Of a stretch of DNA of 23,250 nucleotides, positions 1-23,250 are shown piece after piece. Each line of letters opens with the position of its first letter. Within the stretch, counting starts at the first letter, position 1. A program made the position numbers and the translations under genes. The notes beneath the pieces were generated by a model. The model did no database searches and was not told the origin of the DNA. It saw only the letters and a program-made list of their open reading frames with translations. Origin of the DNA: a virus; IMG/VR virus record IMGVR_UViG_3300036785_000871, positions 1 through 23,250 of that record; one strand, given 5' to 3'.

Positions 1-123
1 GGGTGCCCCGAGGCCCGCCCCAGGAGCCCCGGAGAGGGAGGGTGCCCGACCGGCGCGGGTGAGGGTGGGGGATGCGCCAGGGTGCCCGTAGGCCCGCCCA
101 GGGTGTGCCCAGGGGAGGGAGGC
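1..123. repeat. GC-rich non-coding end with imperfect direct repeats
   Basis: Two similar 22-23 base units lie at 1-23 and 80-101, both beginning GGGTGCCC and sharing the core AGGCCCGCCC. The GGGTGCCC core also appears alone at 40-47 and in altered form near 101-110. I see no convincing coding sequence. The stretch lies just past the stop of the primase gene, at the downstream end of the leftward operon. It could be a spacer, a transcription end region or a recombination scar; there is no T-run typical of an intrinsic terminator. Confidence 0.45.
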
Positions 124-1710
124 TCAGATAGTGGCGAGCAGCCGCCGTGCCTCGGCGCGGGCGCGATCGCGATCGATAAGGCCGACCCCGAGCGCGGGCA
201 GAAGCACCGCCTCGGCGGCGGCGGCCAGGCCGTTGTAGAGCTGGTCCCGCCAGTCGGCGCCGGCGAGCATCGCATCGCGCAGGCGGGCGAGATCCGGGGC
301 GGTGGCGAGGTCGAGGTCCGCGAGCTCGTCCGCGATGTCGGGGACAAGGTCGGGGACCGCGGCGATCAGCCGGAACAATGCCTCCAGGCGCGGGCGGGTG
401 TCGGCGATCGCCGCAACCGGCGTCTGCGGGGCGTCCAATGCGCGAGAAAAGAAGTTTAGATATTCGGTACGTACCGCCGTGTTTTTAATAATAGCGCAGT
501 CCGCCGCGAGCCGGGCGCGAAGGCCAGCGGCGCGTTCAGGGGTGTCATTGGGGTGAAGTGCGGCTTCGATCCGGAATAGGAACCGGGACAGCGGCGTTGC
601 GGCTGATACGACCCGGTCGATCGCGGCGCGACCTTGCGAGCGGATAAGCGAGTCCGGATCTTCACCGGCAGGCAGCCGGGCGAAGAACAAGCTGCGCTCG
701 GGCTGCAGGAGGGGTAGCGCGAGCTTCAGCACGCGCTTGGCTGCTGCAGTACCAGCCGCGTCTCCGTCGAAACAGCAGATGGGCTCGGCCCAACTGCGCC
801 AGAGCTCGTGCAGGTGCTCGGCGGTCATGGCGGTACCGAGGGTCGCGACAGCCGGCAGGCCGACCCGGTGGAGCGCGATAGCATCCATCGGGCCCTCGAC
901 GACCAGTATTGCCTCGGCGAACCTGCGTGCTGCCCCGTCGGTTGGCGCAGGTTTTTCGAGCGACGCAGCTCTAGCCGAGGCAATTCCGTACAGCGTCTCG
1001 CGCTTCTTGAAAAGAAGGCTTTCCGGGGAATTAAGATATTTGCGATCCTCTGTGGCCGAGAGCGTTCGTCCGGAGAAGGCGATCACCCGGCCGCGCCGGT
1101 CGGCGATCGGGAACATGACGCGGCCACGGAAGAAATCGTAGAGGACGCCTTTCTCCTGGTGCTTGGCGATGAGGCCAGCTTCTAGTAGCTGCTGGTCGTC
1201 ACCCGCCTTGAAGGCCAGCTGCAACTCGTGCCATTCGTCGGGGGCCCAACCGAGCCGGTACTTGCGAATGGTGACCTCGTCGAGGCCGCGACCACACAGA
1301 TATTCCCAGGCTTTTGTTCCAGGCTTCATCCGGCGCTCGAACCACAGGGCGGCGCCCTCGAGGACGTCGTGGAGGTTGGCTTCGCGCTCGTATTGCTTGC
1401 GTTCCTCGGGCGATCGCCGCGGCACCTCGAGGCCGGCAAGCTCTGCCAGGCGTTCGACTGCCTCGATAAAGTCGAGGTTTTCGGTGCGCTCGATCCACGC
1501 AATGGTGTCGCCGCTCGCGCCGCAGCCGAAGCAATGAAAGAACTCCTTAGCGTCGACGACATAGAACGAGGGGGTTTTCTCGTTATGGAAGGGGCACAAC
1601 CCTTTCAGCTCGCCGCGCCCGGCGGGAATAAGTTTCACGCGCTTAGCGACCAGCTCCGACAGGATATGGCGGCGGCGCAGCTCGTCGAGGAAGGCGGGAG
1701 GGACGCTCAT
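124..1710 (-). CDS. dnaG: DnaG-type DNA primase
   Basis: A primase that lays RNA primers for phage DNA replication. The N-terminus has a CHC2 zinc-binding domain (C39, H42, C60, C63, in CPFHNEKTPSF and HCFGCG). The middle holds the primase core, with GRVMFPI near 196 and FSGRTL near 212. The Toprim domain carries VVEGPMDAIAL (E272) and FDGDAAG (D315, D317), the expected metal ligands. At 528 aa it is somewhat shorter than usual bacterial DnaG, and I see no clear DnaB-binding C-terminus, as expected if it serves a phage helicase. Its ATG overlaps the upstream stop by 4 bases, which fixes the start. It is the last gene of the leftward operon. The probable partner helicase is in the rightward operon at 15443-16975. 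Confidence 0.96.
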   Translation of the reverse strand: MSVPPAFLDELRRRHILSELVAKRVKLIPAGRGELKGLCPFHNEKTPSFYVVDAKEFFHCFGCGASGDTIAWIERTENLDFIEAVERLAELAGLEVPRRSPEERKQYEREANLHDVLEGAALWFERRMKPGTKAWEYLCGRGLDEVTIRKYRLGWAPDEWHELQLAFKAGDDQQLLEAGLIAKHQEKGVLYDFFRGRVMFPIADRRGRVIAFSGRTLSATEDRKYLNSPESLLFKKRETLYGIASARAASLEKPAPTDGAARRFAEAILVVEGPMDAIALHRVGLPAVATLGTAMTAEHLHELWRSWAEPICCFDGDAAGTAAAKRVLKLALPLLQPERSLFFARLPAGEDPDSLIRSQGRAAIDRVVSAATPLSRFLFRIEAALHPNDTPERAAGLRARLAADCAIIKNTAVRTEYLNFFSRALDAPQTPVAAIADTRPRLEALFRLIAAVPDLVPDIADELADLDLATAPDLARLRDAMLAGADWRDQLYNGLAAAAEAVLLPALGVGLIDRDRARAEARRLLATI

Positions 1711-2153
1711 TTGATGTGCTCCAGGTGTTTGGCATTAACCCAGATGTCGCGATGCTCCAACAATGGGACAAAATGATCGGCGAGTAATGCGCTGGCTTGA
1801 GTCCCCTTATCAATGTTCACCGCGACTAGGAGATCACCTTCCTGTTTTCCTTCGCTGGTTCGCAATACCGTTGCAGTGAGACCTGGTGGCCTCAGATAAT
1901 CGCAGGGTAGTGTCCTCACGCGGTCTCCCGGAAAGAAAGGCTGGGGCTCATTGCTGTGATCCAGCGGTTCGTAGTCAGCAAATAGATAGAACCCGCCGTT
2001 GGCGCGGATGAAAAAGAATTGGCCGCGGCCAAGGTCGTCGCTTGTGATGCCGGCAAATTGGATTTCGCAGACACATCCGTCGGCGTCTTCTGCCCCTACC
2101 AAAAGATTCCCGTCAACCCGGCTGAGAATATTGCGTAATTCGTCAACAGTCAT
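1707..2153 (-). CDS. conserved-type phage protein of unknown function
   Basis: A 148-aa acidic soluble protein with no family I can name. It starts MTVDELRNILSRVDGN and has a beta-rich middle with many aromatic and glycine residues, for example GQFFFIRANGGFYLFADYEP. No signal peptide or membrane segment is visible. Its start and stop both sit in 4-base overlaps, with the gene before it (stop at 2150) and with the primase. It is therefore very likely translated with them and may act in replication, but the function is open. Confidence 0.75.
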   Translation of the reverse strand: MTVDELRNILSRVDGNLLVGAEDADGCVCEIQFAGITSDDLGRGQFFFIRANGGFYLFADYEPLDHSNEPQPFFPGDRVRTLPCDYLRPPGLTATVLRTSEGKQEGDLLVAVNIDKGTQASALLADHFVPLLEHRDIWVNAKHLEHIK

Positions 2154-2443
2154 GGAGCTTTTACTTCGTCATGTTTGAAAAACTCGGCGCGCAAACTATC
2201 GTAAAGCTCTACTTTGAACTTGTCGGTAAGGTCAACCATCGTTCCATCCGATAGCTTGTGTGGCCTAGCCACAACATAGGCTGCAACCCGGATTAATCGG
2301 TCCTGCCAATGCGCGGCGCGCGCTTGGAATTCAACGATGGCTTCTTTGGCAGTCGCGAGGCATCTCTGGCATTGTCCACAGGCTGACCCAAGCATCCAAC
2401 TGCCTTTGCATAAGGCCTCGCCCGAATTTGGCCACCCGCTCAT
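2150..2443 (-). CDS. small protein with a CxxCxxC cluster, unknown function
   Basis: A 97-aa protein. The N-terminal third contains cysteines at about residues 12, 22, 25 and 28 (ACGQCQRC), a likely zinc-binding knuckle. An alpha-helical stretch rich in Ala and Arg follows, then an acidic C-terminus (DKFKVELYDSLRAEFFKHDE). Both ends overlap neighbours by 4 bases (ATGA), so start and stop are well supported. The role is not recognisable; a nucleic-acid-binding or adaptor function in the replication/recombination operon is a guess. Confidence 0.7.
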   Translation of the reverse strand: MSGWPNSGEALCKGSWMLGSACGQCQRCLATAKEAIVEFQARAAHWQDRLIRVAAYVVARPHKLSDGTMVDLTDKFKVELYDSLRAEFFKHDEVKAP

Positions 2444-3006
2444 GTGCTCCCCCTTAATTCTTTGCGAGCCGCCGCTATCGCCTGATTAAGCAGCGCCATC
2501 CGATCAGCGTCGCCCCCAGCGTCAGGGTGCGCGGTGCGCGCCATCAGCTTGTAAGCCGACTCGACCCGCGCGAGAGTGATACCTTCGTCGCGTACCTGTA
2601 GGACGCTTCGCCAATTTGGCGCCGGCAGCGCCTTGAACCCGGCGAAGGCCGCGCGCACTAGTGCTAACGTGCCATGCCGCAACTCGACACGGCGCGCCTC
2701 AAGCACGTGGTGGATCGCTTGGAGGTTGGCCTCGACGGTCGTGTAGCGGTCAACCGGGATGCAGATTTGCATCTCCTCCCACTTGAACCACGCCGCGACG
2801 CCAGGATCAACCGGACGAGTAGCCCCGAGCGTCACGTTTGATGAGAGCACAATATCTTTGACCGGCCTACCGCTGTCTGTCCCAAACAGCCGCAGTGAGG
2901 TCTGGACGTTCTGGAGCGCGACGGGAAGCGACGTCTTGAACTTACCGGTCTCACGGCTCTTGGTGCGCGGGAAGCCCTCCGGCCACGAGAGCGGGAACGC
3001 AGTCAC
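2440..3006 (-). CDS. J-domain (DnaJ-like) phage protein
   Basis: About 188 aa. The C-terminal 45 residues form a compact J-domain-like helix pair with the diagnostic HPD at about 160-162 (ARTAHPDAGGD), preceded by VESAYKLM and followed by LLNQAIAAARKEL. J-domains stimulate the ATPase of Hsp70 (DnaK). The N-terminal 110 residues (VTAFPLSWPEGFPRTKSR and on) resemble a domain often found in front of this J-domain in phage early operons; that is from memory of the family. I choose the GTG at 3006 because it overlaps the upstream TGA as GTGA, like the other junctions. An ATG at 3042 would add 12 residues and overlap the upstream gene by 40 bases. It may recruit host DnaK to phage replication complexes, as chaperones act in lambda replication. 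Confidence 0.85.
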   Translation of the reverse strand: MTAFPLSWPEGFPRTKSRETGKFKTSLPVALQNVQTSLRLFGTDSGRPVKDIVLSSNVTLGATRPVDPGVAAWFKWEEMQICIPVDRYTTVEANLQAIHHVLEARRVELRHGTLALVRAAFAGFKALPAPNWRSVLQVRDEGITLARVESAYKLMARTAHPDAGGDADRMALLNQAIAAARKELRGST

Positions 3007-3227
3007 GATCTCTGTTCCCAATAGCGACCATCCGGACCGCATGACGCGGAATGATTACGCATCGTAAGGCAATCAGTTAGCCGCTGGTCCTGCGGGACGC
3101 CGGTAACGTAATCGATCAATGGTGGTTGTCGTGCGAGCGGGTGGCGACAAAACCAGTGATAGGGGTAATGCACAGACAGATCCGCTCCACGGTCCTCGGC
3201 CCATTGGCAATCTTTGCAGAGCCTCAT
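3003..3227 (-). CDS. small cysteine-rich protein, unknown function
   Basis: A 74-aa protein beginning MRLCKDCQWAED, with cysteines at about 4, 7, 27, 53 and 63. It ends in a CGPDGRYWE motif. The spacing (CxxC, then FCRHP, then DC, then CGP) suggests a small zinc-binding fold, and similar CGP-x-G-x-xW endings are familiar from short phage proteins of unknown function. The ATG overlaps the stop of the ATPase gene by 4 bases, and the stop overlaps the GTG start of the J-domain gene. It is certainly placed as a gene; its function is unknown. Confidence 0.75.
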   Translation of the reverse strand: MRLCKDCQWAEDRGADLSVHYPYHWFCRHPLARQPPLIDYVTGVPQDQRLTDCLTMRNHSASCGPDGRYWEQRS

Positions 3228-4984
3228 CCCTCGGGTACCCTTATCACCGTCCCATCCGGTGCAAGAATAGGCACCGGGATATTGGATTTTGCTGGACGTG
3301 ATGGTTCATCGGCCATCGCCTCGGCGAGCGGCACAGCGACGCCGTCGCTGATCCACCAGGTGCCGCCGAGGTTCCACTTGGACAGTTCGGGTGCGAGGCC
3401 GGGGCGCGCCAAACTCATGGCGACCAGCGCAGGCATCTCGCAGCGCGCCAGCAGATTAAATAATTCCTCCCTGCCGGAGCCGACCAGGAGGTCCGCGCGG
3501 TCGATGACGACCATGCCGCTTTGATCGCGCATCGCCATGGCGAGCTGCAGCACGGTGCGGACGCGGAATTGCTCGCTTTCGCTCAGGAGGGCATATGGTC
3601 TGCCGGCATAGGTGACCGCGATGTCTTCGGTCACTGCAACTTGCCGCCAGTTGGCTGCGCCGCACAGCTCACCCAATGCTTTGTTGAAGGCGTCGATGCC
3701 GCCCGCGAGTTTTTTCTGTCGCAATCCGGTGGGCGCCAACACGTCGATCACCCGTTGCAGCAACTCCCATCGCGCCGCGGCGGTTTCGGCATGCTCCAAC
3801 TGGCGTTTGAACTTCAGCGCGTCGCGGGCATTGGCCTCGTGGCCCCTGGCGACTTCGATGGACTGCGTGGAGCCTTGGCGCGACTTGGCCTCCTCGTACG
3901 CGGCAGCGGCGGTGCGCGACTCTCGAACAGCTTGCTCGGCTGCGTTGTGTGCTGATCCGGCGGTGGCGACCGCGCCTTGACACCTGGAAAGTGTCCCGTC
4001 GGCGTCGGCGATAGCTAATCTGATGTCTTTTGCATTAGCAGCCGCCGTGAATTTCTCCAAGGTCGTTGCGGCGAGGTCGCGCTTGATCGTCAATAGACCG
4101 CCGCAATGCGGGCAGGCGATGCCGCTGGCAGCTCCGGTATCCGGGAGGTTTGCTCGAGCCTTCCGCGCCGCGTCAACATTCTCCTGGGCTTTTCTCAAAG
4201 CTTTGAGCGCCAACTCCAGGGCCGCTTCCCGGTCAGGCAGCGCGCCCGCCAGCTGCTGCAGGCGCTGCATCTCGGCCTCGCCGACAGCCTGGTTGCGGAC
4301 GGCTTCCTCGAGCGCGTCGCCGGCGGCTCGGGCGCGTTGCTCGAGCTCTTCCTCGGTATAGTCGTCGAGCGCCGGGTAGTAACCCTCCGGGCGCCAATTC
4401 TTCGACTTCACCGACCCCCAATGTTCGCCGGTAGCCGCCTCCCATTGGCCTTTGGCCTTGGTGCCGTTTTCAGCTTGGCGCTTATGCGTGGCGGTCCACC
4501 CGTCGCGGTCGATCAGGCCCCATAGCTGATCCAGCGCCTCAGGGTCGAAATATTCATCCAATTCCGCTATCAGATCCTCCTTGGTGGGGGCGATCGGCAG
4601 ATACGGCTCGAGCATTGTGAGCCGCTCCTTCGGGGCAGTCGTCGCCAGTGAAACCAGACCAGTGGCGACCGCGCTGGCGCGGGGCGGCTGTCCTTTGGTC
4701 GACAGTCGGCAGGCAGGCCATTCGAGATAGGCGGCGCCGTCCGGGCCGGAGATTTCGATTATTGCTTTGGCGGCGCCGTCGTGCACCAGGAGGGCCGCGT
4801 CTTTCTCTTTGAGCTCTAGTGCCCGGAAGAGCAGGCCAGACTCGGCCGCGAGCGCAGCGGCAGCAGCCTGTAGCACGGATGTCTTGGCGGCGAAGTTCTC
4901 GCCGGCGAGCAGCGCGATCGGCGCGACCGTGAGCTCGGCCTTGACGAGGCCTCGGAAGTTTTGGGCTCGGATGGCGATGGTCAT
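3224..4984 (-). CDS. Rad50/RecF-like ATPase with zinc-hook-type CxxC
   Basis: A 586-aa ABC/SMC-type ATPase, probably a partner in phage recombination or end processing. The N-terminus has IRAQNFRGLVKAEL followed by a Walker A-like GENFAAKTS (28-36). Long Ala/Glu/Arg-rich coiled coils (about 210-285 and 300-410) flank CPHC at 291-294, the layout of a zinc hook or RecF/SbcC-like apex. A signature-like LSESEQFR is at 467-474 and a Walker B-like VVIDRADLL at 492-500. Two positions deviate: Walker A has Ala instead of the last Gly before Lys, and Walker B has Arg after the Asp instead of Glu. It may hydrolyse ATP poorly or use other residues. Both ends overlap neighbours as ATGA. Such ATPases often sit beside RecT and exonuclease genes in phages. 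Confidence 0.88.
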   Translation of the reverse strand: MTIAIRAQNFRGLVKAELTVAPIALLAGENFAAKTSVLQAAAAALAAESGLLFRALELKEKDAALLVHDGAAKAIIEISGPDGAAYLEWPACRLSTKGQPPRASAVATGLVSLATTAPKERLTMLEPYLPIAPTKEDLIAELDEYFDPEALDQLWGLIDRDGWTATHKRQAENGTKAKGQWEAATGEHWGSVKSKNWRPEGYYPALDDYTEEELEQRARAAGDALEEAVRNQAVGEAEMQRLQQLAGALPDREAALELALKALRKAQENVDAARKARANLPDTGAASGIACPHCGGLLTIKRDLAATTLEKFTAAANAKDIRLAIADADGTLSRCQGAVATAGSAHNAAEQAVRESRTAAAAYEEAKSRQGSTQSIEVARGHEANARDALKFKRQLEHAETAAARWELLQRVIDVLAPTGLRQKKLAGGIDAFNKALGELCGAANWRQVAVTEDIAVTYAGRPYALLSESEQFRVRTVLQLAMAMRDQSGMVVIDRADLLVGSGREELFNLLARCEMPALVAMSLARPGLAPELSKWNLGGTWWISDGVAVPLAEAMADEPSRPAKSNIPVPILAPDGTVIRVPEG

Positions 4985-5181
4985 TTCTTCCCCTCAAGCT
5001 TGCTTCGTGCGGGATTTTGGTTTGGGTTGAAGAGCGTCTGTGGACTGTGAGAGTCACCGACCTTCCACCCGAGCACCTCGTTCGCCGCGACGACCAATGC
5101 CACCGCTTCATTGAAAGGCATTGGCTCGGAGCAGCTCCAGACGCCGGTGGCGATCACGACGCTGCAGACCAGGAGCATCAT
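4981..5181 (-). CDS. small exported or membrane-anchored protein, unknown
   Basis: A 66-aa protein with a hydrophobic N-terminus (MMLLVCSVVIATGVWSC, residues 1-17) and a polar C-terminus ending in Lys/Glu. The hydrophobic stretch could be a signal peptide or an uncleaved anchor; the Cys at 17 is not in a clear lipobox. The start overlaps the stop of the basic 54-aa gene (AATGATG) and the stop overlaps the ATPase start (ATGA). The function is unknown. Confidence 0.65.
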   Translation of the reverse strand: MMLLVCSVVIATGVWSCSEPMPFNEAVALVVAANEVLGWKVGDSHSPQTLFNPNQNPARSKLEGKK

Positions 5182-5342
5182 TTATTATCACCCCGGGACA
5201 TCCGACAATAGCGCAGCAGCCGGCTGAGCGAGCTATTGCCGCCGGCCAGATACTTTGCGCGGTAGGCGTGGGCGGTCAGGCTCGAAGTCGGCGACTTCTG
5301 CGGCCGCTTTGGTTTGCGCCTTGTTTTGGTGCGGTATGACAT
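5178..5342 (-). CDS. 54-aa basic protein, unknown function
   Basis: I translated this short frame by hand. It starts MSYRTKTRRKPKRPQKSPTS and ends RLLRYCRMSRGDNK. It is strongly basic, particularly in the first 16 residues, so nucleic acid binding is possible. Its TGA (5178-5180) overlaps the ATG of the next gene at 5181 in an ATGA arrangement. Its ATG lies 3 bases after the stop of the 37-aa membrane gene. The exact overlap at one end and tight packing at the other are the main evidence that it is a real gene; I recognise no family. Confidence 0.6.
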   Translation of the reverse strand: MSYRTKTRRKPKRPQKSPTSSLTAHAYRAKYLAGGNSSLSRLLRYCRMSRGDNK

Positions 5343-5345
5343 GGC

Positions 5346-5459
5346 TCAGATGAGGCTCAGCACGACGGCCATCACAAGCACCGTGACCGTCGCCATCGAC
5401 AGATAGAACCACGGCAATTCGTTCGGCTGGTTGACCACGAGACGGTGGAAGCGGTTCAT
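5346..5459 (-). CDS. 37-aa single-span membrane microprotein
   Basis: I found this by reading the gap between annotated-size genes. The product begins MNRFHRLVVNQPNELPWFY and ends with a hydrophobic run (LSMATVTVLVMAVVLSLI) that would span the membrane once and reach the C-terminus. The ATG at 5459 overlaps the upstream gene's TGA (5456-5458) as ATGA, matching the operon's rule, and the next start lies 3 bases past its stop. A tail-anchored topology with the N-terminus in the cytoplasm is likely. The function is unknown; small membrane proteins in early phage operons can affect host envelope processes or superinfection. Confidence 0.6.
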   Translation of the reverse strand: MNRFHRLVVNQPNELPWFYLSMATVTVLVMAVVLSLI

Positions 5460-5764
5460 TTACCACCACGCCACGTCGGGTCGGGGATGGCGATCTCGTT
5501 CCACTGCCCGACTTCACAGAATGCATTGGCGTTGAAGACGAGCTCGGCCGCGCGCTCGGCGGTGTACCGCCCGGCGCGATCCATGCGAGAGCTGTAGCCG
5601 ACCTCGGCGGGGGCCCACCAGGCGGCGTGCTCTTCCGACCAAATTAGCCACGGTTGTTTATCGTAGAGCATTCGCTCGATCGTCCGCTTCACTTGGCCCT
5701 CATCACGTGGGTCGGGGCGTGGTTTCCACTCAGGAAATCCACCCCACTGCGCCTTGGCGCTCAT
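5456..5764 (-). CDS. conserved-type phage protein of unknown function
   Basis: A 102-aa soluble protein rich in Trp and aromatic residues (WGGFPEWKPRPDP, PWLIWSEEHAAWWAP, DPTWRGG). It has a helix near 66-82 (RYTAERAAELVFNANAF). The composition is that of a compact globular protein and I recognise no motif of a known enzyme. The start overlaps the upstream stop by 4 bases, and the stop overlaps the 37-aa membrane gene start. Its family is unknown. Confidence 0.7.
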   Translation of the reverse strand: MSAKAQWGGFPEWKPRPDPRDEGQVKRTIERMLYDKQPWLIWSEEHAAWWAPAEVGYSSRMDRAGRYTAERAAELVFNANAFCEVGQWNEIAIPDPTWRGGK

Positions 5765-6015
5765 TCCGAGAACATTCCGGCGGCCCGCTGCGCCGCCTCG
5801 CGGTAGACATTGGCGATAAAGGCATTGTCCCGCTTCCCCTGAGCTAACTCAGCCGCCAAAGCCGGCTCGTGATGCCGCCTACCGGAGACCACACACAAGG
5901 ATGGGCAGCCCTCCCATAATCCTGTGGGGCCATGGCGCGGGCACTTGGCGCAAGCGCCGTCGATCAGCAAGAACACGCCACAGCCCATTAGCACACCTAA
6001 CGCCGCCTCTATCAT
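5761..6015 (-). CDS. small membrane-anchored Cys-rich protein with RecT-like tail
   Basis: An 84-aa protein. The N-terminal 20 residues are hydrophobic (MIEAALGVLMGCGVFLLIDG), followed by a cysteine-containing segment (ACAKCPRHGP, EGCPSLC) and a helical C-terminus. It ends AAGMFSE, exactly the ending of the RecT protein encoded just upstream. It starts 3 bases past the RecT stop and its own stop overlaps the following start as ATGA. Function unknown. It is either a membrane protein of the early operon or a soluble Cys-rich protein with a hydrophobic N-terminus. Confidence 0.65.
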   Translation of the reverse strand: MIEAALGVLMGCGVFLLIDGACAKCPRHGPTGLWEGCPSLCVVSGRRHHEPALAAELAQGKRDNAFIANVYREAAQRAAGMFSE

Positions 6016-6018
6016 CTT

Positions 6019-7200
6019 CTACTCCGAGAACATCCCGGCGGCGCTGGGGCGGGGCCGCGTTGCGGGCTTGGTCTGTGAAGTGTCCCGGGCAGGATCTGTG
6101 GAAGTGGTGTTTGGGGAAGTTGCCGGGGGCTCCTTTCTGGTTTGGGTTGACGATTGATCCTGCCCGGAATTCTGTTCGGTGGCGGTCTCGACAATCTCAC
6201 CGGTTTCCGGATCGACAGATTCCGTTCCGCTGGTGCGCTCGGGAATGCTCATGGTCGATCCGCCGCCATCAGCGCCAATGACTTCGCGCGCCAGTTCCGG
6301 GTCAGCCATGGCATCGATATCGATGGTGCCCATGTCGCCGCCGCTGTCGATGTCGGCCGCGGCGGCTACTTCAGCGCCGAGGTCCTGCTGCTTGGCGTGT
6401 CGTTTGATCGCCGACTTCGCTGCCATCTGATCCTCCCAGAACACCCATGGGGTCTCGGCCAGGGTAGCGGCGGCTTTCGCGAGATCCCGACTGGTCTTCT
6501 GGGACGGGCTGGCCGCCGCTTCCGCCTCGGCCTTCTCGACATTGGAGACGAGCGTGCGATAAGTTTGGGAACGCGAGCGGATTTTGTAGACATCCTCCAG
6601 GCCGAGCACAGTGAAAGCCTGGCCGTCGACCAGACCGGTGTAACAGAAGGCGCCCTGCAGCACCTCGCGCTTCACCGCGAGGTTTTTCTGGAACGCCAGG
6701 AAGGTTTCGGTCCCGATCCGATGCTCGAACTTGTCGCCGAGATAGACCGCCTCGGCCTGGACGCTCTTGACGATGGAGGTGCGGTAGAACAGCGTCACGA
6801 AGCCTTTGTAGCCAACTTGAAACTGGCACTCATAGTATTCCTCCCAAAGCCAGCTTCCCTGGCTGTCTTTTTCGATGACGCCATTGGCGTTGCGCTTTGG
6901 ACGCCGCGACTTGTACGGAATGAGGAATGCGTGTTGCTTGGGTGTATTGGGCTCGAGGCCCAGCCCGGTGGCGGCGATGAGAGCGCCCATGAAGCTGGTG
7001 GGGCTGCATTGCGCAAGCCGCGGGGTCTGCCGCACTGCGGTGATTGCGAGCCGCAGCGCCCGGTCAGCCGGCAGGTATTTGGTGGCGACCTTTTTCAACG
7101 CGTCGCGGGTTTCGTCTTCGCGAGAGAGCAGCTCACCGATGGTTGCCGGCGGCCGCGGGCGAGCAGAGGCGAGGGTGGTAAGGTTGTTGGATTGCGCCAT
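6019..7200 (-). CDS. recT: RecT family single-strand annealing protein
   Basis: This 393-aa protein belongs to the RecT family, which coats single-stranded DNA and anneals it to complementary strands in phage recombination. The core spans about residues 40-270. Features seen: AITAVRQTPRLAQCSPTSFMGALIAA near 52-77, GLGLEPNTPKQHAFLIPY near 79-96, the YECQFQVGYKGFVTLFYR stretch near 122-139, and TPWVFWEDQMAAKSAIKRHAK near 249-269. The last 110 residues are low-complexity, acidic and Ser/Thr/Pro-rich and end in AAGMFSE, resembling disordered tails that bind partners. The ATG shares its A with the upstream TGA (TGATG). The nuclease at 7730-8599 is its likely partner, making 3' single-stranded ends. 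Confidence 0.95.
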   Translation of the reverse strand: MAQSNNLTTLASARPRPPATIGELLSREDETRDALKKVATKYLPADRALRLAITAVRQTPRLAQCSPTSFMGALIAATGLGLEPNTPKQHAFLIPYKSRRPKRNANGVIEKDSQGSWLWEEYYECQFQVGYKGFVTLFYRTSIVKSVQAEAVYLGDKFEHRIGTETFLAFQKNLAVKREVLQGAFCYTGLVDGQAFTVLGLEDVYKIRSRSQTYRTLVSNVEKAEAEAAASPSQKTSRDLAKAAATLAETPWVFWEDQMAAKSAIKRHAKQQDLGAEVAAAADIDSGGDMGTIDIDAMADPELAREVIGADGGGSTMSIPERTSGTESVDPETGEIVETATEQNSGQDQSSTQTRKEPPATSPNTTSTDPARDTSQTKPATRPRPSAAGMFSE

Positions 7201-7445
7201 CAGAAGGGTTCCTTTTCGGGGAGGGCGAGAATGGCTTCAAGATCGTCAATGGCCCCTTTCAATTCCGAGCTTTCGAGCCCATACGCCCATGCGGCCAACA
7301 CGACGTACCGCGCTGGCGCGACAAGAGGATTCTGGCGATACATGATGTCTTCCAACACTTTGATTGCCGTGGTAAGTCGATCGCGGGATTCTGCGTCTTG
7401 TGCTGCAATGACATCCCTTGCGGCTTGTGCCAGATCGCCTGCCAT
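7200..7445 (-). CDS. small helical protein, first of a related tandem pair
   Basis: An 81-aa, mainly helical protein beginning MAGDLAQAARDVIAAQDAES and ending LPEKEPF. It is related to the neighbouring upstream gene: ARYVVLAAWAYG matches ARRVVWARYYTG, and LKGAIDDLEAILALPEKEP matches LKQAIGELEDIVGRPEKEP. The DNA at the two 3' ends is also similar. It abuts the previous gene (TAA then ATG, no gap) and its TGA shares a base with the RecT start. Function unknown; its place between nuclease and RecT hints at the recombination module. Confidence 0.7.
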   Translation of the reverse strand: MAGDLAQAARDVIAAQDAESRDRLTTAIKVLEDIMYRQNPLVAPARYVVLAAWAYGLESSELKGAIDDLEAILALPEKEPF

Positions 7446-7733
7446 TTAGGGTTCCTTTTCGGGGCGGCCGACGATGTCTTCGAGCTCGCCAATAGCTTGT
7501 TTCAATTTTTCCCACGCGTCGTCGCCGGTGTAATACCTGGCCCACACGACACGGCGCGCGCCAGCGATGATGGGTTGGGCCTTTGCTACTTGATCGGCCC
7601 ATAAAGCGGCGACCCGAAATGCTTCGGCCTTTTTCCCCGCCCCTGACATCAGACAAGCGTCTGCATATTGGGTTAACCAGTGGCTAAGCTGGACGGGATC
7701 CCCATCCACGTCAGGCACCAGGGGCTGGGTCAT
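7446..7733 (-). CDS. small helical protein, second of a related tandem pair
   Basis: A 95-aa protein beginning MTQPLVPDVDGDPVQLSHWL. I choose the ATG at 7733 because it overlaps the nuclease stop as ATGA and has AAGGACGAGGA just before it. An ATG at 7751 would add six residues and overlap 22 bases. The C-terminal half resembles the next gene's product (see that entry), and the N-terminal part is longer and different. Helical and soluble, with no enzyme motif. The pair probably arose by duplication. Confidence 0.7.
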   Translation of the reverse strand: MTQPLVPDVDGDPVQLSHWLTQYADACLMSGAGKKAEAFRVAALWADQVAKAQPIIAGARRVVWARYYTGDDAWEKLKQAIGELEDIVGRPEKEP

Positions 7734-8599
7734 TCCTCGTCCTTCCGCCATTCATTACAAAAGCTGTTCTGGCGAGAGCACGAGTGCGCCGGACAGTAGC
7801 GCGCTCCGCAGAGCATGCTTGCGGGGTTGGCCGGGAACGCGGCGGGGTCGCCCGGTTGCAGGCCGCGCTCGGGGTCGCCCTCGCGCCAAACGGTCACCGA
7901 CCGGTCGATATCCCGCAGTGTATCGACGGCCATGTTTTCGGACAGGGCGATGTCGAGGCGGCGCTCGACCGGGCGGGGCTGGGGCTTCTTGAGAGGCACC
8001 CGCGGCACCCAATCGATCTTGCCACCATTGACTGTGATGTTCATGGATTGCGCCAACAACGAATAGGCGCCGACCTGGGCATTGTGGCCGCTGCGCCGCG
8101 ATCCGGCCTTTACGTCGTTGACGTCGTCGGGCTCGCGGCACACCATGTCCGGCTGCCCGGACAACACCATGGGCTGCCGCGTCCAGGCAATTGCGGCCTC
8201 GAACCGCTGCTCGACATGGAGCGGCTCGCGGTATGGGGCGACGTAATAGTGGTAGGACAGCGCCTGTCGCAAGGTCTGCGCTTCCGCGACCGGTTGCGAC
8301 CGGGTTAGGGTCTTGTCATACTCGACGCCCCAGGAGAGCTGCTGATGCAGCGTCTCGATCGCGGCGTCAGTGGCGACATTGGGCGGCGGCAGGGTTCCGG
8401 ACTTGGCCTTTTCGGCCATAGCAGTGGAAGCGCCGAAATGGACTGCGGTGCCGATCGCCGCGCCCACCCCCCGGCCATCCTCTCGCACCGCCCAGCCGGC
8501 GGCTTTGATCTCCTTGCGCAGCAGCCGCGCCGCGAACCGGCGCATGCAATCAGGCGCACGATCCAATGAAGAAGCGCGGATGATGAGGGGTTCGGTCAT
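7730..8599 (-). CDS. Cas4/RecB-like PD-(D/E)XK nuclease with Cys cluster
   Basis: A 289-aa nuclease, probably the exonuclease partner of RecT. Seen in order: a Cys at 18 (APDCMRRF); GTAVHFG around H54; VEQRFEAAI at 129-137; SGQPDMV with D151; NDVKAG with D162 and K164; and a QVGAYSLLAQS helix with Q175. This is the order of RecB-family nucleases. The C-terminus has cysteines near 264, 269, 274 and 281 (CGARYCPAHSC, then C). One N-terminal Cys plus a C-terminal Cys group is the iron-sulfur arrangement of Cas4 and AddB-type nucleases. Both ends overlap neighbours as ATGA. Known relatives resect DNA ends; the polarity here cannot be read from sequence. Confidence 0.88.
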   Translation of the reverse strand: MTEPLIIRASSLDRAPDCMRRFAARLLRKEIKAAGWAVREDGRGVGAAIGTAVHFGASTAMAEKAKSGTLPPPNVATDAAIETLHQQLSWGVEYDKTLTRSQPVAEAQTLRQALSYHYYVAPYREPLHVEQRFEAAIAWTRQPMVLSGQPDMVCREPDDVNDVKAGSRRSGHNAQVGAYSLLAQSMNITVNGGKIDWVPRVPLKKPQPRPVERRLDIALSENMAVDTLRDIDRSVTVWREGDPERGLQPGDPAAFPANPASMLCGARYCPAHSCSRQNSFCNEWRKDEE

Positions 8600-9039
8600 G
8601 TGCGGATGCCCGCTCTATAGACGACGCTGGCGACCCTGGTGTTGATCTCTGCGGCAAATCTCGTTACGGCCTGTGGAGACATCGGACTGTCGTGATCGAT
8701 CCCGCCGCTCAATGCGTCGGCGGACCATGCCGCCGCCACTTGGGAGATCCTGGCGGCCAGCATCGCAAAATCGGCAATGGTGAGTGGCTCGGTCATTGGT
8801 TGTAGTCGCCGTGCCTGACGTCTTCGAGCTCGTTGTTTCTGATGGCTTGATCGAGCCAATCTATGACGAGCTGCAGGACTGTCCGCATATTCCTGCGATG
8901 AGATGACACCCTGGCGGACGGCGGCGAAAGCGATCATGCTGACAGCAATCATGCCGGTTTCGTCCCGGTCGCTGCGGAACTTTGCAACGGCGTGGTCAAA
9001 GAGCTTCCGGGTGACGCGGGGAAGAGGGTAGCTTATCAT
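8596..9039 (-). CDS. unknown protein; long frame may be two genes
   Basis: The frame is open for 147 aa, starting MISYPLPRVTRKLFDHAVAK at an ATG that overlaps the previous stop. Residues about 55-81 are very Arg-rich (RSSHQKQRARRRQARR) and look like a shadow frame. At residue 82 (8796) there is an internal ATG, MTEPLTIADFAMLAARISQV, giving a sensible 66-aa protein 8596-8796. Its ATG overlaps as ATGA the stop of a plausible frame at 8793-8888. Better reading: a first gene from 9039 whose end lies in the other frame, and a second gene 8596-8796. The stop at 8596 overlaps the nuclease ATG. No family recognised. Confidence 0.55.
   Translation of the reverse strand: MISYPLPRVTRKLFDHAVAKFRSDRDETGMIAVSMIAFAAVRQGVISSQEYADSPAARHRLARSSHQKQRARRRQARRLQPMTEPLTIADFAMLAARISQVAAAWSADALSGGIDHDSPMSPQAVTRFAAEINTRVASVVYRAGIRT
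8793..8888 (-). CDS. overlapping 31-aa frame; alternative end of preceding gene
   Basis: In a frame different from the long one, ATG at 8888 gives a protein-like sequence starting MRTVLQLVIDWLDQAIRNNE and ending DYNQ. A GTG at 8909 would add seven residues. Its TGA overlaps the ATG at 8796 as ATGA, the spacing used all along this operon. It is either a separate microprotein or, by a frameshift near 8885-8910, the true C-terminus of the gene starting at 9039 (about 85 aa in total). The frameshift could be programmed, a mutation or a sequencing error. Confidence 0.4.
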   Translation of the reverse strand: MRTVLQLVIDWLDQAIRNNELEDVRHGDYNQ

Positions 9040-9191
9040 GGTTTACCAAATGACCAATAGGATAGAGCCAGCTTCCATGTAAAGGTCAGCAGTGGCACAC
9101 CAAGGAACACCGCGAAGCCAAGTGAGAAGACGGCGACGAGGATCACCAGGGTTCTATAGATGACATCTTGCCGGTCGGTGTTCTGGTTCAT
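9036..9191 (-). CDS. 51-aa membrane microprotein
   Basis: Found by reading the gap between genes. The product starts MNQNTDRQDVIYRTLVILVA and continues with VFSLGFAVFLGVPLLTF, a long hydrophobic segment (about 14-37) that can cross the membrane once or form a hairpin; it ends LSYWSFGKP. The ATG at 9191 overlaps the RHH gene's TGA, and its TGA overlaps the next ATG at 9039, both as ATGA. This is strong placement evidence for so small a gene. As one of the first genes of the early operon it could act at the host membrane, but no function is readable. Confidence 0.68.
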   Translation of the reverse strand: MNQNTDRQDVIYRTLVILVAVFSLGFAVFLGVPLLTFTWKLALSYWSFGKP

Positions 9192-9379
9192 CTTGAGTCG
9201 AGCCACGGCGGCTTCCTTCCTACACTAAGCAGCCTTTGTTCGGCGAGTTGGCGTAAATTAGTACGAATCCACGCCGAGAGCTTTAATCCAGATAGCGCCG
9301 CGGCTTCTTCAAAAGCCTCGAGTTCATCGACCGTGACTCTGGCGGCGATCGCCGCATTCTGTGGCGTTGTCGCTTTCAT
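9188..9379 (-). CDS. ribbon-helix-helix type small regulator
   Basis: I start this at ATG 9379 (63 aa, MKATTPQNAAIAARVTVDEL). A TTG at 9415 extends the frame by 12 residues, but that TTG is part of a TTGACA -35 box and so unlikely to be a start. The pattern of a basic beta strand (AARVTVDELEAF) followed by two helices (EEAAALSGLKLSAWIRTNLRQLAE) fits the Arc/MetJ/CopG ribbon-helix-helix fold, with GLKLSAWIR as the usual second-helix turn. Such proteins bind DNA as dimers and often repress their own operon. It is the first gene of the leftward operon and sits beside a perfect palindrome at 9433-9442. Confidence 0.6.
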   Translation of the reverse strand: MKATTPQNAAIAARVTVDELEAFEEAAALSGLKLSAWIRTNLRQLAEQRLLSVGRKPPWLDSR

Positions 9380-9386
9380 GGAATTT

Positions 9387-9415
9387 AATTTGTGGAACAA
9401 TTTATCGGATGTCAA
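9387..9415 (-). promoter_or_regulatory. putative promoter of the leftward early operon
   Basis: On the minus strand TTGACA (9415-9410) is followed after 17 bases by CAAATT (9392-9387). This is a perfect -35 with a weak -10, and the surroundings are AT-rich in an otherwise GC-rich region. It would start transcription close to the RHH gene's ATG at 9379, giving a very short or absent leader; no Shine-Dalgarno sequence is visible there. It is the natural origin of the 9-kb operon. Confidence 0.5.
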
Positions 9416-9432
9416 GCTTTTGTTTTTCCGCG

Positions 9433-9442
9433 TATCATGATA
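9433..9442. promoter_or_regulatory. palindrome TATCATGATA in divergent intergenic region
   Basis: A perfect 10-base palindrome lies between the leftward operon promoter and the rightward gene at 9475. Its position makes it a candidate operator, for example for the RHH protein at 9188-9379. A 10-base AT-rich palindrome can occur by chance, so this is tentative. Confidence 0.3.
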
Positions 9443-9474
9443 AAAAGGGCTTCCACACGATGGGAGATCGGGAA

Positions 9475-10122
9475 ATGGCGGACGGCGGCGACCAAGGGGC
9501 GGTTCCCCTCAGCAATTCGGCGGCGCGGCACGAGGTGATTCGGCGGGCGATGCGCGAGGTCTCGCAGCTCGAGGCGAAGCGCAAGGCGATCAATGCCGAC
9601 ATCAAAGAGGTAAAAAACCGGCTTATCAAGGGCGACCTCGGCTACCAGCTCGAAGATTGGAAGCTGCTTCAGCGGTTCTACGACAGCGAGCAGGCGCAGC
9701 GCGACGCCACGATAGATACTCTGCGCGAGGGGTTTGCGGCACTCAACATCGGCGAACAATTAAATTGGGTCGCAACCGTAGAGGCCAGCAAGCGGCCGGC
9801 CCCTCCGCCGGGTGAGTCGGCGGCCAGCAACGAAGAAATCAACCTCGGAGTGGCGAGTTACAACCAGGGCCGACAGGCCGGGCTGCGGGGAGAGACTGGT
9901 GCCGACAACCCCTGGCCCGAGGGCGTCAAGGCGCATGCGACGTGGGAACGTGGCTGGGTTGCTGGCCAAACGGAATTGGCTAAGGGGCCGGCACTCGGCG
10001 CTACGGCCAATGGCGGCGATGAGAGCAGCGCACCTGAGGCGGTGCCGGTGAAGCGTGGCCGCGGCCGGCCACGGGGCCCCGCCAATAAGCGCCTGCGCGC
10101 GGGCGCGGATCTGCTGAACTGA
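9475..10122 (+). CDS. coiled-coil, RMF-like and AT-hook protein
   Basis: A 215-aa protein with three parts. Residues 15-100 are helical and charged (EVSQLEAKRKAINADIKEVK, then FAALNIGEQLNWV), weakly recalling DUF2312/GapR-type DNA-binding coiled coils. Residues about 123-165 (ASYNQGRQAGLRGE, NPWPEG, ATWERGWVAGQ) match the pattern of ribosome modulation factor/CrpP-like domains: G-x-x-AG, NP, W-x-x-GW. Residues 193-206 (KRGRGRPRGPANKR) form an AT-hook, which binds the minor groove of AT-rich DNA. The start is at 9475, with GGGAGATCGGG upstream; ATG 9460 lacks a Shine-Dalgarno sequence. It is first in the rightward cluster and divergent from the recombination operon. A nucleoid-type or regulatory DNA-binding role is likely; any ribosome role is conjecture. 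Confidence 0.75.
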   Translation: MADGGDQGAVPLSNSAARHEVIRRAMREVSQLEAKRKAINADIKEVKNRLIKGDLGYQLEDWKLLQRFYDSEQAQRDATIDTLREGFAALNIGEQLNWVATVEASKRPAPPPGESAASNEEINLGVASYNQGRQAGLRGETGADNPWPEGVKAHATWERGWVAGQTELAKGPALGATANGGDESSAPEAVPVKRGRGRPRGPANKRLRAGADLLN

Positions 10123-10123
10123 G

Positions 10124-10318
10124 ATGGCCAGACCGTTTGATATCGGAGATATCGTCAAGCACAAGCTTCTCGGTTGGCAGGGGGCGGTAATGACGATCTT
10201 CGCAGATGACGATAATCCGATGCTCGGCCGCTCGGATGTGTTTATCGAGAGGGAACAGCGCCGTGAGAACGGCGTATTGAGCTGCTTTCTCGAGAGAATT
10301 AGCGGTCCACCCGAATGA
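10124..10318 (+). CDS. small SH3/KOW-like protein, unknown function
   Basis: A 64-aa protein starting MARPFDIGDIVKHKLLGWQG. The start resembles small SH3-like barrels (GD-x-V-x-H-x-x-x-G-x-x-G) seen in HspQ/YccV or KOW-type proteins; the similarity is weak. It begins one base after the previous stop region and its stop overlaps the next ATG as ATGA, so it is part of the rightward operon. Its role is unknown. Confidence 0.6.
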   Translation: MARPFDIGDIVKHKLLGWQGAVMTIFADDDNPMLGRSDVFIEREQRRENGVLSCFLERISGPPE

Positions 10319-10620
10319 CCTGTGAAACCGTGCGGCTACCGGGCGGCGGCGCGGCGATCGTGTGCAACCGCCGCAGGCGGGTGAAATGCTCGGTTGCCGG
10401 CTGCGGGGCACCTTCTCAATTCCAATGCGACGGCGCGGCGCCACAACGCAAGAGCGGGACTTGCGATCGCCATCTGTGTGCCGCGCACCGGACGCCGCAA
10501 GGCCCGGGCATAGATTATTGCCCGGAGCACGCAAAGCAACCATTCACCAACCTGGAAAAGGCAGAATTGTCGGCGACTGCTCGGATGCCAATCCGATATC
10601 TCTTTGGGCTCAAGGAATGA
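10315..10620 (+). CDS. Cys/His-rich probable zinc-binding protein
   Basis: A 101-aa protein with many potential zinc ligands: KCSVAGCGAPSQFQC, TCDRHLCAAH, and YCPEH. Two CxxxxC groups plus a CxxH/CxxxH pattern suggest one or two treble-clef or RING-like zinc sites. The C-terminal 20 residues are free of cysteine. Its start and stop each overlap neighbours by 4 bases. Nucleic acid or protein binding is likely from the fold type, but no specific family can be named. Confidence 0.65.
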   Translation: MTCETVRLPGGGAAIVCNRRRRVKCSVAGCGAPSQFQCDGAAPQRKSGTCDRHLCAAHRTPQGPGIDYCPEHAKQPFTNLEKAELSATARMPIRYLFGLKE

Positions 10621-11552
10621 CGGTCACCTTTTTCAGTGATTCTCCGCTCGACGTCGAACGCCGCAAACACACCTGTCTGGCGTGCGGTGCCGTGGGATAC
10701 GGCAATATCACCTGTTACGACTGCGTGCGGCAGTGGCCGCGGTTCGGCGTCGCGCAGGATGATCTTTACAAGCGTCTCCTGGAGGATCTGAAGGCGCGTA
10801 CCGGAACCACCGTTCGGGACAAAATGAATTCGAGCCGCGGTGGTTCGGATCGGGCTCGGCCGAGGAGTGAGTCGGCTTCGGCCGGGCCTGTAATTCTACC
10901 GCGGCTGCCGGAAGGTGTGGTAATCCTGGCGCTTGATCTTGGATCGATCAGCGGGTTTGCGGCGGCGGTGGCGGGCCAGGAACCATTGTGGGGCCACGAG
11001 GATTTTCGCAAAGGCGATCCGAGCTCTGGCGAGCTGTTCGCTAGACTGGGGCGCTGGGTTGACGCGCTCATCCTAATGTTTGGTCCCGGGCTGGTGAGCT
11101 TCGAGAGCCCCTACGTGCCGCCGTTCGGCAAAAGGGATGTCCGGCTGGCCAATGGCGAGGCAGTCAACCTTCCAGGGCTTACTGGCGGTGCGAAGGTGAA
11201 GGGGATCCCGTTCAACAATGCGACGACGCGCCGGCTCTACGGTCTGGCTGCGGTCGCCGAAGAGCATTGCGCCGCCGCTGGCGTTCCGGTCTGCGAGGTT
11301 TCGACCGGGAAGGTATGCCAGTTTTTTACTAGCCGCGGTTCATGGGGCGGCCGGGATAAAAAGAAGGCTGCCACGATGCGGGTGTGCCACGCTTATGGGT
11401 TCGCGGCGGCGACCTATGACGAGAGCGATGCGATTGCGGTGGCGATGTACCTTGAGGCGCTGATCTGGCCGCGCATCTCGCAGGGCCGCGGCGTCGGGCC
11501 GCTGTTTATGGCTGCGCCGCGGCGCGAGGTGGTGGATACGCGGGGTAGGTAA
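10617..11552 (+). CDS. RuvC-fold Holliday junction resolvase with N-terminal zinc ribbon
   Basis: A 311-aa protein starting MTVTFFSDSP at the ATG that overlaps the upstream stop as ATGA; the frame is open upstream but unlikely to be coding. The N-terminus has a zinc-ribbon pattern (C20, C23, C33, C36: TCLACG, TCYDC). The RuvC/RNase H-like core begins near 101: VVILALDLGSISGFA (D107), VSFESPYVPP (E163) and TYDESDAIAVAMYLEA (D268, D271). These four acids are where RuvC resolvases place metal ligands. The likely job is cleaving branched DNA from replication and recombination before packaging. It could also be a related RNase H-fold nuclease; I favour the resolvase given the RecT module. Confidence 0.85.
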   Translation: MTVTFFSDSPLDVERRKHTCLACGAVGYGNITCYDCVRQWPRFGVAQDDLYKRLLEDLKARTGTTVRDKMNSSRGGSDRARPRSESASAGPVILPRLPEGVVILALDLGSISGFAAAVAGQEPLWGHEDFRKGDPSSGELFARLGRWVDALILMFGPGLVSFESPYVPPFGKRDVRLANGEAVNLPGLTGGAKVKGIPFNNATTRRLYGLAAVAEEHCAAAGVPVCEVSTGKVCQFFTSRGSWGGRDKKKAATMRVCHAYGFAAATYDESDAIAVAMYLEALIWPRISQGRGVGPLFMAAPRREVVDTRGR

Positions 11553-11564
11553 TGCCGGCCGGCA
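11553..11564. terminator. palindrome TGCCGGCCGGCA between convergent genes
   Basis: A perfect 12-base palindrome lies exactly between the stop of the resolvase gene (TAA at 11550-11552) and the stop of the leftward nuclease-like gene (11566). As RNA it could form a 4-bp stem with a 4-base loop, followed by GTTATTCTTTC on the plus strand. The position suits a two-way transcription end, but the stem is too short to be sure. Confidence 0.3.
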
Positions 11565-11565
11565 G

Positions 11566-12156
11566 TTATTCTTTCTCTATACGGAACGGATGCCGGAACC
11601 AGGACTGCGTTTGCAGAACTCGCCACTGGCCGTCGCGCTGCCCGATATAGAACCGATCCGTTGGTACATTTGCCACGACCATTTGAATTGGGACGACTCG
11701 CCCGGCTGTTCGGTTGATTGTGTTATGCATTATAAAGATGGGGAGGTGTGATTCAATTGTCCAAAACCAACTCTTTAATATCTGAAAGTCGATGTAATAG
11801 CAATCGAGATCACCATTGCTTTGGTTAAAGCAATAAAGCAATTGATCGGCCTGACCATATATCATCCAGCCATTGCTTTCATGGCCTGGCTTGGTGCAGC
11901 TTTTTGTTTCTAATGTAAAGGCGGTATAAATGCGACCAGGCCAGCGGACGATCTTTTCTTCTATTGCCACGATGTGGCCTCCAGAACCTTGCGCCAACGT
12001 ATCCACTGCATAGCGACGCTGCAATAGCGTGGCGAAGCGCCCCTTATCGACCAGGATATAACGCCCCTCGAAAGCGTAGGTGCGGTAAATTGCCGGCACC
12101 AGCTTCCCGTCGCGCTCAAGGCGCTGCCACTTGTCGTCATTATGGAAATCGGACAC
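11566..12156 (-). CDS. probable PD-(D/E)XK nuclease-like protein
   Basis: A 196-aa protein with no signal or membrane segment. The central part suggests a restriction-endonuclease-like fold: YAVDTL with D52, then after 13 residues IEEKIV with E66/E67 and K68, then AFTLETKS with E83. A conserved-looking GWMIYGQADQLLYCF (96-110) follows, of the type seen after the active site in phage nucleases. The D-x(n)-E-x-K spacing fits, but this is pattern recognition, not proof. It starts 5 bases after the stop of the adenine methyltransferase, in one leftward unit with it. It is AT-richer than the flanking genes. Together they might work as a modification/restriction pair. Confidence 0.6.
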   Translation of the reverse strand: MSDFHNDDKWQRLERDGKLVPAIYRTYAFEGRYILVDKGRFATLLQRRYAVDTLAQGSGGHIVAIEEKIVRWPGRIYTAFTLETKSCTKPGHESNGWMIYGQADQLLYCFNQSNGDLDCYYIDFQILKSWFWTIESHLPIFIMHNTINRTAGRVVPIQMVVANVPTDRFYIGQRDGQWRVLQTQSWFRHPFRIEKE

Positions 12157-12161
12157 GATGT

Positions 12162-13151
12162 TTATTCTGCCGCAGCATCCGGCTCGAATACACTGACGAA
12201 TTCTGGCCGAGCATGTCGTTGGAAAACCTCGCCATAAGGTCCGGCCGATGCGGTTCGCACGAGGTTATAGAACTCGTCAGGCTTGACTGAATGCTCTCCA
12301 ACCGGCGCATTAAAATGGGTTGCGATGCTATCCGACAACGTTCGCAACTCGCCACGCACCCCGAACAAGACATGCTCAGTAGAATTTCGGAAATATGAAC
12401 CAAGACCCCACCGCGGCTTGATCCAGGTCAGAAGCGTCTTATAGGCGAATCCCCAAGCCGCCATAAGCTCGCCGGCGCGCAGGATAAAATTGTTCGTCGT
12501 CCAAAGATAGAGGTGAGAATTTTCCTCTGCCCAGCGGGCGACGTTGAACTCAAGCAACTCTTGCTGCGTCATCGTCGCGTAGATCGGAGCGGCACGTCCT
12601 GCAATAGACAGGGGACCATAATCCCAGGGCGGGTCCACGATCAGCGCGCGGAATTTACCCTCAATGGGCTGCAGGCCACGGATACGCTTTGCGTCCTGTT
12701 CTCGCTGTTCTGCCCGTTCCAATTTGGCAACACCGTCCAAAGCGGCGAATTCTTTTTTTATCGCTTTCGCGATCTTGGCTTCTTGCACTTCTGGAGCCAA
12801 TGCCTCCAGTGCCTGCCAGCGCGCCGACTCCGTCTTGGTGACGCCCAGGTCGGCCAGGGTGGGTCCGAGCGGAGTAGCACCGTGCAACTCCGCTTTTTGA
12901 TCGCCACGACCAGGATGCCGCTCGCCGCGTTCTTTCATCTCGCGCAGTATCTCACCGGCGCGGATCTCGGCCCGCATCCGGATATCCGTCGCGACCCCGA
13001 TCAATTCCCGGTCTTTAGCTTGTCGAGCATAGGCCTGCATTGCGACTGCCTTATCACGGATGTCCTTGACTTCATCTACCCTCTTAGCTTCCACCAAAGC
13101 CTGCCGGGCATTCTCGTAGCGAACCAGCCCTGTCGTCGCTGTGCGTGCCAA
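12162..13151 (-). CDS. MT-A70 family N6-adenine methyltransferase
   Basis: This 329-aa protein methylates adenine in nucleic acid using S-adenosylmethionine. The catalytic DPPW is at 173-176 ([11 protein letters not shown]). Other typical MT-A70 pieces follow: [12 protein letters not shown] near 215, [19 protein letters not shown] near 229-247, [18 protein letters not shown] near 250-268, and [13 protein letters not shown] near 294-306. The N-terminal 165 residues are helical and charged, with a [20 protein letters not shown] segment resembling a helix-turn-helix, as in many phage members. The start is TTG at 13151, with AGGAG upstream and only 2 bases from the RHH stop. It may protect phage DNA from host restriction, control gene expression, or pair with the nuclease-like gene after it. 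Confidence 0.92.
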
Positions 13152-13153
13152 TA

Positions 13154-13348
13154 TCAGGTTCTCCTGGGTCTGGCCTTGGCGGCTTTCTCCGCTTTGGCGA
13201 GCGTCTCGTCTTCGCGCACCGCCTTCATGACCACATGCCGGGCCCAGCTCGACACGGACAGGTCAGCTCGCTCGGCGGCTGCGATGAGGCGCTGACGCTG
13301 GTCGGGCGTTACGACGATTTGGAATTGGCGTGGCGTTTTCGTTCCCAT
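13154..13348 (-). CDS. ribbon-helix-helix type regulator
   Basis: A 64-aa protein with a predicted RHH fold: strand [13 protein letters not shown], helix IAAAERADL, turn [14 protein letters not shown], then a basic Lys/Arg-rich C-terminus. This matches antitoxin-like and CopG-like repressors, which bind palindromes as dimers. It is the first gene of the leftward cassette with the methyltransferase and nuclease-like genes, and its start lies close to the palindrome TAACGCGTTA. Autorepression is the likely regulation. It shares the fold but little sequence with the RHH gene at 9188-9379. Confidence 0.7.
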
Positions 13349-13362
13349 TGCAGGGAGCGGCC

Positions 13363-13372
13363 TAACGCGTTA
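13363..13372. promoter_or_regulatory. palindrome TAACGCGTTA between divergent genes, candidate operator
   Basis: A perfect 10-base palindrome spans the space between the start of the leftward RHH gene (13348) and the rightward gene whose ATG begins with the palindrome's last base (13372). The position suits an operator controlling both directions. RHH proteins commonly bind such short palindromes, so the neighbouring RHH protein is the natural candidate. Confidence 0.4.
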
Positions 13373-13611
13373 TGTATGGGCATGTCAAGAGCCGCGAGAA
13401 GCCATTGAAAATGCCCGGCCAACCCGACCTGTTCTGTTCCGCAGCGCGCCGGGCGCCGGCTGTGGTGCTACGCGAGGAGGAGCGGTTCGGCAAGATGGAT
13501 GCGCGCAGTGGCTTGGGGCTGTGGAATCTTTATTCCCGGAAACTGTCGGGCGACCGGCTGGCGGCTTACGAGCGAGGGTTCCGGGAAGAACGGGCGCGCG
13601 CTGAGCCATGA
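13372..13611 (+). CDS. small protein, unknown function
   Basis: A 79-aa protein. The start could be ATG 13372 (MYGHVKSREKPLK) or ATG 13411 (MPGQPDLFCSAARR). I see no strong Shine-Dalgarno sequence for either; GGGAGCGG lies about 13-19 bases before the first. The C-terminal half (LWNLYSRKLSGDRLAAYERGFREERARAEP) is helical and basic. Its stop overlaps the next gene's ATG as ATGA, which supports the reading frame. No family recognised. Confidence 0.55.
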   Translation: MYGHVKSREKPLKMPGQPDLFCSAARRAPAVVLREEERFGKMDARSGLGLWNLYSRKLSGDRLAAYERGFREERARAEP

Positions 13612-14042
13612 GCTCGTATAGTTTTCAGCCGCGGTTTGTGGAGCCGATCCGCGCCGGCACCAAGCGGCAGACGATCCGGGCTGCGCGCAAGAACCAGGTG
13701 CAGCATGTGGGACGGCACGGCGGGCACGCGCGCGTTGGCGAGGAGCTGCAGCTCTATTGCCGGCAGCGGCATCCAGGTGGGTTTCTGATCATGCGGGCGC
13801 GGTGTGTCGGGGTCGAGGCGATCGACCTGATATTTACTGGCGATGATGGTTGCGGGACGGTAAGAACGGGCAATCAATTGATCATTGGCGGGGATTTGCC
13901 TGGACCCGATACATTTCTGGACGGCTTCGCGCGTGGTGATGGCTTCCAGAGCTGGGATGAGATGCGCCAGTTCTGGTTCGAGACGCACGGCGTCGACCGG
14001 TTTAGCGGCTGGCTTATCCGGTGGGAGCCGATATGCCCCTGA
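13608..14042 (+). CDS. ASCH domain protein
   Basis: A 144-aa protein beginning MSSYSFQPRFVEPIRAGTKR. The opening FVEPIRAGTKRQTIR, then VGEELQLYC, then ARCVGVEAIDLI, and the ending ARGDGFQSWDEMRQFWFETH, match the ASCH pattern of small RNA-binding-like beta-barrel proteins. ASCH proteins are PUA-related; some act as RNA binders, nucleosidases or ribonucleases. Its ATG overlaps the upstream stop as ATGA. Its specific role is unknown. Confidence 0.8.
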   Translation: MSSYSFQPRFVEPIRAGTKRQTIRAARKNQVQHVGRHGGHARVGEELQLYCRQRHPGGFLIMRARCVGVEAIDLIFTGDDGCGTVRTGNQLIIGGDLPGPDTFLDGFARGDGFQSWDEMRQFWFETHGVDRFSGWLIRWEPICP

Positions 14043-14293
14043 CTGATGTCGAGCGGCGTCGTCTTTCACTCGGTTTGCGGCGCATGGCCAAGCTCGTCGA
14101 GCGCGAGCTGAAGCGCGCTACCGAGCGTTCGGATATTGGCTTCTCGCTGGTCGTGTGGGGGGCGCATGGCGAGGACCACCTGGTCCAGTATGTTTCTAAC
14201 GTGGATCATGAAGACGCGATGCGCGCAATGCTTGCCCTGCTCAAGGCGTGGGTCGAGGGCATGCCTGACATTCCGTTTCACGAACGTCAGTAG
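14033..14293 (+). CDS. small helical phage protein, unknown function
   Basis: About 86 aa from ATG 14033 (MPLTDVERRRLSLGLRRM). An ATG at 14021 would add four residues, but GGTGGGAG lies just before 14033. The protein has a basic N-terminal helix, a short strand region (GFSLVVWGAHGEDHLVQYVS) and a C-terminal helix with HEDAMRAMLALLKAW. It overlaps the ASCH gene by 10 bases. It is common-looking for phage early regions, with no known function to assign. Confidence 0.65.
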   Translation: MPLTDVERRRLSLGLRRMAKLVERELKRATERSDIGFSLVVWGAHGEDHLVQYVSNVDHEDAMRAMLALLKAWVEGMPDIPFHERQ

Positions 14294-14336
14294 CCGGCGT
14301 GGGTGATCTGGCTGTCAAGAAACGTGCCCATACCGT

Positions 14337-14405
14337 ATGGGCGAAAATATCGACATGACCTTTTGGATCGAGCCAGGTGCGGCGGCAGTGGGGGGACATG
14401 AATGA
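14337..14405 (+). CDS. possible 22-aa microprotein
   Basis: ATG at 14337 gives MGENIDMTFWIEPGAAAVGG followed by HE and a TGA that overlaps the next gene's ATG (ATGA at 14402-14405). The overlap matches the phage's usual arrangement, but the peptide is very short and no Shine-Dalgarno sequence precedes it. It may instead only be the leader region of the next gene. Confidence 0.3.
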   Translation: MGENIDMTFWIEPGAAAVGGHE

Positions 14406-14608
14406 TCACTGGACCGCGGCTGGTAACGCGGGAGTTTCTGGAAGAGCTTTTCGCTTGGACCAGAAATGCTCCTATGTTTTCGTCCTCGCCTGAAGGGCAG
14501 CAGTTCGCCGAAGAGTTGCGCGAAGTGTTTGATCTTGCGGCCGAAGCGTTGGAGCAGCGAGCGCTAGGTTTGCGGCGTATGGGGAAGGAAGGCCAAAAAG
14601 TCGTTTAA
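14402..14608 (+). CDS. small acidic helical protein, unknown function
   Basis: A 68-aa protein beginning MITGPRLVTREFLEELFAWT. It is mostly helical, with an acidic middle (FAEELREVFDLAAEALEQ) and a basic end. A good GGGGGA lies 7-8 bases before the ATG. It is the last gene before a 229-base gap. No family recognised. Confidence 0.6.
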   Translation: MITGPRLVTREFLEELFAWTRNAPMFSSSPEGQQFAEELREVFDLAAEALEQRALGLRRMGKEGQKVV

Positions 14609-14692
14609 CGTCAATCGGGTAAAAAAAATAGCGCCGGAGGCACTTGCGGGGTCTTCGCGTGCGGGTCTAAGCTTTTCTATTCCCGGGCGACC

Positions 14693-14723
14693 GGCGGAGG
14701 GAGTTTTGCCACCCTCCTCCGCC
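14693..14723 (+). terminator. GC-rich hairpin after the small-gene cluster
   Basis: GGCGGAGG (14693-14700) pairs with CCTCCGCC (14716-14723) around a 15-base loop. It lies 85 bases past the stop at 14608 and before the helicase operon. It has no U-run, so it could slow or end transcription only with a factor such as Rho, or be an RNA structure. Confidence 0.35.
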
Positions 14724-14760
14724 AGCTACCGCCACGGCAAGATCACGACCATCACGGGGG

Positions 14761-14789
14761 TTGCAATGACCGCGATACAAACATGTAGA
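14761..14789 (+). promoter_or_regulatory. weak putative promoter before the helicase operon
   Basis: TTGCAA (14761-14766) is followed after 17 bases by TGTAGA (14784-14789), with AT-rich sequence downstream. The next gene starts at 14838. The match to consensus is modest. A 19-codon frame from ATG 14766 to the TGA near 14825 (MTAIQTCRYGG...) overlaps it and could be a leader peptide, but I have no support beyond the open frame. Confidence 0.3.
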
Positions 14790-14837
14790 TATGGTGGTTT
14801 TTACTTAGCCGCAACACTTTTTTGATCGGCGCGCGCC

Positions 14838-15437
14838 ATGAGCGGCGCTGCTCTTGTCGCGGAAATGCAATTATGCTTAACGAAACTGCGTCAGGAGCAC
14901 GCAGATTTCCTGGTTTCCCAAGGGATAGACCCGGTTTTGCTGGTCGCTTACCAGATGGTAGGCGTCGCGCACATTGCCGCAGGACGGCAGCCGGGTAGCT
15001 GGGTCTCTACCGGAAATGGGCGGCTCGCCTTCGTCGTGCCCGTCCGGGTACACGAATCGTTTTCCCCGCTCGCTGCCGATCCGTGGGCCGCGGTGCGGTT
15101 CGGCGAGCTCGTCGACCTCGTCGCGTGGTGTCCGAAGTCGCCTGATAGGTATTGGCTGTACGCGGGGGATGCTGCGTGGCTGGGCGCGGTGGCGCCGCCG
15201 CATCTGGATCCCTTCCCGGTAGTGGTGCACCCCACCCCGCTGGCGTGGTTGCGCGCCGGTGCCCAGGGGATAGCGCTGCTGGCCAGGTCGCCGCGCGTCC
15301 GGTGCAGGCTCGCCGACAGCTTCAAATACGGAATGACGGTCTGCACCGCCGCGCAGCGCGGCGCGCTGATCGCCTCGCTCGGACCGGATGGCAAGCACCT
15401 TTCGACAAGGATTGGGATTAAACCAAAGGAGAAATAG
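14838..15437 (+). CDS. unknown protein upstream of the replicative helicase
   Basis: A 199-aa soluble protein beginning MSGAALVAEMQLCLTKLRQE. It contains an acidic and aromatic middle (AWCPKSPDRYWLYAGDAAWLG) and ends KHLSTRIGIKPKEK. I do not recognise a catalytic motif. It lies 5 bases before the helicase gene, in the same direction, so a replication role such as a helicase partner or primase-like accessory is plausible by context. It is probably a single-domain protein. Confidence 0.65.
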   Translation: MSGAALVAEMQLCLTKLRQEHADFLVSQGIDPVLLVAYQMVGVAHIAAGRQPGSWVSTGNGRLAFVVPVRVHESFSPLAADPWAAVRFGELVDLVAWCPKSPDRYWLYAGDAAWLGAVAPPHLDPFPVVVHPTPLAWLRAGAQGIALLARSPRVRCRLADSFKYGMTVCTAAQRGALIASLGPDGKHLSTRIGIKPKEK

Positions 15438-15442
15438 AAGAG

Positions 15443-16975
15443 ATGGCCAAAGACCCCAACGACGACATCCCATTCGACTTCGTCCCCGATGCGGAAAAGG
15501 TCGACGGGAGCAACTACGATCCGACCAATCCCGAGCACGTCAAGATCGTGCATGGCGATACCAGCGATCCCAACCACTGGTCAAATCAGCCGTGGGACCC
15601 GAACGAGCCCTCGTTCTTCGAGATGCTGGCCGGGCCTGACGATCATGAGGAGATCGCCGAGATCAACGCCAACCGGGCCAGGATGAACCTCCCGCCGTTG
15701 ACCGATCACCCGATGTGGATCGCCAAGCACGGCATCTATACGCCGCCGCCGCCCGGTGCCACCATTCATCCCTTTCCACGCCAGGCCAAAAGGCCGCCGA
15801 TCGACCTGGGGGTTATGGATGTTGGTCTTGATGATGAGCCGATCCCGCCTCGCGGGTGGCTGTTGGGCAACTTGTTCTGCCGGGGGTTTATTAGTTCGCT
15901 GCTGGGCGATGGGGCGACCGGGAAGACAGCGGTGCGCATCGCCTGCGCGGTTGCCATGGCGGCGGATCGTGGCGATATCGTCGGCGAGAAGGTCTTCACT
16001 CGCTGCCGGGTGCTTTATCTGTCGTTTGAGGACGGCATCGACGAGCTGCGCCGCCGCATCCACGCGGCGATGAAATATCACCGGGTAACCAAGAAGGACG
16101 TCGAGGGGTATCTGTTCCGTGCGGCGATCAGCAGACACGACCTTAAGCTGGCAACGCAGAAGCGTAATGGCGAGGTCGAGGTCGGTGACCTGGTGCGCAT
16201 CATAGAGGAAAATCTCGAAAGTACCGGCGCTGATGTTGTGATCTTCGATCCGTTGGTAAAAACGCACAGCGTCAACGAGAACGATAACACCGCCATGGAC
16301 AAGGTGGCCGACATCATGTCCAGCATGGCGCTCAGGCATGAGATCTCTGTGGATACCCCACAGCATACCCGCAAGGGCGCCGGCGAGCCAGGCGACGCCG
16401 ATATCGGCCGCGGCGCCTCGGCAACCAAGGATGCCGGACGCCTGGTCTACACGCTCACGCGGATGAATGAAGAGACGGCTGACAAATACAGTGTCCCGCG
16501 GGATCAGCGTCGGGCGTATATTCGGCACGATTCAGCCAAAGTAAATATCGCGCCGCCGGCCGCCAACACGAAGTGGTTCCGTTTGGTAGATGTCGCTATA
16601 GCGAACGCCTCGCCGCAATATCCGAACGGCGATCACGTGCAGACTGTCGAGGTCTGGAAGGGTAAAGACCCATTGGCCGGGAAAATATTTGAGCTTAACG
16701 CCTTGCTTAATAAAATAGATGCCGGGTACACCGATAAATATGGCGTGCGTTATTATACAGATCACAAACGAGCCAGAGATCGTGCGGTGTGGCCTGTGGT
16801 TCAAGAATGCTTCCCACAAATGACCGAAGGCCAATGCCGCGATTTAATACAAGAATGGCTGGGGAAAAATATGCTGCAGAACAAAAGACATCAATACAAT
16901 GGTGATGATGAGTTCGGCCTGCGAGTAAATAATGCTAATAGGCCAGGGCTAAAAGGTAACGGAGGAGAGATATGA
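15443..16975 (+). CDS. RepA-like AAA ATPase / replicative helicase
   Basis: A 510-aa protein of the RecA-like, RepA/KaiC-type ATPase group that unwinds DNA at replication forks. After a disordered, acidic N-terminus (1-110) comes a Walker A GDGATGKT (155-162) preceded by GFISSLL. A LYLSFEDGIDELRRRI segment is near 192-207, a Walker B-like DVVIFDPLVKTHSV near 266-279, and QHTRKGAGEPGDADIGRGAS near 309-328, where RepA-like helicases carry their conserved HTRK segment. The last 70 residues look like a winged helix (FPQMTEGQCRDLIQEWLG). AAAGGAG precedes the ATG at 15443. The 3' third is AT-richer than the rest. It probably works with the DnaG primase encoded leftward. Confidence 0.88.
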   Translation: MAKDPNDDIPFDFVPDAEKVDGSNYDPTNPEHVKIVHGDTSDPNHWSNQPWDPNEPSFFEMLAGPDDHEEIAEINANRARMNLPPLTDHPMWIAKHGIYTPPPPGATIHPFPRQAKRPPIDLGVMDVGLDDEPIPPRGWLLGNLFCRGFISSLLGDGATGKTAVRIACAVAMAADRGDIVGEKVFTRCRVLYLSFEDGIDELRRRIHAAMKYHRVTKKDVEGYLFRAAISRHDLKLATQKRNGEVEVGDLVRIIEENLESTGADVVIFDPLVKTHSVNENDNTAMDKVADIMSSMALRHEISVDTPQHTRKGAGEPGDADIGRGASATKDAGRLVYTLTRMNEETADKYSVPRDQRRAYIRHDSAKVNIAPPAANTKWFRLVDVAIANASPQYPNGDHVQTVEVWKGKDPLAGKIFELNALLNKIDAGYTDKYGVRYYTDHKRARDRAVWPVVQECFPQMTEGQCRDLIQEWLGKNMLQNKRHQYNGDDEFGLRVNNANRPGLKGNGGEI

Positions 16976-17331
16976 TAAATACAGACAAAATCGTGGAGCA
17001 CCTGCTCGACGGCCATGAAGCGGTGCCCCAAATCCTACTCGGTCCCGTGGTGTGGGAGATCAAGCAAGGCAGCGATCTGCGTCAATGGTACTTTATGATC
17101 GCCAGCGGTGGCCCCGAGGGTTGTCGGGTAGATCAGATCGTCGCCGACGACGAAGCAGAGACGGAATGCCTACGCAACGCCTTGCATTTTCGGCTTCTAC
17201 AACACCGCCCCATCGTCATTCATGACTTCGATGACGAATTGGAAATGGCGAAGTGGGCCGAGACGATCTGGCCATCACCGGAGACCCGACAAATTCGCTC
17301 CGGTATCCAAGCTGAGCGGTCTACCAGATGA
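16972..17331 (+). CDS. unknown protein after the helicase
   Basis: A 119-aa acidic protein beginning MINTDKIVEHLLDGHEAVPQ. Its ATG overlaps the helicase stop as ATGA, so the pair is translated together. It has a beta-rich middle (VVWEIKQGSDLRQWYFMIAS) and an acidic patch (ADDEAETECLRNAL, DDELEMAKWAE). No motif recognised. It could be a replication accessory protein by context. Confidence 0.65.
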   Translation: MINTDKIVEHLLDGHEAVPQILLGPVVWEIKQGSDLRQWYFMIASGGPEGCRVDQIVADDEAETECLRNALHFRLLQHRPIVIHDFDDELEMAKWAETIWPSPETRQIRSGIQAERSTR

Positions 17332-17350
17332 GAAAAACTAATGTCATCGT

Positions 17351-17379
17351 CTGCAACCTTAAATTCACCACAATATAAT
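17351..17379 (+). promoter_or_regulatory. putative promoter with perfect -10
   Basis: TATAAT at 17374-17379 is preceded, 17 bases upstream, by CTGCAA (17351-17356), a weak -35. The area is AT-rich. It would drive transcription through the repeat region towards 17778. The perfect -10 hexamer is notable, but such a match can occur by chance in AT-rich DNA. Confidence 0.35.
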
Positions 17380-17437
17380 ATGGGTTATTGCGCTAACGTA
17401 ATGGGATAGAAAATGGCCGCCATTCGCGTATCGCGTC

Positions 17438-17503
17438 CCCCCTTAAATCATGAGGCTTTCTGCCAAATTCGTCAAAAAACACCAAAATCTTCCCCCTTAA
17501 ATC
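17438..17503. repeat. two direct copies of CCCCCTTAAATC
   Basis: Identical 12-base units at 17438-17449 and 17492-17503, 54 bases apart start to start, which is about five helical turns. Complementary bits (CTGCCA and TGGCAG) lie close to the two copies. The same-face spacing is what a protein binding both copies would need; iterons or operator sites are possible. Confidence 0.5.
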
Positions 17504-17514
17504 TGGCAGTTTTA

Positions 17515-17530
17515 CCAAACGAGCGTTTGG
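17515..17530. promoter_or_regulatory. palindrome CCAAACG-AG-CGTTTGG
   Basis: Seven-base arms with a two-base spacer form a near-perfect 16-base dyad, the shape of a repressor or initiator site. It lies between the direct repeats and the hairpin in the candidate origin region. Which protein binds it is unknown; the helix-turn-helix protein at 17778-18191 is the nearest candidate. Confidence 0.45.
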
Positions 17531-17609
17531 CACAACCGTTTCTAAAAACTAAGAATGGCGGAAATCCTAGTGTTTTTCTTTACCCAAAAACCCCGAGGGC
17601 GCGTCCGGT

Positions 17610-17638
17610 AAAAGTGTCCCCTAAAGGGGACCACTTTT
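17610..17638. terminator. long hairpin AAAAGTG-TCCCC / GGGGACCACTTTT
   Basis: The left arm AAAAGTGTCCCC (17610-17621) pairs with GGGGACCACTTTT (17626-17638) around a TAAA loop, with one bulged C. Both arms end in A or T runs, so the structure resembles a two-way intrinsic terminator. It lies about 280 bases past the last gene of the helicase operon. It could equally be an origin or protein-binding stem-loop. Confidence 0.5.
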
Positions 17639-17777
17639 CCCGTACCGGCCGCGCTGCGCTCCGCTGCCGCTCGCTCGCTTGCCTCCCTTATCGCGCCCTA
17701 AAGATTTTTTCCGGGTGAGAGAAAATTGAACCCGAACTCAAGTTGCGGCGGTTTCATCCCATGATGGAGGAAGTATC

Positions 17778-18191
17778 ATGAACCAACCTGATCTGGCCGC
17801 GCGCCTCGCCGAATTGCGCCGAATGGTCGCCGACGCCGAAAGGGACGTCGAGGCCTGCCGCGACAGGCTGGTGTTCGCTCAACTGGTCCTCGCAGGACAC
17901 CGGGGCGCCTTGACGCTGCTCGAGGAAGTCATGGCAGCGACGCCGCCGGTCTCCCGCTCCCGGCCCGAGCGCAAGCCGCGGCGCAACGTCATGGGGATGA
18001 TGCGGGAGGTCGTGCGCAGTGCGGGCGATGCCGGGATCAGCGCGCAGGCGCTGGGCGAGGCGTGCGGGCTCAAGCCGGCCAGAGCCTCGGATGTGATCGA
18101 CAGCTTGCTGTCGCGCAAGCAGATCACGCAGGCGAATGGCCTCTACCGGGTGAATGAATTCGACTTGAAAGCCGCGCTTTCGCGGGCGTAG
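17778..18191 (+). CDS. coiled-coil and winged-helix DNA-binding protein
   Basis: A 137-aa protein. Residues 5-55 form a heptad-like coiled coil (LAELRRMVADAERDVEACRD). A basic linker (SRSRPERKPRRN) follows, then a C-terminal winged-helix-like domain: ISAQALGEACGLKPARASDVIDSLLSRKQITQANGLYRV, with the helix-turn-helix followed by a beta hairpin. ATGGAGGAAGT precedes the ATG. It probably binds DNA as a dimer, for example at the palindrome and repeats just upstream, as a regulator. It is the first gene after the repeat region. Confidence 0.7.
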   Translation: MNQPDLAARLAELRRMVADAERDVEACRDRLVFAQLVLAGHRGALTLLEEVMAATPPVSRSRPERKPRRNVMGMMREVVRSAGDAGISAQALGEACGLKPARASDVIDSLLSRKQITQANGLYRVNEFDLKAALSRA

Positions 18192-18209
18192 CCCGGGCCC
18201 TTGGCCGGG
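18192..18209 (+). terminator. short GC hairpin after the winged-helix gene
   Basis: CCCGGGCC and GGCCGGG flank a CTT loop, with one bulged G, directly after the stop at 18189-18191. No U-run follows, so it is a weak terminator candidate at best. Confidence 0.3.
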
Positions 18210-18231
18210 TTCGTGAGTGCTGAAATTAACC

Positions 18232-18261
18232 TTGACAACCCAGGTTTAGCGGGCGTAAAGC
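18232..18261 (+). promoter_or_regulatory. putative promoter of the nusG-like unit
   Basis: TTGACA (18232-18237), in the CTTGAC context typical of alphaproteobacterial sigma-70 promoters, is followed after 18 bases by TAAAGC (18256-18261). The GTG-start gene begins 40 bases further on. The -35 is perfect; the -10 is weak. Confidence 0.5.
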
Positions 18262-18300
18262 GCGAAATACCATGGACGGGCCGCTGGCAGGGGGAATGCG

Positions 18301-18453
18301 GTGGCCATCTTCGAGCGCCCCTTGCCGAGCGTCCACGGGCGAGCGTTGGGAGAAGCGGTGGACTTGCTTTTGTTCACGAAAGGGGCGGTCAGCAAGGGGT
18401 TCTCGCCGGCTTCGGCCGGGCCTGGCCTCCCGGTTTCTGCGCGAAATGCCTGA
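18301..18453 (+). CDS. possible 50-aa GTG-start gene before the NusG-like gene
   Basis: GTG at 18301 has AGGGGG 7-8 bases before it and starts a sensible frame (VAIFERPLPSVHGRALGEAV, then DLLLFTKGAVSKGF) ending ARNA. The TGA (18451-18453) lies inside the start of the NusG-like gene, an 8-base overlap typical of coupled genes. The other open frame across this region has poor codon character. No family known. If real, it is co-translated with the NusG paralog. Confidence 0.45.
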   Translation: MAIFERPLPSVHGRALGEAVDLLLFTKGAVSKGFSPASAGPGLPVSARNA

Positions 18454-18955
18454 TGCGTGGTACGTCGCGCGTATCAAGACCACCGTAAGTTGGGACACGG
18501 TAATATCCAATTTATGGAGGCAGGGATTTAGCAGCTATCTGCCGATCATAAGCTCAGAGAGATATTTTGCTGGTAAAAAGACGATTATTGAGCAGCCGTT
18601 ATTTCCAACATATATTTTCGTGGCGCTCGATGTCGATATTATGCGCTGGCGTGCCGTTAATTCAACCGTTGGAATACTGCATTTGCTGCCGGCTAACCGT
18701 GAGCAGCCGCTGTCGGTGCCGACCGCGTTTGTCGAGGAGCTGAAAACCCGCAAGACGGCCGAAAAGATGGTCGAGACGGCGCGCAGCTTCGTGGAGCACG
18801 AGCTTGTGCGGTTCATCAGCGGGCCGTTCCTAGACCCGGCCCATAATGCCGCGCGCGTCCTCACTTCCGGGGCTAATTCGACGCGGGTGGTCATGGCTGC
18901 GCTGGGGCGCGAGGTCGTCGTGTCGGTGTCCAACGGAAGTCTCATCTCGGGATAA
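18446..18955 (+). CDS. phage NusG/RfaH-like transcription elongation factor
   Basis: A 169-aa NusG-superfamily protein that binds elongating RNA polymerase. The NGN domain spans about 1-105: WYVARIKTTVSWDTVISNLW, then SYLPIISSERYFAGKKT, EQPLFPTYIFVALD and STVGILHLL. PLFP-x-Y-x-FV is closer to RfaH (PLFPNYLFV) than to the PGYVLV-type motif of NusG. Residues about 118-166 (HELVRFISGPFLDPA to SNGSLIS) fit a KOW domain beginning V-R-x-x-x-GPF. I start at ATG 18446; a longer frame from 18272 looks non-coding upstream. NusG paralogs are uncommon in phages. It sits just before a promoter, structured leader and terminator ahead of the late genes, so it is most likely a late antiterminator. Confidence 0.85.
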   Translation: MPDAWYVARIKTTVSWDTVISNLWRQGFSSYLPIISSERYFAGKKTIIEQPLFPTYIFVALDVDIMRWRAVNSTVGILHLLPANREQPLSVPTAFVEELKTRKTAEKMVETARSFVEHELVRFISGPFLDPAHNAARVLTSGANSTRVVMAALGREVVVSVSNGSLISG

Positions 18956-18982
18956 ATCATGATTTGTTCTGGAAAATTAATC

Positions 18983-19011
18983 TTGACGGCGCGGAATTGC
19001 TGGGATATTCG
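18983..19011 (+). promoter_or_regulatory. putative late promoter
   Basis: TTGACG (18983-18988), in a CTTGACG context, is followed after exactly 17 bases by TATTCG (19006-19011). This would place the start of RNA near 19018. It begins 27 bases after the NusG-like gene's stop and points into the structured leader, the place a phage late promoter would be. Confidence 0.6.
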
Positions 19012-19017
19012 GCAAAG

Positions 19018-19314
19018 TGCGGAACCCGAGTCCGCGGTAGAAAACTTGCTCGGGCGGAACTGTTTGCTGGGAGCGTAGAAACCAGCCGGTCCAGCCACCG
19101 ATCATGCAACGGCGATCCCCTCCAGGCCTTCGGCGAGGGAAATGACCGAAGTGGAGCGTGCTTACGCGTAGGACCCGGCGAGAGCCGGCCGAGTACCGGG
19201 GTTAGAAGCCGATCACCCAAAAATTCCCCCGCCTCGCGAGAGGCCACAGGGGACCGGGCGAGAGGGAAAAACACCGGGAGAATTGTAACAGAGGTCTGTA
19301 CACGTTACGCATAA
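19018..19314 (+). ncRNA. structured leader RNA, possibly an antitermination element
   Basis: About 300 bases between the promoter and terminator with dense complementary segments. They are: CCCGAG (19025-19030) with CTCGGG (19049-19054); GCTGG (19066-19070) with CCAGC (19082-19086); CCCTC (19118-19122) with GAGGG (19135-19139); GCGT with ACGC (19156-19167); CCGGC-GAGA-GCCGG (19175-19188); CCCC plus GCCTC-GCGA-GAGGC plus GGGG (19227-19252); and GTAAC with GTTAC (19285-19308). GAGA and GCGA are GNRA tetraloops. The sequence GTAGAAA occurs at 19037-19043 and 19075-19081. It matches no RNA family I can name (not RNase P, tmRNA or 6S). It may act as a put-like or ops-like recruitment element, or be a stable small RNA. 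Confidence 0.55.
19034..19040 (+). promoter_or_regulatory. GCGGTAG, ops-like motif near RNA start
   Basis: Seven bases identical to the core of the RfaH recruitment element ops (GGCGGTAG...), located about 16-22 bases into the predicted leader. RfaH reads ops in the non-template strand of paused polymerase. Here the NusG/RfaH-like gene ends just upstream. The match is short and could be chance. Confidence 0.3.
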
Positions 19315-19338
19315 CCCAAGGGAAACCTTGGATTTTTT
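19315..19338 (+). terminator. intrinsic terminator before the late genes
   Basis: CCAAGG (19316-19321), loop GAAA (19322-19325), CCTTGG (19326-19331), then A and six T (19333-19338). This is a textbook intrinsic terminator with a GNRA loop. It lies between the leader and the first late gene at 19404, so without antitermination, late genes would be shut off after a roughly 320-base RNA. Confidence 0.85.
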
Positions 19339-19403
19339 CTATGTGTCGAGCGGGGAATCTTAGGTCCGCCCGATGCGGGAGCTACGGCAAAAAGAGGAGG
19401 GGG

Positions 19404-19655
19404 ATGAGCGAAGAGCGGCCTGTCGAACCAACACCCGAAGCGCCACCTGGCGAGACGCCGCCTGAGGTGCCGCCGGCTGGCGAGCCTCGACCGGAGCCTG
19501 AGCCGGCACCACCTCAATCAGGGTACTACGGGGCGGTCTTTAGCTCCACAGCCCGAACGAAAGCGAGCTGTTGGGGCTATCGGTTTAGCCTGGAAGGTGT
19601 ATTGCCGCAGCTTGCCGGCCGTACTTCCCTTGATGAGGAGGCCGATCGGTTATAA
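19404..19655 (+). CDS. Pro/Glu-rich small protein, first late gene
   Basis: An 83-aa protein. The ATG at 19404 has AAGAGGAGGGGG just before it, much better than an ATG at 19341. Residues 1-40 are a proline- and glutamate-rich low-complexity stretch (EERPVEPTPEAPPGETPPE). The rest (YYGAVFSSTARTKASCWGYR, then FSLEGVLPQL) looks globular. No family recognised. It is the first gene past the terminator; head or scaffold-related roles are guesses from position only. Confidence 0.6.
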   Translation: MSEERPVEPTPEAPPGETPPEVPPAGEPRPEPEPAPPQSGYYGAVFSSTARTKASCWGYRFSLEGVLPQLAGRTSLDEEADRL

Positions 19656-19670
19656 CCGCTATTGTCCGGA

Positions 19671-19904
19671 ATGAACTCGGTTCTGCGCCTGGATGAGGCC
19701 GATCGTCAGCTCGTGCTGATCGCCCTTGCCCACTTGTCGATCGAGAGACCTGGGTGGGACAATGCGCTGAACCGAATTGCTGTCGAGATCGACCAGGCAT
19801 CGGAAGGGAGAGCGGTCTTGTACGATAAATTTCGGGCCCTCGCTGCTGTCGCGGTTGTGCATCGTGCCATTGTCGATACAGATCAGGTAGCCGGCTTGAG
19901 GTGA
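19671..19904 (+). CDS. small phage protein, unknown function
   Basis: A 77-aa protein starting at ATG 19671 (MNSVLRLDEADRQLVLIALA). A TTG at 19662 would add three residues. It is alpha-helical (HLSIERPGWDNALNRIAVEI, then LYDKFRALAAVAVVHRA). Similar short proteins (LSIERPGWD-type) are familiar upstream of terminase genes in alphaproteobacterial phages, without known function. It ends shortly before the small terminase gene. Confidence 0.65.
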   Translation: MNSVLRLDEADRQLVLIALAHLSIERPGWDNALNRIAVEIDQASEGRAVLYDKFRALAAVAVVHRAIVDTDQVAGLR

Positions 19905-19920
19905 TTCCAAGGAGTTGGCT

Positions 19921-20409
19921 GTGCCAGTACCTAACGGCTTAACTCAATTCACTCTGGACGAGATCGAAACGGCCCTTCGCAAGACCGGCGGACTGCAATC
20001 CAGAGCTGCCACATTGCTTACGCAGACGTCCAAGGATGGCCGCCATATCACGCGCCAGGGGATTGCGAGGCGCCTGGGGCGTAGCGCCCGCCTGAGAACC
20101 ACCCTCGAAGACATCAACGAGGGGCTGAAGGATATGGCCGAAGATCAGCTGTTGAAAAACATCAAGCGCGGTCGCGAGCGATCGGTCATGTGGTATCTCG
20201 CCACCAAGGCGCGAGACCGCGGCTACGGGTCGGGCGGGAGTGGCGTCGACCTCGATGGGAATTTCGTGGCCGGTGCCTCCGTGCATATCTACATGCCAGA
20301 CAATGGCCGGGATCCACTGATCGTCAACGGCGAGGCCTTGCGTAAGCCGAATGGACGCGGGAACGGTCTTATCACCCACAACGGCGAAGACGCCGAGGGC
20401 GACCGCTAG
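19921..20409 (+). CDS. terS: terminase small subunit
   Basis: About 163 aa. The GTG at 19921 has CAAGGAG 8 bases upstream; a TTG at 19915 is less likely. The N-terminal part (FTLDEIETALRKTGGLQSRA, ITRQGIARRLGRSARL) is a helix-turn-helix that would read the packaging site, followed by a helical oligomerisation segment (LEDINEGLKDMAEDQL, then RSVMWYLATKARDRGYG) and a Gly-rich, beta-containing tail. The helix pattern and the place just before the large subunit fit TerS. It overlaps the large subunit gene by 59 bases. Confidence 0.85.
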   Translation: MPVPNGLTQFTLDEIETALRKTGGLQSRAATLLTQTSKDGRHITRQGIARRLGRSARLRTTLEDINEGLKDMAEDQLLKNIKRGRERSVMWYLATKARDRGYGSGGSGVDLDGNFVAGASVHIYMPDNGRDPLIVNGEALRKPNGRGNGLITHNGEDAEGDR

Positions 20410-21868
20410 CCCCACCCATTCCTTTGCCCCGCAGGAAGGGCCACAAACACAGTTCGCCGCGTCACCGGCCGACATCGTCATCTTTGGCGGCGCGGCTGGT
20501 GGCGGGAAAACTCATGGTTTGCTCCTTGAGCCACTTCGGCACATCACCAAAGTAACCGGGTTCAATGCAGTCGTCTTTCGTCGCACGACGCCGCAGATCA
20601 TCAATGCCGGCGGGCTCTGGGACGAGAGCAAGAAGATTTATCCCTTCACTGGCGCAGTCGCGCATCATGGGCTGCACCAGTACACCTGGCCCAATGGCAA
20701 CACACTGCGTTTCGCGCATATGCAGCACGAAGACACGGTGTACGACTGGCACGGTGCGCAGATCGCGCTGCTGTGCTTCGACGAGCTCACCGGCGGCCGC
20801 GAGGGTGACGATCACGGCTTCTCGTTTTTTCAGTTCTGGTATCTGCTTAGTCGCAATCGCAGCACTTGCGGCGTGCGCCCCTATGTGCGCGCCACCTGCA
20901 ATCCCAATGCAGATAGCTGGGTCGCCGATTTCATTGCATGGTGGATCGACCAGGATACCGGATTTCCAATCCTCGAGCGCGCCGGGAAGCTGCGGTATGT
21001 CGTTCGTGGCCCGGCCGACAAGCTAATCTGGTCGGACGATCCCGAGGAGCTGAGGGGATATCTGCCGAGCACTGCCGATCTGCCTCCTGGTGTCGAGCCA
21101 CCCGGACCCAAGTCGGTGACGTTCATCCCCGCGAATATTTATCAGAACCCGGCGTTGCTGCGGATAAATCCCGAATACCTCGCCAGCTTGCAGATGCTGC
21201 CCGAGGTGCAGCGCGCCAGGCTGCTGCTCGGCAACTGGAAGATACGGCCGGCGGCCGGCCTCTATTTCCGCCGCGAGTGGTGTGAGATGATAGACTTCGA
21301 GGATCTCCCGGTCGATCTTCTGGTCTGTCGATATTGGGATCTCGCTGGAACGGAAAAAACCGAGACCAATGACCCGGACTGGTCAGTGGGGGTGAAGCTC
21401 GGCCAGGACGTCGATGGTCATCTTTATGTGGTGCATGTGGTGCGACTGCGCGGCGGTCCTTATGAAGTGGAAAATGCACTCATCAATACCGCCAGCATCG
21501 ACAGTTGGAAGGTGCCGCTCGGCTTCGGGCTCGACCCGGGGCAGGCCGGCAAGTGGCAGGCCGCCTATCTGGTTAGTAAGCTGATCGGGTACAATGCGCT
21601 GCCGGCGCCGGAGACTGGCGACAAGGCCACACGATTCGGGCCGTTTTCGTCGCAATGCAGGGCGGGCAACGTGCGGATCGTTCGCGGCGACTGGAACGAG
21701 GCGTTCTTTCGAATGCTAGAGGGGTTCCCCGATCTGGCTCACGACGACGACGTCGACGCCTGCAGCGGCGCGCTCGAGCTGCTCCTGGCGCATCTGCAGC
21801 AGCCGATGATGATCACCGACGAGACCATCAGGCGAGCCAAGATGATGCCGCGCCGCCGCCATGCCTGA
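20351..21868 (+). CDS. terL: terminase large subunit
   Basis: The 505-aa packaging motor and nuclease. N-terminal ATPase: Walker A GGAAGGGKT (46-54), preceded by DIVIF; Walker B LLCFDE (D144, E145). C-terminal RNase H-like nuclease: RYWDLAG (acidic residue near 330), GLDPGQAGKWQAAY near 390, and HDDDVDACSGALE near 460-475, supplying the metal-binding acids. It uses ATP to drive DNA into procapsids and cuts it. ATG 20351 is the only good in-frame start near; it overlaps TerS by 59 bases and has a weak Shine-Dalgarno sequence. The packaging strategy cannot be told from this sequence alone. Confidence 0.96.
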   Translation: MDAGTVLSPTTAKTPRATASPTHSFAPQEGPQTQFAASPADIVIFGGAAGGGKTHGLLLEPLRHITKVTGFNAVVFRRTTPQIINAGGLWDESKKIYPFTGAVAHHGLHQYTWPNGNTLRFAHMQHEDTVYDWHGAQIALLCFDELTGGREGDDHGFSFFQFWYLLSRNRSTCGVRPYVRATCNPNADSWVADFIAWWIDQDTGFPILERAGKLRYVVRGPADKLIWSDDPEELRGYLPSTADLPPGVEPPGPKSVTFIPANIYQNPALLRINPEYLASLQMLPEVQRARLLLGNWKIRPAAGLYFRREWCEMIDFEDLPVDLLVCRYWDLAGTEKTETNDPDWSVGVKLGQDVDGHLYVVHVVRLRGGPYEVENALINTASIDSWKVPLGFGLDPGQAGKWQAAYLVSKLIGYNALPAPETGDKATRFGPFSSQCRAGNVRIVRGDWNEAFFRMLEGFPDLAHDDDVDACSGALELLLAHLQQPMMITDETIRRAKMMPRRRHA

Positions 21869-21883
21869 AAGCGTGGATGCCTC

Positions 21884-22135
21884 GTGAATTATCCCGGCGA
21901 ACACTTTGAAAGGAATAAACAGATCTATATTCGATGGCTGAATAGAGAAAAAGGGAAGGACATAGCAGTTGAGTATGGGATTTCGGTAGTGCGGGTTCGC
22001 CAGATAGTACACGCGATCAATCGGCGAATAGATAGAAGGTTGAGTAGCGCTTCGCTTTACCCAATTATAGAGCCGTATGCCTATGATTTATGGTTTGTCT
22101 ATGAGGTGGGGAAGCGGCCAAAAATTCATACCTGA
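21884..22135 (+). CDS. small helix-turn-helix protein, AT-rich insert
   Basis: An 83-aa protein from GTG 21884 (translated as Met: MNYPGEHFERNKQIYIRWLN). Residues 14-48 (IYIRWLNREKGKDIAVEYGI then SVVRVRQIVHAINRRI) look like a sigma-region-4-type helix-turn-helix. The gene is clearly AT-richer than terL and the portal gene on either side. It sits between two structural genes as a separate small DNA-binding gene, typical of a late-acquired 'moron'. Its target is unknown. Confidence 0.6.
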   Translation: MNYPGEHFERNKQIYIRWLNREKGKDIAVEYGISVVRVRQIVHAINRRIDRRLSSASLYPIIEPYAYDLWFVYEVGKRPKIHT

Positions 22136-22373
22136 GGCGGCGGCCTATTCGGTTATTTGTCTGTGTCTGCTGTTGTTGCATTCACCCGATGGCAGTGAAC
22201 TTTGGATTGAGAGCAATGCTATCACCGTCATCAAGAGCGGCGTGCCTCACCGTGATCACATCGCCAAAGGCATTGGGACGGTTGTCTACACCGCAAAGGG
22301 AAATTTCGGCATTCGCGAGGCTGACGGTGATGTCGCCAAGATGATTAAATCGTGCGATACGCTATCGAAGTAG
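22077..22373 (+). CDS. small FlbD-like beta protein, unknown function
   Basis: Up to 98 aa; ATG 22077 and ATG 22101 are possible starts. The first overlaps the preceding gene by 59 bases and neither has a good Shine-Dalgarno sequence. The part after residue 33 (LLHSPDGSELWIESNAITVI, then IGTVVYTAKGNFGIREADGD) matches a small beta-rich pattern, DGS-x-L-x-I-x-x-x-x-I followed by G-x-x-V-x-E/A, seen in FlbD-type and short phage proteins. The stop is directly followed by the portal start. Confidence 0.5.
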   Translation: MPMIYGLSMRWGSGQKFIPEAAAYSVICLCLLLLHSPDGSELWIESNAITVIKSGVPHRDHIAKGIGTVVYTAKGNFGIREADGDVAKMIKSCDTLSK

Positions 22374-23250
22374 ATGGCTTTAACCGCGGTTCGCCCCGAC
22401 AAGAAACCCCCGCGTCGCCGCCGCAGCCCGGTTGCCTGGGTTACCGATACGCTGCTTGCGCGAGCCCGCGCCTATCGCCGACCGGGCGCCGCCTCTGTAG
22501 ATCGAGACTGGCTCGAGCGAGCGTTTAAGGCCGCAGAGCCACCGCCGGGGGTGGTGCCGGCCGGCCGCAAGCTTATCGCTCAGGACGAGGCGATCGGCGA
22601 TGCGTTCGGCTGGGCCACGGGGTTTGGCGGCATCATTTCGAGTTCTTACGCCGAGGGGCTGATTTGGCCCGGCTATACCGAGCTCTCCCTCCTCGCGCAG
22701 CGCGCCGAGAACCGTGTCATCTCGGAAGAAATCGCCGCCGAGATGACCCGCGAGTGGATCACGCTCAAGTCTGCGTCGAACCAGGATAAGACCGAGAAGA
22801 TCAAGCAGATCAACGAGGGGATGACCGAGATCAAGGCTCAGGCCGTTTTGAAGAAAGGTGTGGAGCACGACGGTCTCTACGGCAGCGCTAAGATTTATCT
22901 CGATTGCTGTGATCCAGACGACAGTGAGGAGTTGAAACAATCAATAGGCGATGGCCACGGCGCGCTGTCGAAGTTGAAGGTCAACACCGAGCAGCCGCTG
23001 AAAGCGGTTCGCACTGTAGAGCCAGTGTGGGTCTATCCAACGAACTACAACAGCGTCAATCCGTTGCGCGCCGATTGGTACCGGCCGGAGACTTGGTTCG
23101 TCATGGGCCGCGAGGTGCATCGCACGCGCCTGTTGACGCTGGTCGGCCGGGAAGTGCCGGACATCCTGAAACCCGCTTATTCGTTCGGCGGTCTAAGTAT
23201 GACGCAGATGGCCAAGCCCTACGTCGACAACTGGCTGCGCACCCGCCAGT
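22374..23250 (+). CDS. phage portal protein, DUF1073-type, partial
   Basis: The 3' end lies beyond the window; 292 codons are visible. The ATG immediately follows the upstream TAG. Pieces seen: WPGYTELSLLAQRAENRVIS; EEIAAEMTREWITLKS; DKTEKIKQINEGMTEIKAQA; GLYGSAKIYLDC; PVWVYPTNYN and PLRADWYRPETWFVMGREVH; then REVPDILKPAYSFGGLSMTQ, with QMAKPYVDNWLRTRQ at the end. These match the DUF1073 portal family (head-to-tail connector, DNA passage and packaging motor docking), from memory of that family. The N-terminus (1-45) is basic and Pro/Arg-rich. It follows the two small AT-rich genes after terL. Confidence 0.9.
   Translation, partial: MALTAVRPDKKPPRRRRSPVAWVTDTLLARARAYRRPGAASVDRDWLERAFKAAEPPPGVVPAGRKLIAQDEAIGDAFGWATGFGGIISSSYAEGLIWPGYTELSLLAQRAENRVISEEIAAEMTREWITLKSASNQDKTEKIKQINEGMTEIKAQAVLKKGVEHDGLYGSAKIYLDCCDPDDSEELKQSIGDGHGALSKLKVNTEQPLKAVRTVEPVWVYPTNYNSVNPLRADWYRPETWFVMGREVHRTRLLTLVGREVPDILKPAYSFGGLSMTQMAKPYVDNWLRTRQ

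Follow-up and report, generated by a model that had tools for sequence, protein, structure and literature searches.

Gene order at the right end of the virus record

The window considered here, meaning the whole stretch of DNA that was analyzed, is a virus record of 23,250 bases (IMGVR_UViG_3300036785_000871, positions 1 to 23,250). All genes in its right part lie on the + strand, and they run from an AAA replication-type gene through a NusG-like gene, a gap of 448 nt, and two small open reading frames (ORFs) to the genes for a probable terminase small subunit (terS), the terminase large subunit (terL), and the portal protein:

15443-16975, + strand, AAA replication-type protein
18446-18955, + strand, NusG/RfaH paralog of 169 amino acids with an NGN plus a KOW domain (PF02357, phrog_6386, RfaH by phmmer, AlphaFold2 model, Foldseek)
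19404-19655, + strand, small ORF with an AGGAGG-like ribosome site and no known domain
19662-19904, + strand, small ORF with no known domain
19915-20409, + strand, probable terS, with weak helix-turn-helix matches
20351-21868, + strand, terL (phrog_979, 1.4e-144; PF03237; PF17289)
22374-23249, + strand, portal protein (phrog_146, 1.1e-34), continuing past the window end

The layout is therefore that of an RfaH/NusG paralog, a 448-nt gap, an intrinsic terminator, and then terL and portal. An earlier note on this DNA had described the late genes terS, terL, and portal as following the terminator. Profile matches uphold this for terL and portal, and terS is assigned by position only. Because the two small ORFs precede terS, the late genes do not begin immediately after the terminator. 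An MT-A70-type methyltransferase gene is encoded on the opposite (-) strand at 12162-13151.

The gap itself appears to be noncoding because its ORFs show a flat GC content across codon positions, whereas the recognizable genes dip at position 2. No tRNA gene was found in the window gap, whereas one is present in the corresponding region of TM3, phiLM21, L023, and L132.

A NusG/RfaH paralog with altered ops-contacting residues

The product of 18446-18955 carries a complete NGN domain (PF02357, E 1.9e-13; score 51.2 bits, cut-off 22.2) and falls in phrog_6386, annotated as "transcription antiterminator" (1e-11). Its nearest relative of solved structure is Escherichia coli RfaH (phmmer, 4.6e-12). 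These matches confirm the NusG/RfaH-like gene that the earlier note had recognized at this place. An AlphaFold2 model (pLDDT 84) contains an NGN domain and a beta-type KOW domain with beta strands at 120-168, and a Foldseek search with this model returns RfaH (E 2.4e-9) and NusG. No separate Pfam match to KOW was obtained for the protein; its C-terminal KOW domain is recognized from a GPF-type KOW stretch together with the predicted beta strands. A beta KOW predicted by AlphaFold2 is also compatible with fold-switching of the RfaH type.

Alignment to RfaH shows that K10 is kept, H20 is replaced by N, and R73 is replaced by V; these are the three positions that we take to contact ops in RfaH. 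A partial ops-like 7-mer, AGCGTGC, was spotted by eye near 19156. With two of the three residues changed and a convincing ops site absent, the protein was rejected as an RfaH proper.

The nearest plasmid relatives of the paralog are NusG-family proteins of Roseivivax, Marinovum, Mesorhizobium, and Agrobacterium that are ∼30% identical to it, and the gene was therefore likely captured from an alphaproteobacterial host. No close relative of the protein was found by peptide pattern among viral and genome contigs, and the replication protein of the window, used as a query, gave no matches.

Promoter, leader, and terminator behind the paralog gene

Several noncoding features surround the gene:

18223-18236, + strand, 14-mer AAATTAAYCTTGAC, copy 1 (A/T-rich tract plus a -35-like CTTGAC), 210 nt upstream of the nusG-like gene
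18974-18987, + strand, 14-mer AAATTAAYCTTGAC, copy 2, an exact match just 3' of the gene
18983-19011, + strand, putative late promoter TTGACG-N17-TATTCG, with a weak -10
19018-19315, + strand, putative noncoding leader, opening with a small hairpin, UGCGGA-ACCCGAG-UCCGCG
19316-19338, + strand, intrinsic terminator CCAAGG-GAAA-CCTTGG-A-TTTTTT, with T6 at 19333-19338

The terminator is the firmest of these. A strict scan for a hairpin plus T6 on both strands of the window matches only 19316-19338, and none of 2000 gap shuffles, but three of 60 whole-window shuffles, contain an equally good one; a looser definition is satisfied in 22% of leader shuffles. The terminator thus stands well beyond chance, which confirms the one pointed out in the earlier note. 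One could instead propose that the noncoding gap is a packaging (cos/pac) site beside terS, a place where such sites are often found, and that the terminator-like hairpin is incidental. We give this proposal very little credence because the hairpin is directional, with its T6 on the late-gene strand and a frequency far beyond chance, and because terminators occupy the matching place in the relatives described below.

The promoter is a plausible but weak candidate. The TTGACG-N17-TATTCG pair that had been pointed out is present in the sequence, but its -10 agrees with the consensus at just three of six positions and the pair is missing from the list produced by a standard promoter scan. It can alternatively be read by eye as TTGACG-N15-TGG-GATATT, with an extended -10, TGGGATATT, at 19001-19009. 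The -35 of the candidate lies in copy 2 of AAATTAAYCTTGAC, which occurs exactly twice in the window, once on each side of the nusG-like gene. No 13/14 word in common appeared in 60 shuffle pairs used as a control. Its confinement to these two places, one on either side of the gene, speaks for a role of both copies, and copy 1 is a possible promoter of the nusG-like gene.

The putative leader is less distinctive. The minimum free energy of 19018-19345 has a z-score of -1.37, and six 100-nt subwindows range from -0.7 to +1.0. Because this fold is no better than that of shuffled sequences, the proposal of a structured leader is unsupported. No Rfam family matches the window, covariance models of the phiLM21-type and Bradyrhizobium-type elements introduced below have no match in it, and blastn against phages and plasmids returns no relatives of the gap. 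On the + strand of 19018-19338, there is no UNCG hairpin of at least 4 bp. A UUCG hairpin at 18406-18419, upstream of the gene, was considered as a LoaP-type hairpin and rejected since it occurs at chance frequency in shuffles. The leader upstream of the nusG-like gene likewise folds like shuffled sequence (z 0.23).

NusG-like genes at the same position in other phages

Upstream of terS/terL, a gene with the annotation of a NusG-like antiterminator is present in Rhizobium phages RHph_TM3_3_3 and RHph_N28_2 and in Sinorhizobium phage phiLM21, where it lies between the replication genes and terS/terL. In Bradyrhizobium phage ppBjS10J-1, a NusG-like gene annotated as hypothetical is followed by terS- and terL-like genes. 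Another locus, L014, encodes a TerL 54% identical to that of the window and has a NusG-like gene ∼1 kb upstream of terL. Six loci retrieved by NusG similarity alone (L079-L084) all carry terminase/terL genes downstream on the same strand. One study reports that every phiLM21-like Sinorhizobium meliloti prophage it examined carries a NusG-like gene, which it places where the early region ends (PMC12429752), and a NusG-like gene has been noted in Helicobacter prophages also (PMC11321410).

Not all near relatives have a NusG gene at this position: L006, which has the closest TerL (64%), lacks one in the 2.7 kb upstream. PF02357 is matched in only three of 50 records with the terL family of the window, a count to be read with the knowledge that many of these records are fragments and that the model misses divergent members such as that of phiLM21. 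The spacing between nusG and terS is tight in L081 and in L084, where it is 28 nt, and so not every phage NusG paralog can use a leader of the kind considered here.

Several of these phages have a tRNA gene on the late-gene strand in the interval from the NusG-like gene to the terminase (L002:1347-1422, L076:9410-9486, L132:4752-4823, and L023:3113-3187). The phiLM21 record annotates its own tRNA copy on the opposite strand.

A leader element with two covarying hairpins in phiLM21-type phages

Twenty-five viral contigs with phiLM21-type NusG genes and the two Rhizobium phages named above provided a sample of 27 loci. A conserved element was found behind the gene:

L113-L137, L002:681-822, L003:684-823, and L013:390-528, phiLM21-type element containing a pair of covarying hairpins, located at the nusG-like stop codon or shortly beyond it

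The element begins at the stop of the nusG-like gene or 16 nt beyond it. Just upstream, within the 3' end of the gene, a promoter-like pair, CTTGC-N17-TAnnnT, is conserved; its counterpart in the Rhizobium phages is CTTGAAA-N17-TAATAT. Both hairpins stay paired through compensatory changes in their stems, as in TTGC/GCAA, CTTCC/GGAAG, and CGCC/GGCG, and in GTGCGGAA/TTCCGCGC, TGCCGAA/TTCGGCG, and GATTGGTG/CGCCAATC. These pairings reach a covariation score of 0.466 in a MAFFT alignment (A9). Shuffled alignments score 0.217, with none of 500 reaching the observed value, and sliding the pairing yields no more than 0.339.

Intrinsic terminators follow the element in 19 of the 27 loci, where 3.2 would be expected, and have two forms with swapped arms; 20 of the 25 phiLM21-type loci have terL downstream in the same orientation. 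These counts overstate the independence of the loci because many of the contigs are near-duplicates. Outside its training set, a covariance model detects the element in L013 (36 bits, E 7.7e-7), directly 3' of a phiLM21-type NusG gene and with new stem sequences. The TerL of L013 is 52% identical to that of the window. The element has no match in Rfam.

A second element in Bradyrhizobium-type phages

Alignment of ppBjS10J-1 with four relatives revealed a single conserved noncoding block 3' of the gene, with the rest of the gap unconserved. A pattern scan for this block identified 23 viral contigs, which together with ppBjS10J-1 make 24 loci:

L078:6744-6884 and L090-L112, Bradyrhizobium-type element of ∼60 nt, after a phage NusG-like gene

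The consensus of the element is GCAAATCAGT..CGGCCGGT..TTTCACCCGCCGGGNGGCTTGTGTCC. In 20 of the 24 loci, a nusG-like gene ends 47-315 nt upstream on the same strand. Three others (L091, L096, and L111) lie on contigs that begin within ∼300 nt of the element, and at L097 a paralog was not detectable. A terminator lies within 150 nt of the element in 15 of the 24 loci, against 2.9 expected. A GGCCGGU/ACCCGCC hairpin can be drawn in the element and varies too little to be tested by covariation, so that the element could act as a DNA or an RNA signal. The phiLM21-type and Bradyrhizobium-type elements are two unrelated families.

In the three phages tested, the Bradyrhizobium-type element itself has no Rfam match. 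The part of L108 that follows the element and contains the terminator (L108:7723-7806, - strand) matches the suhB/MmgR small-RNA family with 44.3 bits against a cut-off of 41, and the leader may therefore be an independent small RNA. This small-RNA-like terminated transcript has a parallel in phage lambda, whose 6S RNA is the pR' leader cut short by termination. Several Bradyrhizobium-type phages share a UUUCCUCCCUAGACU-like stretch.

The location of these elements also bears on where the paralog might load. It could do so ahead of its own gene or inside it, perhaps at the AAATTAAYCTTGAC regions or at a signal in the leader at 18240-18445, and then antiterminate a transcript of its own gene and the late genes, as operon-encoded loaP, taA, and upxY do; the gap would then not be the loading site. 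The identical 14-mer on both sides of the gene, the tight NusG-terS spacing of L084 and L081, and the precedent of NusG paralogs that act on their own operons (PMC7819879) fit this reading. It nevertheless seems to us distinctly improbable because the conserved block lies 3' of the gene in both lineages with enough members, although the upstream stretch was compared less closely, and because the window leader before the gene offers neither an unusual fold nor a UUCG hairpin above chance level.

A proposed late-gene switch

The reading that we prefer is that the product of 18446-18955 is a specialized NusG paralog of the RfaH/LoaP class that would act as a phage late-gene antiterminator. A constitutive promoter just 3' of its gene would start the leader transcript, and early in infection this transcript would stop at 19316-19338. 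Once accumulated, the paralog would bind RNA polymerase through its NGN domain while the leader is transcribed, recruited by a signal in the leader, and would remain bound. Polymerase carrying the paralog could then pass this and further terminators and transcribe terS, terL, portal, and the remaining genes. The paralog gene, the terminator, the late genes, and the recurrence of their order in other phages are observed, as are conserved leader elements and terminators in the relatives; promoter activity, recruitment at the leader, and readthrough are each a proposed step. Taken as a whole, LoaP/RfaH-like processive antitermination probably replaces Q at the late genes.

The earlier note had envisaged a Q-like switch operated by the paralog. 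This is still the best available reading and the relatives agree with it, but the window leader has neither relatives nor excess structure. Because the leader is without relatives in the collections searched, we infer the switch in the window phage, and the Q-like reading has strong indirect support from related phages more than from the window. In the phiLM21-type lineage, a promoter, a conserved leader element, and a terminator stand behind a phage NusG paralog and before the late genes; the Bradyrhizobium-type lineage has the element and the terminator. The search suggested earlier for the same order of gene, leader, and terminator in related phages thus succeeded in two lineages, though without a homolog of the window leader. 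This lambda-like layout in the relatives, together with the LoaP precedent, leads us to hold the paralog to be a late antiterminator, and the window would be a further, divergent case with paralog, terminator, and late genes in place.

Several observations run against a switch. In the window, the leader has no homolog and no structure beyond that of shuffles, the elements of the relatives are absent, and the -10 is poor. Among the relatives, about one-third have no obvious terminator after the element, and some phages with a NusG paralog, such as L084, have too short a gap before terS for such a leader. RfaH itself overcomes intrinsic terminators with low efficiency (PMC7819879).

In a rival arrangement, the terminator would merely end a transcript of the early/nusG region, or a small RNA, the late genes would use a separate promoter after 19338, and the paralog would have another target or counter Rho in the late operon. 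Two small ORFs and ∼570 nt separate the terminator from terS, RfaH acts mostly against Rho and pausing, and the suhB/MmgR resemblance of the L108 transcript suggests that the leader may be a small RNA. Yet a scan for a consensus promoter on the + strand found none after 19338 in the stretch scanned, and a conserved promoter, leader element, and terminator directly behind the nusG-like gene in the lineages of the relatives are hard to explain as punctuation. On balance, we consider a separate late promoter unlikely.

A broader proposal is that several rhizobial and related phage lineages captured a NusG/RfaH paralog and, independently of one another, combined it with a terminator and a leader element peculiar to the lineage. 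The result would be a NusG-type analogue of lambda Q, with at least two undescribed element families and a third private to the window. Our confidence in this broader proposal is evenly divided.

Relation to known systems

Outside the lambda and T-even models, the means of late-gene activation is, to our knowledge, established for only a minority of phages. If our reading is true, a NusG paralog plus a leader element in the place of Q would add another class to the known late switches of phages and would link the RfaH/LoaP family to phages. It would also provide small natural systems, each made of a gene, a leader of ∼100 nt, and a terminator, for comparing recruitment by leader signals across unrelated elements. 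Both element families could be tested directly in rhizobia.

The claim that an RfaH-like protein in the place of Q would be a new arrangement was too strong, because a NusG-like antiterminator is already annotated there in phiLM21, and in Rhizobium phages, and is carried by all phiLM21-like S. meliloti prophages of the one study. Novelty appears to lie in the conserved leader elements and in the switch that they imply. A search of open-access literature, in which absence is not proof, found no leader element or late switch described for phage NusG-like antiterminators, and the available portions of the phiLM21 source gave no description of its leader or switch. The "NusG-like transcription anti-terminator" of phiLM21 belongs to the same gene class as the window paralog and has the same place before terS/terL, but it is of another NusG lineage (phrog_25909) and is followed by a conserved leader element that is absent from the window.

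In lambdoid phages, the antiterminator gene Q is followed by pR', a short leader (6S RNA), the terminator tR', and the late genes. The systems proposed here follow the same sequence of parts, from an antiterminator gene through a promoter, a short leader, and an intrinsic terminator to the late genes. Unlike in lambda, a NusG paralog replaces Q, and in the phiLM21 type the leader starts with an RNA of two covarying hairpins rather than a DNA QBE. RfaH is the closest solved relative of the window paralog, which retains K10, but the paralog differs from the RfaH/ops system in its H20 and R73 substitutions, in lacking a convincing ops site, and in its predicted beta-barrel KOW domain.

LoaP, a NusG paralog of Bacillus, is recruited by an RNA hairpin in the leader and allows transcription past an intrinsic terminator there (PMC12691694). 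The LoaP/dfn system thus resembles the present proposal in combining a specialized NusG paralog with a leader hairpin and an intrinsic terminator before a long operon, and in processive readthrough (PMC12691694). Unlike LoaP, the systems described here would operate a late-gene switch in alphaproteobacterial phages, their leader elements are unrelated in sequence, the UNCG hairpin is not conserved, and they are known from sequence alone.

The put RNA of phage HK022 is a stem-loop leader at the start of a phage transcript, with terminators downstream, and acts without a protein. A stem-loop leader before terminators is common to HK022 and the phages considered here, in which a NusG paralog is encoded just upstream.

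Follow-up and report, generated by a model that had tools for sequence, protein, structure and literature searches.

A non-coding leader between a NusG/RfaH-type gene and the late genes of a phage as a candidate attenuator

What is a stretch of about 300 nt without a gene doing between a regulator of transcription and the late genes of a phage? The locus lies in an IMG/VR virus record of 23,250 bases, the whole of which was analysed and is called the window below. From position 18446 onwards it comprises a NusG-domain gene, a gap with a CTTGAC promoter, the geneless stretch, a terminator, a proline-rich gene, a small frame, a helix-turn-helix protein, the large terminase and the portal protein. 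In lambda, the Q - PR′ - 6S - tR′ region likewise consists of a regulator gene, a late promoter, a short untranslated transcript and a terminator, followed by the late genes. The order in the window is the same, with a weak, putative promoter; unlike in lambda, the regulator belongs to the NusG paralogs and has no relation to Q, and the leader is longer and carries capped hairpins. Most of what is known about NusG paralogs, among them RfaH, LoaP and UpxY, comes from bacterial operons.

The genes and signals around the leader

The gene upstream of the leader (18446..18955, plus strand) encodes a specialised NusG paralog of the NusG/RfaH type, with matches to PF02357 (E 4.1e-13) and to phrog_6386 (E 1.1e-11), a family annotated as 'transcription antiterminator'. 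Among the NCBIfam models RfaH ranks first (TIGR01955, 81.3 bits with a cut-off of 144.5), followed by UpxY (48 bits), NusG (39 bits) and LoaP (NF033641, 34.4 bits with a cut-off of 125), every score being under its cut-off. The AlphaFold2 model, built from 18 sequences (pLDDT 86), contains the C-terminal strands, and its best Foldseek matches are RfaH and NusG chains (30% identity to RfaH over 97 columns), an assignment with which the sequence profiles agree. As modelled, the product has both the NGN domain and the KOW-type C-terminal barrel by which the NusG family is recognised. An in-frame ATG at 18272 would allow an N-terminal extension of this protein. Some 180 nt (18262-18445) separate the promoter box of the gene from its start, and they contain a 23-nt inverted repeat (18312-18334 and 18383-18405) with 78% complementarity. 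Further upstream, the segment 17332-17777 is richer in A+T (GC 0.48 versus 0.60) and has no coding bias in any frame.

On the downstream side, all on the plus strand, the first gene 3′ of the terminator (19404..19655) encodes a proline-rich product of no family; it has a purine-rich ribosome site, AGAGGAGGGGG, its start codon was picked by eye and its coding bias is not clear. The helix-turn-helix protein (19915..20409) has coding bias and a weak HTH_8 match below the cut-off (E 0.0067), and its place suggests that it acts as the small terminase. The large terminase (20351..21868; PF03237, E 3.2e-22, and PF17289) and the portal protein (22374..23249; PF06381, E 7.4e-26), which is cut by the end of the window, complete the series.

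Two similar promoter-like boxes precede the nusG-like gene and the leader. The putative promoter of the gene (18223..18260, plus strand) has the box AAATTAACCTTGAC and a weak -10, with -10 and start read by eye. The putative leader promoter, also read in the sequence (18974..19011, plus strand), comprises the box AAATTAATCTTGAC, a 17-nt spacer and TATTCG, with the CTTGAC-type part at 18982-19011. The boxes at 18223 and at 18974-18987 agree at 13 of 14 bases; AAATTAAYCTTGAC precedes both the gene (18223) and the leader (18974). Elsewhere in the window its 13-base core has no mismatch-free copy. The leader promoter was not called by a stricter sigma-70 scan, and its -10 is poor. At the other end, the terminator scan called an intrinsic terminator, CCAAGG-GAAA-CCTTGG-A-TTTTTT (19316..19339, plus strand), with a pair probability of 1.00. 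The initial annotation had placed the leader between a promoter and a terminator, and both are present.

The leader RNA itself (19018..19315, plus strand; its start presumably some 7 nt past the -10) is non-coding. Although a TTG-started frame stays open across it (18964-19314), codon-bias scores in all six frames of 19018-19314 lie between -0.28 and -0.37, compared with +0.22 for the terminase and +0.07 for the nusG-like gene, and a protein hidden in the leader was ruled out on this ground, in agreement with the earlier view that there is no coding alternative. We found no tRNA or tmRNA in the leader and no match to any Rfam family even at E 5, which bears out its description as an RNA of no recognised family.

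Hairpins and overall folding of the leader

The leader had also been described as strongly structured, a view that a folding energy no better than that of shuffled sequence was to refute. By this test the description fails, although a narrower measure supports it. The leader has a minimum free energy of -106.9 kcal/mol, shuffled sequences average -105.9 (z -0.19), and 80 of 200 shuffles fold equally well; sub-windows of 80 and 120 nt range from z -1.59 to +1.78 around a background mean of -0.46, and none stands out. We therefore do not accept the total folding energy as proof that the leader is structured. What stood of the description is the place and anatomy of the leader and an excess of one hairpin type, while its folding strength was overstated. 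Between 19018 and 19340 there are exactly three perfect GNRA-capped hairpins with stems of at least 5 pairs (shuffle mean 0.03), a number reached by 0 of 2000 shuffles, a test that lends support but is not blind, since the hairpin type had been named after reading the sequence. Among the 2294 windows of 323 nt in the 23 kb, only eight hold three such hairpins, and every one of these overlaps the leader. One of the three is the terminator itself, which leaves two without it. When any loop of 3-8 nt is admitted, perfect stems of at least 5 pairs number 5 versus 2.3 expected (241 of 2000 shuffles).

Both hairpins named at the outset exist. CCGGC-GAGA-GCCGG (19175..19188, plus strand; hairpin scan and pair probabilities) depends on context: its pair probability is 0.04 when the full-length leader is folded, 0.73-0.91 in local folds that begin at 19100 or later and 0.01 in 19018-19200. 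GCCTC-GCGA-GAGGC (19231-19244), seen in the hairpin scan and in the minimum free energy fold, is extended by an outer stem TCCCC/GGGGA (19225..19253, plus strand); its inner stem has a pair probability of 0.96, and the hairpin is stable in all tested contexts in which it is present. In the 5′ part of the leader, again on the plus strand and as read in the sequence, a stem CCCGAG/CTCGGG surrounds GCGGTAGAAAAC (19025..19054), with a possible ops-like core, GCGGTAG, in the loop, and a stem GCTGG/CCAGC (19066..19086) carries the second GTAGAAA in its loop. The GTAGAAA elements, noted earlier as repeats beside stems, do occur twice in the whole window and both times in the leader, but over 300 nt chance alone is expected to produce a repeated 7-mer. 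No UNCG loop was found in 19018-19340 by a perfect-stem scan (at least 5 pairs, loops of 3-8 nt), the TTCG at 19129-19132 having a single closing pair only.

RNAs behind nusG genes in other phages

Searches for relatives of this leader returned none. Neither blastn against phages nor the AAA protein yielded a homologue, and none was found in the 10 stretches collected with nusG protein patterns or in the 7 collected with the protein in the small-terminase position. A terminase-based search gave 66 viral and 6 genome loci, in which blastn of the leader produced chance-level matches only. The closest terminase relative (64%, L002) is without a nusG gene; in 50 terminase-related records the PF02357 search found one NusG-type gene, and the locus with such a gene, L010, has no comparable leader. 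A phrog_6386 search of 16 further loci matched 1 of 12 viral records. An exact 18-mer of the leader occurs in 20 viral contigs, but we rejected it as a sign of kinship and regard the matches as coincidence, since 19 of the 20 lie in one coding-looking region shared by unrelated phages and the twentieth is in a different sequence. Because no homologue was found, the leader of the window has no covariation support.

The position behind a nusG-type gene is informative. In the Sinorhizobium phage phi3LM21, an annotated NusG antitermination gene is followed by 223 geneless nt, a hypothetical gene and the terminase, and the folding of the gap is somewhat more stable than that of shuffled sequence (z -2.0). 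Relatives of this gap occur in phi2LM21, Rhizobium phage PPF1, Nostoc phage Nsp-JY10 and Mesorhizobium phage MseS-P1. In all five named phages a conserved RNA of about 130 nt (L107:4036-4187, L149:2442-2566, L150:2454-2563, L151:2451-2580 and L152:2404-2530) starts 19-57 nt past the annotated NusG antitermination gene, and in the four with an annotated stretch long enough to include them, terminase genes lie downstream. None of the five gave an Rfam match for this RNA.

A degenerate pattern derived from the 3′ half of the phi3LM21 RNA matched at least 120 stretches in viral contigs (L153-L272). In 105 of the 120 listed matches an open frame ends 91-153 nt upstream of the core; the rest comprise 13 without a frame, several of them at the edge of the locus, and 2 with frames at other distances. 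Among the matches listed, 94 frames come from distinct leaders, and 90 of them match the NusG of phi3LM21, the exceptions being L158, which was left out of the model alignment, L182, L229 and L254. Also among the matches listed, 85 of 100 leaders have a terminator-like hairpin within 95 nt (20 of 300 random stretches do), and GNRA hairpins are enriched, with 27 in 101 leaders versus 1.3 expected. Whereas RNAalifold on a mixed alignment of 51 sequences gave 6 pairs only, a homogeneous subset of 17 sequences supports a 28-pair structure in which 92.9% of cells are paired and compensatory changes affect 9 of the 28 pairs (32 cells versus 10.9 in shuffles). These covariation counts hold for one subtype and a hand-written structure, because the subset, made up of 16 of the 51 sequences and the Nostoc phage, was picked by eye to represent one 5′ type and we wrote the structure ourselves. 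The helix with the TCARGGC strand can vary only to a limited degree, since most of that strand is fixed by the collecting pattern.

The two covariance models built for this RNA, R1 and R2, recover all five named phages (R2 at 44-134 bits). Among 199 genomes of one order, the model search found the RNA in 2, and in one of them (G051) the contig also has a NusG match, 31 nt before the start of the RNA. In two of the named phages the RNA overlaps an annotated protein, namely the 'hypothetical protein' PPF1_92 (L150:2452-2604) and, in MseS-P1, the first part of an 'HNH nuclease' (L152:2514-2849); at least in PPF1 this is probably an over-annotation. Neither model matched any of 27 other nusG loci, and we rejected the window leader as a member of the family, its best score in the window being 8.1 bits at a site away from the leader. 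Since the leader stands outside the family, what the two have in common is the layout of NusG paralog, non-coding RNA, terminator and late genes: the rhizobial-phage RNA too follows a phrog_6386-type gene, has a terminator on its 3′ side and precedes late genes, but differs from the window leader in sequence and structure. Of the two RNAs in this position, the rhizobial one is the better supported, and as a covariance-supported family without an Rfam match it is ready for testing in laboratory rhizobial phages.

Not every phage nusG gene is followed in this way. A search with a two-sequence NusG alignment returned 30 viral loci, in which the stretch after the nusG gene is often short. In 26 other phage loci GNRA hairpins are not enriched in the 350 nt after the gene (1 versus 0.46), and most of these loci have no terminator in the 420 nt past it. 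A second recurring hairpin, ATACCC-NNNAAAN-AGGGCATT, stands after nusG-type genes in L082 and L087, with a variant in L104. A pattern scan for the ATACCC..AAA..GGGCAT hairpin found 4 stretches: L273 and L275, which are the same contigs as L082 and L087 and in which another long stem-loop comes after the hairpin, L274, which starts at the motif, and L276, which is without a nusG-like frame there.

A late attenuator and its rivals

We consider it probable that the leader is a late-operon attenuator relieved by the NusG/RfaH-type protein encoded upstream. This reading draws on the NusG-family gene directly upstream, the terminator before the next gene, the non-coding leader and the terminase and portal genes downstream, as well as on the promoter box common to the nusG gene and the leader, the three GNRA hairpins, the recurrence of nusG paralog, RNA and terminator in other phages and the published precedent of LoaP; the elements fit the LoaP and RfaH modes and the plan equals that of lambda. 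Transcription, presumably late, from about 18982-19011 would yield a non-coding RNA of about 320 nt and halt at the terminator (19316-19338). Once accumulated, the NusG/RfaH-type protein would be recruited to RNA polymerase during transcription of the leader, either via one or more leader hairpins (the LoaP mode) or via an ops-like pause near +17 (the RfaH mode), and polymerase would then continue past the terminator and transcribe the late genes, those for terminase and portal among them, with a 6S-like short RNA as the terminated by-product. Against this reading count the ordinary fold, the poor -10 of the promoter, the failure to find a leader homologue or a match to the rhizobial RNA, the presence of a NusG gene in only 1 of 50 terminase-related records, and the 26 other phage nusG loci, where GNRA hairpins are not enriched and a terminator is mostly absent. 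A host factor could also relieve the attenuator, which likewise counts against this reading.

The published precedent is LoaP, which, according to passages of PMC12691694 and PMC7819879, binds to a hairpin of the leader and enables readthrough of the leader's intrinsic terminator, the loaP gene adjoining its target operon; the dfn leader region of Bacillus velezensis measures 417 nt (a passage of PMC12691694). As in dfn/mln, a NusG paralog stands beside the presumed target operon, and leader hairpins followed by an intrinsic terminator precede the first gene. In contrast to LoaP, the protein studied here scores far below the LoaP cut-off, the caps are GNRA and not UNCG, and phage late genes take the place of an antibiotic cluster; binding is a prediction.

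Protein similarity points instead to RfaH, which gives the best NCBIfam model and is among the top structural matches. If the phage protein worked like RfaH, the recognised element would be a DNA pause site on the non-template strand, GCGGTAG at 19034-19040 (about +17), and the hairpins would serve only folding, stability or ribosome entry; we regard this reading as somewhat unlikely. In the early leader the possible ops-like element is limited to this 7-nt core. Its shorter form CGGTAG occurs in the first 150 nt past the nusG-type gene at 4 of 27 loci versus 0.67 expected, which is not significant, since the word ranked 14th (index 13) and was selected after being seen. The 6-mer ranking covered the 150 nt after nusG genes; TAGAAA, ranked 1st, and CGGTAG were rejected as shared boxes, neither being significant over 4096 words. 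In the rhizobial-phage RNA family CGGTAG is found in 16 of 101 leaders among the matches listed, versus 1.3 expected, but the box sits in a stem-loop with covarying pairs, which makes the RNA equally likely as the recognised element. The ops element forms a small hairpin, and in this leader that hairpin is incomplete. RfaH is recruited by ops DNA at a pause and is rather inefficient against intrinsic terminators (passages of PMC7819879); here, by contrast, the score lies below the RfaH cut-off, the gene stands beside its presumed target and the intrinsic terminator is strong.

Three further explanations remain. It is unlikely, though not remotely so, that this is an ordinary intergenic gap, a terminator of the nusG-like gene or an operon end, with chance hairpins of a G+C-rich genome; the folding energy, not below that of shuffles, and the lack of homologues fit such a gap, whereas the excess of GNRA hairpins, the promoter-like box repeated in front, 300 non-coding nt in a compact phage and the recurrence of nusG paralog, RNA and terminator elsewhere do not. 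Slightly less likely still is a stable late small RNA in the manner of lambda 6S, with readthrough incidental: a promoter-to-terminator unit without a gene would produce such an RNA of about 320 nt and capped hairpins would stabilise it, but this gives no reason for the adjoining NusG paralog, the total fold is ordinary, and a 6S-like RNA is compatible with the attenuator anyway. Stem-loops near a promoter, then a terminator, in a phage leader tied to antitermination also recall the put RNA of HK022, which would act by binding RNA polymerase; put, however, is early, comprises two stem-loops in about 70 nt and does not depend on a dedicated protein (passages of PMC9378689), while here a dedicated NusG paralog adjoins, and we hold this explanation to be very improbable. 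The initial annotation had offered a put-like RNA, a riboregulator and a 6S-like RNA side by side. Its antitermination context has held up, and a protein-dependent (Q-, RfaH- or LoaP-like) leader is likelier than a protein-free put because the NusG/RfaH paralog lies directly upstream and the terminator directly downstream.

We raise tentatively the wider idea that in many tailed phages the late antiterminator is a NusG/RfaH paralog with its own leader RNA directly behind, a widespread and undescribed counterpart of lambda Q. Co-evolution of protein and RNA would then account for unrelated leader RNAs (those of the window, of the rhizobial phages and of the ATACCC..AAA..GGGCAT type) in the same place, and each phage pair of NusG paralog and leader would be a compact system for the choice of target, RNA hairpin versus DNA pause. 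In the open-licence literature searched, including passages of PMC7819879, PMC12691694, PMC7593976, PMC5537653 and PMC9378689, which have little on phages, we found no description of a NusG paralog from a phage that works through a leader RNA; rfaH-like genes on prophages receive a passing mention in PMC7593976, and the word NusG does not occur in the LM21 prophage paper.

In one further phage locus, a GTGC-GGTA-GCAC hairpin lies directly past the nusG-type gene (L086:5470-5481). It resembles the ops hairpin.
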